DNA from: Actinoplanes sichuanensis
GTDB taxonomy: Bacteria > Actinomycetota > Actinomycetes > Mycobacteriales > Micromonosporaceae
Direction: 5' to 3'
Assembly (NCBI RefSeq): GCF_033097365.1
Contig: NZ_AP028461.1
Coordinates: 1,426,001-1,490,000, forward strand
Length of the DNA stretch: 64,000 nt
The stretch's first letter is position 1, and the number at the start of each line of letters is the position of its first letter. Position numbers and translations under genes: made by a program. The notes under the pieces are model-generated. The model was not told the DNA's origin. It searched no databases and saw only the letters and a program-made list of their open reading frames with translations. Shown here piece after piece: positions 1 to 64,000 of this stretch.

Positions 1-245
1 CGACTCCGTCGCAGCGTTCGGTTCAGACCAGCGCCGATCCAGCGGCCGGTGGGGCGTGGGGGAGTGCTGGCGGCTCCCCGCCGGGGTTTGGCCGGGAGGA
101 GGTCGCTGCCGGCGGCTTTCCACAGGCTGTCGGCGAGGAGCAGGCCGTTGACGGCGGATCTGAGTCGACCGGTGGTGAGGCTGAGTCGGCCGGCGGTGAG
201 GCTGAGTCGGCCGGCGGTGAGGGTCGGGCCGGTGACGACGGGACG

Positions 246-1451
246 GTGGCCGGCCGGGAGCGGCGGGCTGATGCCGCTCGGGCTCTGGATCGGACGAAGC
301 TGCTGGCCGCGCGGTTGAAAGCGGCCGGCGCCCAGCCGTACCTGGCGTCGGCGCTGTACAGCCTGACCGTGGTGCCCAGCCACGACGTGCCGACCATGGG
401 GGTTGATCGGCACTGGCGGTGCTACGTCAACCCGGGGTTCGTCGACGGCACGCCCGTGCATGAGCTGGCCGCTGTCTGGGTGCACGAGGTCGCCCACCTG
501 CTGCGGGATCACCACGGGCGGTCGGCGCTGGTGGCGCCGGAGATGCGACACGATCATCATCGGGTCAACATCGCTCAGGACTGCGAGATCAACGACGACA
601 TCTCGTCGCTGCCGTCGAATGCGTTGCGGCCGGCCATGTTCGGGTTGCCGGACGGGCAGATGTTCGAGCAGTATCTGCCCGGCATTCCGGCCACCCCGCA
701 CCATCCGGAGTGCGGTTCCGGCGCGCATGGCCGGTCGATGCCGTGGGAGATCTCCGACGCGGCCCGGGTCAGTCCGGTCGAGGCCGCCGCCATCCGCCGC
801 CAGACCGCCGACGACATGCGCAACCACGCCCGGTCGCGCGGGCGGATCCCGGCCGGCTGGCGGCGCTGGGCCGACGAGATCCTGGAACCCACCGTCGACT
901 GGCGGCGAGCCCTCACCGGGGCCGTCCGGGAGGCCGCGTCCTGGGCTTCCGGGGCGGTCGACTACACCTATTCGCGGCCGTCGCGGCGCGGGGCGGCCGT
1001 ACCGCGGGTGGTCTTCCCGAGTCTGCGCCGCCCGATGCCTCGGGTGGCCGTCGTGGTCGACACGTCGGGTTCGATGGGCGGCGACGAGTTGCGGGCCGTC
1101 CTCGGCGAGGTCGCCGGTGTGCTCCGGGCCGTCGGGATCGGGCGTAACCGGGTGACCGTCCTGGCGTGTGACGCCGACGTGCACGAGGTCCGCCGGGTCA
1201 ACACGGTCGGCGACGTGGTGCTGGCCGGTGGCGGCGGGACCGACATGCGGGTCGGCATCGATCAGGCACTACGTGCTCAGGAGCGGCCGCACATCATCAT
1301 CGTCCTGACCGACGGTTACACCCCGTGGCCGGATGGCCGGCCCGGCAACGTGCGGGTGATCGCCGGTGTGGTCGGCGAGGGCGCCGAGCCGCCACCGTCC
1401 TGGATCGAGACGGTCGCGATCCCGCTCGACCAGACCTCAGCGCACGGGTGA
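246..1451 (+). CDS. VWA-like / putative zinc metallopeptidase (DUF2201 type)
   Basis: Predicted 401-residue cytosolic protein joining a zinc-peptidase-like half to a von Willebrand factor A half. This is the layout of the DUF2201/VWA-like family, which is often paired with a MoxR-type AAA ATPase. H80-EVAH-84 followed by LLRDHH fits HExxH, and DTSGSMGG near residue 272 is a MIDAS metal site. Substrate is unknown. GTG 246 is preferred because family members begin roughly ten residues before the KLLAAR segment and because third-position GC jumps there. However, the frame is open to the left window edge, with three copies of a 21-bp (seven-residue, ESxGGEx) repeat at 162-224, so the true start may lie upstream and the gene may be partial. 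Confidence 0.8.
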   Translation: MAGRERRADAARALDRTKLLAARLKAAGAQPYLASALYSLTVVPSHDVPTMGVDRHWRCYVNPGFVDGTPVHELAAVWVHEVAHLLRDHHGRSALVAPEMRHDHHRVNIAQDCEINDDISSLPSNALRPAMFGLPDGQMFEQYLPGIPATPHHPECGSGAHGRSMPWEISDAARVSPVEAAAIRRQTADDMRNHARSRGRIPAGWRRWADEILEPTVDWRRALTGAVREAASWASGAVDYTYSRPSRRGAAVPRVVFPSLRRPMPRVAVVVDTSGSMGGDELRAVLGEVAGVLRAVGIGRNRVTVLACDADVHEVRRVNTVGDVVLAGGGGTDMRVGIDQALRAQERPHIIIVLTDGYTPWPDGRPGNVRVIAGVVGEGAEPPPSWIETVAIPLDQTSAHG

Positions 1452-1755
1452 TCGGCGCGCCGGTCACCCGACATGGCGTCGGTGCCGGCTGATCGGCCAT
1501 CGGCGATCGATGAGGTGACCGGAGTGGATGCAATGGGGCGGTGGCGAGCCGTCGGAGCGAACGGCTCGGTGGGCGTGGGAACTGGACGCCCGTGAGGCGT
1601 GCGGCTCAGGGCGCCGGGCCGGGTCCGGCTGCCTCGCTCGGTGGGACCGCGACGGGACAGGGGTCGCAGCCGACTAAGTTAATCCCAAGACGTTCCTCAG
1701 ACTATGAATAACACGGCATGAGCTGTACGCCTTTCATCAGAAGTTAATCGTGGTT
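1452..1755. other. intergenic stretch, no supported gene
   Basis: About 300 bases with no convincing gene. A roughly 50-codon ORF from an ATG near 1529 has no ribosome binding site and no recognisable product. The last 90 bases become AT-rich, as expected for a promoter region before the next gene. Confidence 0.5.
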
Positions 1756-1761
1756 TACATT
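1756..1761 (+). promoter_or_regulatory. -10 element TACATT, probable leaderless start
   Basis: TACATT fits the actinobacterial TANNNT -10 and ends 6 nt before the ATG at 1768. No ribosome binding site precedes that ATG, so the transcript probably starts at or next to the start codon. This favours ATG 1768 over GTG 1750. Confidence 0.45.
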
Positions 1762-1767
1762 CTTGGA

Positions 1768-2583
1768 ATGGATGAAGGTCTCTTCGACGACAGCGCGGTC
1801 ATTCGGCGCGTGGCCCGCGAAGGGCTCCTGCTCGCCGGGGGCGGGCGGGCCACACTGCTCCAGATCGCACATCCGGGCGTCGCTCAGGGCGTCTACGACC
1901 ACAGCAACTTCGCCGAGCGTCCGCTCGACCGGCTGCGCACCACGATGAGCTACGTGTTCGGCGTGCTCTTCGGCACCGTCGAGGAGGGTGCGGCGATCAG
2001 TCGGGCCGTCGTCGCGATGCACCGCAAGGTGACCGGGCCGGGCTACTACGCCGACGACCCCGACCTGCAGGTCTGGGTCAATGCCACCCTCTACGACACC
2101 GCGGTCCTGATCTACCAGCGGGTCTTCGGCCCTCTGTCACCGGCCGAGTTGGACGAGTGCTTCCGGCAGTACAGCGTGCTCGCCACGTCGATCGGCTGTC
2201 CGGCGGACGCGTGGCCGGCCGACCGCGCCACCTTCGACGCCTACTGGGACCGCATGATCCACACGCTGCGGGTCAGCGACGAGGGCCGGGAGATCGCGGC
2301 CGCACTGATGCGCCCGAAGAACATCCCGCTCGTCATGCGCCCGGCGAAACCGCTGAACCGGCTGGTCACCGTCGGCCTGCTGCCGGAGCCGATCCGGGCG
2401 CAGTTCGGCTACCCCTGGTCGCCCCGGGAGCAGCGGATGTTCGACGGCTTCTTCGGCGTGACGAAGCTGATCTACCCACGCCTGCCGGGCAGGGTGCGTG
2501 ACCTGGTGAAGGACTACTACCTCAACGACCTGCGCCGGCGGCTGTCGCGGCGGCGCAACCCCCTCACCGCCGACGGGAGATAG
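1768..2583 (+). CDS. DUF2236 oxygenase, MpaB family
   Basis: 271-residue member of the DUF2236/MpaB family, a b-type haem oxygenase-like family that includes the rubber oxygenase Lcp and the MpaB/TropB-type enzymes. Family features seen are LLAGGGRATLLQIAHPGVAQGV near the N-terminus, DRLRTTMSYVFGVLFG, the HRKVTGPGYYADDPDLQVW segment with a candidate haem-binding His, and a conserved Arg/Tyr-rich C-terminus. Oxidation is the family activity; the substrate cannot be read from sequence. GTG 1750 would add six residues, but the TANNNT element at 1756-1761 argues for ATG 1768. The DUF6230 gene follows 9 bp later and is probably cotranscribed. Confidence 0.8.
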   Translation: MDEGLFDDSAVIRRVAREGLLLAGGGRATLLQIAHPGVAQGVYDHSNFAERPLDRLRTTMSYVFGVLFGTVEEGAAISRAVVAMHRKVTGPGYYADDPDLQVWVNATLYDTAVLIYQRVFGPLSPAELDECFRQYSVLATSIGCPADAWPADRATFDAYWDRMIHTLRVSDEGREIAAALMRPKNIPLVMRPAKPLNRLVTVGLLPEPIRAQFGYPWSPREQRMFDGFFGVTKLIYPRLPGRVRDLVKDYYLNDLRRRLSRRRNPLTADGR

Positions 2584-2592
2584 CGAACACCG

Positions 2593-3198
2593 ATGAGAGC
2601 TGACGAAGGCCGTACCTCCTGGGGCCGGGCCTGCCTGCTGCTGCTTCCCTCACTGGCCGTGCTCGGCGGCGTCACCGTCGGCATCGCCGAAGGGGCCCTC
2701 GCCGCCTCATTCGGCGTCTCCGGGCAGCAATTCAAAGTCAAAGCCGCAAGCGTCGAGGGTACGGACGTAGCCGCTTACCTGGACACCGCGCGAAGTGTGG
2801 ACGGCACCCATCATCCGGTGATGCTCGCCGGAGTGGGCCGGGCCTCGCTGCGCGACGTGTGCACGTCGGCGGTCGTGGACGTACCGGTGGTCGGCAAGAT
2901 CTCGCTGAAGGTGCTGGGCGGCCGCACCGAGGCGATCACCGGGACGAACGTGGTGGCCGACGCCGACGCGCTGTTCGGGGGTGACGGCGTGATCACCGAG
3001 GTGGAGGCCGGTCGCGACGCGTCCACGCTGGACCGGGTGAAGGGGGTCAGCGGGCCGCCCGGCCGGTTCGGGGTGCAGGCCGGGACGATCAAGACGTCGG
3101 ATGTGGAGAGCACCGCCTGGTCGGCCAACGGCGGGACCCTCGAACTCGCCGGTGACCTGGAGGTCAGTGTCACCGCCGGTGTGCACGAATGCTTCTGA
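2593..3198 (+). CDS. DUF6230 family secreted/envelope protein
   Basis: 201 residues. A hydrophobic N-terminal segment (about residues 13-36) ends in EGALAASFGVSGQQFKV, the typical opening of the actinobacterial DUF6230 family. The rest is a polar, beta-rich exported domain with no enzyme motif. Function is unknown. In actinobacteria this family is regularly encoded directly before a DUF6114 membrane protein, as here: the next gene starts inside this one (ATG 3189, 10-bp overlap), so the two are translationally coupled and probably form an envelope-associated pair. Confidence 0.75.
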   Translation: MRADEGRTSWGRACLLLLPSLAVLGGVTVGIAEGALAASFGVSGQQFKVKAASVEGTDVAAYLDTARSVDGTHHPVMLAGVGRASLRDVCTSAVVDVPVVGKISLKVLGGRTEAITGTNVVADADALFGGDGVITEVEAGRDASTLDRVKGVSGPPGRFGVQAGTIKTSDVESTAWSANGGTLELAGDLEVSVTAGVHECF

Positions 3199-4742
3199 GC
3201 CGGCTGCGTGAGCTGAGCGCCGAGCTGGACGAGCGGGTTCCGGGCCGGGCGGGTTTCCGCCATTGGCGCCGGACCCGCCCGTTCTGGGGTGGGGTGGCCG
3301 CCGACCTGGGCGGCCTGATCATCCTGTTGTTGCCGATGGCGCCGCTGCCCGTCATGATCCACGTGGGGATGGCGGCGGTGTCCGGGGTGGCGATCGGTTC
3401 GATCCTGATCGCGGCCGGGCTGTTCTTCTGGTTCGCTCCGGCCCAGCGCGCGTTCGTCGCGGTGGTCGCCTCGATCTGCGCCCTCGTCTCGGTGGTCACC
3501 AGCAACCTGGGCGGCGGCGGCATCGGGGCGCTGCTGGCCCTGGTCGGCTCGGCGATGGCCTTCGGCTGGCGAACCGACCCGCGCCCACCGACCGACCCAG
3601 GCGACGACGAGACGGAACTGATCCCACCGGTCGACGCCGCCGGAAGGCTGGACGTTCGCGATGGCGGGGGAGCGCCGGCCGGCCGAGCCGACGCCGGAAC
3701 ACCGGGTGGTCGCGGTGGCGGGGGAGTGCCGGACGATCGGGAGAGCGGGCCGCTTCCGGAAGCCGGGCGGGCCGGGCTTCGAGCCTCCGCACCGCCCGAG
3801 GCGGGTTCGGCTGACGCTGTGGAAGGGGCGGTTGCGTCGGTGGCGGGCGGTGCACCTCGGCGGGTCAGATGGCGGAGCCTGGTAGTCATGCTGCCGGTCG
3901 CGGTCGCCGCCGGACTGGTCACCGCGGTGGCCGCCCATCGCCCGCCGCCCGCGGAGGCCGCGCCCGCTGAGGCGGCGCCCGCAACGGTGTCGACATGCGT
4001 TCCGGTGCCGGGCGCGACTCGGCCGTGGTGGATTCCGGAATGGCTCTGGCCGGCCTGCCCGAACCCGTCCACGAACCCCTCAGCCGGCCCGCCGAATTCC
4101 GGCAGCCCGGCCCCGACACCATCACCGACTCCGGCTCCGAGCGGTGGAGACACCACCGGTACGCCGGTGCCGAGTGGGAGCGGCGAGCCCGGCCCCGGCA
4201 CCTCGCCGTCGGTATCCGCGTCCGCTTCGCCGAGCGCCGGGATGACCGTGGCGCCACGGATGACGAACCCCGGCCGGATCACCGCGATCAAGTACGGCGA
4301 GAACGTCCCGGCGGTCAGCGCGGACAGGCTCCTGGCGACCGGTTTCACCTTCCGCGGGACCGTGGAACTGCCCACCGACAGTGGCACCGTGAAGGCACTC
4401 GTCTTCCACGCCGACAACCTGAAGGCCGACAACTACCGGATCCTGACCGGCGACCCCGGCCCCGACCTGCGGCTCGGCATCGACCTGGACATCGACGACG
4501 TGGACATCTACGCCACCCACCTGGGCGGTCTCATCACCGTTCCCTACCTGGACGTCCCGCTGCTCCCGGTGGAGATCACCGCCGACCTGATCCCGACCTG
4601 GCTGCCGCTGAACATCTGGCTGCCGGCGTTCTCCGGAAACGGCGTCAAGGCGGGGCAGGTCTTCATCCGGGCCGGCACGGTCCGCGGCAGCCACCTGGCG
4701 GCCGAGGTCAGCGGTTCCGGCGCGTCCAGCGGCAGAGGTTGA
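3189..4742 (+). CDS. DUF6114 membrane protein with long exported C-terminal extension
   Basis: 517 residues in four blocks. Residues 25-135 match DUF6114: HWRRTRPFWGGVAADLGG followed by four hydrophobic helices ending near SAMAFGWRTDP. Residues 140-230 are a low-complexity Gly/Ala/Arg/Asp linker. A further membrane helix (VVMLPVAVAAGLVTAVAA) lies near residue 235 and is followed by a Pro/Ser/Thr-rich stalk. From about residue 350 there is a compact exported domain (RITAIKYGENVPAVSADRL onward) with a pattern similar to DUF6230 repeats. Usual DUF6114 proteins are much shorter, so this looks like a fusion of the membrane component with an extracytoplasmic partner domain. Function unknown. Confidence 0.7.
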   Translation: MLLSRLRELSAELDERVPGRAGFRHWRRTRPFWGGVAADLGGLIILLLPMAPLPVMIHVGMAAVSGVAIGSILIAAGLFFWFAPAQRAFVAVVASICALVSVVTSNLGGGGIGALLALVGSAMAFGWRTDPRPPTDPGDDETELIPPVDAAGRLDVRDGGGAPAGRADAGTPGGRGGGGVPDDRESGPLPEAGRAGLRASAPPEAGSADAVEGAVASVAGGAPRRVRWRSLVVMLPVAVAAGLVTAVAAHRPPPAEAAPAEAAPATVSTCVPVPGATRPWWIPEWLWPACPNPSTNPSAGPPNSGSPAPTPSPTPAPSGGDTTGTPVPSGSGEPGPGTSPSVSASASPSAGMTVAPRMTNPGRITAIKYGENVPAVSADRLLATGFTFRGTVELPTDSGTVKALVFHADNLKADNYRILTGDPGPDLRLGIDLDIDDVDIYATHLGGLITVPYLDVPLLPVEITADLIPTWLPLNIWLPAFSGNGVKAGQVFIRAGTVRGSHLAAEVSGSGASSGRG

Positions 4743-4755
4743 GGCGCCCGCACGA

Positions 4756-5412
4756 TCAGGGGCGGGGCGACCGGAGTTTCGCGAGTGCGCTGAGCAGGGC
4801 GGCGATGATCAACAGGGCTATCGAGGCGATGAAGGCGACGGCGGTTCGGGTCAGGGCGGCAGCCGCGCGGTCGGGAAGCGGATTCGTGGCGACGGCCACC
4901 ACCCGGCCGCGAACCAGGTCGGCCGGCACGGTGCCGTCGCCGTCGGTGTCCGACGGGGTGCTCGCGGCGGCCCGCGAGTCGAGCGAGACGGCCGGATTGT
5001 CACCGAGGACGAACAGGCGGCCGTCGCTCACCCGTACCGCGAAAGGGGTTGTCCCGACGCCGACCACCGTCGGCCCCGCGCCGATCGCCGAGGGAGGGGC
5101 GCCGACCACCGACGACCCGGTGATGATCCGCGACGTCTCGTCACAGCAGGTGATGGTGTCGCCGCCGATCGCGGCGACCCGTTTGACCAGCAGACTTTCG
5201 CCGTCCAGCAGCACGATGTCACCGCGGGCGGCATCCTGGGACCAGGTGTCCACCACGACCCGGTCACCGGGTGTGATCAGCGGGGCCATCGAGGCGGTCG
5301 GGATCGCGTAGACCCGGTAGCGCAGCAGGACGAAGCCGGTCGAGCCGAGCAGCAGGACGAGCCCGCCGGCGAGCGCGCCGCCGCGGGCCCGGCGCAGCAA
5401 CGGTCCGGACAT
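4756..5412 (-). CDS. lepB: signal peptidase I (S26A)
   Basis: 218 residues. Type I signal peptidase cleaving signal peptides of exported proteins on the outer face of the membrane. A membrane helix (about residues 12-30) is followed by AIPTASMAPLITPGDRV with the catalytic Ser in the SM pair, then DIVLL, LLVKRVAAIGGD with the catalytic Lys, and FVLGDNPAVSLDSR, the conserved box E. A second C-terminal hydrophobic helix (SIALLIIAALLSALAKL) is typical of actinobacterial forms. Divergently arranged with padR across a 65-bp spacer holding a perfect palindrome. It converges on the DUF6114 gene, with 13 bp between the stops. Several sip paralogues are usual in such genomes, so the symbol is family-level. 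Confidence 0.85.
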   Translation of the reverse strand: MSGPLLRRARGGALAGGLVLLLGSTGFVLLRYRVYAIPTASMAPLITPGDRVVVDTWSQDAARGDIVLLDGESLLVKRVAAIGGDTITCCDETSRIITGSSVVGAPPSAIGAGPTVVGVGTTPFAVRVSDGRLFVLGDNPAVSLDSRAAASTPSDTDGDGTVPADLVRGRVVAVATNPLPDRAAAALTRTAVAFIASIALLIIAALLSALAKLRSPRP

Positions 5413-5433
5413 CGAAGAAGATCCTAGCCGTTA

Positions 5434-5447
5434 TGCAACTAGTTGCA
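5434..5447. promoter_or_regulatory. perfect 14-bp palindrome, probable PadR operator
   Basis: TGCAACTAGTTGCA is fully self-complementary and lies between the divergent lepB and padR genes, 30 bp before the padR ATG. A partial half-site (GCAAC, then GTGCA) follows immediately. TAGGAT at 5463-5468 could serve as the padR -10. The position suggests autoregulation by the adjacent PadR protein, possibly also affecting lepB. Confidence 0.6.
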
Positions 5448-5477
5448 CAGCAACGAAGTGCATAGGATGATGCGGTC

Positions 5478-6023
5478 ATGGCGCTGGAGCACGCGATCCT
5501 GGTCTCTCTGCTGGAGCAGCCCGGGTCGGGCTACGAGCTGGCCCGGCGGTTCGAGCGGTCGATCGGCCGGTTCTGGACGGCCACCCACCAGCAGATCTAC
5601 CGCGTTCTGAGGCGCATGGAGGCGGACGGCTGGCTGGTCGCCGAGGAGATCGGCCAGGACGGCAGGCCCGACAAGCGCAGCTTCTCGGTGGCGGACGACG
5701 GGCGGGCGGCGCTCATCGCTTGGCTGCGGGCGCCGGTGCAGCCGGAGGCGGTGCGGCACGAACTGGCCGTGAAGATACGTGGCGCCGCCTTCACCGACGA
5801 CGCCGGGCGGGCCGCGCTGATCGGCGAGGTCGAACGCTACCGGGCCGAGCACGAGTCGCTGCTCTTCACGTACATGAACGGCGAGAAACGGGACTTCCCC
5901 GATCTTGAACACCTGGACGTCGGTGAGCGCCTCCAGCACGTGGTGCTGCGTGGCGGCATCGCCTACGAGCGGATGCTGCTCGACTGGCTCGACGACGTCC
6001 TCGACACGCTCCGCGCACTCTGA
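5478..6023 (+). CDS. PadR family transcriptional regulator
   Basis: 181 residues. The N-terminal PadR winged helix (residues 1-80: ALEHAILVSLLEQPGSGYEL, then QIYRVLRRMEADGWL and RPDKRSFSVADDGRAAL) is followed by a C-terminal helical dimerisation domain (Vir_act_alpha_C type). It binds DNA as a dimer and is usually derepressed by a small ligand. A perfect palindrome lies 30 bp upstream. The acyl-CoA dehydrogenase gene begins 12 bp after the stop with its own GAGAGGA site, so the regulator probably controls that gene as well as itself. Confidence 0.9.
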   Translation: MALEHAILVSLLEQPGSGYELARRFERSIGRFWTATHQQIYRVLRRMEADGWLVAEEIGQDGRPDKRSFSVADDGRAALIAWLRAPVQPEAVRHELAVKIRGAAFTDDAGRAALIGEVERYRAEHESLLFTYMNGEKRDFPDLEHLDVGERLQHVVLRGGIAYERMLLDWLDDVLDTLRAL

Positions 6024-6035
6024 GAGGAACGCTCC

Positions 6036-7733
6036 GTGCTCTTCAATCCGAACACCTACGACCCCGCGCACCTCGACCCGGAGAGCCGCCGACTGCTGCG
6101 GGCACTCGTCGGCTTCTTCGAGGAGCGGGGAAAGAACGCGCTGGTCAAGAGCTACATCGACCGGGCCTGGTACGACGACTTCCTGGCCTTCTCGGCGAAG
6201 GAGGGACTGTTCGCCACGTTCCTGACACCGGCCGCCGACGGTGGTGGCGACAAGCGCTGGGACACCGCCCGTAACGCCGCGCTCAGCGAGATCCTCGGCT
6301 TCTACGGACTCGACTACTGGTACACGTGGCAGGTGACCGTTCTCGGTCTCGGCCCGGTGTGGCAGAGCGCGAACACACTCCAGCGGCAGCGGGCCGCCGA
6401 CCTGCTCGACGAGGGTCACGTGATGGCGTTCGCGCTGTCCGAGCGCAGCCACGGCGCCGACATCTACGCCACCGACATGATCCTCACGCCGACCGGTGAC
6501 GGCGGGTTCACCGCCGGCGGTACCAAGTACTACATCGGCAACGGCAACGTGGCCGGGCTGGTCTCGGTGTTCGGCCGCCGCTCCGACGTCGAGGGCCCGG
6601 ACGGCTACGTGTTCTTCGCCGCCGACAGCAGGCACGAGAACTACCACCTGATCAAGAACGTCGTGAACAAGCAGATGTACGTGAGCACGTTCGAGCTCAC
6701 CGACTATCCGGTGCGCGAGCAGGACGTCCTGCACACCGGCAAGGCCGCCTTCGACGCCGCGCTCAACACGGTCAACGTCGGCAAGTTCAACCTGTGTACG
6801 GCCGCGATCGGCATCTGCGAACACGCCATGTACGAGGCCGTCACCCATGCCCACCAGCGCATTCTGTACGGCAAGCCGGTCACCGCGTTCCCGCATGTGC
6901 GGCGGGAGCTGACCGACGCATACGCCCGACTCGTCGCCATGAAGCTGTTCAGCGACCGCGCCGTCGACTACTTCCGCAGCGCGGGGCCCGACGACCGTCG
7001 TTATCTGCTGTTCAACCCGATGACGAAGATGAAGGTCACCACCGAGGGCGAGAAGGTCGTCGACCTGATGTGGGACGTGATCGCGGCCAAGGGCTTCGAG
7101 GCGGACACCTACTTCGACAAGGCCGCCATGGACATCCGCGGCCTGCCCAAGCTCGAGGGCACCGTACACGTGAACCTTGCTCTGATCTTGAAGTTCATGC
7201 CGAACTACCTGTTCCATCCCACCGACGAGTACGCGCCGGTACCGACCCGGCAGGACCCGGCCGACGACGAGTTCCTGTTCCGGCAGGGCCCGGCGCGCGG
7301 GCTCGGCGCGATCCGGTTCCACGACTGGCGGACCGCCTACGACGCGCACGCCGCGCTGCCGAACGTCGCCCGCTTCCGGGAGCAGGCCGACGCGTTCTGC
7401 GACCTGCTGCGTAAGCACGCCCCGACCGAGGAGCAGCAGAAGGACCTCGACTTCCTGCTGTCGGTCGGGCACCTGTTCGCGCTGATCGTCTACGGACAGC
7501 TGATCCTGGAGAAGGGTGGCGTCGACGAGGCGCTGCTCGACGAGATCTTCGCGATCCTGGTCCGGGACTTCTCCGGCTACCTGACCGAGCTGCACGGCAA
7601 GACCGCCACCACCCCGGAGCAGGCCGCATGGGCGCTCGCCACGATCCGCCGCCCGGTCGCCGACGAGTCCCGTGACGACGCCGTCTGGCAGCAGGTCCTC
7701 GCCCTGGTCGGCGCCTACGAGATGCGTCCCTGA
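6036..7733 (+). CDS. acyl-CoA dehydrogenase family protein
   Basis: 565 residues. FAD-dependent oxidation of an acyl-CoA or related thioester is expected from the family. The N-terminal helical domain is followed by the beta domain (MAFALSERSHGADIYATDM, then GTKYYIGNGNVAGLVSVF). The C-terminal helical domain carries RELTDAYARLVAMKLFSDRAVDYF and LPKLEGTVHVNLAL, whose Glu sits where the family places its catalytic base. It is longer than classical 380-residue enzymes because of a C-terminal extension (about residues 410-565), as in the large ACAD subgroup. GTG start with GAGAGGA upstream. Likely transcribed with padR and ended by the hairpin at 7754-7788. Substrate unknown. Confidence 0.85.
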   Translation: MLFNPNTYDPAHLDPESRRLLRALVGFFEERGKNALVKSYIDRAWYDDFLAFSAKEGLFATFLTPAADGGGDKRWDTARNAALSEILGFYGLDYWYTWQVTVLGLGPVWQSANTLQRQRAADLLDEGHVMAFALSERSHGADIYATDMILTPTGDGGFTAGGTKYYIGNGNVAGLVSVFGRRSDVEGPDGYVFFAADSRHENYHLIKNVVNKQMYVSTFELTDYPVREQDVLHTGKAAFDAALNTVNVGKFNLCTAAIGICEHAMYEAVTHAHQRILYGKPVTAFPHVRRELTDAYARLVAMKLFSDRAVDYFRSAGPDDRRYLLFNPMTKMKVTTEGEKVVDLMWDVIAAKGFEADTYFDKAAMDIRGLPKLEGTVHVNLALILKFMPNYLFHPTDEYAPVPTRQDPADDEFLFRQGPARGLGAIRFHDWRTAYDAHAALPNVARFREQADAFCDLLRKHAPTEEQQKDLDFLLSVGHLFALIVYGQLILEKGGVDEALLDEIFAILVRDFSGYLTELHGKTATTPEQAAWALATIRRPVADESRDDAVWQQVLALVGAYEMRP

Positions 7734-7753
7734 CAATCCGCCTCCGAAGCATC

Positions 7754-7788
7754 GCGGCCCGTCACCCCGATCGGGGGTGGCGGGCCGC
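7754..7788 (+). terminator. strong hairpin after acyl-CoA dehydrogenase
   Basis: A 15-bp stem (7754-7768 with 7774-7788, one G-T pair) with a five-base loop GATCG begins 20 bp after the stop codon. There is no U-tract, as is usual for high-GC actinobacterial terminators. Confidence 0.7.
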
Positions 7789-7951
7789 AGCCATTGTGGA
7801 CATTCGTCGGATGCACTCTGCGTCACTTTGCGTTCATGATTCGGCCCGGGTGTCCCGGCCGGGACGGTTGATCAGGTGTTTACCTTCGGACTTCTCGGAT
7901 CCGGCTGCGGCTGTCCGATACAGCGGTGAAGCGCCAGGGAAGGGATGACCG

Positions 7952-10249
7952 TTGACCGACACGCAACCGGCTGTGCGGCCGGTCGACCACCTGCGCCGCG
8001 ATCCGGTGCTGCGCGGGCTGATCGGGTTCACCCTCCTCGGGTGCGTGCTGTTCTTCCTGCTCAGCGGGCAACCGATGCGGCAGGTCCAGGTCTTCTGGCT
8101 GGTGCAGGTGCCCCTCGACGCGGCCCTCGCGCTCGGCGGATGGCGACTGCGGCGGCTCGCCCACGAGCGCTACCGCCGCTTCTGGTCGATGATCGCTTTC
8201 GCCGGAGCCTCGTTCACGCTGGGTGACACGTACCATGCCCTCCAGGTCTTGATCCGGCCCGGTGAGCCGTCGCTCACCGGAGGAACCGTGCAGACGGTCT
8301 TCTTCGCCATCGGCATGAGCAGCAACGTGATCGCCTGCCTGATCTTCCCGCAGGGTCTGCGGACCGCCCGGGAACGGTTCGTCTTCTGGCTGGACGCCAC
8401 CACCGTGCTGGTCGGCGGGGGCGTGGTCGCCTGGTGTTTCGCGTTCAACCCGCTCGACGGCGGCACCGACCGGGTCAACGCGAGCGTCACGGCGGCGCTG
8501 GTCCTGGTCGCGACGTTCTCCGCGACCAAGGTCGCGCTCATCCGCCACCCGCCGATGGCGCGGATGGCGGCCTGGCCGATGGTCTCCGCCGCGATGGTCC
8601 AGGGCGTCAGCACGTTGCTGCCGGGCGACTTCCAAACCCTTGACCATGCGTACGTCTACGCGATCCGCCTGCTGCCGAGCGTCCTGATCGCCGTCGGCCC
8701 GTGGATCCAGGTCATCGTGCTGCGCGTCGGGGACCCGCGCTACACCGCCAAGCGCCGCCCCTACAGCCTCCTGCCGTACGGGATGATCGCCGTCACCTTC
8801 GTGGTGTTCTTCCAGGTACTCCCGCACGCCGCGTCGTCGCAGCTGGTCGGCGCGACCATCGGCGTCGTGGTGATCACGTTCCTGGTCGCGGGCCGGCAAC
8901 TGGTCGCCTTCCACGACAACATGAACCTGATCGGCCGGCTCGACGTGGCCCTCGGCGAACTGCGTGACCAGGCCCTCTTCGACGGGCTGACCGGGCTGGC
9001 GAACCGCACCCACTTCAGCGCCGAGACCGCCCGCCTGCTGACCACCGACTCGTCGCTGCTGCTCATCGACCTGGACGACTTCAAGACGGTCAACGACACG
9101 ATGGGTCACGCGGCCGGCGACTCGCTGCTGAAGGTCGTCGCGTCCCGGCTGCGCGACGCGGCGGGCGACGACGCGGTGGTGTGCCGGCTCGGCGGCGACG
9201 AGTTCGCGCTCCTGCTGCCGGGCACCGGCCCGGACGGCGCCCGAATGGTCGCCGGTGAGATCCTGCGCCTGCTCGCCGAGCCGATCGTGCTGCTCCAGCA
9301 CACCATGACCACCCGGGCCAGCATCGGCCTGACCGAAGCCCGCCCCGGCGAGGACCCGTCCACCCTGCTGGCCAACGCCGACATCGCGATGTACGAGGCG
9401 AAACGCCGCGGCAAGGGCCAGTGGATCGCCTACACCGACGAGATGGGCGCCCGGATCAGCGCCGAGGCGGTCCTGATCCGCGAGCTCGACCAGGCCGTCG
9501 AACGGGACGAGTTCAGCCTGCTCTACCAGCCGATCGTGCGGCTGTCCGACGGCCGGCTGATGGGTGTCGAGTCGCTGATCCGCTGGAACCACCCGGTCCG
9601 GGGACTGGTGCCGCCGATCGAGTTCATCCCGATCGCCGAACGCACCGGGCAGATCGTGGCGATCGGGCGGTGGGTGCTGCGGCAGGCGTGCCGGCAGGGC
9701 GCCGCCTGGCTGGCCGCGTTCCCGGGCGAGGCCCCGCTCCAGGTCGGCGTCAACGTGGCCGGGCCGCAGCTGCGCGACCCCAACCTGGTCGCCGACGTGG
9801 CGGCCGCCCTGGCCGAGACCGGGTTGCCCGCGGGCAGCCTGGTCATCGAGGTCACCGAGACCGCCGTCCTGGACGACGAGCAGTCGCACGCCACGATGAT
9901 CGCGTTGCGCGGGCTCGGGGTGAAACTGGCGCTGGACGACTTCGGCACCGCCGCCTCGTCGCTGGGCCTGCTGCTCACGTGTCCGGTCAACTCCCTGAAA
10001 CTGGACCGCTCGTTCGTCGAGTCGATCACCACGGTCAGTCGGCAGGCGGCGGTCGCCACCGCGGTCAGCCAGATGGCGGCCGCGCTGGAGTTCGGCTCGG
10101 TGGCTGAGGGGATCGAGACCGCGGAGCAGCGCGACCTGCTGCGGGGGCTCGGCTACGAGTACGGCCAGGGGTATCTGTACTCCCGGCCGGTCCCGGCCGA
10201 GCGGATCAGTGAACTACGCGCGTACGGGCGGGCCGCCGCCTCGTCGTAG
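7952..10249 (+). CDS. membrane GGDEF-EAL protein (c-di-GMP turnover)
   Basis: 765 residues. About eight N-terminal membrane helices (residues 20-310) form a sensor region. The GGDEF domain has LIDLDDFKTVNDTMGHAAGD and an intact RLGGDEF near residue 413, so diguanylate cyclase activity is plausible; no RxxD inhibitory site is seen at the expected spacing. In the EAL domain the signature is ESL (GVESLIRW, about residue 539), but the other catalytic elements (VIEVTET, LDDFGT, LKLDRSF, AEGIET) are intact. TTG start chosen for the GGAAGGGA site 6 nt upstream. The 3' end overlaps the convergent WYL gene by 36 bp. A paralogue of identical layout lies at 21510. Confidence 0.85.
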   Translation: MTDTQPAVRPVDHLRRDPVLRGLIGFTLLGCVLFFLLSGQPMRQVQVFWLVQVPLDAALALGGWRLRRLAHERYRRFWSMIAFAGASFTLGDTYHALQVLIRPGEPSLTGGTVQTVFFAIGMSSNVIACLIFPQGLRTARERFVFWLDATTVLVGGGVVAWCFAFNPLDGGTDRVNASVTAALVLVATFSATKVALIRHPPMARMAAWPMVSAAMVQGVSTLLPGDFQTLDHAYVYAIRLLPSVLIAVGPWIQVIVLRVGDPRYTAKRRPYSLLPYGMIAVTFVVFFQVLPHAASSQLVGATIGVVVITFLVAGRQLVAFHDNMNLIGRLDVALGELRDQALFDGLTGLANRTHFSAETARLLTTDSSLLLIDLDDFKTVNDTMGHAAGDSLLKVVASRLRDAAGDDAVVCRLGGDEFALLLPGTGPDGARMVAGEILRLLAEPIVLLQHTMTTRASIGLTEARPGEDPSTLLANADIAMYEAKRRGKGQWIAYTDEMGARISAEAVLIRELDQAVERDEFSLLYQPIVRLSDGRLMGVESLIRWNHPVRGLVPPIEFIPIAERTGQIVAIGRWVLRQACRQGAAWLAAFPGEAPLQVGVNVAGPQLRDPNLVADVAAALAETGLPAGSLVIEVTETAVLDDEQSHATMIALRGLGVKLALDDFGTAASSLGLLLTCPVNSLKLDRSFVESITTVSRQAAVATAVSQMAAALEFGSVAEGIETAEQRDLLRGLGYEYGQGYLYSRPVPAERISELRAYGRAAASS

Positions 10250-11170
10250 CCGTTCGCCCAGCCGGTGCACGGCCTCGGCCAGCTCGGGTGGGGTGACCAC
10301 CTGGAAATCGGCGTCGAACCTGGCCACGGCGGCGGCCAGACCGGTCCACGACCAGGAGCCCAGGGTCAGGCGGCAGCGGTCGTCGCCCCACTCCTCGACG
10401 ATCGCGTCACCGGCGAACGGGGCCACCGACGCGGCCGGCCGGTCCAGGACGACGGTGCCCCGGCACGGCCAGTCGCCGGACGCGTCGACCGCGCCGCGGA
10501 AGACGCCCGTCAGGTATCCGGCCACGTCGCCTCCGGGCAGCTCGCGCGGGCTGAAGCGCGGGCCGTTCGGGGTGCGCGGGGTGAGCCGGTCGGCGCGGAA
10601 CGTCCGCCAGCCGCCGCGGTCGAGGTCCCAGGCGATCAGATACCAGCGGCCGCCCCGGGTCACCAGATGGTGTGGCTCGGTGCGGCGGATGTCGTCGCGG
10701 TAGTCGAAGCGGAGCACGGCCCGCGCGTGGACCGCGGCACTGATCGCCACCAGTACGTCGGGTGACGGCTGCTCGGTCGGCCGGTCGGCGGCGGTCACCC
10801 GTACCGCATCGATCTGATGTCGTAAGCGGGACGGCATCACCTGCCGCACCGTGTGCAACGCCCGCGCCGCGGCCTCGCCTGTCGTGTTGCCCGGGGTCGT
10901 CGCCGCGATCTGCAGCGCGATGGCCAGGGCGACGGCCTGCTCGTCGTCGAAGAGCAGCGGCGGCAGGTCGGCGCCCGCGCCCAGCCGGTAGCCGCCGTCC
11001 GGGCCCTTCATCGCGGCGATCGGATAGCCGAGCTCACGCAGCCGATCCACGTCACGGCGAACGGTGCGCAGGCTGATCCCGAGCCGGTCGGCCAGCAGGG
11101 TGCCGGGCCAGTCGCGGCGGGCCTGGAGCAGCGACAGCAGGGCCAGCAGGCGGGCAGAGGTCTTCGGCAT
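10214..11170 (-). CDS. WYL-domain HTH transcriptional regulator (YafY type)
   Basis: 318 residues. The N-terminal winged helix (ARLLALLSLLQ, then LADRLGISLRTVRRDVDRL) is followed by a WYL ligand-sensing domain (GGRWYLIAWDLDRGGWRTF) and a WCX C-terminal region. Such regulators bind single-stranded nucleic acid or nucleotides through the WYL domain and control nearby operons. Just upstream, divergent, lies a DUF1761 membrane-protein remnant. The 3' end overlaps the convergent GGDEF-EAL gene by 36 bp. Confidence 0.85.
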   Translation of the reverse strand: MPKTSARLLALLSLLQARRDWPGTLLADRLGISLRTVRRDVDRLRELGYPIAAMKGPDGGYRLGAGADLPPLLFDDEQAVALAIALQIAATTPGNTTGEAAARALHTVRQVMPSRLRHQIDAVRVTAADRPTEQPSPDVLVAISAAVHARAVLRFDYRDDIRRTEPHHLVTRGGRWYLIAWDLDRGGWRTFRADRLTPRTPNGPRFSPRELPGGDVAGYLTGVFRGAVDASGDWPCRGTVVLDRPAASVAPFAGDAIVEEWGDDRCRLTLGSWSWTGLAAAVARFDADFQVVTPPELAEAVHRLGERLRRGGGPPVRA

Positions 11171-11187
11171 GTCTGCAGAGTCTGCCG

Positions 11188-11364
11188 GTGGTAGGTGACA
11201 CCTCCTGGCACCTACTGCTCGGGTGGATCGTGGGCGTCGGCTACCTGACCGCCAACACGGTCGACATCGCGAACTTCCCGCGCCCGCTGCTCTACGCGGC
11301 CATCTCCGACGGCTACCACAACATCGGCAGCCTGCTCGTCAGCGCACTCCTGACGGCCCTCTGA
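11188..11364 (+). pseudogene. C-terminal remnant of a DUF1761-type membrane protein
   Basis: A frame of 58 codons (VVGDTSWHLLLGWIVGVGYL, then TANTVDIANF, RPLLYAAISDGYHNIGSLLV and a short hydrophobic tail before TGA) resembles the last two helices of DUF1761 proteins, whose conserved end has a GY(x)L pattern followed by a hydrophobic segment. The N-terminal two thirds are missing and no ribosome binding site is seen, so it is probably a decayed gene. It begins 17 bp upstream of the divergent WYL start, and its last 26 bases overlap the neighbouring minus-strand gene. A short functional peptide cannot be excluded. Confidence 0.45.
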
Positions 11365-11725
11365 GGTGCGGCCCGGCGGATCCCACATGACCGCGGCCGC
11401 CGGGCCGGGTCTCCTTCCACTCCTCGGCGAGAGCCGAACCGATGATCATCACCGGTAGCAGCGAACTGCCGATGACGAGCCCCATCCCGAGCGTGGCGGC
11501 CAGCCAGGCGCGGCCGGTGCTGCGGGCACGTCCGGCTCGGACGCACAACCAGACCGCGATCGGGTACGCGATCAGCGCCGGCACCCCGAACACGAGGATC
11601 TGGGCCGGCACCGGGCCGTCCGCCATGACGGCCATCGCCGTGAAGAACAGGGCGGACGGCAGCCCGCAGACCCCGAACACGCAGATGACGATGATCAGGA
11701 GCACCCGGGGGAGTCGCGAAGTCAC
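11339..11725 (-). CDS. small membrane protein of unknown function
   Basis: 128 residues with three hydrophobic helices (VLLIIVICVFGVCGLPSALF, LVFGVPALIAYPIAVWLCV and LGMGLVIGSSLLPVMIIGSA) and a charged C-terminal tail. No family recognised. GTG 11725 is preferred because AGGG lies 8 nt upstream; a TTG at 11752 would lengthen the protein by nine residues and almost abut the upstream SnoaL-like gene, with which it may be cotranscribed. Confidence 0.55.
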   Translation of the reverse strand: MTSRLPRVLLIIVICVFGVCGLPSALFFTAMAVMADGPVPAQILVFGVPALIAYPIAVWLCVRAGRARSTGRAWLAATLGMGLVIGSSLLPVMIIGSALAEEWKETRPGGRGHVGSAGPHLRGPSGVR

Positions 11726-11752
11726 TTCGACGACCCTAGTGATCGCCCGCAA

Positions 11753-12154
11753 TCACGCGACGATGCTGTCGAACTCCCAGAAGGCGCGCAGAGCGACCAG
11801 GCGGCCGGCGCCGTCGCTGCGGTAGGTGAAGACGCCGTGCACCTGGACGGTGTGGCCGCCGGCCATGGTGATGTGGATCGTTCCGACGTCGGCCACCTCG
11901 TCGCCGCACAGGTAGGAGCGCTCGATCTCGAAACGCATCCGCTCGACCTGGCCGATCACGGTGTCGTAGAAGCCGGCGATGGCCTCGGTGCCGCGATGCC
12001 CGAGGCCGTCCGGGCATAGTGGCGACGGGCCGATCGGGTCCTCCACCACGGCGTCGTCGGCGAACAGGCCGAGCCAGGTCGCGCGGTCCTTCACCCCGGC
12101 CGCGGCCTGGGATCGGCGGGCCAGGTCACGGGCGGTCACCACGGCGGACTCCAT
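11753..12154 (-). CDS. SnoaL-like / NTF2-family protein, ketosteroid-isomerase type
   Basis: 133 residues covering one complete NTF2-like alpha+beta barrel. ATWLGLFADDAVVEDPIGPSP followed by HRGTEAIAGFYDTVI is the pattern of actinobacterial steroid delta-isomerase-like proteins. Catalysis is not certain. A palindrome matching the KstR consensus (12165-12178) and a TAGTGT -10 element 6 nt before the ATG suggest a repressible, probably leaderless promoter, consistent with a role in steroid or lipid breakdown (inference). Confidence 0.75.
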   Translation of the reverse strand: MESAVVTARDLARRSQAAAGVKDRATWLGLFADDAVVEDPIGPSPLCPDGLGHRGTEAIAGFYDTVIGQVERMRFEIERSYLCGDEVADVGTIHITMAGGHTVQVHGVFTYRSDGAGRLVALRAFWEFDSIVA

Positions 12155-12160
12155 GGGCTG

Positions 12161-12178
12161 ACACTAGAACACGTTCTA
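12161..12178 (-). promoter_or_regulatory. KstR-like operator overlapping the SnoaL-gene promoter
   Basis: TAGAACACGTTCTA at 12165-12178 has perfect 6-bp arms around a 2-bp centre and fits the published KstR consensus TNNAACNNGTTNNA at every fixed position. On the minus strand its last bases run into TAGTGT (12161-12166), a -10 hexamer ending 6 nt before the ATG at 12154. A repressor bound here would block that promoter. Confidence 0.6.
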
Positions 12179-12293
12179 ATCGGGGGCAATCCTCGGCGCC
12201 GGACCGCCTCGCCCGTGAGACGCCTTGGCGGGCCGGACGGGCCGTCTGCCTCGCGGGGTGGCCAGGGTGCTTCGAGTGGCCGTACCCAATGAT

Positions 12294-12299
12294 TAAGGT
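12294..12299 (+). promoter_or_regulatory. -10 element TAAGGT before tetR
   Basis: TAAGGT lies 6 nt before the GTG at 12306 in a short AT-rich patch. No ribosome binding site is present, so the tetR message is probably leaderless. Confidence 0.4.
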
Positions 12300-12305
12300 T
12301 TCCAG

Positions 12306-12893
12306 GTGCCTCGCGTCTCCGAAGCCCATCTCGCCGCCCGCCGCCAGCAGATCCTCGACGCCGCCGCGCGGTGTTTCGTGCGCAACGGGTTCCATCAGAC
12401 GTCCATGCAGGACGTGATCAAGGAGGCCGGGCTGTCGGTCGGTGCGTTCTACCGGTATTTCAAGAGTAAGAACGAGCTGATCACGGCGATCGCCGGGGAG
12501 AAGATCACCGCGGTCACCGGGGTGCTCGACGGGCTGCTCGTGCTCGACCCGATGCCGACCATCCCGGAGATCCTGGAGCGGCTGCTCGAGTTGATCGACG
12601 CCGCCGCGGTCGAGGACGGCACGATCCGCATCGCCGTGCAGGTGTGGGGCGAGGCGGTGCACGATCCCGAGGTCGGCGCGCTGGTCGCGGAGGTCTACGG
12701 CCGGGTCCGGGACCGGGCGGTGCGCACCGCCGAGCGCGCCCAGGAGGCCGGGCAGCTCCCGCCCGACGCCGACCCGCAGGGCATCGGCGCCGCCTTCTTC
12801 GGCCTGGTCCAGGGCTACATCCTGCAGCGGATCCTGCTCGGTAACGTCGACCGCCAGCTGTACATGAACGGCGTCCGTGCACTGATCGGCTAG
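12306..12893 (+). CDS. TetR family transcriptional regulator
   Basis: 195 residues. The N-terminal TetR helix-turn-helix spans residues 11-57 (RQQILDAAARCFVRNGFHQT, then DVIKEAGLSVGAFYRYFKSK) and is followed by an all-helical ligand/dimerisation domain ending YILQRILLGNVDRQLYM. Its GTG start matches a leaderless promoter. It is divergent from the SnoaL-like gene, with the KstR-like palindrome between them, so it is a reasonable candidate for the protein that reads that site, although it does not resemble KstR itself. Ligand unknown. Confidence 0.88.
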   Translation: MPRVSEAHLAARRQQILDAAARCFVRNGFHQTSMQDVIKEAGLSVGAFYRYFKSKNELITAIAGEKITAVTGVLDGLLVLDPMPTIPEILERLLELIDAAAVEDGTIRIAVQVWGEAVHDPEVGALVAEVYGRVRDRAVRTAERAQEAGQLPPDADPQGIGAAFFGLVQGYILQRILLGNVDRQLYMNGVRALIG

Positions 12894-12939
12894 CAGCGTC
12901 GCGCGCTAACTGGCCGGCAGCGTCGCGCGCTAACCGGCC
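12894..12939. repeat. two tandem copies of a 22-bp unit between convergent genes
   Basis: Copies at 12894-12915 and 12918-12939 differ at one base. They fill the gap between the tetR and ywiC stop codons and enter the ywiC 3' end. Each holds the self-complementary core CGCGCG, and GGCCGG/CCGGCC at the junction could pair, so this may act as a two-way terminator. Confidence 0.6.
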
Positions 12940-13655
12940 AGCGCCGCTGCCGCCAGCACCAGCACGCTCGCGCCGATCTCCACGAAGCCGACCTGCTTCG
13001 GCGTCAGCGGCCGCCCGGGCAGCAGCCAGGCGCGGCCCAGCAGGCCCGCGAAGACCAGCCCGGCGAAGGTGCCGATCACCGTCGCCGCGGCGAGTGCGGC
13101 CAGGTGATACCCGATCGAGGCGCGGCGGTACGGGACTGAGCCGCGCTCCCGGATCATGGTCTTCACGAACAGCACCGTGCCGGTGAAGTAGAGCAGCACG
13201 ACGGCGAACGGCGGCCAGTGTGGCGTGGCCCCGGCGACCACCGCGACGACGGGGACCATGAGGCAGCTCTGCACGACCGACGCGAGGTCGTTGACCAGGG
13301 CACGCTCACGTCGTCGCCAGGCGAACCAGGCGTTGACCGCGAGCAGGGCGGCGTATGCGGGTGCGAACCACCATAGCGCGGGCCGGGCCAGGACCACCGG
13401 CAGGGCCAGTGCCGCCGTGACCGGCGCATAGAGGGTGATCTGCGGGCGGAACCGGCTCAGCCGCCGCGTCTTGATCGCCTGCAGCACGTAGTAGGACAGC
13501 AGATACCCGGCGATCCACGCGCCCAGCAGCGGCACGGCCGGCCAGGCGAACCCGTGGATCAGCAGCCCGGCCAGGTACGGGAGCAGAAGCATCGCCCACG
13601 CGCCGTGTTGCGGCGGGACGTACTGCCGGCGGCGGGTCCTCGTCGCTGTGGTCAT
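12930..13655 (-). CDS. YwiC-like membrane protein
   Basis: 241 residues, seven or so hydrophobic helices. QYVPPQHGAWAMLLLPYLAG at the N-terminus is the hallmark of the YwiC family. Biochemical function is unknown; in Bacillus subtilis ywiC lies near the nitrate-respiration genes. Here it is the last gene of a four-gene operon with a NirK-like copper protein, and its ATG overlaps the nirK-like stop (ATGA, 13652-13655), implying translational coupling. The context suggests a role in nitrite or nitric-oxide metabolism or in membrane assembly of that pathway (inference). Confidence 0.8.
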   Translation of the reverse strand: MTTATRTRRRQYVPPQHGAWAMLLLPYLAGLLIHGFAWPAVPLLGAWIAGYLLSYYVLQAIKTRRLSRFRPQITLYAPVTAALALPVVLARPALWWFAPAYAALLAVNAWFAWRRRERALVNDLASVVQSCLMVPVVAVVAGATPHWPPFAVVLLYFTGTVLFVKTMIRERGSVPYRRASIGYHLAALAAATVIGTFAGLVFAGLLGRAWLLPGRPLTPKQVGFVEIGASVLVLAAAALAG

Positions 13656-14881
13656 CGGGTCACCTCGATCGTGCCGTGGGCGCCACGTTCGGCGTCCACC
13701 ATGACATGACTGACGAACGGATAGTGGCCGGGTTCCGGCAGCACCGTCTCCACGTAACCGCCGGCCGCCGGGGTCAGGGCCAGCACCTGTGCGCCGCCGG
13801 GATCCGCCGGGTCCAGTTGCCGGCGGCCCTCGTACCAGACGGTGTCGAACTGGGCGCCCACCACGTGGAACGCGCTCGTCCGGTTCGGCCCGGCGTTCAG
13901 CACCCAGAACCGGACCCGGTTCCCGGCGGTGGCGGTGAGCGGGTGCTCGTCGTACTGATTCGCCCGGCCGTTGAAGGCGACCGCGGTCGGGGTCTCCTGG
14001 TCGTCGCCGTAGAACTCGCTCTGTACCAGCACGAATTCGCGGTCCACCGCGGGCAGGTCGGGCGGGTCGATGATCACCGCGCCGTACATGCCGTTCGCGA
14101 TGTGCAGCAGCATCGGCATCGTCGAGCAGTGGTACATCCAGATGCCCGCCTTCGTCGCGGTGAACCGGTAGGTGAGCTGCTCGCCCGGGTCGATCGGGCG
14201 CATCGGCCGGTCCGGGGCGAGCGCTCCGGCGTGGAAGTCGACACCGTGATCGACGGTGCCCTCGTTGCGCAGCGTGATCTCGAAGGTGTCGCCCACCCGG
14301 CCGCGCAGCACCGGTCCGGGGACCGTCCCGTTGTAGGTCCACCGGCCGCCCACCTCCTGGACGGTCAGGTCGATCCGGTGGACCTCGCCGGTCGGCGTGA
14401 CCGGTGCGGTGGCGTCGCGGGCCGTCTGCTCCTTCTCTGCCGTCCTTGCCGCGTCGGCGCCGTGGGTGTGACCACCGGTCGTGGTGACTTTGAGCGTCAT
14501 CCCGGCCATCCGGTGGCCGGTCAGCGAGCACCAGCCGTCGAGGTCGCCGCCGATGATCCCGGCGTCCAGCCGCACCGTCGCGCCCCGGGCCACCGTCCCC
14601 GTCTTCGCGCCGTTGGAGAGCACCAGGTCGTGGCGGCGTTGGTCGCTGTTGGTCAGGTCGATCACCAGGCGGTCGCCGGCCGGGACGGTGATCTCGGCCG
14701 GGCTGAACCGCATGTCGTCGGCGGTCACCGCGACCGTCGTGGTGTGCCCGGTCGGCGTCACGTTCCCGGTCGCGGAGGCGGCGGCGGGCGGGTCGGCGGC
14801 GTGCTGGACGGCCGCCCCGGTGAGCACCGCGAGCAGGACCAGGGCGATACCGGCGGCGAAACCGCCCTCATGCGGAGACAT
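13652..14881 (-). CDS. three-domain NirK-like multicopper protein (nitrite reductase family)
   Basis: 409 residues. An N-terminal membrane anchor (GIALVLLAVLTGAAV) precedes an extra cupredoxin domain (residues about 45-140, with HDLVLSN and WCSLTGHRMAGM as type-1 copper ligands). Then come the two NirK domains: DHGVDFHAG, WMYHCSTMPMLLHIANGMYG, AFHVVGAQFDTVW and FVSHVMVDAE. These supply the type-1 His/Cys/His/Met set, the three type-2 His, and the catalytic Asp and His of copper nitrite reductases. Reduction of nitrite to NO outside the membrane is the expected activity. ATG 14881 is chosen for GGAGG 6 nt upstream. It overlaps the upstream membrane gene by 14 bp and ywiC by 4 bp. Confidence 0.8.
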   Translation of the reverse strand: MSPHEGGFAAGIALVLLAVLTGAAVQHAADPPAAASATGNVTPTGHTTTVAVTADDMRFSPAEITVPAGDRLVIDLTNSDQRRHDLVLSNGAKTGTVARGATVRLDAGIIGGDLDGWCSLTGHRMAGMTLKVTTTGGHTHGADAARTAEKEQTARDATAPVTPTGEVHRIDLTVQEVGGRWTYNGTVPGPVLRGRVGDTFEITLRNEGTVDHGVDFHAGALAPDRPMRPIDPGEQLTYRFTATKAGIWMYHCSTMPMLLHIANGMYGAVIIDPPDLPAVDREFVLVQSEFYGDDQETPTAVAFNGRANQYDEHPLTATAGNRVRFWVLNAGPNRTSAFHVVGAQFDTVWYEGRRQLDPADPGGAQVLALTPAAGGYVETVLPEPGHYPFVSHVMVDAERGAHGTIEVTR

Positions 14882-16145
14882 GGTCGCCTCCACGTTCGAC
14901 ACGCCGGTCTGTCTGGTCTGCGGTGGGCGGGTCGCCTGCCGGTCGGGACATGGACGCCTCCGGTGCGGTGCCTGGTGTGGCGGCGTGGGGTGGCCTTCGG
15001 TCGGTGATCAGCAGCCGGAGGGCCGGGAGCAGGAACTGGATCAGCGCGGCGAACAGCAGCAGCGAGGTGGTGATCCGGGTGTGGGCGCCGACCGGCAGCT
15101 GGAACGCGATCAGGGCGCCATTGGTCATCGCGATCCGCTGTGGCCAGTGCCGGTCCAGCGCGGCCACCCGCTCCCGGGCCCGCGACGGGCCGCCACCCAG
15201 CGCCATCGGCAGCAGGTACGCCAGCGAGCCCAGCAGGATCTGCCCGACCGCCCCGGCCAGCAGCGGGACCAGCACGTTCGCGAAATTGTCGGACCCGGTC
15301 AGTAGGTTGTGGGCGTCGACGGCGAGGGCGATCAGCAGCCACCCGGCCCCGGCGGCGATGGACCACGCGGCGAAGGATTCGGGTGGGCGGGTGCGGGCCG
15401 CGCGGGCGGCGGGGAGGAGAGCGATCACGACGGCCGCGACGAAGACGACGAGTCCGGCGACCGCCACCGGCGGCCATCCGGCGAGAACACCTACGGCGAG
15501 CGCGGCGATGCCGATGATCGCGGTGGGCAGCGCGGTGCGGGCCGCGGCGACGGCTTTCGGATCCATGCGGGTACGCAACACGGTCGGCCAGAAGGTGAGG
15601 AGGGTGCCGAGGACGGTCAGCATGATCCAGCCGAGCAGGTTCACATGGGCGTGGAAGAGGATCAGCCGGGGGCGCAGGTCGTCGTCGGTGACGAGCATCC
15701 AGCCGCCGGCCGGGATGCCGGTGAGCAGCGCGATCGTCGCGGCGGCGTAGTAGTGCACGGTCACCGCGAAACGGGAGGGGAGTGCTTTGCGTAGTTGGGT
15801 CACCAGCCGGTGCAGATGGGCCGCGATCGCGGCGAAGACCAGGACCGCCCCGGCCACGCCCCGGGCACCGCCGGTCAGGATCAGCAGGATCCCGCCGTTC
15901 AGCAGCGCCAGCCGGATCGCCTCGGCCCGGCGGTGCGGTGGGGCGGGGGCGCGCAGGACCGCGGCGGTGAAATGGGCGCTCCAGATCAGGATCGCGTTGG
16001 TGGCGGCGCCCAGGAGCAGCAGGTGGATGGCGAGCCAGCGCCACTGCGGCAGCAGCGGGTGGGCGCAGGCGAGGACCACGAGCGCGGCCAGGTAGGCGAG
16101 CGGCAGCAGACCGACGCGGCGGTGCCAGGAGGCGCGGCCGTTCAC
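14868..16145 (-). CDS. polytopic membrane protein in NirK operon
   Basis: 425 residues with about twelve hydrophobic helices. Conserved-looking His residues sit within helices (AVTVHYYAAATIALLTGIPA, LILFHAHVNLLGWIMLTVLG, VDAHNLLTG), a pattern recalling haem-binding NnrS or oxidase subunit-I-like proteins, but I cannot assign a family with certainty. GTG 16145 is chosen because it overlaps the preceding stop as GTGA; the long upstream reading frame is only the reverse image of the neighbour's repeat array. Probably supports electron delivery to, or NO handling around, the NirK-like protein (inference from context). Confidence 0.7.
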   Translation of the reverse strand: MNGRASWHRRVGLLPLAYLAALVVLACAHPLLPQWRWLAIHLLLLGAATNAILIWSAHFTAAVLRAPAPPHRRAEAIRLALLNGGILLILTGGARGVAGAVLVFAAIAAHLHRLVTQLRKALPSRFAVTVHYYAAATIALLTGIPAGGWMLVTDDDLRPRLILFHAHVNLLGWIMLTVLGTLLTFWPTVLRTRMDPKAVAAARTALPTAIIGIAALAVGVLAGWPPVAVAGLVVFVAAVVIALLPAARAARTRPPESFAAWSIAAGAGWLLIALAVDAHNLLTGSDNFANVLVPLLAGAVGQILLGSLAYLLPMALGGGPSRARERVAALDRHWPQRIAMTNGALIAFQLPVGAHTRITTSLLLFAALIQFLLPALRLLITDRRPPHAATPGTAPEASMSRPAGDPPTADQTDRRVERGGDHVSA

Positions 16146-17419
16146 GGGTTCGCACCCGCCTCCGGCGGTGCATCGGCGGCCCGCAGGCTGGTGACGGCGG
16201 TCGTCACGCCGGCGGTTGTCGCGGCGCGGGTGGCGGTTGTCGCGGCGCGGGTGGCGGTTGTCGCGGCGCGGGTGGCGGTTGTCGCGGCGCGAGTGGCGGC
16301 CGAAGCGCTGGTGGTTGTCGCGGCCCGGGTGGTGGTTGTCGCGGCCCGGGTGGCGGTTGTCGCGGCGCACGCTGCGAAGAGCAGGACCGACGCGATGTTG
16401 AGCGTGCCGGACCAGCGCCACACCGGTTCCAGACCGGCGGCGTCACCGAGTCCCACCCGGACCAGCAGGGAGACGTGCAGGAGAACCAGCGGCAGGTAGA
16501 GGACCGGATGGTAGGGGAGTGGACGGCGTAGCACCGCGGGCAGGATCACCGGAGCGTGCACGAAGATCATCGAGACGACGAAACCCAGGAACACCGCGTG
16601 CAGGGCGGCGTCGTAGCGGGGGCCTTCGGACACCGGGCCGGCGCCCGCCCAGAGCAGACCGGCCAGCGCCAGCCAGGCGTAACCGGCGAGCAGTCCCGCC
16701 GCCGCGTACCGGGGTAGGCCGTTGGACCGGATCGTGCGCCGGGCCACGTCGAAGACCACCAGCCAGGCGGTCACCGCGAGCAGGGCCAGGCCGAAGAGCA
16801 CGGTTCCGGAGCGGGGTGCCACCGTGGCCGCGGTCGCGGTCAGGACCAGGGCGGCCAGCGCCGCGCGGAACCACACCTCCGGACTGCGGCGGCCGAGGAA
16901 TGCCACCTGGGCCGATTCCAGGCGTTCGCCGCCGATCGTCGCGACCACGAAGGTGACCAGCCACGGCACGATCTCCGGGACGGTGTAACCGGCGAGCCAG
17001 AGGAAGGCGGCCGCGTACCAGGCGAACGCGCCGGCGGCCTGCGCCAGCAGCGCGACCGACCGTTGGCGCAGCCACAGCGCCCGGTAGACGACCAGCAGGG
17101 CCACCGGCGCGATCACCATCAGCAGGCGGCCGGGATAGGACGGCCCGGTCACCAGCAGGATCACGGCGCCGAGCGCGGACGCGGCCGGAGCGCACAGAGC
17201 CCAGGCGCGTCCCAGGGCGACCGCGCGTTCCAGAGCGATCAGGGTGCCGGCGAACCCGAACACCATCACCGGGCCGTGCACGTCCTCGACCGGCGACGGC
17301 GGGGCGGCCACCGGCACACCCAGCAGGAGCAGGGCCGCGTACAACCCGCCGAGCAGAGCGACCGCGGCCCCGGCCAGGGCCGGCAGGCGGTGACGGACCG
17401 CGATCCCCGACGTGTTCAC
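16142..17419 (-). CDS. NnrS-like polytopic membrane protein with C-terminal heptad repeats
   Basis: 425 residues, about eleven helices. HGPVMVFGFAGTLIALERAV and DAALHAVFLGFVVSMIFVHA recall NnrS, a haem/copper membrane protein of the NO response; the assignment is tentative. The last 70 residues are an Ala/Thr/Arg repeat (unit RAATTAT) encoded by the 21-bp array at 16211-16373, followed by a short acidic tail. First gene of the operon: GTG 17419 has TAGCGT (17427-17432) 7 nt upstream, so it is probably leaderless. The next gene overlaps by 4 bp. Confidence 0.7.
   Translation of the reverse strand: MNTSGIAVRHRLPALAGAAVALLGGLYAALLLLGVPVAAPPSPVEDVHGPVMVFGFAGTLIALERAVALGRAWALCAPAASALGAVILLVTGPSYPGRLLMVIAPVALLVVYRALWLRQRSVALLAQAAGAFAWYAAAFLWLAGYTVPEIVPWLVTFVVATIGGERLESAQVAFLGRRSPEVWFRAALAALVLTATAATVAPRSGTVLFGLALLAVTAWLVVFDVARRTIRSNGLPRYAAAGLLAGYAWLALAGLLWAGAGPVSEGPRYDAALHAVFLGFVVSMIFVHAPVILPAVLRRPLPYHPVLYLPLVLLHVSLLVRVGLGDAAGLEPVWRWSGTLNIASVLLFAACAATTATRAATTTTRAATTTSASAATRAATTATRAATTATRAATTATRAATTAGVTTAVTSLRAADAPPEAGANP
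16211..16373. repeat. 21-bp coding tandem repeat (minisatellite)
   Basis: Three identical 21-bp units at 16211-16231, 16232-16252 and 16253-16273 are followed by about four and a half diverged units up to 16373. Because 21 is a multiple of three, the array stays in frame and gives seven-residue Ala/Thr/Arg repeats at the C-terminus of the NnrS-like protein. Copy number could vary by slippage without breaking the gene. Confidence 0.85.
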
Positions 17420-17529
17420 ACGGTAGACGCTATGGCGGCGGAGGGCGCGGGTGTCAGGGCGACAGGTCCCGTCGGTTCGGGCCGATGGACCAGGCCCTTC
17501 GGCCCCTGAACACCCCGGTGATCATCGGA

Positions 17530-17535
17530 TAGCCT
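17530..17535 (+). promoter_or_regulatory. -10 element TAGCCT before a 37-codon ORF
   Basis: TAGCCT ends 7 nt before the ATG at 17543, and TGAACA (17507-17512) stands 17 bp upstream as a plausible -35. This is probably the promoter of the cysE-cysK transcript, starting at the small ORF. Confidence 0.45.
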
Positions 17536-17542
17536 TGCCGTC

Positions 17543-17656
17543 ATGAGCGAGCGGGATGCCCAGCGACGGATGGCCGGTTACCGGTTCGCCGTGCCGATGG
17601 CAGGCTCGCATGTGCGTGGCGTCTTCGACGAGCGCTGTCCCAGCCGGCGCGACTGA
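17543..17656 (+). CDS. 37-residue leaderless small ORF upstream of cysE
   Basis: A short ORF (MSERDAQRRMAGYRFAVPMA, then GSHVRGVFDERCPSRRD) lies directly behind a good TANNNT promoter and ends 82 bp before cysE. It carries a single Cys six codons from its stop. Position and leaderless start suggest a regulatory leader peptide for the cysteine-biosynthesis operon; actinobacterial leader peptides sensing cysteine are known, but usually contain consecutive Cys codons, which this lacks. It could also be a free small protein. Confidence 0.4.
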   Translation: MSERDAQRRMAGYRFAVPMAGSHVRGVFDERCPSRRD

Positions 17657-17738
17657 CTCCCCGCCGCCGACCGTGCGGATACCGGCGTGTGCCACCGTGG
17701 GGCCCGGTCTCCGTCCCGCTCATCTCGAGGAAAGTTCC

Positions 17739-18314
17739 GTGCTGGAAGACATCCGCGCCTACTGCCGGCGCGACCCCGCCCTGTACGGGATCAAGGTGGC
17801 CGAGGTGCTGCTCTACCCCGGGCTCTGGGCGCTCTGGGGTCACCGGGTCGCCCACCTGCTGAACCGGGCCCACATCCCGTTCGTGCCCCGTTTCGTGTCC
17901 CAGCTGATGCGATTCCTAACCGGCATCGAGATCCATCCGGGCGCGGTGATCGGCCGGCGGTTCTTCATCGATCACGGGGCCGGGGTGGTGATCGGCGAGA
18001 CCGCCCGGATCGGCGACGACGTCACCATGTACCACCAGGTCACCCTCGGCGGGCGGGGCTGGCAGCGGGACGCCAAGGGCAGCCGCCGTCACCCGGAGGT
18101 GGGAGATCGGGTCACCCTCGGGGTGGGTGCCACGGTTCTCGGCCCGGTCAGCATCGGCGACGACGCCGAGATCGGCGCTCTCGCGCTGGTCCTCGCCGAC
18201 ATTCCGGCCGGGGCCCGGGTGCGCGCCCCGGCCGCCGAGACGGTTCCATCAACACCTCAGGCAACACCTCAGGCAACACCGAACGCCGGCATCAACTCAG
18301 GAGCGAGGAAATGA
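17739..18314 (+). CDS. cysE: serine O-acetyltransferase
   Basis: 191 residues. Transfers acetyl from acetyl-CoA to L-serine, the first step of cysteine synthesis. The N-terminal helical region is followed by a left-handed beta-helix of hexapeptide repeats ([20 protein letters not shown], then [20 protein letters not shown] and TLGG), with the family His and Asp residues. Short EpsC/CysE subtype. GTG 17739 is preceded by GAGGAAAG. The C-terminal tail contains a short 15-bp repeat (TPQA repeated, near 18249-18283). Its stop overlaps the cysK ATG (ATGA), so the two are coupled. Confidence 0.9.
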
Positions 18315-19231
18315 TCTACAACGACGTCACCGAGCTGATCGGCCGGACACCGATGGTCCGGCTGACCCGGTTCGAGCCCGGACTGCCGGCCAAACTGATC
18401 GCCAAGCTCGAGTCGGCCAACCCCGGCGGCAGCGTCAAGGACCGGATCGCCCTCGCCATGATCGAGGCCGCCGAGGCCACCGAGGAGCTGCGCCCCGGCT
18501 CGGCGATCGTCGAGGCCACCAGCGGCAATACCGGTATCGGCCTGGCTCTGGTGGCGGCCGCGCGAGGCTACCGCCTCACGCTGACCATGCCGGACAGCAT
18601 GAGCGCCGAGCGGCGTGCGCTCCTTCTGGCGTACGGGGCACAACTGGTCCTGACCCCGGCGGCCGAGGGCATGAAGGGCGCCGTCGCCAAGGCCCTGGAG
18701 ATCGCCGAGGAGCAGCGGGCCTGGCTGCCGATGCAGTTCGACAACCCGGCGAACCCGGATGTGCACCGCCGTACCACCGCGCTGGAGATCTGGAACGACA
18801 CCGACGGCCAGGTGGACCTGTTCGTCGGCGGGGTCGGCACCGGCGGCACGCTCACCGGCGTCGGTCAGATCCTCAAGGAGAAACAACCCGACCTTCGGGT
18901 GTACGCGGTCGAGCCGGACGAGTCGCCGGTGCTCTCCGGTGGGGTGTCGGGGCCGCACGGCATCCAGGGCATCGGCGCCGGGTTCGTGCCCGAGGTGCTC
19001 GACCCGACCATCTACGACGAGGTCTTCCGGGTCAACGTGGAGCAGGCGCGGGAGGCGGGGCGGCAGCTGGCCCGTACCGAGGGGATCCTCGCCGGGGTGT
19101 CCAGCGGCGCCGCCCTGCACGCCGCACGGGAGCTGGCCTGGCGGGCCGAGAACGTCGGCAAGACCATCGTGGTGGTGCTCCCGGACACCGGCGAGCGCTA
19201 CCTGAGCACCCCGCTGTTCTCGGCGCCCTGA
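18311..19231 (+). CDS. cysK: O-acetylserine sulfhydrylase (cysteine synthase A)
   Basis: 306 residues. PLP enzyme making cysteine from O-acetylserine and sulfide. The PLP lysine is in [12 protein letters not shown] near residue 42. The substrate loop is [13 protein letters not shown], the phosphate-binding Gly loop is [12 protein letters not shown], and the late SSGAAL segment is also present. Full family length. Translationally coupled to cysE and followed 11 bp later by a perfect terminator hairpin. Confidence 0.93.
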
Positions 19232-19242
19232 TCCGTTCGACA

Positions 19243-19275
19243 GACGGCCCGGCGTGCGATGCGCGCCGGGCCGTC
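19243..19275 (+). terminator. perfect 12-bp hairpin after cysK
   Basis: GACGGCCCGGCG (19243-19254) pairs exactly with CGCCGGGCCGTC (19264-19275) around a nine-base loop, 11 bp after the cysK stop. It also ends just beyond the convergent lipoprotein gene. Confidence 0.75.
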
Positions 19276-19285
19276 GCCGTACCTG

Positions 19286-19771
19286 TCAGTACTTGGTGGT
19301 GACGCCGGCCTTCTTGCAGGCGGCGTTGAGGGCCTTGCCGGACTTCTCCGACTCGGCGGTGTCTAGGGCGGCCGTCGGGTCCTTGGCCGCCGCGGCCTCG
19401 GTCGCCTGCGAGGCGATGAGCTGCACCGCCTTGCCCACCTCGGTGTCGCTGCCGGTGGCGGCCTTGTCGAGCTGCTTGGCCATGTCGGCGAGGATCGCCG
19501 CCGAGTCCTTGGCGCTGATGTCTCCGGTCGTCTGGAAGATCGTCGTCATCGCGTCCTTCATCGACTCGCTCGCCTTGTTGGCGGCCTCGCAGATCTCCTT
19601 GTCAGAGAGCGCGGCGGCGGGCGGCGGGGTGGTCGCCTCGACGGTGGCCTCGGGCGCCGCCGCGGTCGCGGTCGGCTGCGCGGTGGTTGCCGGAGTCTCC
19701 TCCGAACAGGCGGTCAGGGACAGAACGAAGACGCCGGCGAGCGCGGCGGTGAGGATTCGCTTGGTGATCAC
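19286..19771 (-). CDS. putative lipoprotein
   Basis: 161 residues. A lipoprotein signal (KRILTAALAGVFVLSLTAC, lipobox LTAC) is followed by an Ala/Thr/Pro-rich stalk (about residues 25-52) and a helical domain with two cysteines (EICEAANKA and LNAACKKAG) that could form a disulfide. No known family. GTG start has TAGCTT (19778-19783) 6 nt upstream, suggesting a leaderless message, with the perfect palindrome AGTTGATCAACT (19783-19794) overlapping that element. Confidence 0.7.
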   Translation of the reverse strand: MITKRILTAALAGVFVLSLTACSEETPATTAQPTATAAAPEATVEATTPPPAAALSDKEICEAANKASESMKDAMTTIFQTTGDISAKDSAAILADMAKQLDKAATGSDTEVGKAVQLIASQATEAAAAKDPTAALDTAESEKSGKALNAACKKAGVTTKY

Positions 19772-19782
19772 TGCGAGAAGCT

Positions 19783-19794
19783 AGTTGATCAACT
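19783..19794. promoter_or_regulatory. 12-bp perfect palindrome at lipoprotein promoter
   Basis: AGTTGATCAACT is fully self-complementary and abuts the TAGCTT -10 of the minus-strand lipoprotein gene. It could be a repressor site. Confidence 0.4.
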
Positions 19795-19874
19795 TTCGGA
19801 AGATCAACCCCGTAGGCAACGCCTTGGTTACGACGATCTGTACATCCTGGTCACCGCCCAGATCATGGAGCACG

Positions 19875-19892
19875 ATCGATCGTACGATCGAT
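19875..19892. promoter_or_regulatory. 18-bp perfect palindrome before plus-strand lipoprotein gene
   Basis: ATCGATCGTACGATCGAT is self-complementary over all 18 bases and ends 11 bp before the GTG at 19904, in the divergent spacer between two lipoprotein genes. The position fits an operator; the cognate regulator is not evident nearby. Confidence 0.5.
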
Positions 19893-19903
19893 GCGGGGGT
19901 GTC

Positions 19904-21025
19904 GTGCGTAAGGCATTTTCTCTGGTCTTCACGGTGCTCGCCGGACTCCTGCTCGCCGGGTGTCCGGGCGACTCCGCCGAGCCGCTGGAGTACCGGGTCG
20001 GTGTCGCCCGGATCGGTGAGGACTACCACCTCTTCGCGCCGGTCTGTCCCGGCGACAAGCTGTCCGCAGTGGAGGTCGGTGGCTCGGAGCACGACATGTC
20101 CCGGTCCGGTGTCGCCTACTCCTGGTGGTCGGCGTCGCGCCCGGCGGATCCGGCGGCCTCCCCATTCGAGTTCGTCGTGCTCGGTGACGACGGCCCGTTC
20201 CAGCACGTCGCCATGCGAGCCGGCGGCAATCCGTTGCGTCCGACCCTGCCGGCCGACTTCCGGGTGAGCGCCGGATACACCGACGGGTACGGGGCCCGGT
20301 ACCAGAAGACGATCTCCCTCGAGCTGCCCGCGGTTCCCGCCTACCCGGCCGGCACCGACCCCCGGCGGGTGCGGTATCTGACGCGCCCGCTCGACGACAT
20401 GGGTGACCTGGCCGGGCCGGAGGAGATCCGCAGCCACTCCGCCTGCGCGACGGCCGCCGAGACGCCGCTGCGGCAGACCGCCGACTCGATGCGTTCCGAG
20501 GCGCCCGGCCGTGTCGACCGGGCCATGCTCGACCGGGAGACCGTCGGCTGGCTGATGCCGTTCACCATCGAGGCCGCCACCAGCGAGGACGTCGCCGCGC
20601 ACCTCTGCGGCAACGGGCCGGGGTTCGGGGCGCTGGTCGCGGCGTTCGGGCAGGAGCGGATCTGGCGGGAACCGGATTTCGACGTCGACACCGGCGTTGA
20701 GGTGCGATATTTCACCGGGGCGTACGGGCGGATCACCGCGGGCGAGGCCATCGGCCAGGTGGACGGGCGGTTCGGTTGTGCCCGCTACGACGACGGGGGC
20801 GTCGCATACGCCGGGCCGCATCGGGTCGGCCTGTCCGCGCTCGACGGCGTCGACCGGCAGTTGCTCTACTGCGAGGAGTCCGAGCACAGCGCCGGGCGTT
20901 GCACCCTGTTGCTGGCCAGGGGCGACATCCTCAGCCGGCTGGTGGTGCAGGCGGCCACGGCCGAACAGGCCGAGACGTCCGCCCGCGCCCTGGCCGATGA
21001 CGCGGCCGCCGCCTTGAACCGGTGA
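19904..21025 (+). CDS. putative lipoprotein, unknown family
   Basis: 373 residues. The signal FSLVFTVLAGLLLAGC ends in the lipobox LAGC. Two extracytoplasmic portions follow. The first (to about residue 155) begins YRVGVARIGEDYHLFAPVC; the second (from about residue 175) has five cysteines likely to form disulfides. No enzyme motif is seen. GTG 19904 is chosen over ATG 19865 because it gives a clean signal peptide directly after the palindrome. The last 160 bp overlap the convergent membrane-protein gene. Confidence 0.7.
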   Translation: MRKAFSLVFTVLAGLLLAGCPGDSAEPLEYRVGVARIGEDYHLFAPVCPGDKLSAVEVGGSEHDMSRSGVAYSWWSASRPADPAASPFEFVVLGDDGPFQHVAMRAGGNPLRPTLPADFRVSAGYTDGYGARYQKTISLELPAVPAYPAGTDPRRVRYLTRPLDDMGDLAGPEEIRSHSACATAAETPLRQTADSMRSEAPGRVDRAMLDRETVGWLMPFTIEAATSEDVAAHLCGNGPGFGALVAAFGQERIWREPDFDVDTGVEVRYFTGAYGRITAGEAIGQVDGRFGCARYDDGGVAYAGPHRVGLSALDGVDRQLLYCEESEHSAGRCTLLLARGDILSRLVVQAATAEQAETSARALADDAAAALNR

Positions 21026-21336
21026 CGACACTCCGGTCCGGTCTCGGGCTTCCGGGATCGGACCGCGACCGCCGCGACCAGGCCGTGGATGACACCTGCC
21101 ACGCCGATCAGGATCGTCGCCATCCGCTGGCCGTAGGCGGCTGTACCGACGCCCGCAAGCAGCACGAACGGCAGCGCCGCCCAGCGGACCGTCCCCACCG
21201 AGCCGGCCTCCACCGCCGCGACCAGGATGATCCAGCAGGCCAGGCAGTACATCGGCGACCACCAGCCGACCACCGCGACCAGGCCGAACGCGATCGCGGC
21301 GGCCGAGATCACCAGGTGTGTGACGGCCCGGGTCAT
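20866..21336 (-). CDS. small four-helix membrane protein overlapping a convergent gene
   Basis: 156 residues starting TRAVTHLVISAAAIAFGLVA, with four hydrophobic helices in the first 110 residues and a polar C-terminal tail. Third codon positions are almost all G or C through the helices, supporting true coding. The longer frame from 21510 is rejected because its first 58 codons look non-coding. The C-terminal 53 codons run antisense to the lipoprotein gene. GGCACGGTCGTGCC, a near-palindrome, sits right before the ATG (21337-21350). Function unknown. Confidence 0.6.
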   Translation of the reverse strand: MTRAVTHLVISAAAIAFGLVAVVGWWSPMYCLACWIILVAAVEAGSVGTVRWAALPFVLLAGVGTAAYGQRMATILIGVAGVIHGLVAAVAVRSRKPETGPECRHRFKAAAASSARARADVSACSAVAACTTSRLRMSPLASNRVQRPALCSDSSQ

Positions 21337-21509
21337 GGCACGGTCGTGCCACATCCCGCATCGCCGGTGCCGGGCCCCACCCGACCTCCTACATCCCATC
21401 ACCGCCGATGCTCGCGTCGCCGGATGGACGCCACGTTGACAGGCGCTCAGTCTGGCCCGGTTCCGGCCGATCTGGGTCCCGGAAGGTGCCGACGGGCGAG
21501 AGGCCGACA

Positions 21510-23867
21510 ATGCGTGGATCCGACGACACCCCGGGTCCGCCGCGACGGGACCGGGCGCCGGCCGTACCCCTGATCATGGGTCTTGCCGCCCTGGCGGCCG
21601 TGCTTGCCTGGCTGACCTGGGGTTATCCGCACAACGTGCTGCTCGGCAACGCGGGCGGCACGGTGATCGCGGCATGCGGCACCATCGCCTGCTACCGGGT
21701 CAGCCGCCTGGCCGTCGACCGCCCGGTCGCCGCGTTCTGGCGGCTGTGGGCCGGTTCCGCGGCCGCCCTGCTGGTCAGCACCCTGGGTGCGGCCGTCGCT
21801 GCGATCCGCGGCGACGCCGACATGCCGCCCTACGAGGCCGCGTCGAACGTGGTCAGCCTAGTCCTGGCGATGATCGCGTTCCGGCACGTGCCGATCACCT
21901 CCCGAACCCGGCTCGACTGGGCCCGGCTGCTGCTCGACGGGGCCGCGGTGATCGTCGCCGGCACGGTCTTCTTCGGGTACGTCGTGCTGCGTGCCGTCTC
22001 CGGCAGCACTCCGATCGCCACCCGAGCCGCCGCCGGCGTGGTGGGCATCTGCTGCCTGCTCGGCCTGGTGATCTTCAGCCGGGCCGCGATGAGCCCGGCC
22101 GGTCGCGTCGATCCGTTCGCGCTCGGCATCCTCGCCTTCGAACCGGTCGTCGGTCTGGCCACCGTTCTGGCGTTCCTGGTCGGCAACGACCTCAGCGTGG
22201 TCGTGGCGTCCTACCTCGGATACCCGCTCGTCGGTCTCGGCATGACCTTGGCGGCCTTCCGGCAGAGCCGGGTCGTCAACGTGCCGCCGCGGCATCTGCG
22301 CTGGTCGTTCGCCGACCCGCTGCAATTCTTGTCGGTCGCGGTCACCGCGGTCCTCGTCATCATCGTGTCCGCCCGTGACCTCGACCTCCGCGGCCGGGCG
22401 GTGATCGTCGGCGCCGTCCTGATCGCCGCGATCATCGTCGTCCGGCAGTTGCTCAGCCTCCGCGAGAACAACCGGGCGCTCCGTGGCATCCGCCGCCAGC
22501 AGCACGAACTCGAACGCCTCGCCCTCACCGACAACCTCACCGGCCTCGCCAACCGCACCGGTTTCCTCGTCGAACTCACCGAACGCCTCGAGGCCGGCCA
22601 GCCCTCCACCGCCATCTTCATCGACATCGACGACTTCAAGATGGTCAACGACACGCTCGGCCCGGCCGCCGCCGACCAGCTGCTGCGCCAGGTCGCCGAG
22701 CGCCTGCACGACAGCGCCGGAGCCGACGAGTGTCTGGCCCGGCTCGGTGGCGACGAGTTCGCCGTGCTGCTGCCCACCGGACGGCCCGCGGTCGCCGAGG
22801 CCGCCGCCACCCGTCTGCAGGGCACCATCGGACGGCCGGTACACGCCGGTGAACAGCAGTTTCTGCTGCACGCCAGCGTCGGTATCGCGGTCGCCGAGAC
22901 CGGTGAGACCGCCGACGAGGTGCTGCGCAACGCGGACATCGCGCTCTACGCGGCCAAGGAGTCCGGCAAAGCCTCGTGGGTGCGGTTCGAACCGCGCATG
23001 CGTCACGACATGACCGCACACGCCCGGCTCGCCGGTGAACTCCACGACGCCATCCTCGGCGGGCAGTTGCGACTCCTCTACCAGCCCGTGTACGACCTGG
23101 TCACCGGGCGGATGCACGGCTGTGAGGCATTGGTCCGTTGGCAGCACCCCGACCGCGGATTCGTCTCGCCCGCCGACTTCATCCCCGTCGCCGAACGCTC
23201 CGGGCTCATCGTTCCCCTCGGCGCCTGGGTGCTCCGGGAGGCGTGCGGCCAGCTCGCGGAATGGCGCGCGACCCTCGGTGCGGACGCGGTCGAAGCGGTG
23301 AACGTCAACGTGGCCGTTCGTCAGCTTCGGGAGATCGGCTTCGTCGACGAGGTCGCCGCGGTCCTCAGCGACACCGGACTCCAGCCGCGCAACCTGATCA
23401 TCGAAGTGACCGAGTCGTCGGTCGCCGACGGGCCGCAGGTCACCGAAGCCCTGGAAGCCCTCCACGAGATGGGGGTGCGGCTGGCCCTCGACGACTTCGG
23501 AACCGGGCAATCCTCCCTCAGCCTGCTCCGCGCCTTCCCGGTCGATGTCTTGAAGCTGGACAAGTCGTTCGTCGACGGCATCGCCGACGGCGCCGACCGG
23601 GGACGTCTCGCGGTCGCCGCCGCGGTGGCTCAGCTTGTGGAGTATCTGCAGCTCAAGGCGGTCGCTGAGGGCATCGAGAGCGAGGCCCAGTTGTCCCGGC
23701 TCCGGGACATGGGTTACCGATACGGCCAGGGCTACTTCATGGCGAAGCCGCTGCCGCCGGCGGAGTGCGGCGCCCGAATGGCACAACCCATGGGATACGC
23801 CCAACCGAACGCCCCGGTCTCCGCGGGAGTCTCCAGCCCTCATCCCACCCCACCCCTGCCGTCCTGA
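21510..23867 (+). CDS. membrane GGDEF-EAL protein (c-di-GMP turnover)
   Basis: 785 residues. About nine N-terminal membrane helices (residues 20-310) are followed by a short coiled-coil (RENNRALRGIRRQQHELERL). The GGDEF domain has IDIDDFKMVNDTLGPAAADQ and RLGGDEFAVLLP near residue 412. The EAL domain has an intact CEALVRW (about residue 537) plus NVNVAVRQL, IIEVTESS, LDDFGTG, LKLDKSF and AEGIES. Both activities are plausible; no RxxD inhibitory site at the usual spacing. ATG 21510 follows GCGAGAGG by 6 nt. Same architecture as the gene at 7952. Confidence 0.87.
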   Translation: MRGSDDTPGPPRRDRAPAVPLIMGLAALAAVLAWLTWGYPHNVLLGNAGGTVIAACGTIACYRVSRLAVDRPVAAFWRLWAGSAAALLVSTLGAAVAAIRGDADMPPYEAASNVVSLVLAMIAFRHVPITSRTRLDWARLLLDGAAVIVAGTVFFGYVVLRAVSGSTPIATRAAAGVVGICCLLGLVIFSRAAMSPAGRVDPFALGILAFEPVVGLATVLAFLVGNDLSVVVASYLGYPLVGLGMTLAAFRQSRVVNVPPRHLRWSFADPLQFLSVAVTAVLVIIVSARDLDLRGRAVIVGAVLIAAIIVVRQLLSLRENNRALRGIRRQQHELERLALTDNLTGLANRTGFLVELTERLEAGQPSTAIFIDIDDFKMVNDTLGPAAADQLLRQVAERLHDSAGADECLARLGGDEFAVLLPTGRPAVAEAAATRLQGTIGRPVHAGEQQFLLHASVGIAVAETGETADEVLRNADIALYAAKESGKASWVRFEPRMRHDMTAHARLAGELHDAILGGQLRLLYQPVYDLVTGRMHGCEALVRWQHPDRGFVSPADFIPVAERSGLIVPLGAWVLREACGQLAEWRATLGADAVEAVNVNVAVRQLREIGFVDEVAAVLSDTGLQPRNLIIEVTESSVADGPQVTEALEALHEMGVRLALDDFGTGQSSLSLLRAFPVDVLKLDKSFVDGIADGADRGRLAVAAAVAQLVEYLQLKAVAEGIESEAQLSRLRDMGYRYGQGYFMAKPLPPAECGARMAQPMGYAQPNAPVSAGVSSPHPTPPLPS

Positions 23868-23953
23868 CCCACCGCGTCCTGACCCACCGCGTTCTGACCT
23901 GCCGCGTTCTGACCTGCCGCGTTCTGACCCGCCATGTCCTGACCCACTTCGTC
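23864..23953. repeat. six tandem 15-bp units carrying in-frame stop codons
   Basis: Units of the form CTGACCYRCCGCGTY begin at 23864, 23879, 23894, 23909, 23924 and 23939; the last two are diverged. The GGDEF-EAL stop codon is the TGA of the first unit and, since 15 is a multiple of three, each unit repeats a TGA in the same frame. Confidence 0.8.
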
Positions 23954-23989
23954 CTGCCCTCCTCGCGCAGGTTCGGCTCCGCTGGGCCG

Positions 23990-24337
23990 TCATCGGTCTC
24001 GGCGGTCGGTGGCGAGTTCGTCCGCGAGTAGCAGGTCGCGCCGGAACAGCCGGGCCCGGTAGGCGGTCCGACCCACCATGTGCGCCGCCACCGGCGCGGT
24101 GACCAGCTGGAAAACGCCGACCAGAACCAGCGTCGTGATGTCGACCGCCGTGCCCAGCCGGATCGCCGTACCGGCCAGGATCAACAGCAGCCCGAGCACC
24201 TGTGGCTTGGTCGCCGCATGCATTCGCGACAGCAGATCGGGAAACCGCAGCAGCCCGACACCCGCGGCCAGGCTCAGCAACGCCCCGCCGAGCAGGCACG
24301 CCCCGGCGATCGCATCCAGCACAGCGGTGACGGTCAT
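23990..24337 (-). CDS. mnhG: Mrp Na+/H+ antiporter subunit G
   Basis: 115 residues with three helices. The family pattern LRFPDLLSRMHAATKPQVLG is in the second third. It is a small membrane subunit of the multi-subunit Mrp/Mnh cation:proton antiporter. Last gene of the operon; its ATG overlaps the mnhF stop by 4 bp. The charged C-terminal tail is typical. Confidence 0.9.
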   Translation of the reverse strand: MTVTAVLDAIAGACLLGGALLSLAAGVGLLRFPDLLSRMHAATKPQVLGLLLILAGTAIRLGTAVDITTLVLVGVFQLVTAPVAAHMVGRTAYRARLFRRDLLLADELATDRRDR

Positions 24338-24681
24338 CCCCGAGCCTCCGATCCCACCGGAACCGACTTCGGTGGCTCCCTGCCCGGGGCACCCGGCTGG
24401 GTGGACGACAGAGCGGTCTCCGAGCGAGCCACCGGATCGGCGAACCGGGCCACCGCGACCGACCCGGCCGCACCGAGCAGTGACAACCCCAGCAGAATCG
24501 GCAGACCTGTCGCATCACGGCTGTAGGCGGCCTCGGTGGCGATCGCGCACACGGTGATGGCGAGCAGCACATCGGTGCCCACGATCCGGTCGAGCGTCGA
24601 CGGTCCCCGGATGATGCGCACCAGGGCCATCCCGGCCGCGGCGGCCAGGAACACGGCGGCGATGGCGGCGACGACGGTCAT
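24334..24681 (-). CDS. mnhF: Mrp Na+/H+ antiporter subunit F
   Basis: 115 residues with three helices. RIIRGPSTLDRIVGTDVLLA is the MnhF/MrpF signature. The C-terminus carries an unusually polar 30-residue tail (SSTQPGAPGREPPKSVPVGS). Overlaps mnhE and mnhG by 4 bp each. Confidence 0.9.
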   Translation of the reverse strand: MTVVAAIAAVFLAAAAGMALVRIIRGPSTLDRIVGTDVLLAITVCAIATEAAYSRDATGLPILLGLSLLGAAGSVAVARFADPVARSETALSSTQPGAPGREPPKSVPVGSEARG

Positions 24682-25238
24682 CCGTTTCCTCCTTCGTTCG
24701 AACCAGCGGCTGCGACATCGGCGGTGAACAACTCGATCTCGGCGTCCGAGCCGACCGCCCGGACGATGCGTTCCTCGAGTTCGCGCACGTCACGCCGGAA
24801 CCGGGCGATGTCCGCCGGCCCGGACACGTCGAACACGTGGATGTAGAGGATCCCCGCGGCCCGGTCCATGTCGACGATCAGGCTCCCCGGAACCAGGGAG
24901 ACCGCCTCCGCGCACAGCGTCAGATGCAGATCGGATCGCACCGCCAGCCGAACCGCGAGAACGGCACTGCGCGGCACCCGGCGCCCGGCGAACGCCGTCC
25001 ACGCGAGCTGGAAACTGGCCACCACGAGGTCGGTCAGGAAGCGCATCGCGAACCGGGCCAGCCCACCCGGCCGCAACCGGCCCGCGAACGTCACCGGTGG
25101 CAGCGGGAACACGGCCAGCACCAGCATCGACACCAGCAGCCCACCGAGGAGCGTGAGCCAGGAGAACACCCCCCACAGCAGCATCCACACCACGGTGAGG
25201 GCAGCTACCGCGAGGACCCGGTCCCGGGCACGGCCCAT
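24678..25238 (-). CDS. mnhE: Mrp Na+/H+ antiporter subunit E
   Basis: 186 residues. Two N-terminal helices are followed by the cytoplasmic MnhE domain (TLCAEAVSLVPGSLIVDMD, then YIHVFDV). ATG 25238 is used because it overlaps the mnhD stop as TGATG; the much longer open frame upstream runs antisense-like through mnhD and is not coding. Ends with an acidic tail. Confidence 0.9.
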   Translation of the reverse strand: MGRARDRVLAVAALTVVWMLLWGVFSWLTLLGGLLVSMLVLAVFPLPPVTFAGRLRPGGLARFAMRFLTDLVVASFQLAWTAFAGRRVPRSAVLAVRLAVRSDLHLTLCAEAVSLVPGSLIVDMDRAAGILYIHVFDVSGPADIARFRRDVRELEERIVRAVGSDAEIELFTADVAAAGSNEGGNG

Positions 25239-26725
25239 CACGGCAGTACCGCCTCGACGTACGGCGTCCGCTCCAGCAGATCCCCGGCAACCGTGTCGGT
25301 GAGCGAGTACAACGGCCCGGCGGCCAGGGTGAGCACCACGCCGGCGGCCACCAGGGCGGCGGTCGGCGTGACCATCAGGCGCGACGACCGCAGCGGCGTC
25401 GCGTCGGTGGACACCGGGGAGCGCCAGAACGCCAGGTTCCACACCCTGGCCAGGGCATACAGAGTGAGCAGGCTGGTCAGCGCGGACCCGCCGACGAGCA
25501 GCCAGGACAGCACCGCCCCGTCGTCGACGCCGGCCTGGATGAGCCCCAGCTTGCCGAGGAACCCGGAGAACGGTGGGATCCCGGCCAGGTTGAGCGCGGG
25601 CAGGAAGAACAGGATCGCCAGCACCGGTGCGGTCCGCGCCAGCCCGCCCAGCCGGTCCAGTGCCGTGCTGCCGCCACGCCGCTCGATCAACCCCGCAACC
25701 AGGAACAACGTCGTTTGAACGATGATGTGGTGCAGCGTGTAGAAGACGGCCGCCGCAATCCCGGCCCGCGACGCCAGCCCCACCCCGAAGAGCAGATAGC
25801 CGATGTGGCTGACCAGTGTGAACGACAGCAACCGTTTCAGATCGGACTGGGCGACGGCGCCGAGTATGCCGACGAGCATCGTGGACAGCGCCGCCACCAT
25901 CAGTAGGTCGGCGACCCGCCCACCGGGGAAGAGCAGCGTCTCGGTACGGATGATCGCGTACACCCCCACCTTGGTGAGCAGCCCCGCGAACACCGCCGTG
26001 ACCGGTGCCGGAGCGGTCGGATAGCTGTCCGGCAGCCACGCCGACAGTGGGAAGATCGCCGCCTTGATCCCGAAGGCGAGCAGCAGCATGCCCTGGAGCA
26101 CCATGCGCACCCCGTCCGGCAGCGCGTCGAGCCGTTCGACCAGTTGCGCCATGTTGAGCGTGCCGGTGGCCGCGTAGATCAGCCCGATGCCGGCCAGGAA
26201 GATGACCGACGACAGCAGGCTCACCACCACATACGTCGTCCCGGCGCGGATCCGGTTCTCCGTACCGCCGAGCGTGATCAGCACATAACTGGCGGCCAGC
26301 AGGATCTCGAACCCGACGTACAGGTTGAACAGGTCGCCGGAGAGGAACGCATTGGTGACTCCGGCGGTGAGGATCAGATAGGTCGGGTGGTAGACCGACA
26401 GCGGGTGTTCCTCGTCGCCGTCGGTGCCGCCCTGCCCGATCGAGTAGAGCAGCACGCACAGCGTCACCGCGGCCGACACGACGAGCATCAGGGTGGCGAG
26501 CCGGTCGGCGACGAGCACGATCCCCAGCGGTACGGGCCAGCCACCGACCGCCACGACCAGGGGCCCGTCGGCGGACAGCACCAGCAGGACGGCCGACACC
26601 ACGAGGGTGGCGGTCAGCACGCTCACGCTGATCGCCCGCTGCACCCGGGGCCGCCGAAACATCAGCAGTGTCGTCGCCGCCCCGAGTAGCGGCATGATCA
26701 CGGGAAGAGGCACGAGCCAGGTCAC
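25238..26725 (-). CDS. mnhD: Mrp Na+/H+ antiporter subunit D
   Basis: 495 residues, about fourteen helices, related to complex I antiporter-like subunits NuoM/NuoN. Conserved proton-path residues are visible: an acidic residue in NLYVGFEILLAASYVLITLG, lysines in FGIKAAIFPLSAWLPDSYPT and in GLLTKVGVYAIIR, and SDLKRLLSFTLVSHIGYL. GTG start overlaps the mnhC stop. Hydrophobic core subunit thought to carry proton flux with MnhA. Confidence 0.93.
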   Translation of the reverse strand: MTWLVPLPVIMPLLGAATTLLMFRRPRVQRAISVSVLTATLVVSAVLLVLSADGPLVVAVGGWPVPLGIVLVADRLATLMLVVSAAVTLCVLLYSIGQGGTDGDEEHPLSVYHPTYLILTAGVTNAFLSGDLFNLYVGFEILLAASYVLITLGGTENRIRAGTTYVVVSLLSSVIFLAGIGLIYAATGTLNMAQLVERLDALPDGVRMVLQGMLLLAFGIKAAIFPLSAWLPDSYPTAPAPVTAVFAGLLTKVGVYAIIRTETLLFPGGRVADLLMVAALSTMLVGILGAVAQSDLKRLLSFTLVSHIGYLLFGVGLASRAGIAAAVFYTLHHIIVQTTLFLVAGLIERRGGSTALDRLGGLARTAPVLAILFFLPALNLAGIPPFSGFLGKLGLIQAGVDDGAVLSWLLVGGSALTSLLTLYALARVWNLAFWRSPVSTDATPLRSSRLMVTPTAALVAAGVVLTLAAGPLYSLTDTVAGDLLERTPYVEAVLP

Positions 26726-27144
26726 GCGCGCACCTCCACGGTCTCGGTCTCGTCGGTGTCCAGATCTTCGGCGTCCGACCCCTCGTCACGTTCGGCGAGT
26801 TCGCGAACCCGACGGTCCTCGGCGTCGTCCTGCACCTCGTCGTGCCCGCTCAACCGCCAACTGCGGTAGGCCAGGGCCAGTAGGAACGCCGTCATGCCGA
26901 GTGTGATCACGATGGCGGTGAGGATCATCGCCTGTGGTAGCGGGTCGGTCATCTCCGCCGGGTCGGCGGTCCCGACGATCGGCGGCGACCCGGGCCACGC
27001 CGCCGCGAGGACGAGCAGGTTGGCGCCGTTACCCAACAACATGACGCCGAGCAGCACCCGGGTCAGGGTGCGTTCCAGCAGCAGGATCGTCCCGGCGGCG
27101 AACAGTACGCCCACCGCGAGCAACAGCACGATGCTCGGTCTCAT
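26722..27144 (-). CDS. mnhC: Mrp Na+/H+ antiporter subunit C
   Basis: 140 residues, three helices, NuoK-like. LTRVLLGVMLLGNGANLLVL and DPLPQAMILTAIVITLGMTA are the diagnostic segments. The C-terminus has an acidic tail of about 30 residues (EDRRVRELAERDEGSDAEDL), longer than in most relatives. Overlaps mnhA by 4 bp. Confidence 0.92.
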   Translation of the reverse strand: MRPSIVLLLAVGVLFAAGTILLLERTLTRVLLGVMLLGNGANLLVLAAAWPGSPPIVGTADPAEMTDPLPQAMILTAIVITLGMTAFLLALAYRSWRLSGHDEVQDDAEDRRVRELAERDEGSDAEDLDTDETETVEVRA

Positions 27145-30100
27145 ACCAGTTCCTCCTGAGGCCGTCTCTCGTGTTCGGTCCGTGGCCCGGTGTTCTCCCG
27201 GCCGGTCATCGCGTGCCGGTCCACCTCCGCGCCGAGACTCCGCAGCACGTCCAGCACCAGCCCGACGACGATCAGATAGACGCCGATGTCGAACACCGTC
27301 GACGTGACGAGGTGCAGGTCACCGAGCAGCGGCAGATGCAGGTCGAGCACCGCGCTCTGGAGCACCTCGCCGCCGGCGACCAGCGCTGCGGCACCGCTGC
27401 CGACCGCGACGAGCAGCCCGGCGCCGAGGACCGCCCCGGCGTCGACGGGTGCGGCGGCGGCCAGCTCATACCGTCCGCCGGCCAGATACCGCACGATCAG
27501 CGCCAGGCCCGCGACGAGTCCTCCGGTGAATCCACCACCCGGAGTGTCGTGCCCGGTGAACAGCAGATACACGGACAGGAGCACGATGATGTGGAACAGC
27601 AGCCGGGTGACCACCTCGAGCATCGTCGACCGTCGACCGGCCTCCACGGTGTGCCCGGCCATCAGCCACACCGGCTCGTCACGCGGCGGCTCGGACGGTG
27701 TCTCCACCGGCCCGCGCCGGTTCAGCCGCTGAGCCCGCCGGAAGATCAGGCTCGCCACCCCGGTCGCCACCGCGACCAGCACCGCGACCTCGCCCATCGT
27801 GTCCCAGGCCCGGATGTCGACCAGGATCACGTTGACGATGTTGTGGCCGCCGCCGTAGGGCACGACCATCTCCGGATAGGCCTCCGACACCGGCACGGCC
27901 TGCCTCGCCGACACCGCGAGATAACCGACGCCGGCCATCACCGTGCCCACCGCGACACCGATACCGACCCGGATCCGCCGGCGCCACGACCCCGGCCGCT
28001 GCGAGAAGTGACTCGGCAGCCGCCGCAGCACCAGCACCACCATGACCAGCGTGACGGTCTCCACCAGGAACTGCGTGAGCGCCAGGTCGGGCGCGCCGTG
28101 CAACAGGAACACACCCGCGTTGGCATAACCGGTCACGCCGACGAGGATCACCGCGGTCAGCCGCCGCCGCGCCGGCACCGCGAACACCGCGGCGACCACC
28201 GACACCGCCACCGGCACCAGGTGCAACGGCGTGTCCCACACCCGGAACGCGGTCTGCTCAGGCCAGCCGATCACCATCGCGGGCCCGGCCGTCGCGATCA
28301 GCACGATCAGGATCACCGCCAGATAGAACGGCAGCGAACCCCGCTGCGTCGCACCGGTGACCTCGACCGCGAGCCGATCCATTGCGGTCATCACCCGCTC
28401 GTAGACCCCGCCGCCGGCCCGCGGCCCGGCCTTCCCGGCCGGCATCAGCCGGAACAGCACCAACCCACCGGCGACGACCAGCACGGACAGGGCGAGCGGC
28501 ACACCGGGCCCGTGCCACAGCGCGAGGTGGGCGACGCTCCCGGCCCCGGCAAACCCTCGGTGGTACGGCGAAAGCACCCCCTCGACCATCCCGGCCAGAC
28601 TCCCCGCCAACAGTCCGGCGAACGCCAGCACGGTCGGCGCGACCAGCAACAACCCGGCTGGTGAGGGCACAGTCACCGCTGACGCCACGCCCGCCCGCTC
28701 GTCCTCCCGGCCTGTCCCGTCACCCGCACGCCCGGTCGTGCCGCCCCTGCCGAGCCCGGTCGTGCCGCCCTCGCCATGCACGGGCGTGTCGCTCCTGGCG
28801 GGCGCGGTTGTGTCGCTCTTGCCGGGCACGGTCGCGTCGCCGCTGCCCGGCAGGGTCGCCGGTACCAGGGCGGCTCGGTTTTCGGCGGGCTTCCCTGTCG
28901 CGGTCTCGCCGGGCGGCGCGGTGGCCCCGACGCTGTCGGGTTCACTCTTCGTGGCGAAGGCGCCCCACAGGAACCGGGTCGTGTAGGCCACGGTCAGGAT
29001 GGAGCCCGCCACCACGCCGCCCAGCGTCAGCAGGCCGGCCGTCCCGGCGTCGAGCAGAGCTGCGAACACGGCCTCCTTACCGACGAACCCGATCGCCGGC
29101 GGCAGGCCCGCCATCGACGCCGCAGCTGTCACGGCGACGACCGCGAGCACCGGTGCGCGGCGCCCCAGACCCTGAAGACGACGTAGGTCACGGGTGCCGG
29201 TCGTCTTGTCGATGACCCCGACGACCAGGAACAGTGACGACTTGAACAGGGCGTGCGCGAGCAGCATCACCACCCCGGCCAGCGCCGTCCCCGCCGTCCC
29301 GAAACCGAGGACCGCCGTCAGCAGACCCAGTTGACTGACCGTGCCGTACGCCAGAAGAAGTTTGAGATCGTTTTGAAAGAGAGCCGCCCAGCCACCCACG
29401 AGCATCGTGACCAGGCCCAGACCGACGGCGATGACCTGCCAGACGGACGCCGCCGTCCCGCCCGCCGTGGCGATCATCGGCGCGAACCCGGCGACCAGGA
29501 ACACCCCGGCCTTGACCATTGCTGCCGCGTGCAGATACGCGCTGACCGGCGTCGGCGCCGCCATCGCGGCGGGCAGCCAGAAGCTGACCGGGAAGATCGC
29601 CGATTTGGACAGCGCCCCGCACAGGATCAGCACCACCGCGACCACCAGCAACGGACCACTCGGCAGCGCCGACGCGACCTGCGACCAGCGGTAGCCCCCG
29701 GCGTGTTGCCCCAGGATCACGATGCCGACCAGCATCGCCAGGCCGCCGGCGGTGGTGACGATCAGTGCCTGCAGTGCGGCCCGTCGGTTCGGCCGGGCCG
29801 TCCCGGTGTGTCCGATCAGCAGGTAGGAGAAGACCGTCGTCAGCTCCCAGAACACGTACATGAGCAGCAGGTCGTCGCTGACCACCAGGCCCAGCATCGC
29901 TCCGGCGAACCCGGTGAACACCGCCGCGAACCGGCCCAGCCCCGGAGTGCCCGGCGCGAAATAGCGGGCGCAGTAGACGAGCACGAGAGCACCCACCCCG
30001 CCGACCAGCAGAACCAGCAGCCACGACAGGGTGTCGACCCGGAACGCCAGGCTCAACCCGAGGCCGGGCACCCATGGGTGGAGCCACTCACCATCGCGAT

Positions 30101-30230
30101 TCACCACCGCCCAGCCGAAGACGGCCAGCGGTGCCGTCGCCAACAGGTAGAACGCGCGCGGACCCAGGAAGCGGACCAGCACCGGCGCCAGCAGAGCGGC
30201 GACCAGGTGCACGGCCAGCAGGATCAGCAC
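27141..30230 (-). CDS. mnhA: Mrp Na+/H+ antiporter subunit A with fused B domain
   Basis: 1029 residues. Order: antiporter core (residues 1-425; MYVFWELTTVFSYLLIGHTG, SKSAIFPVSFWLPAAMAAPT, HAAAMVKAGVFLVAGFAP), a low-complexity insertion (about 425-517), further helices, the MnhA-type DUF4040 segment (GYANAGVFLLHGAPDLALTQ), and a C-terminal MnhB domain (HIIVLLSVYLLFTGHDTPGG). Fusion of A and B is known in actinobacteria and explains the absence of a separate mnhB. GTG 30230 overlaps the TrkA-C gene's stop by 7 bp. The insertion is polar, Gly/Thr/Ala-rich and unusual. Confidence 0.92.
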   Translation of the reverse strand: MLILLAVHLVAALLAPVLVRFLGPRAFYLLATAPLAVFGWAVVNRDGEWLHPWVPGLGLSLAFRVDTLSWLLVLLVGGVGALVLVYCARYFAPGTPGLGRFAAVFTGFAGAMLGLVVSDDLLLMYVFWELTTVFSYLLIGHTGTARPNRRAALQALIVTTAGGLAMLVGIVILGQHAGGYRWSQVASALPSGPLLVVAVVLILCGALSKSAIFPVSFWLPAAMAAPTPVSAYLHAAAMVKAGVFLVAGFAPMIATAGGTAASVWQVIAVGLGLVTMLVGGWAALFQNDLKLLLAYGTVSQLGLLTAVLGFGTAGTALAGVVMLLAHALFKSSLFLVVGVIDKTTGTRDLRRLQGLGRRAPVLAVVAVTAAASMAGLPPAIGFVGKEAVFAALLDAGTAGLLTLGGVVAGSILTVAYTTRFLWGAFATKSEPDSVGATAPPGETATGKPAENRAALVPATLPGSGDATVPGKSDTTAPARSDTPVHGEGGTTGLGRGGTTGRAGDGTGREDERAGVASAVTVPSPAGLLLVAPTVLAFAGLLAGSLAGMVEGVLSPYHRGFAGAGSVAHLALWHGPGVPLALSVLVVAGGLVLFRLMPAGKAGPRAGGGVYERVMTAMDRLAVEVTGATQRGSLPFYLAVILIVLIATAGPAMVIGWPEQTAFRVWDTPLHLVPVAVSVVAAVFAVPARRRLTAVILVGVTGYANAGVFLLHGAPDLALTQFLVETVTLVMVVLVLRRLPSHFSQRPGSWRRRIRVGIGVAVGTVMAGVGYLAVSARQAVPVSEAYPEMVVPYGGGHNIVNVILVDIRAWDTMGEVAVLVAVATGVASLIFRRAQRLNRRGPVETPSEPPRDEPVWLMAGHTVEAGRRSTMLEVVTRLLFHIIVLLSVYLLFTGHDTPGGGFTGGLVAGLALIVRYLAGGRYELAAAAPVDAGAVLGAGLLVAVGSGAAALVAGGEVLQSAVLDLHLPLLGDLHLVTSTVFDIGVYLIVVGLVLDVLRSLGAEVDRHAMTGRENTGPRTEHERRPQEELV

Positions 30231-30709
30231 GGCTCGGCCAGCAGGTCGTGCAAGCGGGCCAGCGCCGGCGAGCTGCCGACGGCCAGCAGCACGTCGTCGG
30301 CCTGCAGTTTCAGCGCGGGGTCCGGGTGGGGGAGCACCCGGGCCCCGCGGATCACGGCGACGACGTCGGCGCCGTGTGGTGTGGCGAGTGGCCGGTCCGC
30401 ATACGCCGACCCGGCCGGCACCCGGATCCGGACCGCCTGCGCCGCGCCGGTGGGGATCACGCCGGAGGACAGAGCCGGTCCGCCGACGTGATCGAGGACG
30501 ACGGTGGTGTGCAGGACATCGGCCACCAGATGCGCCTCCTCGGCGCACAGCAGCACCGCACCGGCCACCCGATCCGGCTCGGCCGGGTCGTAGATCGCCA
30601 GATCACGGCAGCCGTCCGGGCGCACCACGATGACCAGCCGATCCCCGTCCCGGGTGGTCAGCAGATGGGACACGCCGACTCCGGGCAGACCGATCCGTTC
30701 CAGCGTCAT
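30224..30709 (-). CDS. TrkA-C domain cation:proton antiporter regulatory protein
   Basis: 161 residues. An N-terminal sensor-like half (TLERIGLPGVGVSHLLTTRD, then GDRLVIVVRPDGCRDL) is joined to a C-terminal TrkA-C (RCK-C) domain (AVIRGARVLPHPDPALKLQA, then DDVLLAVGSS), which usually binds a nucleotide and gates K+ or H+ transport. It resembles KhtT-type regulatory subunits. ATG 30709 follows GGAGG by 7 nt. Being first in the mnh operon, it probably regulates the Mrp antiporter rather than a KhtU partner, which is absent here. Confidence 0.8.
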   Translation of the reverse strand: MTLERIGLPGVGVSHLLTTRDGDRLVIVVRPDGCRDLAIYDPAEPDRVAGAVLLCAEEAHLVADVLHTTVVLDHVGGPALSSGVIPTGAAQAVRIRVPAGSAYADRPLATPHGADVVAVIRGARVLPHPDPALKLQADDVLLAVGSSPALARLHDLLAEPC

Positions 30710-30800
30710 CGCGGCACCTCCTGCTCGTTCCTGCACGTCCTCCATCCAAGTCGGCGAAGCTGCCGGCGACCATCCGGCCAGCTCTCCATTTGAGGTGCGG

Positions 30801-30850
30801 GCTGCCACCCATTTCGCGTTCGGCTACCCGAACCCTGAATGGGTGGCGGC
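30801..30850. promoter_or_regulatory. nested inverted repeat between mnh operon and two-component genes
   Basis: Outer arms 30801-30813 and 30838-30850 pair over 13 bp with one G-T mismatch (core CCACCCATT / AATGGGTGG). Inside, after symmetric 5-nt spacers, TTCGG and CCGAA pair around CTAC. The structure lies in the divergent spacer, 91 bp before the TrkA-C start codon and about 115 bp before the kinase start. It could be a double operator or an RNA hairpin in either leader. Confidence 0.6.
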
Positions 30851-30964
30851 CCGTATGGACGGCCGGTACGCGGATTGGGCACGCTTGGCCGGTCGTCCCG
30901 TTCGGCTTTCGGCACGGGGCGGGTGGAACGGTTCGTGACTTGGCCGGGTGACCGGCGGATTGGT

Positions 30965-32125
30965 GTGAAGGTGGAGGAAACACCGGCGAGGAGGACACCG
31001 CGGTTGTCCCTGTTCTGGCGGATCTTCCTGCTCAACGCGGCGGTCGTGACGGCGGCGTTCGCGCTGCTCATGGTCGGTCCGTTCACGGTCTCCACGCCGG
31101 TGCTGCTGACCGAGGCGATGATCCTCAGCGGCGTGCTGGTGGTGATGCTGGTGGCCAACGCGGGCCTGCTGCGGCTCGGCCTGGCTCCGCTGGAGCGGCT
31201 CGCCCGCACCATGAACACGGTCGACCTGCTGCGTCCCGGCCACCGGCTCGCCGTCACCGGCCGCAGCGGCATCGCCGACCTGATCCGCAGCTTCAACACG
31301 ATGCTGGACCGGTTGGAGGCGGAGCGGGCGACCAGCGCGGCCCGCGCGTTGTCGGCGCAGGAGGCCGAGCGTCAGCGGATCGCGCAGGAGTTGCACGACG
31401 AGGTGGGGCAGACCCTCACCGCGGTGCTCCTGGAGCTGAAACGGGTCGCCGACCACGCACCCGAGCCGGTGTCCGGCGAGGTCAGACAGGTGCAGGAGAC
31501 GGTCCGCAACGGGCTCGACGAGATCCGCCGCATCGCCCGCCGGCTGCGACCGGGTGTTCTGGAGGAGCTGGGCCTGGCCAGCGCGCTCAAGTCACTGGCG
31601 GGGGAGTTCTCGACGCCGGGTGTCACCGTGCGCCGCACCATCGACGGCGATCTGCCGGATCTGGGGAAGGAGACGGAGTTGGTGCTCTACCGGGTCGCGC
31701 AGGAGTCGTTGACCAACACCGCCCGCCACTCCGGGGCACGGCAGGTGACGATCAGCCTCTCCTACCTTCCGGGCCCGTCGTCCGCCGGCCGGCTGCCTAC
31801 GGCACCGGCGCCCGCGGAGGAGACAAGACCGCTGCCGGGAGAGCCTGGTGACGGGCGCGAGCGATCGGGCCGGTCTGCCGATGGCCGCGAGCGATTGCCG
31901 CAGCGGCCGGATGACGGGCGTGAGCGGTCGACCGTCGGTTCGGTCGAGCTGCGTATCCGGGACGACGGGCGGGGTGTGGCCGGAGCGCCGGAGGGCGCCG
32001 GTGTGCGGGGCATGCGCGAGCGCGCACTCCTGATCGGTGCCGATCTCACCGTCGGCCCAGCCCCCGGACGGGGTACTGAAGTTCTGCTGCGAGTGCCGCT
32101 CGGCGGAGAGGACCACCATGACTGA
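30965..32125 (+). CDS. NarL-type sensor histidine kinase
   Basis: 386 residues. Two membrane helices (about residues 14-66) are followed by HAMP (LAPLERLARTMNTVDLL) and HisKA_3 with the phospho-accepting His in RQRIAQELHDEVGQTL (about residue 140). The ATPase N-box is YRVAQESLTNTARHSGARQV, and the glycine boxes are RIRDDGRGV and GVRGMRERA. Between N-box and first G-box sits a 58-residue polar insertion with three DGRER repeats. The start is uncertain: GTG 30965, GTG 30971 or a later TTG after GAGGAGG. It overlaps the response-regulator gene by 8 bp. Signal unknown. Confidence 0.85.
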   Translation: MKVEETPARRTPRLSLFWRIFLLNAAVVTAAFALLMVGPFTVSTPVLLTEAMILSGVLVVMLVANAGLLRLGLAPLERLARTMNTVDLLRPGHRLAVTGRSGIADLIRSFNTMLDRLEAERATSAARALSAQEAERQRIAQELHDEVGQTLTAVLLELKRVADHAPEPVSGEVRQVQETVRNGLDEIRRIARRLRPGVLEELGLASALKSLAGEFSTPGVTVRRTIDGDLPDLGKETELVLYRVAQESLTNTARHSGARQVTISLSYLPGPSSAGRLPTAPAPAEETRPLPGEPGDGRERSGRSADGRERLPQRPDDGRERSTVGSVELRIRDDGRGVAGAPEGAGVRGMRERALLIGADLTVGPAPGRGTEVLLRVPLGGEDHHD

Positions 32126-32780
32126 CCGCGGGCCCGCCCGCATCCTGCTCGCCGATGATCATGCGTTGGTGCGGCGCGGAGTGCGGCTGATTCTCGACAG
32201 CGAACCAGACCTGACCGTGGTCGCCGAGGCCTCCGATGGGGCCGAGGCGGTCACCCAGGCCCGCGCGGAACGGCCCGACCTGGCGATCCTCGACATCGCC
32301 ATGCCACGGCTCACCGGCCTTCAGGCGGCCCGGGAGCTGTCTCGTCTCCTGCCGGACATGCGCATCCTGATCCTGACCATGTATGACAACGAGCAGTATT
32401 TCTTCGAAGCGCTCAAGGCCGGGGCGTCCGGCTACGTACTCAAGTCGGTCGCCGATCGGGACCTGGTCGAGGCCTGTCGGGCCGCTGTCCAGGGTGAGCC
32501 GTTCCTCTATCCGGGGGCCGTCAACGCTCTGATCCGCAACTATCTGGAGCGTGTCGCCGACGGTGACGACCCAGCCTCCGGGCGGGCCATCACCGACCGG
32601 GAGGAGGAGGTGCTGAAACTGGTCGCCGAGGGCCACTCGTCCAAAGAGATCGCCGACCTGCTGGTGATCAGTGTCAAGACCGTGGAACGCCACCGGTCCA
32701 ATCTGCTCCAGAAACTGGGCCTCCGTGACCGGCTCGAACTGACCCGATACGCGATTCGCGCCGGCTTGATCGAGCCATGA
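32118..32780 (+). CDS. NarL/FixJ-family response regulator
   Basis: 220 residues. The receiver domain has acidic LLADDH, the phosphorylated Asp in LAILDIAMP (about residue 59) and Lys in GYVLKSVAD. The LuxR-type output domain is ITDREEEVLKLVAEGHSSKE, then IADLLVISVKTVERHRSNLL. The recognition helix (KTVERHRSNL) is of the general NarL/LiaR kind, not the KTVKNYVSRL kind of DevR. Coupled to the upstream kinase. The targets may include its own divergent spacer with the nested palindrome. Confidence 0.9.
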   Translation: MTDRGPARILLADDHALVRRGVRLILDSEPDLTVVAEASDGAEAVTQARAERPDLAILDIAMPRLTGLQAARELSRLLPDMRILILTMYDNEQYFFEALKAGASGYVLKSVADRDLVEACRAAVQGEPFLYPGAVNALIRNYLERVADGDDPASGRAITDREEEVLKLVAEGHSSKEIADLLVISVKTVERHRSNLLQKLGLRDRLELTRYAIRAGLIEP

Positions 32781-32792
32781 CGCGGACCCGGT

Positions 32793-33344
32793 TCACGAAC
32801 TCAGTTTGCGGATCGCGGAGGTCAGGCGTGCGGCGTCCAGTTCCGTGTCGCTCACCAGGGCCTGGAGGATGAAGCCGTCCAGCAGGGCGCAGATGTCCCG
32901 GGCGGTGGAGGTGCCGACCGTGGCGATCAGAGTCTCCGGGATGTCGTTGATCCAGGCCTCGGCCAGGGGGCGCAGAGCTTCGTCGCGGGCCGCCGTCACG
33001 AACAGTTCGTACTCGATGCGGACCTGGCGCCGGTCGGCGAGGTACTCCTGGACCAGCTGGGTCAGCGCCTCCGGCATGTCGGGGGCGGTGCGCAAGCGCT
33101 CGTCCCAGGCCTGGAGCTCGGTCTGCAGGGCATCGAGCGCATGTCGCAGACCGGCCGCGATGAGGTCGTCGAGTGTGGGGTAGTAGTAGGTGGTCGCGCC
33201 CAGGGGCAGGCCGGCGCGGGCCGCCACCGCGCGATGGGTGGTGCGGCCCACGCCGTTCTCGGCGACGACCTCCATGGCGGCCGCGGCCAGAGCTGCCTTG
33301 CGGGCCTCCGGGTCACGGGCGCGCTGAGGGCGGCGAGCGGTCAA
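32793..33344 (-). CDS. TetR family regulator of SMR pump
   Basis: 183 residues. TetR helix-turn-helix at residues 15-60 (AAAMEVVAENGVGRTTHRAV, then AARAGLPLGATTYYYPTLDD) and a helical ligand domain. TTG start overlaps the SMR stop (TTGA), so the pump and regulator are one operon. It probably represses that operon through the GTACAAG repeats at 33687-33718, with the pump substrate or a related cation as inducer (inference from the common QacR/EmrE-type layout). Confidence 0.87.
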   Translation of the reverse strand: MTARRPQRARDPEARKAALAAAAMEVVAENGVGRTTHRAVAARAGLPLGATTYYYPTLDDLIAAGLRHALDALQTELQAWDERLRTAPDMPEALTQLVQEYLADRRQVRIEYELFVTAARDEALRPLAEAWINDIPETLIATVGTSTARDICALLDGFILQALVSDTELDAARLTSAIRKLSS

Positions 33345-33667
33345 TGGGCGCCGCTGGTGTTGAGATTGAGCATCACGACTCCGCCGATGATGAGAGCAAT
33401 GCCCGCCACCTTAACCGTCGTGAGTGGTTCGCCGAGAAAGACCGCGCCGATCGCGACGATCGCGGCGGTGCCGACTCCCGACCAGATCGCGTAGGCGACG
33501 CCCACCTCGATGCTCTTGACGGCCTGTGCGAGCAGAACGAAGGACGCGGCGTAACCGGCGAGGACGGCCAGGGTGGGCCAGAGGCGGGTGAAGCCGTGGG
33601 TGCTTTTCATGAGGGCGGTGGCGACGAGTTCGGCGGCGATCGCGATGAACAGGAACAGGTAGTGCAC
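33341..33667 (-). CDS. small multidrug resistance (SMR) efflux protein
   Basis: 108 residues, four helices. The membrane-embedded Glu is in IAIAAELVATALMKSTHGFT (residue 13), the proton/drug site of EmrE. The Trp and Tyr residues near AYAIWSGVGTAAIVAIGAVF also match. Exports lipophilic cations in exchange for protons as a dual-topology dimer. GTG start; promoter TAAGAT at 33680-33685 lies within the operator region. Confidence 0.92.
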   Translation of the reverse strand: MHYLFLFIAIAAELVATALMKSTHGFTRLWPTLAVLAGYAASFVLLAQAVKSIEVGVAYAIWSGVGTAAIVAIGAVFLGEPLTTVKVAGIALIIGGVVMLNLNTSGAH

Positions 33668-33686
33668 GGTGGGCCTTCGATCTTAA

Positions 33687-33718
33687 CTTGTACGGATGTA
33701 CAAGTACGATCGTACAAG
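33687..33718. promoter_or_regulatory. TetR-type operator with three GTACAAG half-sites
   Basis: CTTGTACGGATGTACAAG (33687-33704) is an inverted repeat with perfect 7-bp arms. A further GTACAAG at 33712-33718 repeats 14 bp on, and the junction contains the perfect 12-bp palindrome GTACGATCGTAC (33704-33715). Two overlapping dimer sites are therefore likely, right upstream of the SMR-tetR operon. Confidence 0.7.
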
Positions 33719-33724
33719 AAGAGG

Positions 33725-34180
33725 TCACGCCAGAGCCAGGGCGAGGAAGCCCACTCCGATCGCGGCGCAGAGCGCGCCCAGGCCGATGACCAGCAAAGTC
33801 ACCTGCCACGCCTGGTAGGCGCCGAGCAGCGCGCCACGCAGCGTCTCGCCCATGAAGGCGGTCTCGCGGAGCTTGCCCAGCTTTTCGTCGTTCTTGGATT
33901 TCTGGCACTCGGCGGCTATCTCCGCATACGTGCGCCCACCTGTCGCCGCGGCCACGTGTTCGGCGATCAGATCGGAGTAGGCGCGGGCCTCGGTTCCGGT
34001 GCGGACCGGACGGCCCGCATACGCGCCGAGGGTCGCCGGCAGACCCGCCGGCGGGAAGGAGATGCGCTGCTGCTCGAGTTCGTGGGTGACGCTGCGTCGG
34101 CCCGCGAACCCCTGGAAGATCATGATCGGGGCGGCGGCGAGCAGGGCCAGGCCGACCAGTCCGAGAATGGTCTGAATCAT
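33725..34180 (-). CDS. two-helix membrane protein, unknown function
   Basis: 151 residues. N-terminal helix (TILGLVGLALLAAAPIMIF), a central soluble segment with PAGLPATLGAYAGRPVRTGT and YSDLIAEHVAAATGGRTYAE, and a C-terminal helix (VTLLVIGLGALCAAIGVGFL). No recognised family. The upstream CAGACT, 7 nt before the ATG, may be a weak -10. Lies upstream of, and on the same strand as, the SMR-tetR operon, but the operator lies between them. Confidence 0.6.
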   Translation of the reverse strand: MIQTILGLVGLALLAAAPIMIFQGFAGRRSVTHELEQQRISFPPAGLPATLGAYAGRPVRTGTEARAYSDLIAEHVAAATGGRTYAEIAAECQKSKNDEKLGKLRETAFMGETLRGALLGAYQAWQVTLLVIGLGALCAAIGVGFLALALA

Positions 34181-34265
34181 GCCGCCGAGTCTGCTGCGAT
34201 GAACTCCCCGTCAGGCAGGGCCGGACGTCCCCAGCCACCGGGACACCCGAGGCCCCGGCGACCGC

Positions 34266-34420
34266 GGATCTCAGTCGTCGGGGCGGATGCCGGTCCGGTT
34301 CGCCGCGGATCTCAGTCGTCGGGGCGGATGCCGGTTCCCGTCCGCCTCGGATCTCAGTCAGCGGGGCGGATGCAGGCCAGGTCCAACCCGGAACTCAGCC
34401 TCCGGGGCGGCTACAGGGCG
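34266..34420. repeat. four degenerate copies of a 41-42-bp direct repeat
   Basis: Units start near 34266, 34307, 34349 and 34390 with a core GGATCTCAGTCGTCGGGGCG. The first two are nearly identical; the third and fourth diverge. The last copy runs into the 3' end of the minus-strand lipoprotein gene and supplies its stop codon. The 214-bp spacer is otherwise empty. Confidence 0.7.
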
Positions 34421-34949
34421 CGCCGATCGACATCTCCACCACGGCCTCCCCGCCGGTGGGGGTGGTGATCCGGATCGGGACGCAGTCGGCCTCGGCGACC
34501 CATGTGCCGCCGGCGAAGACCGTCCACGCCGCGTCGTTCGGGCACGCGCTCACCCGTACCGCGATGGCTGGTTTGAAATCGGTGTCGCCCCAGCTCAGCC
34601 GAGCCCGATCGGCCCAGCCGGGCAGCAGGCTCAGATCGGCTGTCGCGCCGGTCCGGACCAGCAGATCCCACTCGGCGAACAGACGCGTCGCACCCTCACC
34701 CGACGGCTGCAGAGCCGGCTCCAACACCCGATCGACCGCCGGAACCGCCACCACCCCGGCGACCTCCTGATACGAATCGCCGGGATCGTCCTGCCGGCCG
34801 ATCGCGCCCGTGCACTCGACGACCGGCCCGGCACTGAAAGGCCCACCCGACGGCACCGAGGGTGATGGGTCCAGGATGCCGGGATCCTCACCGCAGCCGG
34901 CGGTGCCGACCATCAAGAGCAGGGCGATCACCTTCCGTACGATCGCCAT
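34395..34949 (-). CDS. putative lipoprotein
   Basis: 184 residues. Signal VRKVIALLLMVGTAGC with lipobox TAGC, a Pro/Ser-rich linker, then a domain with four cysteines (VVECTGAIG, VSACPNDAAW, EADCVPIRI, GAPCSRPGG) that may form two disulfides. No family recognised. Divergent from the MFS gene, only 39 bp apart. Confidence 0.65.
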   Translation of the reverse strand: MAIVRKVIALLLMVGTAGCGEDPGILDPSPSVPSGGPFSAGPVVECTGAIGRQDDPGDSYQEVAGVVAVPAVDRVLEPALQPSGEGATRLFAEWDLLVRTGATADLSLLPGWADRARLSWGDTDFKPAIAVRVSACPNDAAWTVFAGGTWVAEADCVPIRITTPTGGEAVVEMSIGAPCSRPGG

Positions 34950-34975
34950 GGGCCGATTTTGTCAGAGGGTCCGTC

Positions 34976-34981
34976 TAATGT
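34976..34981 (+). promoter_or_regulatory. -10 element TAATGT of MFS gene
   Basis: TAATGT ends 7 nt before ATG 34989 with no ribosome binding site in between. This supports a leaderless message and favours this start over an upstream in-frame codon at 34959. Confidence 0.5.
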
Positions 34982-34988
34982 GCCCGGC

Positions 34989-36179
34989 ATGGACCCCGCG
35001 CGCCGTGGCCGGATCGCCACCTCCCTCGTCTTCCTGATGTTCGGTGCCGCGCTCGGGGTGTGGACGGCGCGTATCCCGGCGGTCAAGGAGAACCTGGGCC
35101 TGACCGACGGCCGGCTCAGCATCGCGCTGCTCGCCTTCGCTGCCGGATGCATCACCGGGATGGCGCTGATCGGTCGCCTGACCGACCGTTTCGGCAGCTC
35201 ACGAGTGCTCGTCCCAGCCGCCCTACTGGAGGGCGTGCTGCTCATCCCACCGGCGCTCGCCGGTGGGCTGGTGGAGCTGGGTGTGGCGCTGTTCGTCTTC
35301 GGGGCCGTGCACGGCACGCTGAACATCGCGATGAACGCCAACGCGGCCGAGGTCGAGCGGGCACACCGGCGGCCGATCATGGCGTCGTTCCATGCGCTCT
35401 ACAGCATCGGCGGGTTCTTCGGAGCCATCGTCGGCAGCCTGTTCGCGCATGCCGGGCTCAGCGTCGCGACGACCTTGATCAGCGTGGGTCTCGTCGCGGT
35501 GGCACTGGCCGCTGTGGCGTCGCGATGGGTGCTCAGGTCGTCGCCGGCCGCCGCGGCCATGACCGACTCCGATGATCGGAGCTCGGCCGGTCGCCGGTCG
35601 TTGCTGATCTTCTTCGGGGTCGTGGTCCTCTGCACGCTGGTCGGCGAGGGCGCCGCCGCCGACTGGAGCGCGGTCTACCTCCGTGACGAGCTGGGCACCT
35701 CGGAGGGGTTCGCGGCGTATGGCTACGCGGCCTTCGCGATCATGATGACCGCCGGGCGCCTGGTGGGTGACCGGGTCGCCGGGCGGTTCGGTTCGGTGAC
35801 GCTGATCCGGGCCAGCGGCCTGATCGCCGCGGTGGGCCTCGGCGCCGGCCTGCTGATCGATCATCCGCTGGCCGGAGTCGCCGGGTTCGGGCTGCTGGGG
35901 CTCGGGGTGTCATGTGTCGCGCCGCAGTTCTTCTCCGCGGCGGCGGCCGTGGACCCGAGCCGTGCCGGGCGGGCGCTGTCGACAGTCGTGAGCATCGGCT
36001 ACGTCGGGTTCCTGCTCGGGCCGATCGCGATCGGGGCGGCCGCCACAGCCGTCGGGTTGCCCACGGCACTGTGGATTCCGGTGGCGCTTGCCGTCTTCGT
36101 CGCGTTGAGCGCCGGCACCATCCGGACGGTTCGCCGAGCCGACGCCCTCAGCGGCGAGCGACCAGCCGCCGCCGCCTGA
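34989..36179 (+). CDS. MFS transporter
   Basis: 396 residues, twelve helices. The A-loop motif between helices 2 and 3 is GRLTDRFGSSRVLVPAALL, and a related GDRVAGRFGSVTLIRASGL occurs in the second half. ARIPAVKENLGLTDGRLSIA at the N-terminus and GAVHGTLNIAMNANAAEVER are typical of the YbjJ-like subgroup, whose substrate is not established. Probably leaderless. No regulator is directly adjacent. Confidence 0.85.
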   Translation: MDPARRGRIATSLVFLMFGAALGVWTARIPAVKENLGLTDGRLSIALLAFAAGCITGMALIGRLTDRFGSSRVLVPAALLEGVLLIPPALAGGLVELGVALFVFGAVHGTLNIAMNANAAEVERAHRRPIMASFHALYSIGGFFGAIVGSLFAHAGLSVATTLISVGLVAVALAAVASRWVLRSSPAAAAMTDSDDRSSAGRRSLLIFFGVVVLCTLVGEGAAADWSAVYLRDELGTSEGFAAYGYAAFAIMMTAGRLVGDRVAGRFGSVTLIRASGLIAAVGLGAGLLIDHPLAGVAGFGLLGLGVSCVAPQFFSAAAAVDPSRAGRALSTVVSIGYVGFLLGPIAIGAAATAVGLPTALWIPVALAVFVALSAGTIRTVRRADALSGERPAAAA

Positions 36180-36245
36180 CCCGGGCCGGCGGAGCGTGTC
36201 CTCGCCCGTCTGTCTTGGGCTGGTGGCGGGTTTGCGGGAAGCGGT

Positions 36246-37508
36246 TCAGGCGGGTGTCAGGAGGTCGCGGGTGATCGAGGTGATGTCCGGGGCGCCGGAC
36301 AGGGCCATCGTCAGGTCCAGTTCGGCGATCACGTTGCGGATCACGTCCTCGACGCCGCTCTGGCCGGCGATGGCCAGGCCGTACATGTAGGGGCGGCCCA
36401 GGAGCACGGCGTTCGCACCGAGGGCGAGCGCGGTGAAGACATCGGCGCCGGTGCGGATGCCGCTGTCCAACAGCACCGTCGGCTCCGGGCCGAGTTCGGA
36501 ACGGATGGTCACGAGCGCGTCGAGGGAGGCGATGGCATTGTCGATCTGGCGGCCACCGTGGTTGGACACCACGATCGCGTCGGCGCCGAGGTCGAAGGCG
36601 CGGCGGGCGTCGTCCGGGCGCAGGATGCCCTTGAGGACGATCGGCAGGCGGGTCCGGTCCCGGAGCGTGGCGAGATGATCCCAGCTCAGACCGGGGTTCG
36701 AGTAGATGTCTAGGAACGTCTCCACCGACGCCTTCGGCAGCGGCGAGCGCAGGTTCGGCCAGAATCGGCCCGGATGATTGCGGGTCATCGCCAGCAGCGT
36801 GCGGATCGCACCGAGCGTGACCTCCGGCTTCGGCGACGGCTGCCCGGCCCGCTCGGTGGCGATCTCCTGAAACCGGGGATCCGAGGTGTACTGGGCGATG
36901 CCCTGCCCCCGGCTGAACGGCAACGAGCCCAGGTTGAGGTCCTGCGGCCGCCAGCCGAGGACGGTGGTGTCCAGGGTGACGACCAGCGCGCCCGCCCCGA
37001 TCGCCTCGGCCCGGGCGATCAGGCTGTCGACGAGCTGCTCGTCCTTGCTCCAGTAGAGCTGGAACCATCGGGCCGCGTCGCCCATCGCCGCGGCGCAGTC
37101 CTCCATCGGATTGCAGCCCTGATTGGAGAAGACGTAGGCGGTTCCGGTCGCCGCGGCGGCGCGGGCGATCTTCAGATCGCTGTCGGCGGCCATCAGCGCA
37201 CCGGCCCCGACCGGCGCGAGCAGCAGCGGAGACGAGTGGCGGGTGCCGAACAGGTCCACCGTGAGCTCACGGTCCACGGCGCCCGAGGCCATCCGCGGTG
37301 CGATCGCCCACCTGTCGAAAGCTTCCCGGTTACGGCGCATGGTCCGCCCCTCGCCGGCGCCACCCGCCACATAGGCCCAGGCCCGCGGGCTGCTGGCCCG
37401 GCAGGCGCGGCGCTCCAGTTCGGTGAAGTCGGCCGGGACGGCGGGCCGTCGGCCAAGAACCCCCTGGCGGTAGATCGTGCTCAGGCGGGCAAGCCCGGCT
37501 CCGGACAT
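36246..37508 (-). CDS. FMN-dependent alpha-hydroxy-acid oxidase (lactate 2-monooxygenase-like)
   Basis: 420 residues. TIM-barrel FMN enzyme oxidising lactate or a similar 2-hydroxy acid. The catalytic His and the substrate Arg follow in VVSNHGGRQIDNA. FMN phosphate sites are in DSGIRTGADVFTALALGANA and LLGRPYMYGLAI; RAWAYVAGGAGEGRTMRRNR is the usual N-terminal Tyr region. The long loop with WRPQDLNLGSLPFSRGQGIA is characteristic of mycobacterial lactate monooxygenases, which make acetate and CO2. Divergent from a TetR gene across a spacer holding CAAGTCAGATGACTTG. Confidence 0.87.
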   Translation of the reverse strand: MSGAGLARLSTIYRQGVLGRRPAVPADFTELERRACRASSPRAWAYVAGGAGEGRTMRRNREAFDRWAIAPRMASGAVDRELTVDLFGTRHSSPLLLAPVGAGALMAADSDLKIARAAAATGTAYVFSNQGCNPMEDCAAAMGDAARWFQLYWSKDEQLVDSLIARAEAIGAGALVVTLDTTVLGWRPQDLNLGSLPFSRGQGIAQYTSDPRFQEIATERAGQPSPKPEVTLGAIRTLLAMTRNHPGRFWPNLRSPLPKASVETFLDIYSNPGLSWDHLATLRDRTRLPIVLKGILRPDDARRAFDLGADAIVVSNHGGRQIDNAIASLDALVTIRSELGPEPTVLLDSGIRTGADVFTALALGANAVLLGRPYMYGLAIAGQSGVEDVIRNVIAELDLTMALSGAPDITSITRDLLTPA

Positions 37509-37661
37509 CGGCTCCTCCTCCGGCGGATGTTGCGGTGGTCGTGGGCGCTGCGGGACGCATTGTTGCTGGCGGTGCGGGAGAGCGGCGGGGATTCGGGCCG
37601 TCGGAGGAATCGTTCTTGGGGCGGCCGGCAGGTGCTGGACCGTTCGGCTGCCACGCTAAAC

Positions 37662-37677
37662 CAAGTCAGATGACTTG
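37662..37677. promoter_or_regulatory. inverted repeat, probable TetR operator
   Basis: CAAGTCAGATGACTTG has perfect 7-bp arms around GA. It lies between the divergent lactate-oxidase and tetR genes, next to a minus-strand TAGCGT (37654-37659) and upstream of the tetR -10 TAGGAT (37701-37706). Confidence 0.6.
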
Positions 37678-37712
37678 AGAAGTCGGCTGACCTGCAAAGT
37701 TAGGATCCGGGG

Positions 37713-38312
37713 GTGACAAGCGGTGGGGTTCGAGCGGCACGGCGTGAGCAGGCGGTCGAATCGCTTCTCGACGCGACTCTGGAAAGCCTCGCCACCAGCG
37801 GGTTCGCGGCGACCACGACACGGGGTGTGGCCCAGCGGGCCGGTGTCAGTCAGGGCTTGCAGCAGCACTACTTTCCGACCAAGGCCGCGCTCATCGACGC
37901 GGCCATCAACCGGCTTGCCGGACGACTGCTGGACGAGGCGTCCCGGCCCGTTGAAGGAGCCACCGAACGACGGCGGGCCGAGTTGCTGCTGCGCCGGGTG
38001 TGGGAGAGTTTCAGTTCGCCGGTGCTCGCGGTCGTCGCGGAGTTGCTCGTGCTCGGCCGCACCCACCCGGACACGGCCGAGAAGACCGCCACCACGCTGG
38101 TCGCCGTCACCGACCGGGTCGTCGCGGTCGCCGAGAAGGCGCTGCCGAGGTATGCGACGCGGCCGGGATTCCGGGAGTCGCTGCTGGTCGCTCTCAGCGC
38201 GATCCGTGATACCACGACCGTCGCCCGGATCCCCGGGACCGCCCGGGCACTCCCGACCATCGAGACGATCACGGCCGCCTTCCTGCGGGCGGTCGGTGAG
38301 CCGACGGACTGA
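37713..38312 (+). CDS. TetR family transcriptional regulator
   Basis: 199 residues. Helix-turn-helix at residues 12-60 (LLDATLESLATSGFAATTTR, then GVAQRAGVSQGLQQHYFPTK) and a helical C-terminal domain. GTG start has TAGGAT 6 nt upstream, so the message is probably leaderless. The operator between it and the lactate oxidase gene suggests control of that gene and of itself. Confidence 0.87.
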   Translation: MTSGGVRAARREQAVESLLDATLESLATSGFAATTTRGVAQRAGVSQGLQQHYFPTKAALIDAAINRLAGRLLDEASRPVEGATERRRAELLLRRVWESFSSPVLAVVAELLVLGRTHPDTAEKTATTLVAVTDRVVAVAEKALPRYATRPGFRESLLVALSAIRDTTTVARIPGTARALPTIETITAAFLRAVGEPTD

Positions 38313-38638
38313 CCGGGCAGCCTGCGGTGCGCCTTCCGGGACGGGGCGGTCGATGGGCCGGCCTCGTCATGGGGACGGATGGAGGCACGACCCCATGTAG
38401 CGCGCTCGGTGGAACGACTCCGGATGAGCGACCGGTGGGTCGGGCGCGGGTCGAAGCGCGGTTGCGTGCCAGGGCGGGGCGAGTGGTGGGTCGGGTGCGG
38501 GTCGAGGTGCGGGTGCGGGACGGGTGATCGGTGAACCGGGGTGGGGATGCGCAGAGGCGGATCGGGGCGCTGAGGGCAGGGTGGTTTGGAGGCCGGTTCG
38601 CGGAATCGGCCTCGGAGAATCGGAGGGCGGTGGGGGTA
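38313..38638. other. intergenic region with a 28-bp direct repeat, no gene seen
   Basis: About 325 bases between tetR and the convergent GNAT gene with only low-complexity reading frames. Two 28-bp copies at 38434-38461 and 38485-38512 match at 25 positions (core GGTGGGTCGGG, then GCGGGTCGA). No hairpin strong enough to call a terminator. Confidence 0.5.
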
Positions 38639-39238
38639 CTAGAGGGAGGTCTTGATGCCCAGGTAAGTGAGCGGGCCGGGATCCGGAACCGGAAGGACGG
38701 TGAAGCCCAGGCGGTCGTAGAAGCCTCTGGCTTTCACGTTCGCGGTCAGCATGCCCAAATGGACGCCGGGTGCGTCGACCGTGCTGAGGAAACGGTCGAT
38801 CAGGCGGCGGCCGAAACCGCGGCCCTGATAGGCGGGTAGGAGGTCGATGTGCAGGTGGGCGGGGTAGCCGTCCAAACCGTCGACCAGCATGCGCTCGGGG
38901 TTGAAATGTAGGGCGACCATGTCCTGTTCGGCGGTTCGTGGCGGCTCGGGCGGTACCGGATAGCGGTCACCGACCAATGGAATCCACTCGGCGCGGTAAC
39001 GGCGTACGAAATCGGGGGTGTCGGCCGTGCCCACGACGTAGCCGACGGTCTCGCCGCCATCGTCGACCACGAATGCCAAATGGGGGTCCAGGTGGGCGTA
39101 AGGTCCGGCGAACAGGTCGCCCATCAGGTCGTCGCTGGAATACCGCCCACGGGCGTCGTCGCCGGCGTCGGCGGTGCGGACGCAGATGTCATAAACGGCG
39201 GCGCGGTCGGCGGGCCGGTACAGGCGAATTTCGGGCAC
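38639..39238 (-). CDS. GNAT-family N-acetyltransferase
   Basis: 199 residues. One GNAT domain: IRLYRPADRAAVYDICVRTA at the start and the acetyl-CoA loop in LLPAYQGRGFGRRLIDRFL (motif A), followed by NVKARGFYDRLGF. The extended middle section resembles the OGA-acetyltransferase-like subgroup. GTG 39238 is chosen for TACCGT (39245-39250) 6 nt upstream; the longer open frame upstream runs antisense to the VOC gene. The LacI-type palindrome at 39252-39273 overlaps this promoter. Acceptor unknown. Confidence 0.8.
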   Translation of the reverse strand: MPEIRLYRPADRAAVYDICVRTADAGDDARGRYSSDDLMGDLFAGPYAHLDPHLAFVVDDGGETVGYVVGTADTPDFVRRYRAEWIPLVGDRYPVPPEPPRTAEQDMVALHFNPERMLVDGLDGYPAHLHIDLLPAYQGRGFGRRLIDRFLSTVDAPGVHLGMLTANVKARGFYDRLGFTVLPVPDPGPLTYLGIKTSL

Positions 39239-39251
39239 GCCCGCACGGTAT

Positions 39252-39273
39252 GCGGTGGAAACGCTTCCACCGC
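39252..39273. promoter_or_regulatory. LacI-type (cre-like) operator
   Basis: Perfect 9-bp arms GCGGTGGAA and TTCCACCGC flank ACGC. The centre TGGAAACGCTTCCA is the classic LacI/GalR-family operator form. It directly abuts the TACCGT -10 of the minus-strand GNAT gene, so binding would repress it. A LacI-family regulator is encoded 1.6 kb away. Confidence 0.65.
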
Positions 39274-39329
39274 AACCCTCATCCGGTACGGCCACGCCGC
39301 CGCCGACCGCAGCCATGTGATGCCGCGCT

Positions 39330-39743
39330 CTATCCGTGGCGTGCGGCGAGCACGTCCAGGTAGTGCTGGTTGTACATGATGCCGAGGAGGTTGCCGAACG
39401 GGTCGGTGACCGACGCCGTGGTGAAGCCGGGGCCGCGTTCGGCGGGCTTGTCGTGCTCGGTGGCGCCGAGGGCCAGCAGGCGTTCGTAGGCGGCCTCGAC
39501 GTCGTCGACCGCCCAGTAGACGATCGCTCCGGACGGCCGGCCGGTCGGCCGGTGCGGGGCGAACCTCGTGTTGAGCAAGCCGAATTCGTGCTGGTAGTCG
39601 CCGGTTCGCCATTCCAGGTAGGCGGCTTCCGGGCCGACGTCGCGGATGAAATACGGCTCGGACTCGAAGACCTGGGTGTACCAGCTTCGGGCCGCGGCCA
39701 TGTCGTCGGCGAAGAACGTGATCGTGGTGAGTCCGCGGAGCAT
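39330..39743 (-). CDS. VOC (glyoxalase/bleomycin-resistance) family protein
   Basis: 137 residues with paired beta-alpha-beta-beta-beta modules: TTITFFADDMAAARSWYTQV at the start and VTDPFGNLLGIMYNQHY at the end. Metal-dependent lyase, dioxygenase or resistance roles occur in the family; the substrate is unknown. ATG 39743 follows GAAAGGA by 7 nt; the open frame upstream is antisense to the WYL gene. The 23-bp inverted repeat at 39787-39809 separates it from the divergent WYL regulator, which probably controls it. Confidence 0.8.
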   Translation of the reverse strand: MLRGLTTITFFADDMAAARSWYTQVFESEPYFIRDVGPEAAYLEWRTGDYQHEFGLLNTRFAPHRPTGRPSGAIVYWAVDDVEAAYERLLALGATEHDKPAERGPGFTTASVTDPFGNLLGIMYNQHYLDVLAARHG

Positions 39744-39786
39744 GTCGATGTCCTTTCGTCGCTGTCGAGGACCATGTTTCCGGCTT

Positions 39787-39809
39787 AAGTGCTCACCTCC
39801 TGAGCACTT
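39787..39809. promoter_or_regulatory. 23-bp perfect inverted repeat, probable WYL-regulator operator
   Basis: AAGTGCTCA and TGAGCACTT are exact 9-bp arms around CCTCC. It sits between the divergent VOC and WYL-regulator genes, 19 bp before the latter's ATG and 43 bp before the former's. Confidence 0.7.
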
Positions 39810-39828
39810 TTTCTGCGAACCTTTCGAC

Positions 39829-40827
39829 ATGCGTGCGGACCGGCTCGTCGCCACCCTTCTGTTCATGCAGACCCGTGGGCGGGTGACCGCCGCCGAGGTC
39901 GCCGCTGAACTCGAAGTGTCGGTCGCGACCGCCCGCCGTGACCTCGAGGCCCTGTCCACGGCGGGTGTCCCGGTCTATCCGCAGCCCGGCCGGCACGGTG
40001 GTTGGTCACTGGTCGGTGGTGCCCGGACCGACCTCAGTGGTCTGTCGGCCGCCGAAGCGCGGGCGCTGTTCCTGCTCGTCGGGCCGACGGCGGTGTCCGG
40101 CGAGGCGAAGGCGGCGCTGCGCAAACTGCTCGGGGCGCTGCCCGCGCCGTTCCGGATCGAGGCCGAGGCCGCCGCCGGTGCCACCCGGATCGACCCGGCT
40201 GCCTGGGGCGAACGGGAGAAACCGCAACCGGAGGTGGTGGCCCTGCTCCAGGAGGCGGTGGTCCGGCGTCGTCAGATTCGCTTCGCCTACCGAAGTCCCT
40301 CCCGCGGAAACAGCGGCGACCAGAAGGCGCAACCGGGAGCGAAAGCCGGTGGGCGGGCGGCCGGAGGTGAACGCGAGCGGATCGCCGACCCGTGGGGTGT
40401 GGTCGAGAAGGGTGACCTGTACTACCTGGTCGCGGGGACTGCGAAGGGGCAGCGGACCTTTCGGGTCGACCGGATGTCCGCGGTCGCGGCGACCGGGGAG
40501 ACGTTCGAACGACCGGAGGACTTCGACCTGGATGCCTCCTGGGGGCAGACCGTCGGCGAGGTCGAGGGGATGCGGGCTCGCACCTGGGCGACGCTGCTGA
40601 TCGCGGAACGGTTCGTCTGGGTGCTCCGGGACCACTTCGGACGGCACTGTGAGGTGATGGAGACGCTTCCCGACGGGCGTGCCCGGGTCCGGGTCGGTGC
40701 TCCGGAACCGCGCGACATCGCCCGCACGCTCTCCGGGTGGGGTGCGGCCGTCGAAGTGCTCGACCCTTCCGAGGTCCGTGCCGAGTTGGCCCGCATCGGC
40801 GCTGAACTAGTTCAGATCTATCGATAG
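39829..40827 (+). CDS. WYL-domain HTH transcriptional regulator
   Basis: 332 residues. N-terminal winged helix (LVATLLFMQTRGRVTAAEVA, then AELEVSVATARRDLEALSTA) and a WYL domain (EKGDLYYLVAGTAKGQRTF), in which YYL replaces WYL, then a WCX region. A polar insertion of about 25 residues (SPSRGNSGDQKAQPGAKAGG) interrupts the WYL domain after FAYR. Divergent from the VOC gene with a 23-bp inverted repeat between; the layout resembles many WYL regulators next to VOC proteins. Confidence 0.85.
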   Translation: MRADRLVATLLFMQTRGRVTAAEVAAELEVSVATARRDLEALSTAGVPVYPQPGRHGGWSLVGGARTDLSGLSAAEARALFLLVGPTAVSGEAKAALRKLLGALPAPFRIEAEAAAGATRIDPAAWGEREKPQPEVVALLQEAVVRRRQIRFAYRSPSRGNSGDQKAQPGAKAGGRAAGGERERIADPWGVVEKGDLYYLVAGTAKGQRTFRVDRMSAVAATGETFERPEDFDLDASWGQTVGEVEGMRARTWATLLIAERFVWVLRDHFGRHCEVMETLPDGRARVRVGAPEPRDIARTLSGWGAAVEVLDPSEVRAELARIGAELVQIYR

Positions 40828-40838
40828 GAGGCGGCGGC

Positions 40839-41789
40839 TCAGGCGCTGGCTCGTAGGACCGGAAGGCTGGGGAACCGGCGGATCCGGGGTGCGGTGCCCA
40901 GGGCGGCGGCCGCCGCCGCGGCCGCGATCAGCTCCACCGGATGGGTCGCCGTGGACAGGGCCGGATGGGTCCAGGCGGCGACCGGGATGTCGTCGAAACC
41001 GGTGACGGCGATGTCGTGTGGGACGCGGATGCCGGCCTCGGTCAGGGTCTGCAGCACGCCGACGGCGGTGGCGTCGCTGACCGTGGCGATCGCGTCGGTG
41101 TCCGGCCAGCGGCGGAGAACGGTTCGGGCGGCGGCACGGCCCCGGGCGGCGGTGAAGTCACCGGCGACCACCCGGCTCGGCAGGCCGGCCGCGGACATCA
41201 GTGCGGTGTAGGCCGCCAGCGGTGCCCGTGCGGCGGCCAGCCACGACGGGCCACCGACCAGGGCGATCCGCCGCCGGCCGCCGGCGTGCAGGTGCCGGAG
41301 CAGGGCGCCGATCCCGCCGGTGCTGTCCACATCCAGCCCGTCGGCGCCGATCGCGGCGAACCGGCCGCGCAGCCGGGCCGGTATGCCGTCGAGGGAGTCG
41401 TGTCCGGCCATCACCACGGCGGCGATGCTGCGGTCGGCGGCGATTCGGTCCAGTTCGGCGGCCGCGTTCAGGGGCAGGTGACGCAGGGAGACGCCGAGCC
41501 CGGCCGGTTCGGTGGCGGCGGCCATCGCGGCGGTCGCCCTGGTGACGAACGGGTCGGACAGGACGTCGGCGCGACGGTCCCGGACCGCGAACAGCAGGCG
41601 TGTTCCGACGCCCCGGGCCAGGCGGCTGGCCACCGGATGCGGCACGTACCCGAGGTCGGCGGCGGCCCGGCGGACGGCGTCGCGGCTGGCGGCGGAGGCC
41701 GGACCTCGCCCGGACAGCACACGGGACGCGGTCGCGACGGACACCCCGGCCAGCCGTGCCACCTCGGCGAGTGCCGGACTGCTGCTCAT
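40839..41789 (-). CDS. LacI family transcriptional regulator
   Basis: 316 residues. LacI helix-turn-helix with hinge at residues 5-60 (LAEVARLAGVSVATASRVLS) and a periplasmic-binding-protein-like sensor domain ending VTGFDDIPVAAWTHPALSTA. No sugar-metabolism gene is adjacent, so the ligand cannot be inferred. A LacI-type operator lies at 39252-39273 before a GNAT gene. A weak -10 TATTTT lies 4 nt before the ATG. It converges on the WYL gene with 11 bp between stops. Confidence 0.88.
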   Translation of the reverse strand: MSSSPALAEVARLAGVSVATASRVLSGRGPASAASRDAVRRAAADLGYVPHPVASRLARGVGTRLLFAVRDRRADVLSDPFVTRATAAMAAATEPAGLGVSLRHLPLNAAAELDRIAADRSIAAVVMAGHDSLDGIPARLRGRFAAIGADGLDVDSTGGIGALLRHLHAGGRRRIALVGGPSWLAAARAPLAAYTALMSAAGLPSRVVAGDFTAARGRAAARTVLRRWPDTDAIATVSDATAVGVLQTLTEAGIRVPHDIAVTGFDDIPVAAWTHPALSTATHPVELIAAAAAAAALGTAPRIRRFPSLPVLRASA

Positions 41790-41887
41790 AACGAAAATAT
41801 GCAGGAACCGAGGGGCGGGAGCCAGAGGGCGAGAGCCATAGGGCAGGAGCCGGAGGGCGAGACCCGACGGGCGGCGGACAACAGGGC

Positions 41888-41901
41888 GGGACTTTAGTCC
41901 C
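41888..41901. promoter_or_regulatory. DevR/DosR (OsdR)-type box upstream of narG
   Basis: GGGACTTTAGTCCC has perfect arms GGGACT and AGTCCC around TT and matches the core of the DevR consensus GGGACTWWAGTCCC at all 14 positions. It lies about 108 bp before the narG start. DevR-type regulators activate hypoxia/NO genes in mycobacteria, and OsdR does so in Streptomyces, which fits a respiratory nitrate reductase. Confidence 0.7.
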
Positions 41902-42008
41902 GGGTAGAGCGGGCCCGCCGGCTCAGGCGGGTCGGCACGTGATCGGACAGCCTTGAAGCACGTCGGGCAGCCGCTCGGCCGACAGTCGAGCCGGCTAAGG
42001 AAACCACC

Positions 42009-45000
42009 GTGTCACTGGACCCCGGAACCGCCCCGCTGCTGGGCGCACGCCGCTTCCTCACCCGCGAGACGGTCGGCGATCACGGGCGCACCCTGCACCG
42101 GGTCGACAACAGCGAGTGGGACGCCTTCTACCGCGACCGCTGGCGCTACGACAAGGTCGTCCGGTCGACCCACGGTGTCAACTGCACCGGCTCCTGCTCG
42201 TGGAACGTGTTCGTCAAGGACGGGCTGATCACCTGGGAGCACCAGGCCACCGACTACCCGACCACCGGGCCCGACTCGCCGGACTACGAACCTCGGGGCT
42301 GTCCGCGTGGGGCGAGCTTCTCCTGGTACGAATACTCGCCCTCGCGCGTGCGTCACCCGTACCTCCGTGGTGTCCTCGCCGAGATGTTCCGTGAGGCGCG
42401 GCAGCGTCTCGGCGACCCGGTCGCCGCGTGGGCGGAGATCGTCGAGACGCCGCTGAAAGCGCAGGCCTACAAGGCGCAGCGCGGGCGCGGCGGGTTCGTG
42501 CGGGCGTCCTGGGACGAGGCGATCGAGCTGATGGCGGCCGCGCACGTCTACACCGTGAAGACGTACGGCCCGGACCGTGTCGTCGGTTTCTCGCCGATCC
42601 CGGCGATGTCGATGGCGTCGTTCGCGGCCGGCACCCGCTATCACGCGCTGCTCGGCGGCACCCTGCTCAGCTTCTACGACTGGTATGCCGACCTGCCGAT
42701 CGCGTCCCCGCAGATCTGGGGTGACCAGACCGACGTGCCCGAGGCGGGCGACTGGTGGAACTCGACCTACCTGATGATGTGGGGCTCCAACATCCCGGTC
42801 ACGCGTACGCCGGACGCGCACTTCCTGGCCGAGGCCCGGTACAAGGGCACCAAGGTCGTCGCGGTGAGCCCGGACTACGCGGACAATGTGAAGTTCGCCG
42901 ACGACTGGCTGGCCCCGCACCCGGGCACCGACGGCGCGCTCGCGATGGCGATGGGCCACGTGATCCTGACCGAGTTCTTCCGCGACCGCGAGGTCCCGTA
43001 CTTCCTCGACTATGTCCGTAAATACACCGACCTGCCGTTCCTGGTGACGATCGTGGACGGCAAGGCCGACCGGTTCCTCACCGCCGCGGATCTCGGCGAA
43101 GCGGACGGCGAGCACAAGACCGTCTTGATCGACTCGCGTTCCGGCGAGTTGATCACGCCGAACGGCTCTCTGGGCTACCGCTACGGCGAGCCCGGCAGGT
43201 GGAACCTCGATCTCGGTGAGGTCGTTCCGGAGATCGGCGTGAAGTCCGACGAAGCCGTCGAGATCGAGCTGGCCCGGTTCGACATCGGCGACACCGAGGG
43301 CGGCACCACGATCCGCCGCGGAGTCCCGGTGCGCCGGGTCGGCGAGCATCTCGTCACCACGGTCTTCGACCTGATCATGGCGACGTACGGGGTGAAGCGC
43401 GGCGACCTACCCGGCGAATGGCCGACCGGCTACGACGACGCCGAGTCCCCGAACACCCCGGCCTGGCAGGAGCGCATCACCGGCGTCGACGCGAAGCTGG
43501 CGGCCCGGATCGGCCGCGAGTTCGCCCGCAACGCCGAGCGCAGCAACGGCCGCTCGATGATCGTCCTCGGTGCCGGCGCCAACCAGTGGTTCCACTCCGA
43601 CATGACCTATCGCGCGTTCATCTCGCTGGTCACGCTGACCGGCTGCCAGGGTGTGAACGGCGGCGGCTGGGCGCACTACGTCGGCCAGGAGAAGGCCCGC
43701 CCGGTCACCGGCCAGCAGCACATGAGCTTCGCCTTCGACTGGCAGCGCCCGATGCGGCACCAGGCGTCGACGCCGTTCTGGTATCTGCACACCGACCAGT
43801 GGCGCTACGAGCGCGTCCCGGCCGACGAGCTGGCGTCCCCGCTGGGCACCGGCCGGTTCGCCGGGATGGCGTTCGCCGACACGGTGGCGGCCGCGCAGCG
43901 GATGGGCTGGAGCCCGGGCCACCCGTTCTTCAACCGCAACCCACTGGACATCTCGGACTCCGCGCGGGCGGAGGGTATCGGAACCCAGGAGTACATCGTC
44001 CGCGAACTCCAGGCCGGAAACCTGAAACCGGTCGCCGAGGACCCGGACGACCCGGCCAACTTCCCGCGCTGCCTGACCCTGTGGCGGGCCAACCTGCTCG
44101 GCTCCTCGGGCAAGGGCAACGAGTACTTCATGCATCACCTGCTGGGGGTCGACTCCTCGAAGACCGCCGCCGAGTGCGAGCCCGGCCAGCGTCCCCGCGA
44201 CGTCACGTGGCGCGACGACGCCCCGGTCGGCAAGCTCGACCTGCTGACCACGATGGACTTCCGGATGACCAACACCGGTCTGCACTCCGACCTGGTCCTG
44301 CCGGCCGCCACCTGGTACGAGAAGCACGACATCTCGACCACCGACATGCACCCGTTCGTGCACGCGTTCAGCCCGGCCGTGGAACCGCCCGGCGACGCGC
44401 ACACCGACTACGACACGTTCCTGGCCCTGGCCGACAAGGTCAGCGAGCTCGCCGAGACCCATCTCGGCACCCGGACCGACGTGCTGGCCGCGCCGCTGCA
44501 GCACGACACCCCGGACGAACTGGCCATGCCCGGCGGCCGGGTCCGCGACTGGAAGTTCGGCGAGTGCGAGCCGGTCCCCGGCAGGACCCTGCCGAAGCTG
44601 ATCGAGATCGAACGCGACTACACCCTGATCGGCCGGAAGATGCGTACGGTCGGCCCGCTGCTCGACAAGCTGGGCACGACCACCAAGGCCATCACCGTCG
44701 ACGTCACCGACGAGATCGCCTACCTGAAGCACCAGAACGGCGTCATCGACGGCCGCCCGTCGCTGGCCACGGCCGACCGGATGTGTGAGGCGATTCTGGC
44801 CTTCTCCGGGACCACCAACGGCCGGATCGCCCACGAAGGCTTCAAGGAGCTGGAGAAGCGCACCGGTCAGAGGTTCACCGACCTGATCGAGGGGCACGAG
44901 AAGGACCGGGTCACCTTCGAGGAGACCCAGCAGGCGCCGCAGCCGGTCTTCACCAGCCCGGAGTGGTCCGGCTCGGAGAAGGGCGGCCGACGCTACTCTC

Positions 45001-45626
45001 CGTTCACGATCAACGTCGAGCGCCTCAAGCCGTGGCACACCATCACCGGCCGCCAGCACTTCTTCGTCGAGCACGACTGGGTGGCCGAACTCGGCGAGCA
45101 ACTGCCGGCCTTCCGGCCGCCGCTCAACATGGCCCGGCACTTCGGTAGGCCCGGCGACGCGGTCGACGGCGGAGTGACGGTACGGTTCCTGACCCCGCAC
45201 GCCAAGTGGTCGATCCATTCGATGTACCACGACAACGAGCTGATGCTGGCGCTGTCCCGGGGCGGTCCGGTGATCTGGATGAGCGTCCAGGACGCCCAGA
45301 AGATCGGGGTCCGCGACAACGAGTGGATCGAGGCCCACAACCGCAACGGCGTCGTCGTGGCCCGCGCGGTGGTCAGCCACCGGATGCCCGAGGGCACCGT
45401 CTTCCAGTACCACTCGCCGGAGCGCACGGTGAACGTCCCCAAGGCTGAGAAGTCCGGTAGGCGGGGCGGCTACCACAACTCGATGACCCGGCTGCTGGTC
45501 AAGCCGACCCACCTGGCCGGCGGACACGCCCAGCTCACCTACGCCTTCAACTACTACGGCCCGATCGGCAGCCAGCGCGACGAGATCACCGTGATCCGCC
45601 GCCGCACGCAGGAGGTGGAGTACTGA
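42009..45626 (+). CDS. narG: respiratory nitrate reductase alpha subunit
   Basis: 1205 residues, full family length. Molybdenum bis-MGD catalytic subunit reducing nitrate to nitrite on the cytoplasmic side. The FS0 iron-sulfur motif is HGVNCTGSCSWNVF plus the downstream Cys in PRGCPRGASFSWYE. The Asp ligand region is YDWYADLPIASPQIWGDQTD. The C-terminal molydopterin domain includes FLTPHAKWSIHSMYHDNELM. GTG start after AAGGA. First gene of narGHJI, with the DevR-type box upstream; TGATG overlap with narH. Confidence 0.96.
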   Translation: MSLDPGTAPLLGARRFLTRETVGDHGRTLHRVDNSEWDAFYRDRWRYDKVVRSTHGVNCTGSCSWNVFVKDGLITWEHQATDYPTTGPDSPDYEPRGCPRGASFSWYEYSPSRVRHPYLRGVLAEMFREARQRLGDPVAAWAEIVETPLKAQAYKAQRGRGGFVRASWDEAIELMAAAHVYTVKTYGPDRVVGFSPIPAMSMASFAAGTRYHALLGGTLLSFYDWYADLPIASPQIWGDQTDVPEAGDWWNSTYLMMWGSNIPVTRTPDAHFLAEARYKGTKVVAVSPDYADNVKFADDWLAPHPGTDGALAMAMGHVILTEFFRDREVPYFLDYVRKYTDLPFLVTIVDGKADRFLTAADLGEADGEHKTVLIDSRSGELITPNGSLGYRYGEPGRWNLDLGEVVPEIGVKSDEAVEIELARFDIGDTEGGTTIRRGVPVRRVGEHLVTTVFDLIMATYGVKRGDLPGEWPTGYDDAESPNTPAWQERITGVDAKLAARIGREFARNAERSNGRSMIVLGAGANQWFHSDMTYRAFISLVTLTGCQGVNGGGWAHYVGQEKARPVTGQQHMSFAFDWQRPMRHQASTPFWYLHTDQWRYERVPADELASPLGTGRFAGMAFADTVAAAQRMGWSPGHPFFNRNPLDISDSARAEGIGTQEYIVRELQAGNLKPVAEDPDDPANFPRCLTLWRANLLGSSGKGNEYFMHHLLGVDSSKTAAECEPGQRPRDVTWRDDAPVGKLDLLTTMDFRMTNTGLHSDLVLPAATWYEKHDISTTDMHPFVHAFSPAVEPPGDAHTDYDTFLALADKVSELAETHLGTRTDVLAAPLQHDTPDELAMPGGRVRDWKFGECEPVPGRTLPKLIEIERDYTLIGRKMRTVGPLLDKLGTTTKAITVDVTDEIAYLKHQNGVIDGRPSLATADRMCEAILAFSGTTNGRIAHEGFKELEKRTGQRFTDLIEGHEKDRVTFEETQQAPQPVFTSPEWSGSEKGGRRYSPFTINVERLKPWHTITGRQHFFVEHDWVAELGEQLPAFRPPLNMARHFGRPGDAVDGGVTVRFLTPHAKWSIHSMYHDNELMLALSRGGPVIWMSVQDAQKIGVRDNEWIEAHNRNGVVVARAVVSHRMPEGTVFQYHSPERTVNVPKAEKSGRRGGYHNSMTRLLVKPTHLAGGHAQLTYAFNYYGPIGSQRDEITVIRRRTQEVEY

Positions 45627-47128
45627 TGCGCATTCGAGCGCAGGTCGCCATGGTGATGAACCTGGACAAGTGCATCGGCTGCCACACCTGCTCGGTCACT
45701 TGCAAGCAGACGTGGACCAATCGTGAGGGCACCGAGTACGTCTGGTTCAACAACGTCGAGACGAAGCCGGGCATCGGCTACCCGAAACATTACGAGGACC
45801 AGGAACGCTGGAAGGGCGGCTGGAAACTCGACCGCAAGGGCCGTCTGGTTCTCCGCAGCGGGGGTCGGGCCAAGCGGCTGAGCCGGATCTTCGCCAACCC
45901 GGACCTGCCGACCATCGACGACTACTACGAGCCGGCCACCTTCGACAAGGACATCCTGGTCAACGCGCCGGCCGGGCTCAAGGACACCCCGGTCAAACAG
46001 CCGTATTCGAGGCTGACCGGTGAGCCCATGTCGATCGAGTGGGGCGCGAACTGGGAGGACTCGCTGGGCGGTGACTCGGGTAAGAGCGACCCGAACTTCA
46101 AGAACATGGTCGAGAAGGTCAAGTTCGAGTTCGAGAAGACCTTCATGTTCCACCTGCCGCGGATCTGCGAGCACTGCCTGAACCCGGCGTGTGTCTCGGC
46201 GTGTCCGTCCGGCGCCATGTACAAACGCGAGGAGGACGGCATCGTCCTGGTCGACCAGGACCGCTGCCGCGGCTGGCGGATGTGCGTGTCGGCGTGCCCG
46301 TACAAGAAGGTCTACGTCAACCACGCCACCGGCAAGGCCGAGAAGTGCACCTTCTGCTTCCCGCGGATCGAGGCCGGACAACCCACCATCTGCAGCGAGA
46401 CGTGCGTCGGTCGCCTCCGCTACCTGGGCATTCTCTGGTACGACGAGGACGCCGTGCTCGCCGCCGCGTCGGTGCCCGAGGAGGAACTGCTGGACGCCCA
46501 GCGCGCCGTCTTCCTCGACCCGTACGACCCGGACGTGCAGCGGGCCGCCCGCGAAGCCGGCCACCCGGAGGAGTGGATCGAGGCCGCCAAAGCCTCGCCG
46601 GTGTGGAGACTGATCAGCGAGTACCGGATCGCGCTGCCGCTGCACCCGGAGTACCGGACGCTGCCGATGGTCTGGTACGTGCCGCCGCTGTCGCCGGTCC
46701 TGGACGCCGCGGGTGCCGCCGGACGCGACGACACGAACGCCGACGACATCTTCCACACCATCGACGACCTGCGGATTCCCGTCGAATACCTGGCGTCGCT
46801 GTTCACCGCCGGGGACACCGCGGTGGCCGGCGGGGTGCTGATGAAGCTGGCCGCGATGCGCGCCTACATGCGGGCCCGCACGCTGGACGGCACCGTCGCC
46901 CAGGAGTTGCTCGACGGCATCGGCATGACCGGCGAACAGGTCGAGGCCATGTACCGGCTGCTGGCCATCGCGAAGTACGACGAGCGGTACGTCATCCCGG
47001 CGGCACACCGCGGTCAGGCCGCGGCGCTCGAGGAACTCGGCGGCTGCTCGCTCGACGGCGAGGGCGGCCCGGGGATGGGCGGCAGCGGCCCGGTCGCGGT
47101 CAGCATCGCCACGAGAAGGAGTCGCTGA
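45626..47128 (+). CDS. narH: respiratory nitrate reductase beta subunit
   Basis: 500 residues. Electron-transfer subunit with four iron-sulfur clusters, visible as cysteine groups CIGCHTCSVTCKQTW, CEHCLNPACVSACPSGAM, CRGWRMCVSACPYKK and KCTFCFPRIEAGQPTICSET. The CxxW variant in the third group marks the [3Fe-4S] site typical of NarH. AGGAGG precedes the ATG, which overlaps the narG stop. Binds NarG and docks on NarI. Confidence 0.96.
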   Translation: MRIRAQVAMVMNLDKCIGCHTCSVTCKQTWTNREGTEYVWFNNVETKPGIGYPKHYEDQERWKGGWKLDRKGRLVLRSGGRAKRLSRIFANPDLPTIDDYYEPATFDKDILVNAPAGLKDTPVKQPYSRLTGEPMSIEWGANWEDSLGGDSGKSDPNFKNMVEKVKFEFEKTFMFHLPRICEHCLNPACVSACPSGAMYKREEDGIVLVDQDRCRGWRMCVSACPYKKVYVNHATGKAEKCTFCFPRIEAGQPTICSETCVGRLRYLGILWYDEDAVLAAASVPEEELLDAQRAVFLDPYDPDVQRAAREAGHPEEWIEAAKASPVWRLISEYRIALPLHPEYRTLPMVWYVPPLSPVLDAAGAAGRDDTNADDIFHTIDDLRIPVEYLASLFTAGDTAVAGGVLMKLAAMRAYMRARTLDGTVAQELLDGIGMTGEQVEAMYRLLAIAKYDERYVIPAAHRGQAAALEELGGCSLDGEGGPGMGGSGPVAVSIATRRSR

Positions 47129-47739
47129 TGAACCGCTCGCACCTCTTCCAGCTGGCCTCCCTGCTGCTCACCTACCCCGATCGGGAACTGCTCGACGCCG
47201 GCGACGAACTGCGCGCCGCCGCGGCCGGTGTCGACGAGTTCGAGCGGTTCGTCGAGTGGCTGCTCAGCGGCACCCTGACCGAGGTGCAGCGGCACTACGT
47301 GGAGACCTTCGACCTGCGCCGGCGCTCCGGGCTGTACCTCACCTACTACCTGCACGGCGACACCCGTAAGCGCGGGATGGCGCTGCTCATGCTCAAACAG
47401 CGGTACCGGGCGCACGGACTGCGTCTGGCCGACGGGGAACTGCCCGACCTGCTGCCGATCGTGCTGGAGTTCGCCGCCACGGTCGGGCCCGGCGACGGGG
47501 AGGCACCGTTGCGCCAGCACAGGCAGGGGATCGAGCTCCTGCGTTCGGCATTGCACGACACTCGTACGCCGTACGCGCTGATCTTGGATGTGGTCTGCGC
47601 CCAGCTGCCGCAACTGACCGACGAAGATCTCGCCGCGCTGACCTTTCTCGCCTTCGACGGGCCGCCCGTCGAGACCGTCGGTCTCGACGAGGTGGGCCTC
47701 GGCCCCAATCTTGCTCCTTATGCGGAGGTGTGCAGATGA
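47128..47739 (+). CDS. narJ: nitrate reductase molybdenum-cofactor assembly chaperone
   Basis: 203 residues, all-helical NarJ/TorD-type chaperone (LFQLASLLLTYPDRELLDAG, then LRRRSGLYLTYYLHGDTRKR and GMALLMLKQRYRAHGLRL). Needed for cofactor insertion into NarG and for membrane docking. ATG overlaps the narH stop as TGATG and its own stop overlaps the narI start. Confidence 0.93.
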   Translation: MNRSHLFQLASLLLTYPDRELLDAGDELRAAAAGVDEFERFVEWLLSGTLTEVQRHYVETFDLRRRSGLYLTYYLHGDTRKRGMALLMLKQRYRAHGLRLADGELPDLLPIVLEFAATVGPGDGEAPLRQHRQGIELLRSALHDTRTPYALILDVVCAQLPQLTDEDLAALTFLAFDGPPVETVGLDEVGLGPNLAPYAEVCR

Positions 47740-48470
47740 GCACCCTTGTCTGGATCGTGCTGCCCTACGCCTGCCTGACCGTCTTCGTGGTCGGGCACGT
47801 GTGGCGGTGGCGGCACGACCAGTTCGGCTGGACCACCCACACCAGCCAGCTCCTGGAGAACCGGCTGCTGCGGCTCGGCTCGCCGCTCTTCCACCTCGGC
47901 GCCTTCGGAGTGATCGGCGGGCACGCGATGGGCCTGCTCGTCCCGGCCTCGTGGACGTCGTCGCTGGGCGTCTCCGAGCACACCTACCACCTGGTGTCGG
48001 TCACCGGCGGCACGATCACCGGCATCATGCTGGTCGTCGGCCTGGCGTTGCTGATCGCCCGCCGCTTCGTCAGCGGCCGGGTCCGGCGGGTCACCACGAC
48101 CATGGACAAGATCTTGTACGCCGCACTGGCCGCCATGGTCGTGCTCGGCATGAGCGGCACCGTGGTGATCAACCTGCTCGGTGACGGGTACGACTACCGG
48201 GAGACGATCGCCGTCTGGTTCCGTGGCATCTTCTGGTTCCAGCCCGACCCGGCCCTGATGAGCGACGCCCCGCTGGTGTTCCAGTCGCACGCGATCGGCG
48301 GGTTCCTGTTCCTGGCGCTGTGGCCGTTCACCCGGCTCGTGCACGTGTGGTCGGCCCCGCTCGCCTACCTGTGGCGCCCGTACGTCGTCTACCGCGGCCG
48401 CCGCACGCCCGCCCCGGCGGCCCAACCGGCTCCGGCGGCTGTCCGGAAGGTTGTCACACCCTCGTCCTAG
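47736..48470 (+). CDS. narI: respiratory nitrate reductase gamma subunit
   Basis: 244 residues, five helices. Membrane b-type cytochrome taking electrons from menaquinol. Likely haem-ligand histidines lie in PLFHLGAFGVIGGHAMGLLV and FQSHAIGGFLFLALWPFTRL, VHVWSAPL. ATG 47736 is used for GGAGG 7 nt upstream. A Pro/Ala-rich C-terminal tail follows the last helix. Its TAG stop forms the first three bases of the likely -10 of the next gene. Confidence 0.94.
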   Translation: MSTLVWIVLPYACLTVFVVGHVWRWRHDQFGWTTHTSQLLENRLLRLGSPLFHLGAFGVIGGHAMGLLVPASWTSSLGVSEHTYHLVSVTGGTITGIMLVVGLALLIARRFVSGRVRRVTTTMDKILYAALAAMVVLGMSGTVVINLLGDGYDYRETIAVWFRGIFWFQPDPALMSDAPLVFQSHAIGGFLFLALWPFTRLVHVWSAPLAYLWRPYVVYRGRRTPAPAAQPAPAAVRKVVTPSS

Positions 48471-48473
48471 GGT
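48468..48473 (+). promoter_or_regulatory. -10 element TAGGGT overlapping the narI stop
   Basis: TAGGGT ends 7 nt before ATG 48481; its TAG is the narI stop codon. It suggests an internal leaderless promoter for the isochorismatase-CMD-methyltransferase genes in addition to read-through from nar. Confidence 0.4.
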
Positions 48474-48480
48474 GGGGACC

Positions 48481-49035
48481 ATGACGACGCTGACTGATCG
48501 GCCCCGCACCGCCCTGCTCGTGATCGACGTCCAGGTCGGTGTGGTCGCCGGCACACCCCGACGCGACGACGTGATCGCCAACATCAACACCCTGGTGGAC
48601 AAGGCCCGCGGAGAGGACGTCCCGGTGATCTGGGTGCAGCACTCCGCCGAGGATCTGCCCCGCGACAGCGACCCCTGGCAGTATGTTCCGGAGCTCACCC
48701 AGCGTGCCGGCGAGCCGGTGGTGCACAAGCACTACGGCGACTCGTTCGAGGCCACCGACCTGGAGTCGGTGCTCGCCGAGCGCGGGATCGGTCGGCTGAT
48801 CGTCACCGGCGCCCAGAGCGACGCGTGCATCCGCTCCACCCTGCACGGCGGCCTCGTCCGGGGCTATGACGTCACGCTCGTCTCCGACGCGCACACCACC
48901 GAGGACCTTTCGGCGTACGGGGCACCGGCCCCCGAGCAGGTCATCGCCCACACCAACCTCTACTGGCAGTTCCAGACCGCACCCGGCCGCACCGCCGGGA
49001 CTGTCGAAACCGAGAAGGTCGACTTCGGCGCGTGA
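48481..49035 (+). CDS. isochorismatase-family cysteine hydrolase
   Basis: 184 residues. The catalytic triad of the family is visible: Asp in LLVIDVQVGVVAG, Lys in VVHKHYGDSF and Cys in VTGAQSDACIRSTLHGG. Members hydrolyse nicotinamide, N-carbamoyl compounds or isochorismate; which one is unclear. Starts 10 bp after narI; ATG 48481 is preferred over an earlier frame because of the -10 at 48468-48473. Confidence 0.87.
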   Translation: MTTLTDRPRTALLVIDVQVGVVAGTPRRDDVIANINTLVDKARGEDVPVIWVQHSAEDLPRDSDPWQYVPELTQRAGEPVVHKHYGDSFEATDLESVLAERGIGRLIVTGAQSDACIRSTLHGGLVRGYDVTLVSDAHTTEDLSAYGAPAPEQVIAHTNLYWQFQTAPGRTAGTVETEKVDFGA

Positions 49036-49048
49036 CTACGGTGAGACC

Positions 49049-49369
49049 ATGACCGACGACTACCTTCCCAGCGTCTACCAGCAGTTTCTCGACCGTTTCC
49101 CGGAGGTGGCCGAGGCACAGGGCAACCTGGCCCGGACCATCCGGGAGCGCAACCCGTTCGACGAGCGCACCGACCGGTTGGTCAAACTGGCCGTCGCGGT
49201 CGGTGCCGAGGCGGAGGGCGCGGTCCGGTCCAACGTCCGTAAGGCCCTGCAGCACGGGGCCAGTCTCGACGAGGTCCGGGCGGTCGCCCTCGCCGCCGTC
49301 ACCACCTGCGGGTTTCCCACCGCCATCGCCGCACTCGGCTGGATAGAAGAGGTAGCAACCGCACCATGA
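49049..49369 (+). CDS. carboxymuconolactone decarboxylase (AhpD-like) family protein
   Basis: 106 residues, a single CMD helical domain (NPFDERTDRLVKLAVAVGAE, then GAVRSNVRKALQHGASLDEV). The redox CxxC pair of AhpD is absent, and the position often held by His in related VRxHVRKAL proteins is Asn here, so peroxidase-like activity is doubtful. TACGGT (49037-49042) lies 6 nt before the ATG, suggesting a leaderless message. Coupled to the next gene through ATGA. Confidence 0.8.
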   Translation: MTDDYLPSVYQQFLDRFPEVAEAQGNLARTIRERNPFDERTDRLVKLAVAVGAEAEGAVRSNVRKALQHGASLDEVRAVALAAVTTCGFPTAIAALGWIEEVATAP

Positions 49370-49962
49370 GCACCACCGACAACCTCTGGCTGCAGAAGAT
49401 CGCCGCCGACCCGGGGCACTCCCGGTGGTATATCGATCGGTTCCGCCAGATGGCCGCCCGCGGCGACGACCTGGCCGGCGAGGCCCGGCTGATCGACGCC
49501 ATGGTGCCGCGCGGCGCCCGGATCCTCGACGCCGGCTGCGGCACCGGGCGGGTCGGCGGCCACCTCGCCGCCGCCGGGCATCAGATCACCGGCGTCGATC
49601 TCGATCCCGAGCTGATCACCGAGGCCCGGTCGCAGCATCCGGGGGCGGCGTGGCAGGTGGGTGACCTCAGCGAGCTCGACCTGCCGGACCGGTTCGACGT
49701 GATCGTCTGCGCGGGCAACGTGATGGCGTTCGCCGGGCCGTCGACCCGCGGCGAGATCCTGCGGCGGTTCCGGATCCATCTGGCCGAGGGCGGCCGGGCG
49801 GTGGTCGGTTTCGGGGCGGGCCGAGGCTACGAGTTCGACGACTTCCTGGCCGACGCGACAGCCGCCGGTCTCACCCCGTCGTTGCTGCTCGACACCTGGG
49901 ACCTTCGCCCCGCCAGCCCGGGCGCCGACTTCCTCGTCGCGGTCCTCAGCCCCGCTTCGTAG
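49366..49962 (+). CDS. class I SAM-dependent methyltransferase
   Basis: 198 residues. SAM site ARILDAGCGTGRVGGHL (motif I, about residue 55), acidic GVDLDPELI (motif II) and FDVIVCAGNVMAF (motif IV/V). Only a short N-terminal cap and no substrate domain, so the acceptor cannot be inferred. ATG overlaps the CMD stop by 4 bp. Confidence 0.85.
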   Translation: MSTTDNLWLQKIAADPGHSRWYIDRFRQMAARGDDLAGEARLIDAMVPRGARILDAGCGTGRVGGHLAAAGHQITGVDLDPELITEARSQHPGAAWQVGDLSELDLPDRFDVIVCAGNVMAFAGPSTRGEILRRFRIHLAEGGRAVVGFGAGRGYEFDDFLADATAAGLTPSLLLDTWDLRPASPGADFLVAVLSPAS

Positions 49963-49977
49963 CGCTTGCCCTCCGCC

Positions 49978-50070
49978 GCGGTCTTCGGTCCCGCGGTCTT
50001 CCGTCTTGCGCCTTGCGGTCTTGCCGCCCTGCGGTCTTGCCGCCTTGTGCCCTGTGCCTTGCGGTCTTGC
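49978..50070. repeat. imperfect short repeats (GCGGTCTTGC family)
   Basis: The 120-bp gap between two convergent genes is built of imperfect repeats around CCTTGCGGTCTTGC, with near copies at 50011-50024, 50027-50040 and 50057-50070. No gene is present. Confidence 0.55.
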
Positions 50071-50082
50071 GCCCGGCGGTCG

Positions 50083-50415
50083 TCAGCCCCACGGTCTGAA
50101 GGGGGTGCCGCCGGTGTCCTCCGGGCGCGGCGGCCTGGGGCGCTCCTCGAGAGCCCTCTGCAGGGCCCGGGTGACCATGTTGAAGACGCGTGGCTCCCGG
50201 CTCTCGTAGAGGGTCACCGAACGTCCCCGGTAACGGGCCAACAGCACCCAGACCTGCTTGGCCCGCCACGGCTCCCACCAGTTGCGTTCGACGATCTTGA
50301 TGGCCACGTCACCGATGTCGGCGATCGCGAACGTCTCGGGTTCCCCGCCCGTCTCCCGGACGAACGCCTCACTGCTGATCTCGGCGTCGTAGCTGCGGTA
50401 GTACACCCTCCTCAC
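50083..50415 (-). CDS. DUF6232-like protein
   Basis: 110 residues. VYYRSYDAEISSEAFVRETG near the start and WVLLARYRGRSVTLYESREP, RVFNMVTRALQRALE near the end match the DUF6232 family. Usual members carry two central membrane helices; here they are replaced by the short NWWEPWRAKQ link, so this is a reduced soluble form. GTG 50415 follows GAGAGGAG. Function unknown; it is divergent from narK. Confidence 0.7.
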   Translation of the reverse strand: MRRVYYRSYDAEISSEAFVRETGGEPETFAIADIGDVAIKIVERNWWEPWRAKQVWVLLARYRGRSVTLYESREPRVFNMVTRALQRALEERPRPPRPEDTGGTPFRPWG

Positions 50416-50663
50416 CAGGACTCCTCTCGCGACGGCCCCCGCAGGTCATGGTCACACGGCCGTCGATGCTCCTCAATCCGTGGGACGGCCGACCCGGAAC
50501 CGGAACCGTGCTCACCGCCGTCTCGGGCGCCCGGTGTGCTCCTTCGGACCGGGACCGGGGGACCCCGCGGACAGGTCCAACGTCCCTGTTCGCGGGGCCG
50601 CTCCGGCAGCGAGGCTGGTGGTGACCCGCAGACCGGGCCACCGCCGGACGATGGAGTGGAACC

Positions 50664-51869
50664 ATGAGCTCACCGCAGACCCCGACCACCCGAACGCCGG
50701 GCCGGGCCGGACTGATGCTCGGCCTGGCGACCGTCGGGTTCGCCGTCAACTTCTGGGCGTGGGCACTGCTCAGCCCGCTCGCCACGAAGTTTCAGGCGGC
50801 GCTGCACCTGACCCCGTTCCAGCAGGCACTGCTCGTCGCCGTGCCGGTCGTGGTCGGCTCGGTGGGACGGATCCCGGTCGGCGCGCTGACCGACCGTTAC
50901 GGCGGCCGGGTGATGTTCCCGCTGATCTCACTCATCACCATCGTGCCGGTTCTCTACCTGGGCCTGTTCGGGCACGACGCGCTCACGTCGCTGCTGGTCG
51001 GCGGGTTCTTCCTGGGCATCGGCGGCACCGCGTTCGCGGTCGGTGTCCCGTTCGTCAACGCCTGGTTCCCGCCGGAGCGGCGCGGGTTCGCCGTCGGTGT
51101 GTTCGGCGTCGGCATGGGCGGCACCGCGATCAGCGCGCTCACCACGGTCAAACTGGTCGACGCCGGTAGCACCGCCACCCCGTTCCTGATCACCGCGGGG
51201 GTGCTGGCCGCATACGCCGCGATCTCCTGGCTCGTCCTCCGCGATGCGCCCGGGCGCCCGGTGCCGACCGCACCGCTCGCGCAGCGTCTCGCCGCGGTTC
51301 TCCGACTCAAGATCACCTGGCAGGCGTCCGCCCTGTACGCCGTCGCCTTCGGTGGCTACGTCGCCTTCTCCGTCTACCTGCCCGCCTACCTGAAGACCGC
51401 CTACGGCCTCACCCAGGCCGACGCCGCCAACCGGATGGCCGGCTTCGTGCTCCTCGCCGTGATCATGCGGCCCGTCGGTGGCTGGCTCGCCGACCGGTTC
51501 GCCGCCAGCCGGGTCCTCGCCGTCGCGCTCGGTGTGGTCGTCCTCGGTGCGGTCGTGCAGTCGTTCACCCCCGGCCTGGCGCCGGTCGGCACGATTGCCT
51601 TCCTCGCCATGGCGGCCGCGCTCGGCACCGGCAGTGGCGCCACGTTCGCCCTGGTCGCGCAGACCGCGCCGGCCAACCAGGTGGGTGCGGTCACCGGTGT
51701 CGTCGGCGCCGCGGGTGGTCTCGGTGGCTTCATTCCGCCGCTGGTGATGGGCGTGATCTACGGCGAGTTCCAGTCGTACGCCCTCGGGCTCGCCCTTCTC
51801 GGGGTCGTCGCCCTGGCCGCTCTGCTGCTCGACGTCCTCTCCGTCGGCCGCCGCCCGGTGACCGCCTGA
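50664..51869 (+). CDS. narK: nitrate/nitrite transporter, NarK family (MFS)
   Basis: 401 residues, twelve helices. GRIPVGALTDRYGGRVMFPL is the MFS loop. The NarK nitrate signatures are FVNAWFPPERRGFAVGVFGV, GMGG and, in the second half, GTGSGATFALVAQTAPANQV, GAVTGVVGAAGGLGG. Moves nitrate in and/or nitrite out for the NarGHI reductase 3 kb upstream. GGAGTGG precedes the ATG. A perfect terminator hairpin follows. Confidence 0.92.
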   Translation: MSSPQTPTTRTPGRAGLMLGLATVGFAVNFWAWALLSPLATKFQAALHLTPFQQALLVAVPVVVGSVGRIPVGALTDRYGGRVMFPLISLITIVPVLYLGLFGHDALTSLLVGGFFLGIGGTAFAVGVPFVNAWFPPERRGFAVGVFGVGMGGTAISALTTVKLVDAGSTATPFLITAGVLAAYAAISWLVLRDAPGRPVPTAPLAQRLAAVLRLKITWQASALYAVAFGGYVAFSVYLPAYLKTAYGLTQADAANRMAGFVLLAVIMRPVGGWLADRFAASRVLAVALGVVVLGAVVQSFTPGLAPVGTIAFLAMAAALGTGSGATFALVAQTAPANQVGAVTGVVGAAGGLGGFIPPLVMGVIYGEFQSYALGLALLGVVALAALLLDVLSVGRRPVTA

Positions 51870-51880
51870 CCGTCCCCCGC

Positions 51881-51917
51881 TGAACCCCCGGCTGCTCGTC
51901 CCGCGGCCGGGGGTTCA
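51881..51917 (+). terminator. perfect 12-bp hairpin after narK
   Basis: TGAACCCCCGGC (51881-51892) pairs exactly with GCCGGGGGTTCA (51906-51917), loop 13 bases, 11 bp after the narK stop. Confidence 0.75.
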
Positions 51918-51920
51918 CCC

Positions 51921-52012
51921 GTGTATGCCGCGCCGCGCCGCCCGTGTATGCCGCGCCGCGCCGCCCGTGTATGCCGCGCCGCGCCGCCCGTGCATGCCGC
52001 GCCGCCCGTCCG
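51921..52012. repeat. 23-bp tandem repeat downstream of narK
   Basis: Copies beginning GTGTATGCCGCGCCGCGCCG start at 51921, 51944 and 51967, with a fourth (GTGCATG) at 51990 that is shortened. The period of 23 is not a multiple of three, so the array is not coding. It fills the gap between two convergent genes. Confidence 0.8.
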
Positions 52013-52088
52013 CGCCGCGTCACCCGGGCGGCCCGTCTGCGCCGCGCCGCCCGCAGCCTGACCGACCGTCAGCGCGTCGTCCGGAGGG

Positions 52089-52955
52089 TCAGGCCGTGGC
52101 CAGGAAGTCCAGGATGGCGGCGGCTACCGGGGCAGGAGCCTCCTCCGCCTGGTGATGACCGCTTTCGATCACATGATGGCGAAGCGGACGGGTCAACCAC
52201 GGTGCCCAGATGGCGGCCGGGTCGCCGTGGATGTCCAGATCGTCCGTCGCGGACTCCAGGAGCATCACCGGGCACTGGACGCGGCGGCCGGCGGCCCGGT
52301 CCTCCTCGTCGTGGCGGCGGTCGATACGCAGGTTGGCCCGGTAGTCCTCACACATCCCGTGCACCACCGCCGGGTTCCGCAGCGCCGCCCAGACGTCCTC
52401 GTGGTTGCCCTCGCCCATCTCGGCCGGCGGTGGCGTGCGGTACCACCCGTCGGGATCGGCATTGATCACCCGCTCGGCGGGCTTGTCGGTCTGGCCCAGG
52501 AACCACCAGTGCCACCAGGCCAGCGCGAACGTCGCATCGGTGCGTTCGAGATGCTCGACCGCGGGGATGCCGTCCATCACGATCAGGTGCGACACCCGGT
52601 CCGGGTGGTCCATCGCGGTACGGAACGCGGCCACCGAACCGCGATCGTGCCCGGCCACCGCGAACCTGTCGTGACCCAGGTGCTCCATCAGGCGGACCAC
52701 GTCGAGCGCCATCGCCCGCTTGCTCGACTGGGCGTGGTCAGGCCGGTCCGGTGGGAGCGTCGATTCTCCGTACCCCCGAAGGTCCGGAGTCACCACGAAG
52801 TGGTGAGCGGCGAGGCGGGGCGCGACGTCGTGCCAGGTCGTGTGAGTGCGGGGGTGGCCGTGCAGCAGCACGATCGGGGTGCCGGCACCGCCGTGCCGGA
52901 CCCGCAGCGTCACCTCGCCGACGTCGACCTGTTCCAGCTGAAATCCGTCGAACAC
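52089..52955 (-). CDS. alpha/beta hydrolase, fluoroacetate/haloacetate dehalogenase type
   Basis: 288 residues. The nucleophile elbow is AVAGHDRGSVAAF with Asp (not Ser) and the following Arg that binds carboxylate; the oxyanion region is VLLHGHPRTHTTW. PDLRGYGES, the halide-binding His-Trp pair in AWWHWWFLG, and Tyr in CEDYRANLRID are also present, as is the C-terminal catalytic His in ESGHHQAEEAP. This full set matches fluoroacetate dehalogenases, so hydrolytic dehalogenation of a haloacid is plausible; other Asp-nucleophile hydrolases such as epoxide hydrolases remain possible. Confidence 0.8.
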   Translation of the reverse strand: MFDGFQLEQVDVGEVTLRVRHGGAGTPIVLLHGHPRTHTTWHDVAPRLAAHHFVVTPDLRGYGESTLPPDRPDHAQSSKRAMALDVVRLMEHLGHDRFAVAGHDRGSVAAFRTAMDHPDRVSHLIVMDGIPAVEHLERTDATFALAWWHWWFLGQTDKPAERVINADPDGWYRTPPPAEMGEGNHEDVWAALRNPAVVHGMCEDYRANLRIDRRHDEEDRAAGRRVQCPVMLLESATDDLDIHGDPAAIWAPWLTRPLRHHVIESGHHQAEEAPAPVAAAILDFLATA

Positions 52956-52984
52956 AGGGCCACGTTACCCATCCGGTGATCCTC

Positions 52985-52990
52985 TATTCT
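52985..52990 (+). promoter_or_regulatory. -10 element TATTCT of VOC gene
   Basis: TATTCT ends 7 nt before ATG 52998, in the 42-bp spacer between divergent hydrolase and VOC genes. Leaderless start likely. Confidence 0.5.
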
Positions 52991-52997
52991 GGTACGC

Positions 52998-53366
52998 ATG
53001 TTCGATACGGCGCTGGTGAATCTCTACACCCGTGATATCGACGCGGGTGTCCACTTCTACCGTGACCTGCTCGGATTCGTCGAGACGTTCCGGGCGCCCG
53101 AGCACATCGAGTTGCGGCTCGGTGGGTTCACCGTCGGGCTCGGCAGCGTCGAGGCGGCCCGCCGGTTGCACCGCGTCGAGCCCGAGCCAGGGCGGCCGAC
53201 CATGGTCCTGGTGGTCTGGACCGGCGACGTCGACGAGGCGTTCCGGCGGCTCGTCACCGCCGGTGTCCCGGTGGTCCAGCCGCCGCACGACACCGGCGGC
53301 AAGCGCACCGCGCTGCTTCAGGATCCCGACGGCAACCTCGTGGAGATCATCTCCAAGAGCGTCTGA
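52998..53366 (+). CDS. VOC (glyoxalase) family protein
   Basis: 122 residues: LVNLYTRDIDAGVHFYRDLL, GFVETFR at the start and LLQDPDGNLVEIIS at the end are the two half-domains of the vicinal oxygen chelate fold. Substrate unknown. Divergent from the dehalogenase-like hydrolase, 42 bp apart. Confidence 0.82.
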   Translation: MFDTALVNLYTRDIDAGVHFYRDLLGFVETFRAPEHIELRLGGFTVGLGSVEAARRLHRVEPEPGRPTMVLVVWTGDVDEAFRRLVTAGVPVVQPPHDTGGKRTALLQDPDGNLVEIISKSV

Positions 53367-53370
53367 GGGG

Positions 53371-53868
53371 TCAGACGTTCCCACCCGGACCGGATCCGAT
53401 CAGCAGGAAGGTGTTGTCCGGCCACGGCGACTCCGGGTCAGGTTTGGACGGCGCGCGCAGGAAGACGATCCGGACCTGGCGGGGCCACCAGTTCGCCGGT
53501 TCGGTCCACGTGCACCAGAGCCGTCGGCGGCCACTGTCCGGGCAGTCGCCGGCCTGCTTCCAGCCGTCGAGCCGGCCGGCCACCGCCGACCGCACCTGCT
53601 CCCACGTGGTGCCGGCCGGCATCGCGTAGGTGTTCACCTGGGCCGGGCCACGCTCGCTGCGGAGGTCTTGATGCAGTTCGCTGGAGCGCAGGTCGACGAC
53701 CAGCTCGTAGGCGCCCTCCGGGAGCGTCTCGGTGGCGCCGGCCGGCGGGGCGACGGCGACCGGATCGCCGGCGGTCAGCCAGCGGGTGCCGGTGACGGCC
53801 GCCGCGGCGAGGATGATGATGGTCACGGTTCCGATTGCTGCGAGACGAACCCGTCGATCAATCCGCAC
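53371..53868 (-). CDS. single-helix exported protein, unknown function
   Basis: 165 residues. N-terminal anchor (LAAIGTVTIIILAAAAVTGT) then an extracytoplasmic domain with Trp-rich RRRLWCTWTEPANWWPRQVR and one conserved-looking Cys pair (GDCPDSG and LWCTW). No family recognised. GTG 53868 has TAGACT (53876-53881) 7 nt upstream, so the message is probably leaderless. Its stop is only 4 bp from the VOC stop (convergent). Confidence 0.6.
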   Translation of the reverse strand: MRIDRRVRLAAIGTVTIIILAAAAVTGTRWLTAGDPVAVAPPAGATETLPEGAYELVVDLRSSELHQDLRSERGPAQVNTYAMPAGTTWEQVRSAVAGRLDGWKQAGDCPDSGRRRLWCTWTEPANWWPRQVRIVFLRAPSKPDPESPWPDNTFLLIGSGPGGNV

Positions 53869-53912
53869 GAGTCGCAGTCTAGGAAGTTCCGGCCAGAGGG
53901 AGGGCGGCGCGT

Positions 53913-54446
53913 TTGCGGCGAGATCCGATTCGGATGGTGGCTTATCGGGCGGAGTGGGCGGCCGAGTTCGAGCGGGAGCGGGTCCGGGTCGCGGCCGTTC
54001 TGGCGCCCTGGGCGGTCGGGGCGGTCGAGCACATCGGGAGCACCGCGGTTCCCGGGCTCGTCGCCAAGCCGATCATCGACATGATGGTCAGCATCACCGA
54101 CCACCGAGACGGTGCCGCGGTGGGTGCGGCGCTGGCCGGGGTCGGCTGGGTGCACGCCCCCGAGCCGGGAGATGCCGACCGGTGCAAGATGTCGTTCTGC
54201 TTCCCCGATCCGCAGTGGCGCAGCCATCACCTGCACGTCTATCAGGTCGGTGATCCGATTCCGCGGACGCTGCTGCGGTTCCGTGACCACTTGCAGGCGC
54301 ATCCGGAGGACGCCGCCGAGTACGGGCGGATCAAGACGGCGCTGGCCACGGCCGACGAGCATGATCGGCCACGCTATCGGGCGGGGAAGGCGCCGTTCAT
54401 TCAGTCGGTGCTGGCGCGGGCCACTCGTGGGCCAGGATCGACATGA
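53913..54446 (+). CDS. GrpB/UPF0157 family protein
   Basis: 177 residues. EHIGSTAVPGLVAKPIIDMM is the GrpB signature, a nucleotidyltransferase-like fold with GS and D-x-D-like residues; HHLHVYQVGDP follows. TTG start after GGAGGGCGG. Biochemical function unresolved in the family. The last 50 bp overlap the convergent GNAT gene. Confidence 0.8.
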   Translation: MRRDPIRMVAYRAEWAAEFERERVRVAAVLAPWAVGAVEHIGSTAVPGLVAKPIIDMMVSITDHRDGAAVGAALAGVGWVHAPEPGDADRCKMSFCFPDPQWRSHHLHVYQVGDPIPRTLLRFRDHLQAHPEDAAEYGRIKTALATADEHDRPRYRAGKAPFIQSVLARATRGPGST

Positions 54447-54963
54447 CGGTGGCGTCGATCCAGGCGTCGCCGTCGCGCAGGGCCTGACGCAGCACGCCCT
54501 CGGCGACGAAGCCGACCTTCTCGTAGACGTGCCGGGCCCGCGGGTTGTGGGCGTAGACCTCGAGCGCGATGCGGTGCAGGTCCAGTCGCTCGAATCCGTA
54601 GCCGACGATCAGGCGGATCGCCTCGGTGCCCAGTCCGCGATCACGGCCGGCCGCCACGAACAGGGTCCGGAAGTTGCAGCTGCGGTTGGCCGGGTCCCAC
54701 TCGTTGAGGACGACCTCACCGACGCATTCGCCGCTCGCCCGGTCCACCACCGCCAGGTCGAGGCGGTCGTCTTGGGAGTTGCGGGTGCCGTACCAGGCCC
54801 GGGTCCGTTCCTCGTCGGGGGCGTCCTCGGGGTGACTTCCGGTCAGGCGGGCCACCTCGGGGTCGGCGATCGCCTCCAGGAAGACCGGCACGTCGGCGTC
54901 GGTGAACGGGCGCAGGATCACCCGTTGGCCGGTGAGGACCGGCTTGATCGAGAAATCGGGCAT
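54397..54963 (-). CDS. GNAT acetyltransferase (RimJ/RimL type)
   Basis: 188 residues. PVLTGQRVILRPFTDADVPV at the start, then FVAAGRDRGLGTEAIRLIVG (acetyl-CoA loop RGLGTE) and RIALEVYAHNPRARHVYEKV, GFVAEG, typical of RimJ/RimL-like N-acetyltransferases acting on protein N-termini or small amines. Convergent 50-bp overlap with the GrpB gene. Confidence 0.85.
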   Translation of the reverse strand: MPDFSIKPVLTGQRVILRPFTDADVPVFLEAIADPEVARLTGSHPEDAPDEERTRAWYGTRNSQDDRLDLAVVDRASGECVGEVVLNEWDPANRSCNFRTLFVAAGRDRGLGTEAIRLIVGYGFERLDLHRIALEVYAHNPRARHVYEKVGFVAEGVLRQALRDGDAWIDATVMSILAHEWPAPAPTE

Positions 54964-55014
54964 CCGCCGATCCTCCGAGGCGCCGCCTCCGCCGTCAAAG
55001 GATTTAGAACGGCT

Positions 55015-55860
55015 TTAGGACGCGCTCATGCTCTGGGTGCCGATCACGGTGAGCAGCTTGAGCCGGTCGGCGGCGTCGCTGCCGACCGGTGCCGAGTAGG
55101 CGACCACCTTCACGTCGCTGCCCGGCGCGGTGAGTACGTCACAGTCGACCACGAACGTACCGACCGACGGATGGTGCACGGTCTTGCTGTTCGACTCGTG
55201 GACACCCACCGCTCCGCTGTCCCAGAGCCGGACGAAATCGGGGCTCGCCGACCGCAGCGCGGCCACCAGATCGCGTAGCCCGGGGTCGGCCGGGTAGCGG
55301 GCGGTCGCCGCACGCAGGTCGGTGACCAGGATCGCCCGGAACAGCGCGTTCTGCTCGGGGGTGCAGTGGATCCGGCTGGGCATGCCGGTGAACTCCTTCC
55401 ACGCCACGTTGCGTTCCCGTCCGCGATACATCGACAGATCACCGATCAGGGCGGCGGCCAGCGAGTTCCACTCGATCATGTTCCAGGCAGCGTCACACAC
55501 GGTGAGCGCGACGCCGTCGAGTTGGTCGAGCAGGCGGCGCACCCCGGGTGGCATGCCGTCCGGGATCCGGCCCGCACCGGGCGCGGTCTGCCCGGCCAGC
55601 ACGAACAGGTGCTCGCGCTCGGCGGTGGACAGCCGCAACGCCCGGGCCAGCGCCGACAGCACCTGCACCGACGGTGACGTCGCCCGGCCCTGCTCCAACC
55701 GCACTACATAGTCGACCGACAGGCCGGCCAGCTGCGCCAACTCCTCGCGCCGCAGCCCGGCGGCGCGGCGTACGCCACCTGCGGGCACGCCCGCGGCCTG
55801 CGGTGTGGTGCGGTCCCGCCAGCCCCGCAGCGCCCTGCCCAACTCCCGCGATCCACTCAC
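55015..55860 (-). CDS. XRE-family regulator with MmyB-like ligand domain
   Basis: 281 residues. N-terminal HTH (GLRREELAQLAGLSVDYVVR, then LEQGRATSPSVQVLSALARA) and a C-terminal MmyB-like domain (CDAAWNMIEWNSLAAALIGD, then YPADPGLRDLVAALRSASPD and FVRLWDSGAV) that binds fatty-acid-like ligands in characterised relatives. These usually control an adjacent oxidoreductase; none is next door here. Ends with STVIGTQS-like residues as in the family. Confidence 0.88.
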   Translation of the reverse strand: MSGSRELGRALRGWRDRTTPQAAGVPAGGVRRAAGLRREELAQLAGLSVDYVVRLEQGRATSPSVQVLSALARALRLSTAEREHLFVLAGQTAPGAGRIPDGMPPGVRRLLDQLDGVALTVCDAAWNMIEWNSLAAALIGDLSMYRGRERNVAWKEFTGMPSRIHCTPEQNALFRAILVTDLRAATARYPADPGLRDLVAALRSASPDFVRLWDSGAVGVHESNSKTVHHPSVGTFVVDCDVLTAPGSDVKVVAYSAPVGSDAADRLKLLTVIGTQSMSAS

Positions 55861-55915
55861 CCGTCAAGTATGTCGGCGATGCTCCGGGCCGGCCTGGTAC
55901 TGCCGTTACCACCCT

Positions 55916-56533
55916 TCATCGCCGCGGGCGGCGCACCGGAAGGCCGTCCAGCAGGGCGTCCAGCGTTTCCGGGTCGGCCCAGCCGTTCAGCGCCACGTCA
56001 CCCGACGTGGTCACCGTCACCTCCAGGCGGTCCGGGCCGGTGACGTCGCGCAGGCGGTCGGTGAGGTGCACGAACTCCTGGTTCGTCGAGCCCGCCCACG
56101 GCCGGTCGTGATCCAGTCGGTCCTGCTCGAACGGGCCCGCGACCAGCAGATCCGTCGCTTCCAGAAGGGCGGCCACATCGCGGTCGCCGCCTTGCAGGTA
56201 CGGGTAGGCGTACCCGGTGAAGGTCATCACGGTGAGGCCCGCCCGCCGCACGCCGGAGGCGACCGCGGCGAGACCCGCCGCCTGGTCGAAGGGTTCGCCG
56301 CCGAGCAGGGTGACGCCGCTGGTGCCGGCCGCGACGACCCGGGCGATCAGATCGGTCGCGCTGGTCGGCGTGCCGCCGCGGGTGGTGAACAGGTGCGGGT
56401 TGAAACAGCCGGGGCAGCGGATCGAGCAGCCCTGCACCCAGATCGCGCTGCGCTCGCCGGGCCCCTCGGCGATCGTGCGGTCGACGAACCGGGCGACCCG
56501 GACGATCGGGTCAGATGTCGACGATGCGGCCAT
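55916..56533 (-). CDS. NrdG-like 4Fe-4S single-cluster (radical SAM) protein
   Basis: 205 residues. AIWVQGCSIRCPGCFNPHLF gives the CxxxCxxC cluster motif, followed by GVTLLGGEPFDQAAGLAAVA (SAM-binding GGEPF) and MTFTGYAY, as in anaerobic ribonucleotide-reductase activases. No nrdD lies nearby. It is the last gene of a five-gene overlapping operon with Ycf46-, DUF1257- and DUF2997-like genes, so it probably serves that system rather than nucleotide reduction (inference). The ATG overlaps the HhH gene's 3' end by 23 bp. Confidence 0.8.
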   Translation of the reverse strand: MAASSTSDPIVRVARFVDRTIAEGPGERSAIWVQGCSIRCPGCFNPHLFTTRGGTPTSATDLIARVVAAGTSGVTLLGGEPFDQAAGLAAVASGVRRAGLTVMTFTGYAYPYLQGGDRDVAALLEATDLLVAGPFEQDRLDHDRPWAGSTNQEFVHLTDRLRDVTGPDRLEVTVTTSGDVALNGWADPETLDALLDGLPVRRPRR

Positions 56534-57215
56534 ACGGCAGGTCCGGTTGCGGTGCGGGCGCCGGTGGCCGGCAGGTCAGGCGGTCGCGGACCGCGGCGAA
56601 CTGGTGTGGCGCCAGCTCGGCCGCGGCGGCGAATTCGGCGACGGTGGCGAAGCCGTTCCGGTCTCGGCGGGCGGCGACGGCGCGAGCGGCCCGTTCCGGT
56701 CCGATCGCCGGAAGCGAGGCGAGTTCGTCCAGGTTCGCGGCATTGACGTCAAGCAGCAGCGGTACGGCCGGAGCCGGCTCCCGCAGGGCCGTCTGCACCG
56801 CGGGCGGAAGCGGCGATGCCGAGGGCGGAAGCGGCGATGCCGGGGGAGGGGCCGGCGCATAGGCCCATGTCTGCACCCGGCGCCGCTGCTCGGCCAGCCA
56901 CTGCAGCCAGCTGCTGTTGATCACGACGGCGTGCACCACCGACGCCATCCACGTGCACACCCAGAGCAGGGCCATCAGTGCCGCCGCGTTCGAATCCTCC
57001 GGCAGGCTGTCACCGGCGAAGAGGAACACGTTGGCGGCCACGCTGTAGCAGATGCCGGCGATCCACCACCCGGGCCGGCGGGCGCGCAGACCCACATACA
57101 GGTAGCCGGCGACACTGGCGCAGCCGAACGAGAGGATCGGCGTCAGCAGCCAGGCGCTGTTCGCCACCTTCCAGGCGCGGGTCGGAGGTGCCGGCTCAGC
57201 CGGGGTCCACGTCAC
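56511..57215 (-). CDS. membrane protein fused to helix-hairpin-helix domain
   Basis: 234 residues. Four hydrophobic segments in residues 15-105 (LLTPILSFGCASVAGYLYVG; WWIAGICYSVAANVFLFAGD; ALMALLWVCTWMASVVHAVV), a Pro/Ala/Ser linker, then a ComEA-like HhH domain (LLDVNAANLDELASLPAIGP, ERAARAVAARR, GFATVAEF) at about 155-215. HhH domains usually bind DNA or mediate protein contacts. GTG 57215 lies inside the DUF2997 gene (20-bp overlap). A linker repeat (PLPPSASPLPP) reflects a short tandem duplication. Function unknown. Confidence 0.7.
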   Translation of the reverse strand: MTWTPAEPAPPTRAWKVANSAWLLTPILSFGCASVAGYLYVGLRARRPGWWIAGICYSVAANVFLFAGDSLPEDSNAAALMALLWVCTWMASVVHAVVINSSWLQWLAEQRRRVQTWAYAPAPPPASPLPPSASPLPPAVQTALREPAPAVPLLLDVNAANLDELASLPAIGPERAARAVAARRDRNGFATVAEFAAAAELAPHQFAAVRDRLTCRPPAPAPQPDLPYGRIVDI

Positions 57216-57414
57216 GGTTCACCTGCTGGTGCCACGCGGTCTGCTGCTCGCGCGTGTAGTCCGTGGTGTAGGCGCTGTCCTCGACCCGGCCGTCGACCAG
57301 GTCCTCCAGCACGGCTATCCAGTCGAGGCAGCGGTCGCCGAGAACGTCGAGGGTCTCGGCGGTGACAGTGCCGTCGGGGTGGACCGTGACCTCGATGCGT
57401 GGGCGCTCGGTCAT
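57196..57414 (-). CDS. DUF2997 protein
   Basis: 72 residues. RIEVTVHPDGTVTAETLDVL, then GDRCLDWIAVLEDLVDGRVE match DUF2997, a small family characteristically encoded beside DUF1257. The single conserved Cys (GDRCLDW) is present. The C-terminal DSAYTTDYTREQQ tail is typical. ATG overlaps the DUF1257-like stop (ATGA). Role unknown. Confidence 0.78.
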   Translation of the reverse strand: MTERPRIEVTVHPDGTVTAETLDVLGDRCLDWIAVLEDLVDGRVEDSAYTTDYTREQQTAWHQQVNRDVDPG

Positions 57415-57857
57415 GCCCGCTCCCGGGCGATCTCGAAGACCATCCGCACCGAGGCGTCCGGCTCGACCGTCTCCGACTCCAGGCGCAGCCCGGCCACGGG
57501 TGCCTGTTCGCGAAGGCGTTCCAGCACCGCACGCTGGACCCGGCGGCCGTACGCGGCGTCCACCTCGGACACCTTCTGGGTCGCGCCCGCCTCGTCCGTA
57601 CCGCTGAAATGGGCTGACCAGAGGCCATCGGCCTCGCGGGAGAAGGACGCGGTGATGCCATCCGCCCAGCGGACCGTCGCCGTCTCGTCGGTCCGGCGGA
57701 CGTCGGCGCCGGTGTCGCGCAGGGCGTCGCCGAGCATGTCGGCGTCGCGCATGCGGGTGCCGACCCGGCAGACACCGTCGGCCCGGCGGTCGGCGGCGGC
57801 CTTGATCGCGGCGGCGCCGGCCATCGCCAACGGCACCAGAAGCATCGTCACACTCAC
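57411..57857 (-). CDS. DUF1257/Ycf35-like protein
   Basis: 148 residues. A short hydrophobic N-terminus (TMLLVPLAMAGAAAIKAAAD) precedes the DUF1257-like part: TRMRDADMLGDALRDTGADV, then VRWADGITASFSREADGLWS and VQRAVLERLREQAPVAGLRL, ending in a beta-strand with VRMVFEIAR. The match is by pattern and by the DUF2997/Ycf46 neighbours, so moderate certainty. GTG 57857 chosen for the G-rich site 6 nt upstream; starts 35 bp after the ATPase stop. Confidence 0.65.
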   Translation of the reverse strand: MSVTMLLVPLAMAGAAAIKAAADRRADGVCRVGTRMRDADMLGDALRDTGADVRRTDETATVRWADGITASFSREADGLWSAHFSGTDEAGATQKVSEVDAAYGRRVQRAVLERLREQAPVAGLRLESETVEPDASVRMVFEIARERA

Positions 57858-57892
57858 CGTGAACCCCCCGTTCCCGTGTGGTGGGTCACACC

Positions 57893-59445
57893 CTATCGCT
57901 CGGACAGTCCCCAGTCCTCGCCGCCGGTGGCGGAGATCGCACGGGTGCCCGCCCACTCGCGGAGGGCGATGATGTGCTCGGCCTGGGTGACGCTCAGCGG
58001 CACGATGCTCATCACCGCACCGACCAGGTCGTCCCGGCTCAGCGGCCGCCGCTCGGAGAACGCGTCGAACAGCCCGGTGGTGACCGCCTGTTCGATCTCG
58101 GCGCCGGAGTATCCGTCGGTCAGCCCGGCCAGTTCGGTGAGCAGGGCGTCGTCCGGTTCGACCCCGCCTGTCGCCCGCGGGTGACGCAGCGCCCGCCGCA
58201 GGTGGACCCGCCAGATCGCGAGCCGCTCGGCCTGATTCGGGAGATCGACGGAGAAGGTCTCGTCGAAGCGCCCCTTGCGGAGCAGTTCGGGCGGCAGGCC
58301 GTGGAAGGCGTTGGCGGTCGCGATCACGAAGACCGGGAACCGTTTCTCCTGCATCCAGGTCAGGAAGGTGCCGAACACCCGGGCGCTGGTGCCGGAGTCG
58401 GTGCTCCCGGTGCCGGCGAACCCCTTCTCGATCTCGTCGATCCACAGCACGGACGGGCGATGGCCTCGGCGGTCCGTAACGCGGTCCGCATGTTGTGCTC
58501 GCTGGACCCGACCACACCGTCGAACACCTTGCCGATGTCGAAACGCAGCAGCGGCATGCTCCACGCCGCGGCCATCGCCTTGGCGGTCAGTGACTTGCCG
58601 CAGCCCGGAATGCCGGTGATCAGCACGCCGCGTGGGGCGGGCAGGCCGTAGTCGGCAGCGTCGGTCAGCCACGATCCACGTCGTTTCAGCAGCCAGGACT
58701 TCAGCTTGCCCAGGCCGCCGACGTCGTCCAGGCTGAGGTCGGTGGCGACCACCTCCAGGAGACCGGACTTGCGTACCGTCTGGCGTTTCTCGTCGAGCAC
58801 GATGTCCAGTCCGGACAGATCCAGCACCGGGTTGCCGACCATCGCCCGGGCGTAGGCGTTCTCGGTCTCCTGCATGGTCAGCCCGGCCGCCGCGACCGCG
58901 AAGCTCTCCCGGCCCGCCTCGTCGAGCGCCACCCGCAGCCGGCCGCCGGCGGCGTTGGAACTGATCATCGTGTCCAGCAGGGTGCGTCGTTCGGCGGTCC
59001 CGGGCAGCGGGAAGTCCACGATCGTGACGTCCTTGGCCAGTTCCACCGGAAGCCGGAACAGCGGCGACATCAGGATCAGCGTGCGCGGATGCCGGCCGGT
59101 CCGGAACGTCTCGGCGATGTCCCGTAGCAGCCGGACCGTCTCCGCGTCGTCGAAGTTCGGATGCAGATCACGGAAGACGAACACGGCCGGCTCGTCGACC
59201 CGGTGAACCGCGCGCAGCGCGTCGGTGGCCCGCTGGGCGCCGGTGCGGGCCGTCCCGTCCGGTTGGATCAGCCCACCGGTACGCGTCCACGACCACACCG
59301 GCCGGGGCACCCGCACCAGATCCGGATGCCCGGCCACCGCACCGATCTTGTGCAGGGCACGCTGCTCCTCGTACGTCTCCAGATAGAGCACCGGAAACCG
59401 GGCCTTGAGCAGTTGCGCCAGCGTCTCCGGGAACGACCTCTCCAC
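57893..59445 (-). pseudogene. Ycf46-like AAA ATPase, frameshifted in this sequence
   Basis: Two overlapping frames together give about 517 residues, the normal Ycf46 length. First part (from GTG 59445): LLKARFPVLYLETYEEQRAL, RDLHPNFDDAETVRLLRDIA, then Walker [21 protein letters not shown]. After AEAIA the reading moves one base to [18 protein letters not shown] (Walker B), [46 protein letters not shown] and GYSGAEIEQAV. Restoring one C near 58455-58457 (GGG on the plus strand) joins them. Either a true one-base deletion or a sequence error. Leaderless promoter TACCCT at 59453-59458 (7 nt). Confidence 0.85.
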
Positions 59446-59452
59446 GCCGCTG

Positions 59453-59458
59453 AGGGTA
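59453..59458 (-). promoter_or_regulatory. -10 element TACCCT of the Ycf46 operon
   Basis: On the minus strand TACCCT ends 7 nt before GTG 59445; no ribosome binding site is present. Probable promoter of the five-gene operon 59445-55916. Confidence 0.45.
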
Positions 59459-59536
59459 GCGGGGCCGGCAAGGGAATCCCCGCTTGTGCCGTTCGGCCGG
59501 AATGTGCGGGCATATCACCACCTGAGGACTGACTCG

Positions 59537-59562
59537 CGATCTACCGGTATCGATCTACCGGT
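59537..59562. promoter_or_regulatory. tandem CGATCTACCGGT repeats upstream of subtilase gene
   Basis: CGATCTACCGGT occurs at 59537-59548 and 59551-59562, 14 bp apart, each with the ACCGGT palindrome. They lie 65-90 bp before the protease start, a position fitting an activator or repressor pair of sites. Confidence 0.45.
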
Positions 59563-59626
59563 CAGTAGCGTCCGTCGGGAAGCAAGCCGTTGGGGGCGAC
59601 GGCTCCTACCGAAAGGACCAGGGGAC

Positions 59627-61174
59627 GTGAGACTCCACCGCAAGTCAGCCGGCGTGGCCGCCCTCGCAGTCGGCTCCGCCCTCGCGCTCGGGTTGAGCGC
59701 GAACACCCCGGCGCTGGCCGCCGAACCGACCGGGACCATCCGCGAGGCCGGTTCGGCCGACGCCATCGAGGGCAGCTACATCGTCGTGCTCAAGGACGGC
59801 GCCACCGAGGCCGGGCTCACCAGGTCGTACGGCGGTGCGGTCAAGCGCAGCTTCGGCAAGGCCGTCAACGGATACGAGGCCGCGCTGACCGAGACGCAGG
59901 CCAAACGACTGGCCGCGAACTCGAAGGTCGCCTACGTCGAGCAGAACCAGATCATCCGGCTCGCCGACACCCAGACCAACGCGACCTGGGGCATCGACCG
60001 GATCGACCAGGCCGGCCTGCCGCTGTCGACCACCTACACCTACCCGAACACGGCTTCGGGCGTGCACGCGTACATCATCGACACCGGCATCCTGACCACG
60101 CACAGCCAGTTCGGCGGGCGCGCGGTCAGCGGCTACGACTTCGTCGACAGCGACAGCAACGCCACCGACTGCAACGGCCACGGCACGCACGTCGCGGGCA
60201 CCGTCGGCGGCACCACCTACGGCGTGGCGAAGGCCGTGCAGCTGGTCGGCGTGCGGGTCCTCGACTGCGAGGGCGGCGGCACCACGGCCGGCGTCATCTC
60301 CGGCATCAACTGGGTGACCAGCAACGCGATCAAGCCCGCGGTGGCCAACATGAGCCTCGGCGGCAGCGCCAGCAGCACCCTCGACACCGCGGTGTCGAAC
60401 TCGATCGCGGCCGGTGTCACCTACGCCGTCGCGGCCGGCAACGACAACGCCAACGCGTCCAGCTACTCGCCGGCCCGGGTCGCCTCGGCGATCACCGTCG
60501 GCGCCACGACCAGCACCGACGCGCGGGCCAGCTACTCCAACTACGGCAGCACGCTGGACATCTTCGCCCCGGGTTCGTCGATCACCTCGGCCTGGTACAC
60601 CAGTACCTCCGCCACCAGCACGATCAGCGGCACCTCGATGGCCACCCCGCACGTGGCGGGCGCGGCGGCCCTGATCCTGCAGGCCAACCCGTCCTACACC
60701 CCGGCCCAGGTGGCCTCGGCTCTGACCGGCGCCGCGGTCAGCGGCAAGGTCACCAGCGCCGGCACCGGCTCGCCGAACCTGCTGCTGCAGGTCGGCTCCG
60801 GCGGCACCACCGAGCCGACCCCGACCGGCTGCACCGGCACCAACTCCACGGCGACCGCCATCCCCGACGCCGGGTCCGCGGTGACCAGCACCATCACCAT
60901 CGCCGGCTGCGGCCGCTCGGCCTCCTCGACCTCCACGGTCGCGGTGAACATCACCCACACCTACCGCGGTGACCTGGTGATCGCCCTGGTCGCACCGGAC
61001 GGCACCAGCTACAGCCTGAAGGCCAGCAGCAGCTCGGACAGCACCGACAACGTCAACACCACGTACACCGCGAACCTGTCCGGCGAGGCCGCCGACGGCG
61101 CCTGGAAGCTGTCGGTCCAGGACGTCTACTCGTCCGACACCGGCACCATCAACAGCTGGACCCTCACGGTCTGA
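59627..61174 (+). CDS. secreted subtilisin-like serine protease (S8) with P-domain
   Basis: 515 residues. Signal peptide (residues 1-30, ending PALAAEP), inhibitor I9 prodomain (SYIVVLKDGATEAGLTRSYG to about residue 105), S8 catalytic domain with Asp in YIIDTGIL, His in CNGHGTHVAG and Ser in SGTSMATPHVAGAAAL, then a C-terminal P-domain (CTGTNSTATAIPDAGSAVTS onward, about residues 403-515). Extracellular, proteinase-K-like. GTG 59627 follows AGGACCAGGGG. The P-domain is closely alike to that of the nuclease at 62266. Ended by a perfect 17-bp hairpin. Confidence 0.93.
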   Translation: MRLHRKSAGVAALAVGSALALGLSANTPALAAEPTGTIREAGSADAIEGSYIVVLKDGATEAGLTRSYGGAVKRSFGKAVNGYEAALTETQAKRLAANSKVAYVEQNQIIRLADTQTNATWGIDRIDQAGLPLSTTYTYPNTASGVHAYIIDTGILTTHSQFGGRAVSGYDFVDSDSNATDCNGHGTHVAGTVGGTTYGVAKAVQLVGVRVLDCEGGGTTAGVISGINWVTSNAIKPAVANMSLGGSASSTLDTAVSNSIAAGVTYAVAAGNDNANASSYSPARVASAITVGATTSTDARASYSNYGSTLDIFAPGSSITSAWYTSTSATSTISGTSMATPHVAGAAALILQANPSYTPAQVASALTGAAVSGKVTSAGTGSPNLLLQVGSGGTTEPTPTGCTGTNSTATAIPDAGSAVTSTITIAGCGRSASSTSTVAVNITHTYRGDLVIALVAPDGTSYSLKASSSSDSTDNVNTTYTANLSGEAADGAWKLSVQDVYSSDTGTINSWTLTV

Positions 61175-61183
61175 CGTCCCCTC

Positions 61184-61220
61184 CTGATCGGGCCCGGCGG
61201 CCTCCGCCGGGCCCGATCAG
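61184..61220 (+). terminator. perfect 17-bp hairpin after subtilase gene
   Basis: Bases 61184-61200 pair exactly with 61204-61220 (CTGATCGGGCCCGGCGG and its complement) with a three-base loop, 9 bp after the stop. Confidence 0.85.
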
Positions 61221-61242
61221 CACGTTTGGCAGACTCTGCGGC

Positions 61243-61623
61243 ATGGGGTTGTTCACGCTGCCCGAGGCCCGCGCCGAGTTGGCCCGCCTCCGCCCGGTCC
61301 TCGACGAGATCGTCACCGTCCGGGCCGACCTGGTGGAACTCTCCGCCGCCCTCACTCCCGGCGGCGCACCCAGCCCGCTCGGCGGCCTGCCCGAGCGCAA
61401 AGCCGCCGAGGCCCGCCTCAACGAGCTGATGACGACCGTCCAGGAGACCGGCGCCGAACTCAAGGGCGTCGCCCCGCTCCTGGTCGATTTCCCGGCCACC
61501 CTCGACGACATCCCGGTCCTGCTCTGCTGGCTGGAGGGCGACGCCGACATCACCTGGTACCACCGCGCCGACCTCGGCTTCGCCGGTCGCCGCCCGCTCC
61601 CACCTTCGGCCAGGGTGAACTGA
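61243..61623 (+). CDS. DUF2203 family protein
   Basis: 126 residues. LFTLPEARAELARLRPVLDE, a coiled-coil-like helical middle, then GVAPLLVDFPATLDDIPVLL, CWLEGDADITWYHRADLGFA, GRRPL, which is the DUF2203 pattern. Cytosolic, function unknown. CAGACT lies 7 nt before the ATG and may be a weak leaderless -10. The stop overlaps the GNAT ATG (TGATG). Confidence 0.82.
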   Translation: MGLFTLPEARAELARLRPVLDEIVTVRADLVELSAALTPGGAPSPLGGLPERKAAEARLNELMTTVQETGAELKGVAPLLVDFPATLDDIPVLLCWLEGDADITWYHRADLGFAGRRPLPPSARVN

Positions 61624-62141
61624 TGACCGTGCCGCCGCTCGACGCCGAGATCGCCTCCGGTCTCCGGCTCCGCACTCTCACCCCCGACGACGCGTCACTG
61701 CTGGTCGAGGCCACCGCGACCGAGCCGGGCCGCGCCGTCTGGGGCCCGTATCCGGTCGGCCCCTACACGCCTGCCGAGGCCCGCGAGGCCCTCCAGGCCT
61801 GGACCGGCGACCAGACGTCGTTCGCCCTCCTCGACGACACCCGGCTGCTGGCGGCCTTCGGCCTGATGCGCGAAGCCGACGACATCGCCGAACTCGCCTA
61901 CTGGGTCCCGCCGCCCCATCGCCGCCACGGTTACGCGACCCGCGGCCTGCGTTTCCTGGCGGAGTGGAGCCTGTCGGCGGGCGGGCTCCGCCGGGTCTGG
62001 CTGGAGATCGAACCCGCCAACACCGCCTCCCGATCGGTGGCGGACGGCGCGGGCTTCCGCTACGAACGCCGAATCCGCGACCATTGCCGAAATCCGGAAA
62101 CCGGCGCGCCACACGACTGCCTGATCTATGCAAAACCTTGA
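61623..62141 (+). CDS. GNAT-family acetyltransferase
   Basis: 172 residues, RimJ/RimL type: GLRLRTLTPDDASLLVEATA, acetyl-CoA loop in PPHRRHGYATRGLRFLAEWS and RRVWLEIEPANTASRSVADG, AGF. Substrate unknown. Translationally coupled to the DUF2203 gene. Confidence 0.83.
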   Translation: MTVPPLDAEIASGLRLRTLTPDDASLLVEATATEPGRAVWGPYPVGPYTPAEAREALQAWTGDQTSFALLDDTRLLAAFGLMREADDIAELAYWVPPPHRRHGYATRGLRFLAEWSLSAGGLRRVWLEIEPANTASRSVADGAGFRYERRIRDHCRNPETGAPHDCLIYAKP

Positions 62142-62187
62142 TTCGGTACGCCCTACTGAAGCTCCGAGCCTGTCCCCGCGACGTATT

Positions 62188-62218
62188 CCCGGCGCCGGAC
62201 CGACCAGCGAGCGCCGGG
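62188..62218. terminator. possible two-way hairpin between convergent genes
   Basis: CCCGGCGC (62188-62195) pairs with GCGCCGGG (62211-62218), loop 15 bases, in the 124-bp gap between the GNAT and nuclease genes. Confidence 0.35.
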
Positions 62219-62265
62219 CTGAGGGCGGCCCTCACCGTCACCCCCAACCCCGCTTCCGGTAATCG

Positions 62266-63324
62266 TCAGAGGGCCAAGGTCCAGGTGTTCAGATAGCCGG
62301 TGTCGCCGGAATAGTTGTCCCGCACGCTCAGGCGCCAGGCGCCGTTCGTCGTTTCCGAGGACAGGTTCACCGTGTATGTCGCGGTTATGTCGGCGGAGCT
62401 GTCGGTGCTGCTCGCGGATTTGAGGATGTAATAGGTGTTGTCCGGCGCGTACAGATAGATGGAGACGTCGCCGCGGAACGGGTGGACGACCTCGACATAG
62501 ACCGTCGAGGTCGTCGACGGAGTCGTCTTCGCGCAGCCGGAGATGGTGATCGTGCTCGTCACCGCGGAACCGGCGTCGGGGATCGTGACATCGGTGGCGT
62601 TCGTGCCGGTACAGGAGCCGCCGGTGGCCGTGGGCGACGTGGTGGTTCCCGATCCGATGGCCGTCACCACGGTCACCGTGCTGTTCGTGCAGGCGGCCGC
62701 ATAGGTCGTCAGCGCACTCTTCTCAGCGGTGTCCACGGTCAAGGCCCAACGGGTCTTCACCGCGGTCCATTCGGTGATGTAACGGCAGCGCACGCTCGCC
62801 AGGGACGGGACCCATTCGGCCGGATCCTGGTCGCCTTTCGACTGGTTCACGTTGTCGGTCACCGCGACCAGGGCGCGGGCGTCGCCCAGATCGTTGGCGT
62901 AGGCCTCACGCTGCGCCGACGTCCAGTTCCGGGAACCGGAATCCCACGACTCGGCCAGCGGGACCATGTGGTCGATGTCCAGGTCGGAAGGGTCGGTCCA
63001 GGTGGCGCCGTCGTAATAGGACAGCCATCGGCCGCCGCTCAGTGCACACCCGGAACCGACACTCGGGGTCGTGGTGGCCTCGGTGATCAGAACCTCGTAG
63101 CGGGTGTTGCAACCGTCGCCGTCGGCGTCGATCCAATGGTTGAACAGATCGCGGTCGTAGCCGGTGCGGACCTCGGTGGCGACCGGCAGATTCGCGACCA
63201 TGGTGCGCAGCGGCTGGGAGATCGTCGCGGCGCTGGCCGGTCCGGCGGTCGTCACGACGGCGATCAGAGCTCCGGCCAGGGCGGTCGCGGCCGCGGTGGC
63301 CAGTGCAATGCGTTTCCGGATCAT
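62266..63324 (-). CDS. secreted HNH (GmrSD-C/DUF1524-like) nuclease with P-domain
   Basis: 352 residues. Signal peptide (IRKRIALATAAATALAGALI to ASA), then a secreted HNH nuclease domain: HWIDADGDGCNTRYEVLITE, DLDIDHMVPLAESWDSGSRN and AVTDNVNQSKGDQDPAEWVP supply the Asp-His, Asn and Lys pattern of extracellular GmrSD-C-like nucleases. After a Thr/Ser linker, a P-domain (IPDAGSAVTSTITISGC to the end, about residues 240-352) like that of the neighbouring subtilase. ATG 63324 follows GGAG by 7 nt; the longer frame from 63381 lacks a signal-like start. Probably degrades extracellular DNA. Confidence 0.87.
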   Translation of the reverse strand: MIRKRIALATAAATALAGALIAVVTTAGPASAATISQPLRTMVANLPVATEVRTGYDRDLFNHWIDADGDGCNTRYEVLITEATTTPSVGSGCALSGGRWLSYYDGATWTDPSDLDIDHMVPLAESWDSGSRNWTSAQREAYANDLGDARALVAVTDNVNQSKGDQDPAEWVPSLASVRCRYITEWTAVKTRWALTVDTAEKSALTTYAAACTNSTVTVVTAIGSGTTTSPTATGGSCTGTNATDVTIPDAGSAVTSTITISGCAKTTPSTTSTVYVEVVHPFRGDVSIYLYAPDNTYYILKSASSTDSSADITATYTVNLSSETTNGAWRLSVRDNYSGDTGYLNTWTLAL

Positions 63325-63381
63325 GGGGGGTCTCCGGGTTCCTCGGGGGGTTGTCCGGATATTCTCGGCGACCTGTTTCAT

Positions 63382-64000
63382 TTATGAACGCCAATGTGAC
63401 ATGCCAGCTGGGTTATCGCCGCGGTGGTATGTCAGGCCCACCACGTCCTGCCGCCGCTGACCGAGATACCAGGTGCCGGAATCCGTCAGGTCGATCGTGT
63501 GCCGCAGGATCCCCGGGCGGCCCATCGGCAACTCGGCGAGCACCTCACCACGCGGCGAGACGATCATGCTGGGGCAGTGCTGGTGCGGGTCGGGGATGTT
63601 CGCGGACAGGACGAAGCGCTGGTTCTCGGCCGCCCGGCTGATCAGATGGCTGCGCCAGACACCCTCCGGCTCGCGCGGGTTGGCGGCGTTCGTCAGGTAG
63701 GCGAAGAACCGCGCGCCCGCGGCGGCCAGGTGCTGCCACTGCTCCGGGAAACGGATCTCACGGCAGAGCTGCACGGCCACCGTCTCGCCGTCGATCCCGA
63801 ACGTCGGCAGGTGATCGCCCGGCTCCAGGTGCGGACGTTCGTTCACGGCCAGGTTGATCTTGCGATAGATCCGGGGCTCACGGCCGGGGGAGAGTAGGAC
63901 GGCGGCGTTGCTCCAGCCCGTCCCGGTCGGGTGGAGCGAGCCGAGGAACACGTGCTGTTCGACGGTGGCGGCCAGGGCGGCCACGGCCTCGCGGATCCGG
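63382..64000 (-). CDS. carbon-nitrogen hydrolase (nitrilase superfamily), truncated by window edge
   Basis: C-terminal 206 residues of a nitrilase-fold amidase; the frame is open through the right edge, so the start and the catalytic Glu lie outside. Visible are the catalytic Lys in REPRIYRKINLAVNE and Cys in VAVQLCREIRFPEQW, followed by LTNAANPREPEGVWRSHLIS, RAAENQRFVLSANI and IVSPRGEVLAELPMG. The CREIRFP form matches predicted amidohydrolases of the NAD synthetase-like/carbamoylputrescine group. Substrate unknown. Confidence 0.85.
   Translation of the reverse strand, partial: RIREAVAALAATVEQHVFLGSLHPTGTGWSNAAVLLSPGREPRIYRKINLAVNERPHLEPGDHLPTFGIDGETVAVQLCREIRFPEQWQHLAAAGARFFAYLTNAANPREPEGVWRSHLISRAAENQRFVLSANIPDPHQHCPSMIVSPRGEVLAELPMGRPGILRHTIDLTDSGTWYLGQRRQDVVGLTYHRGDNPAGMSHWRS

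Follow-up and report, generated by a model that had tools for sequence, protein, structure and literature searches.

A five-gene cassette around a p97-like ATPase in Actinoplanes sichuanensis, with a short C-terminal tail common to two of its unrelated proteins

A stretch of 64,000 nucleotides from Actinoplanes sichuanensis contig NZ_AP028461.1 (the window) carries a five-gene unit around a p97-like ATPase, a genuine unit that moves as a single block. All its genes lie on the minus strand, running from 59445 to 55916, with overlaps of 4, 20 and 23 bp among the last four, in agreement with the preliminary description (Table 1). A new observation is that a C-terminal tail, GRx[VIL][DE][FVIL]-COOH, is common to the helix-hairpin-helix (HhH) protein and the ATPase of these units. 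The same short tail on two unrelated cassette proteins suggests, as far as sequences can tell, how the machine may be put together. Overall, the observation made in the preliminary description was borne out in part, and its interpretation was partly supported.

Table 1. Positions of the cassette genes and their features in the window
Feature	Position	Strand	Remarks
Ycf46-type AAA+ ATPase gene, broken	57893..59445	-	one-base frameshift near 58456; single ORF in relatives
361-residue ORF as assembled	58360..59445	-	inactive first AAA-like domain and Walker A of the second domain, then out-of-frame end
Walker A of ATPase	58591-58614	-	first frame
Walker [11 protein letters not shown] of ATPase	58421-58450	-	second frame
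148-residue DUF1257-like protein	57411..57857	-	hydrophobic N-terminal stretch 57795-57845; hhalign against canonical DUF1257; hydropathy
DUF2997 protein (PF11211)	57196..57414	-	conserved GxxC at 57328-57339
HhH membrane protein	56511..57215	-	Pro-rich linker; HhH_3 domain 56571-56750
Hydrophobic segments of HhH protein	57093-57155, 57015-57068, 56919-56975	-	hydropathy
Tail GRIVDI of HhH protein	56514..56531	-	motif in common with ATPase tails of related cassettes
Small radical-SAM protein (Fer4_12)	55916..56533	-	CSIRCPGC 56405-56428; LLGGEPF 56288-56308
Possible DUF2997-like C-terminal stretch of radical-SAM protein	55940-56029	-	

Of the 34 further actinobacterial loci examined, 33 hold relatives of all five genes side by side, and the remaining one is cut by a contig end; the idea of a cassette therefore holds. 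Within the genus, DUF2997, the DUF1257-like protein and the close radical-SAM protein co-occur in the same 17 of 67 congeneric genomes, while of 136 pairings of Actinoplanes loci just 19 have at least two flanking ORFs in common. The cassette is more than chance because the unit is conserved while its flanks differ, and the all-or-none presence and fixed neighbourhood support the claim that its products form one machine. The cassette was also found on plasmids, and its core triad (Ycf46/DUF1257/DUF2997) in phages. A scan of genome contigs with DUF2997 led to five loci. A first scan of viral contigs found no relative, and the single match of a second scan (L080), which lay among phage structural genes, was judged to be chance.

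The ATPase is not encoded by one ORF in this assembly: the frame that begins at 59445 is closed by a stop at 58360, and the remainder is read in a different frame that extends to 57893. In alignment with A. xinjiangensis, the gene shows a sole internal gap, of one base, near 58456 and immediately ahead of Walker B, so that the gene in the window has no intact reading frame; the protein database lists the 361-residue piece for NZ_AP028461.1 too (P0072). A programmed frameshift was ruled out, as relatives read in one frame. Because the motor gene reads broken, the machine may be dead in A. sichuanensis, or the assembly may be wrong at one base. Ycf46 membership was established on intact relatives, in which the family HMM spans both domains of the Planktothrix, Paenibacillus, phage and G397 ATPases; furthermore, a profile of the N-domain of relatives alone matches the Planktothrix Ycf46-type ATPase (E 2.9e-38). 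In the family consensus, the first AAA-like domain is without Walker motifs and the second has them. A structure model of a relative, rather than of the window ATPase, predicts a compact double-AAA+ ATPase of about 520 residues on the p97/Cdc48 D1-D2 plan. The two window pieces score 30.7 (first) and 43.8 bits with CDC48 (TIGR01243), below its cut-off of 802.65 bits.

The 148-residue protein had been called DUF1257-like, with a profile check proposed. It gave no PF06868 match at E up to 10. Nor did any of 25 members of its family at E up to 1, and across the phylum PF06868 was found in none of 296 genomes. UniRef labels some of its homologues "DUF1257 domain-containing", and hhalign against canonical DUF1257 gave a weak match of 61%, its score being 33.2 across 105 columns where 60 column shuffles reached 16.4 at best. 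Gene position and profile similarity tentatively point to a divergent DUF1257 relative, and we file the protein as DUF1257-like rather than as a member. Fold searches with its AlphaFold2 model (pLDDT 80.6) yielded no match at E 0.001 or better, which is not evidence of a new fold. In its actinobacterial form the protein carries a hydrophobic N-terminus and probably resides at the membrane. The DUF2997 assignment stands, the protein passing PF11211 with 53.8 bits against a cut-off of 24.1, and the GxxC cysteine is found in 42 of 42 members. The Ycf46 and Ycf35 proteins come from plastids and cyanobacteria, and we know of no biochemical activity of DUF1257 or DUF2997.

The HhH domain of the membrane protein is confirmed by HHH_3 (38.0 against a Pfam cut-off of 27). 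Instead of the four membrane helices described before, about three hydrophobic segments are present; under a simple hydropathy rule, three are found in 25 of the 35 family members, while six have two and four have one. The protein had been regarded as an unusual addition, but all 33 complete cassettes among the actinobacterial loci examined gave a match, a weak one in two cases (87 and 69 bits), and the protein is hence a standard part. Its proposed role as a membrane anchor is plausible and is strengthened by the tail that it has in common with the ATPase.

The CxxxCxxC protein could likewise be confirmed (CSIRCPGC; Pfam Fer4_12 100.1 against 22, Radical_SAM 33.0 against 29.5), and its CxxxCxxC and GGEP motifs, present in 40 of 40 family members, place it among the radical-SAM proteins. 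The nearest solved structure by sequence is PflA (E 1.6e-7). As to the proposed role as an activase, its NrdG (TIGR02491) score of 89.4 is below the equivalog cut-off of 126.1, and the cassette is without a glycyl-radical protein. Two Gly_radical matches occur in the genome, both away from the cassette. Comparison of the C-terminus with DUF2997 gave an hhalign value of 87% over 31 columns (best of 60 shuffles, 8.9%) but only a hairpin of 12-17 columns with a smaller earlier set, and is a hint of likeness only. Related radical-SAM proteins adjoin ClpB-like ATPases in proteobacterial plasmids, and others in the A. sichuanensis genome lie near proteins that by eye have the look of kinases, caspases and CHAT proteins. 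A DUF2997-like domain considered by eye in a proteobacterial 370-residue protein, beside a ClpB-like ATPase and a radical-SAM protein, was dropped at an hhalign value of only 17%.

The tail ends the HhH protein; it also ends the ATPase, except in most Actinoplanes. With motifs read off the sequences before counting, and hence chosen after the fact, the strict form was found in 48 of 3458 ORFs, all 48 being the HhH protein or the ATPase. A looser tail, R-x-[VIL]-x-[FVIL], ends unrelated proteins adjoining Ycf46/DUF1257/DUF2997 genes in Paenibacillus and phages, and 10 of 10 matches in phage and plasmid loci fall within such modules. For example, the phage modules HJ05, RHph_I4 and L338C have the tails NRKLKL, RRAVKL and RRAVKL, and the G397 ATPase ends in KRRIEL. 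No support was found for a wider role of the tail in tagging many host proteins: the other true-stop matches in four genomes resembled, by eye, ends of folded enzymes or non-coding frames. Literature searches (Ycf46 with radical SAM; DUF1257/DUF2997; Ycf46 with phage; AAA/C-terminal motif/4Fe-4S/HhH) found nothing on the cassette or the tail, the Ycf46-plus-phage papers being judged unrelated from the title and the start of the abstract.

We tentatively propose that a p97-like remodelling ATPase and two small partners, tethered to the membrane by the common docking tail, form one dedicated machine with a radical-SAM enzyme, and we give this proposal only just less than an even chance. It takes as its ground gene content, linkage, the ATPase architecture in the model, tail sharing, the GxxC and the radical-SAM motifs. 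The double-AAA+ ATPase would be the motor that remodels proteins, and the DUF1257-like and DUF2997 proteins would be its fixed partners. The HhH protein would be membrane-bound, probably facing the cytosol, and its free C-terminal tail would recruit it into the complex; since this tail copies that of the ATPase, the two proteins would dock at one and the same site on a shared partner. The chemical arm would be the radical-SAM protein, acting on a protein opened by the ATPase or on DUF2997 at its conserved cysteine. The docking of the tail on a partner may equally be right or wrong, assembly at the membrane is evenly poised, and any target of the radical chemistry is doubtful. It is also possible, on a balance tilting somewhat the other way, that Ycf46/DUF1257/DUF2997 modules are p97-like machines recognising the peptide R-x-[VIL]-x-[FVIL]-COOH at a free C-terminus, that unrelated proteins gained the tail to plug in, and that lineages retask the core by swapping the tail-bearer. 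The bearers would be the actinobacterial HhH membrane protein, the Paenibacillus membrane proteins, the phage proteins of 208-220 residues and the ATPase.

The resemblance of the tails could be accidental, arising from gene overlap, codon bias or post hoc motif choice, for 17 of 31 HhH genes overlap the next start codon and the motifs were taken from the sequences. A DNA pattern, which covers GGN-CGN codons alone and misses AGR arginines, glycine-less tails and even the G282 cassette, was not enriched over a backward control in four whole genomes. However, genes without overlap to the next cassette gene account for 14 of the 16 ATPase tails and 12 of the 31 HhH tails, three control motifs gave 0, 0 and 2 matches inside cassettes against 1, 5 and 13 outside, and the looser form is confined to such modules in phage and plasmid loci, all of which makes an accident very improbable. 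The tail might instead be a radical-SAM substrate, the last residues of the HhH protein and the ATPase being modified to switch assembly, for which some peptide-modifying radical-SAM enzymes offer an analogy. The radical-SAM gene is indeed present in the complete tail-bearing actinobacterial cassettes and in the Paenibacillus one, with its motifs present in all 40 proteins, but the HJ05, RHph_I4, L338C and G397 modules have tails and no radical-SAM match in the stretch read, and Pfam reported no SPASM-type domain in the window protein; we consider this idea improbable.

A redox or Fe-S repair or assembly machine along the lines of the preliminary description, with a cofactor protein handled by the ATPase together with DUF1257 and DUF2997 and the 4Fe-4S protein as an activase or electron donor, seems to us rather unlikely. 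Portions of PMC4284462 describe a Synechocystis operon of DUF2997, ycf35 and fed7, the last encoding a 4Fe-4S ferredoxin whose null mutant is sensitive to iron limitation and whose cluster cysteines are needed; this operon and phenotype are the sole hint towards cofactor assembly or repair. The slr0374/ycf46 operon is responsive to both oxidative stress and iron shortage (PMC7496141, in part), and the invariant DUF2997 cysteine would fit. Nevertheless, the NrdG score falls short of its cut-off, the cassette holds no glycyl-radical or other cofactor enzyme, and no radical-SAM match came up in the stretch read of the phage modules. The patchy presence in congeneric genomes, the occurrence on plasmids and, as core triad, in phages, and the company kept by related radical-SAM proteins would all suit a defence or conflict module on mobile DNA. 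Such a role is nonetheless hardly probable: PADLOC yields only generic AAA and weak viperin-type matches and no specific anti-phage family, Pfam and family-cut-off profile searches recognised no toxin or nuclease among the cassette proteins, the phage core triad adjoins DnaB and DNA polymerase genes, and many red algal species retain plastid ycf46 and ycf35 (PMC5940233, in part).

For the docking proposal, a compact one-operon cassette with a six-residue tail provides a concrete binding hypothesis, namely which partner binds the tail, and the phage and Paenibacillus modules are independent test cases. If tail recognition by the core is true, one core would be given a different task in each lineage through a swapped tail-bearing protein.

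Compared to the p97/Cdc48 double AAA+ unfoldases, the cassette ATPase has the same predicted fold and domain order, but its first AAA-like domain is without Walker motifs, the p97-type N-terminal cofactor domain is absent and it is about 520 residues long. The radical-SAM protein has the CxxxCxxC and GGEP motifs of the NrdG/PflA activases, and differs from them in its NrdG score, in the missing glycyl-radical partner and in an extra C-terminal stretch that is possibly DUF2997-like. With the ComEA DNA receptor (TIGR01259; 23.9 bits against a cut-off of 152.35), the HhH protein has the HhH domain alone in common. The phage and Paenibacillus modules, like the actinobacterial units, hold the core triad close together, and except in SM1 an unrelated neighbour ends in R-x-[VIL]-x-[FVIL]; in contrast to those units, they give no HhH match. 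In the phage modules no radical-SAM match lies nearby, and a protein of 201-220 residues without hydrophobic segments is present, whereas the Paenibacillus module has a radical-SAM gene and two proteins with two hydrophobic segments each. Compared to the cyanobacterial and plastid set, the ATPase matches Ycf46 in two domains, DUF2997 is homologous (hhalign 96.5%), and DUF1257 corresponds by position and a weak profile match, the hydrophobic N-terminus being a feature of the actinobacterial protein; all three occur together on Planktothrix plasmid p4. Synechocystis differs by the fed7 ferredoxin in its DUF2997-ycf35 operon (PMC4284462, in part), and the actinobacterial units by the addition of the HhH membrane protein and the radical-SAM protein.

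The five genes of the cassette lie on one strand, and the overlaps of 4, 20, and 23 bp that the preliminary description had noted among the last four were confirmed. Pfam cut-offs were exceeded by DUF2997, HHH_3, Fer4_12, and Radical_SAM in the cassette proteins of the window. The radical-SAM motifs were kept in 40 of 40 proteins and the GxxC motif in all 42 DUF2997 proteins. The C-terminus of the radical-SAM protein resembled the first part of DUF2997 (hhalign, 87% over 31 columns; at most 8.9% in shuffles), a likeness in sequence profiles that hints at an interaction or a common origin of the two.

Features read in the window
Feature	Position	Strand	Remarks
Five-gene cassette	59445 down to 55916	minus	ORF reading; in order, AAA+ ATPase, 148-residue protein, 72-residue DUF2997 protein, 234-residue HhH membrane protein, 205-residue radical-SAM protein
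ATPase gene	57893-59445	minus	frameshifted
Subtilisin-like protease	59627-61174		near cassette; C-terminal domain very like that of the nuclease below (by eye)
HNH-type secreted nuclease	62266-63381		near cassette
narGHJI-like cluster	42009-48470		resembles nitrate reductase cluster (by eye)
MFS-like protein	50664-51869		after narGHJI-like cluster (by eye)

The same five genes were found as neighbors elsewhere, as the cassette idea of the preliminary description requires. Loci were picked via DUF2997 and extended by about 8 kb per side where the contig permitted, and profiles for all five proteins were searched across them. The full set was present in 30 of 31 distinct loci, the exception (L053) stopping at a contig edge, and profiles built from chromosomal loci alone matched all five proteins in three actinobacterial plasmids, giving 33 of 34 actinobacterial loci. 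With Pfam alone, DUF2997 of the Arthrobacter plasmid (19.0 vs. 24.1) and HHH_3 of the Paenarthrobacter plasmid (24.8 vs. 27) fell below their cut-offs. Two loci, L049 and L050, depart from the otherwise invariant gene order and read ATPase, DUF2997, radical-SAM, DUF1257-like, HhH; their HhH matches were weak (87 and 69 bits). Because the loci had been picked by DUF2997, the test was also run in reverse, by searching with other cassette members. The DUF1257-like profile, the radical-SAM protein (at E < 1e-50, the next match reaching only 1e-31), and DUF2997 above its Pfam cut-off each matched 17 of 67 congeneric genomes, and the 17 were the same. DUF2997 was found in 13 of 298 genomes of the order; of 396 genomes sampled from the phylum, 7 had a match, only 2 above the cut-off. 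The cassette is therefore patchy in distribution and all-or-none within the genus Actinoplanes. When Actinoplanes loci were compared in pairs, at least two flanking ORFs were common to just 19 of the 136 pairs, indicating that the cassette is located at several genomic sites.

A search with the radical-SAM protein turned up a plasmid of Paenibacillus polymyxa in which AAA, DUF1257 (28.3 bits; cut-off, 22.2), DUF2997, and radical-SAM genes are consecutive, with two small proteins of two hydrophobic segments each lying 3′ of the radical-SAM gene (L075, 9597-10937). Its DUF1257 protein, and then that of phage HJ05, led to phage modules: Aeromonas HJ05, Pseudomonas SM1, and Rhizobium RHph_I4 and L338C encode an AAA protein, a 201–212-residue protein, and DUF1257 and DUF2997 proteins, the last two above Pfam cut-offs in all four, with an extra 319-residue gene interposed in SM1. 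The triad of ATPase, DUF1257, and DUF2997 also occurs on a Rhizobium plasmid and a Planktothrix plasmid, and an element in genome G397 carries AAA and DUF2997 with a protein lacking a Pfam match in the DUF1257 position. The cassette ATPase profile matched all of these modules. Its N-domain part matched every module ATPase tested (the SM1 match was weak); five ClpB-like controls gave no match. Nothing matching the HhH or radical-SAM profiles from Actinobacteria was found in the stretches read from the phages, Rhizobium, Planktothrix, and G397. The core therefore consists of the ATPase, DUF1257, and DUF2997, and the actinobacterial version adds the HhH and radical-SAM proteins. DnaB-type helicase genes lie within a few kilobases downstream of the module in SM1, RHph_I4, and L338C; helicase or DNA polymerase genes were seen near the triad in four of five phage and Rhizobium plasmid loci (L078, L079, L117, L118, L120).

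HhH proteins end in GRIVDV, GRVLDF, and similar sequences; GGRAVEF and similar sequences close the ATPases, except in most Actinoplanes. The window and 38 loci hold 3458 ORFs of at least 100 residues; 48 of these ended in the strict GRx[VIL][DE][FVIL] pattern, and all 48 were HhH proteins or ATPases. A slightly relaxed tail was found in 34 of 35 HhH proteins (the remaining one truncated by its contig) and 18 of 34 ATPases, and in none of the DUF1257-like (0/35), DUF2997 (0/35), or radical-SAM (0/34) proteins. Database proteins, partly the same as those of the loci, gave 83 of 116 full-length ATPases, 17 of 18 HhH proteins, and 0 of 51 DUF1257-like proteins. Of the 345 ORFs that make up 15 loci from phages and plasmids, 10 had the looser R-x-[VIL]-x-[FVIL] ending, every one within or adjoining a module: five actinobacterial plasmid proteins, the two Paenibacillus membrane proteins (SRVIHF, KRVIRL), and three phage-type proteins of 208–220 residues from HJ05, RHph_I4, and the Rhizobium plasmid. 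The looser ending was also present in L338C and absent from the SM1 module, and outside actinobacterial cassettes it occurred in 3 of 2343 ORFs. The phage-type proteins form a single family; the two Paenibacillus proteins resemble each other at most weakly.

Overlap with the next cassette gene, found for 17 of 31 HhH genes, may have partly shaped their endings; it does not apply to the 12 HhH and 14 ATPase tail-bearing genes that do not overlap. Counting against the tail, the whole-genome DNA pattern was not enriched relative to a backward control, and 15 Actinoplanes ATPases lack the tail though their own HhH proteins carry it.

The 148-residue protein had been described as DUF1257-like; Pfam gave no DUF1257 match, either for this protein or for any of 25 family members. 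Aligned by hhalign to seven canonical or positional DUF1257 proteins, the family gave 61% (score, 33.2; 105 columns; best of 60 column shuffles, 16.4), and to an earlier three-sequence set 75% over 66 columns. Fold searches with its predicted structure (pLDDT 80.6) found nothing at or below E 0.001. By position and profile it appears DUF1257-like, and it is not filed as a DUF1257 member. A hydrophobic N-terminus was seen in 33 of the 35 actinobacterial versions of this protein versus 0 of 7 others.

The AAA+ gene of the preliminary description is present, but its frameshift had been overlooked. The frame opening at 59445 stops at 58360, Walker B onward lies in a different frame, and alignment with A. 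xinjiangensis showed, as the sole gap within the gene, one base near 58456. Codon changes relative to A. xinjiangensis looked alike on both sides: 44 synonymous and 42 non-synonymous in 182 codons after the gap, and 54 and 43 in 235 and 22 and 15 in 97 before it. The lesion is therefore either recent or an assembly error. A 361-residue ATPase piece for this contig is also in the protein database (P0072).

A second radical-SAM protein, 43% identical, is encoded in the window's own genome (L109, G000:C1:4879000-4898000) near a ClpB-like AAA protein and, by eye, kinase, caspase-type protease, and CHAT protein lookalikes; this is a different AAA and radical-SAM system. L110, L111, L113, and L116 are similar, but what was seen there was limited to the pair of ClpB-like and radical-SAM proteins. 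Plasmids of Polaromonas, Moellerella, Acinetobacter, Photobacterium, and Leisingera (L070–L074) share a conserved block encoding a large AAA protein, a PIN-domain protein, a 370-residue protein, a ClpB-like ATPase, and a radical-SAM protein. When four Moellerella proteins were scanned with PADLOC, the ClpB-like protein matched AAA parts of candidate families and the radical-SAM protein gave weak viperin matches.

The observations show the anatomy of the cassette, and the binding and chemistry that follow are inferences; the mechanism is probably as follows. The ATPase would be a p97-like remodeling motor with the DUF1257-like and DUF2997 proteins as fixed partners; the HhH protein would be gripped via its tail and would place the machine at the membrane, and the radical-SAM protein would work on DUF2997 or on something presented by the motor. 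Published work describes a DUF2997-ycf35-fed7 operon in Synechocystis with a reported fed7 phenotype (PMC4284462), slr0374/ycf46 as a stress operon, with a carbonic-anhydrase effect credited to Jiang et al. 2015 (PMC7496141), the distribution of ycf35 and ycf46 across red algal plastids (PMC5940233), and DUF2997 as spread over different phyla and some viruses (PMC13131479).
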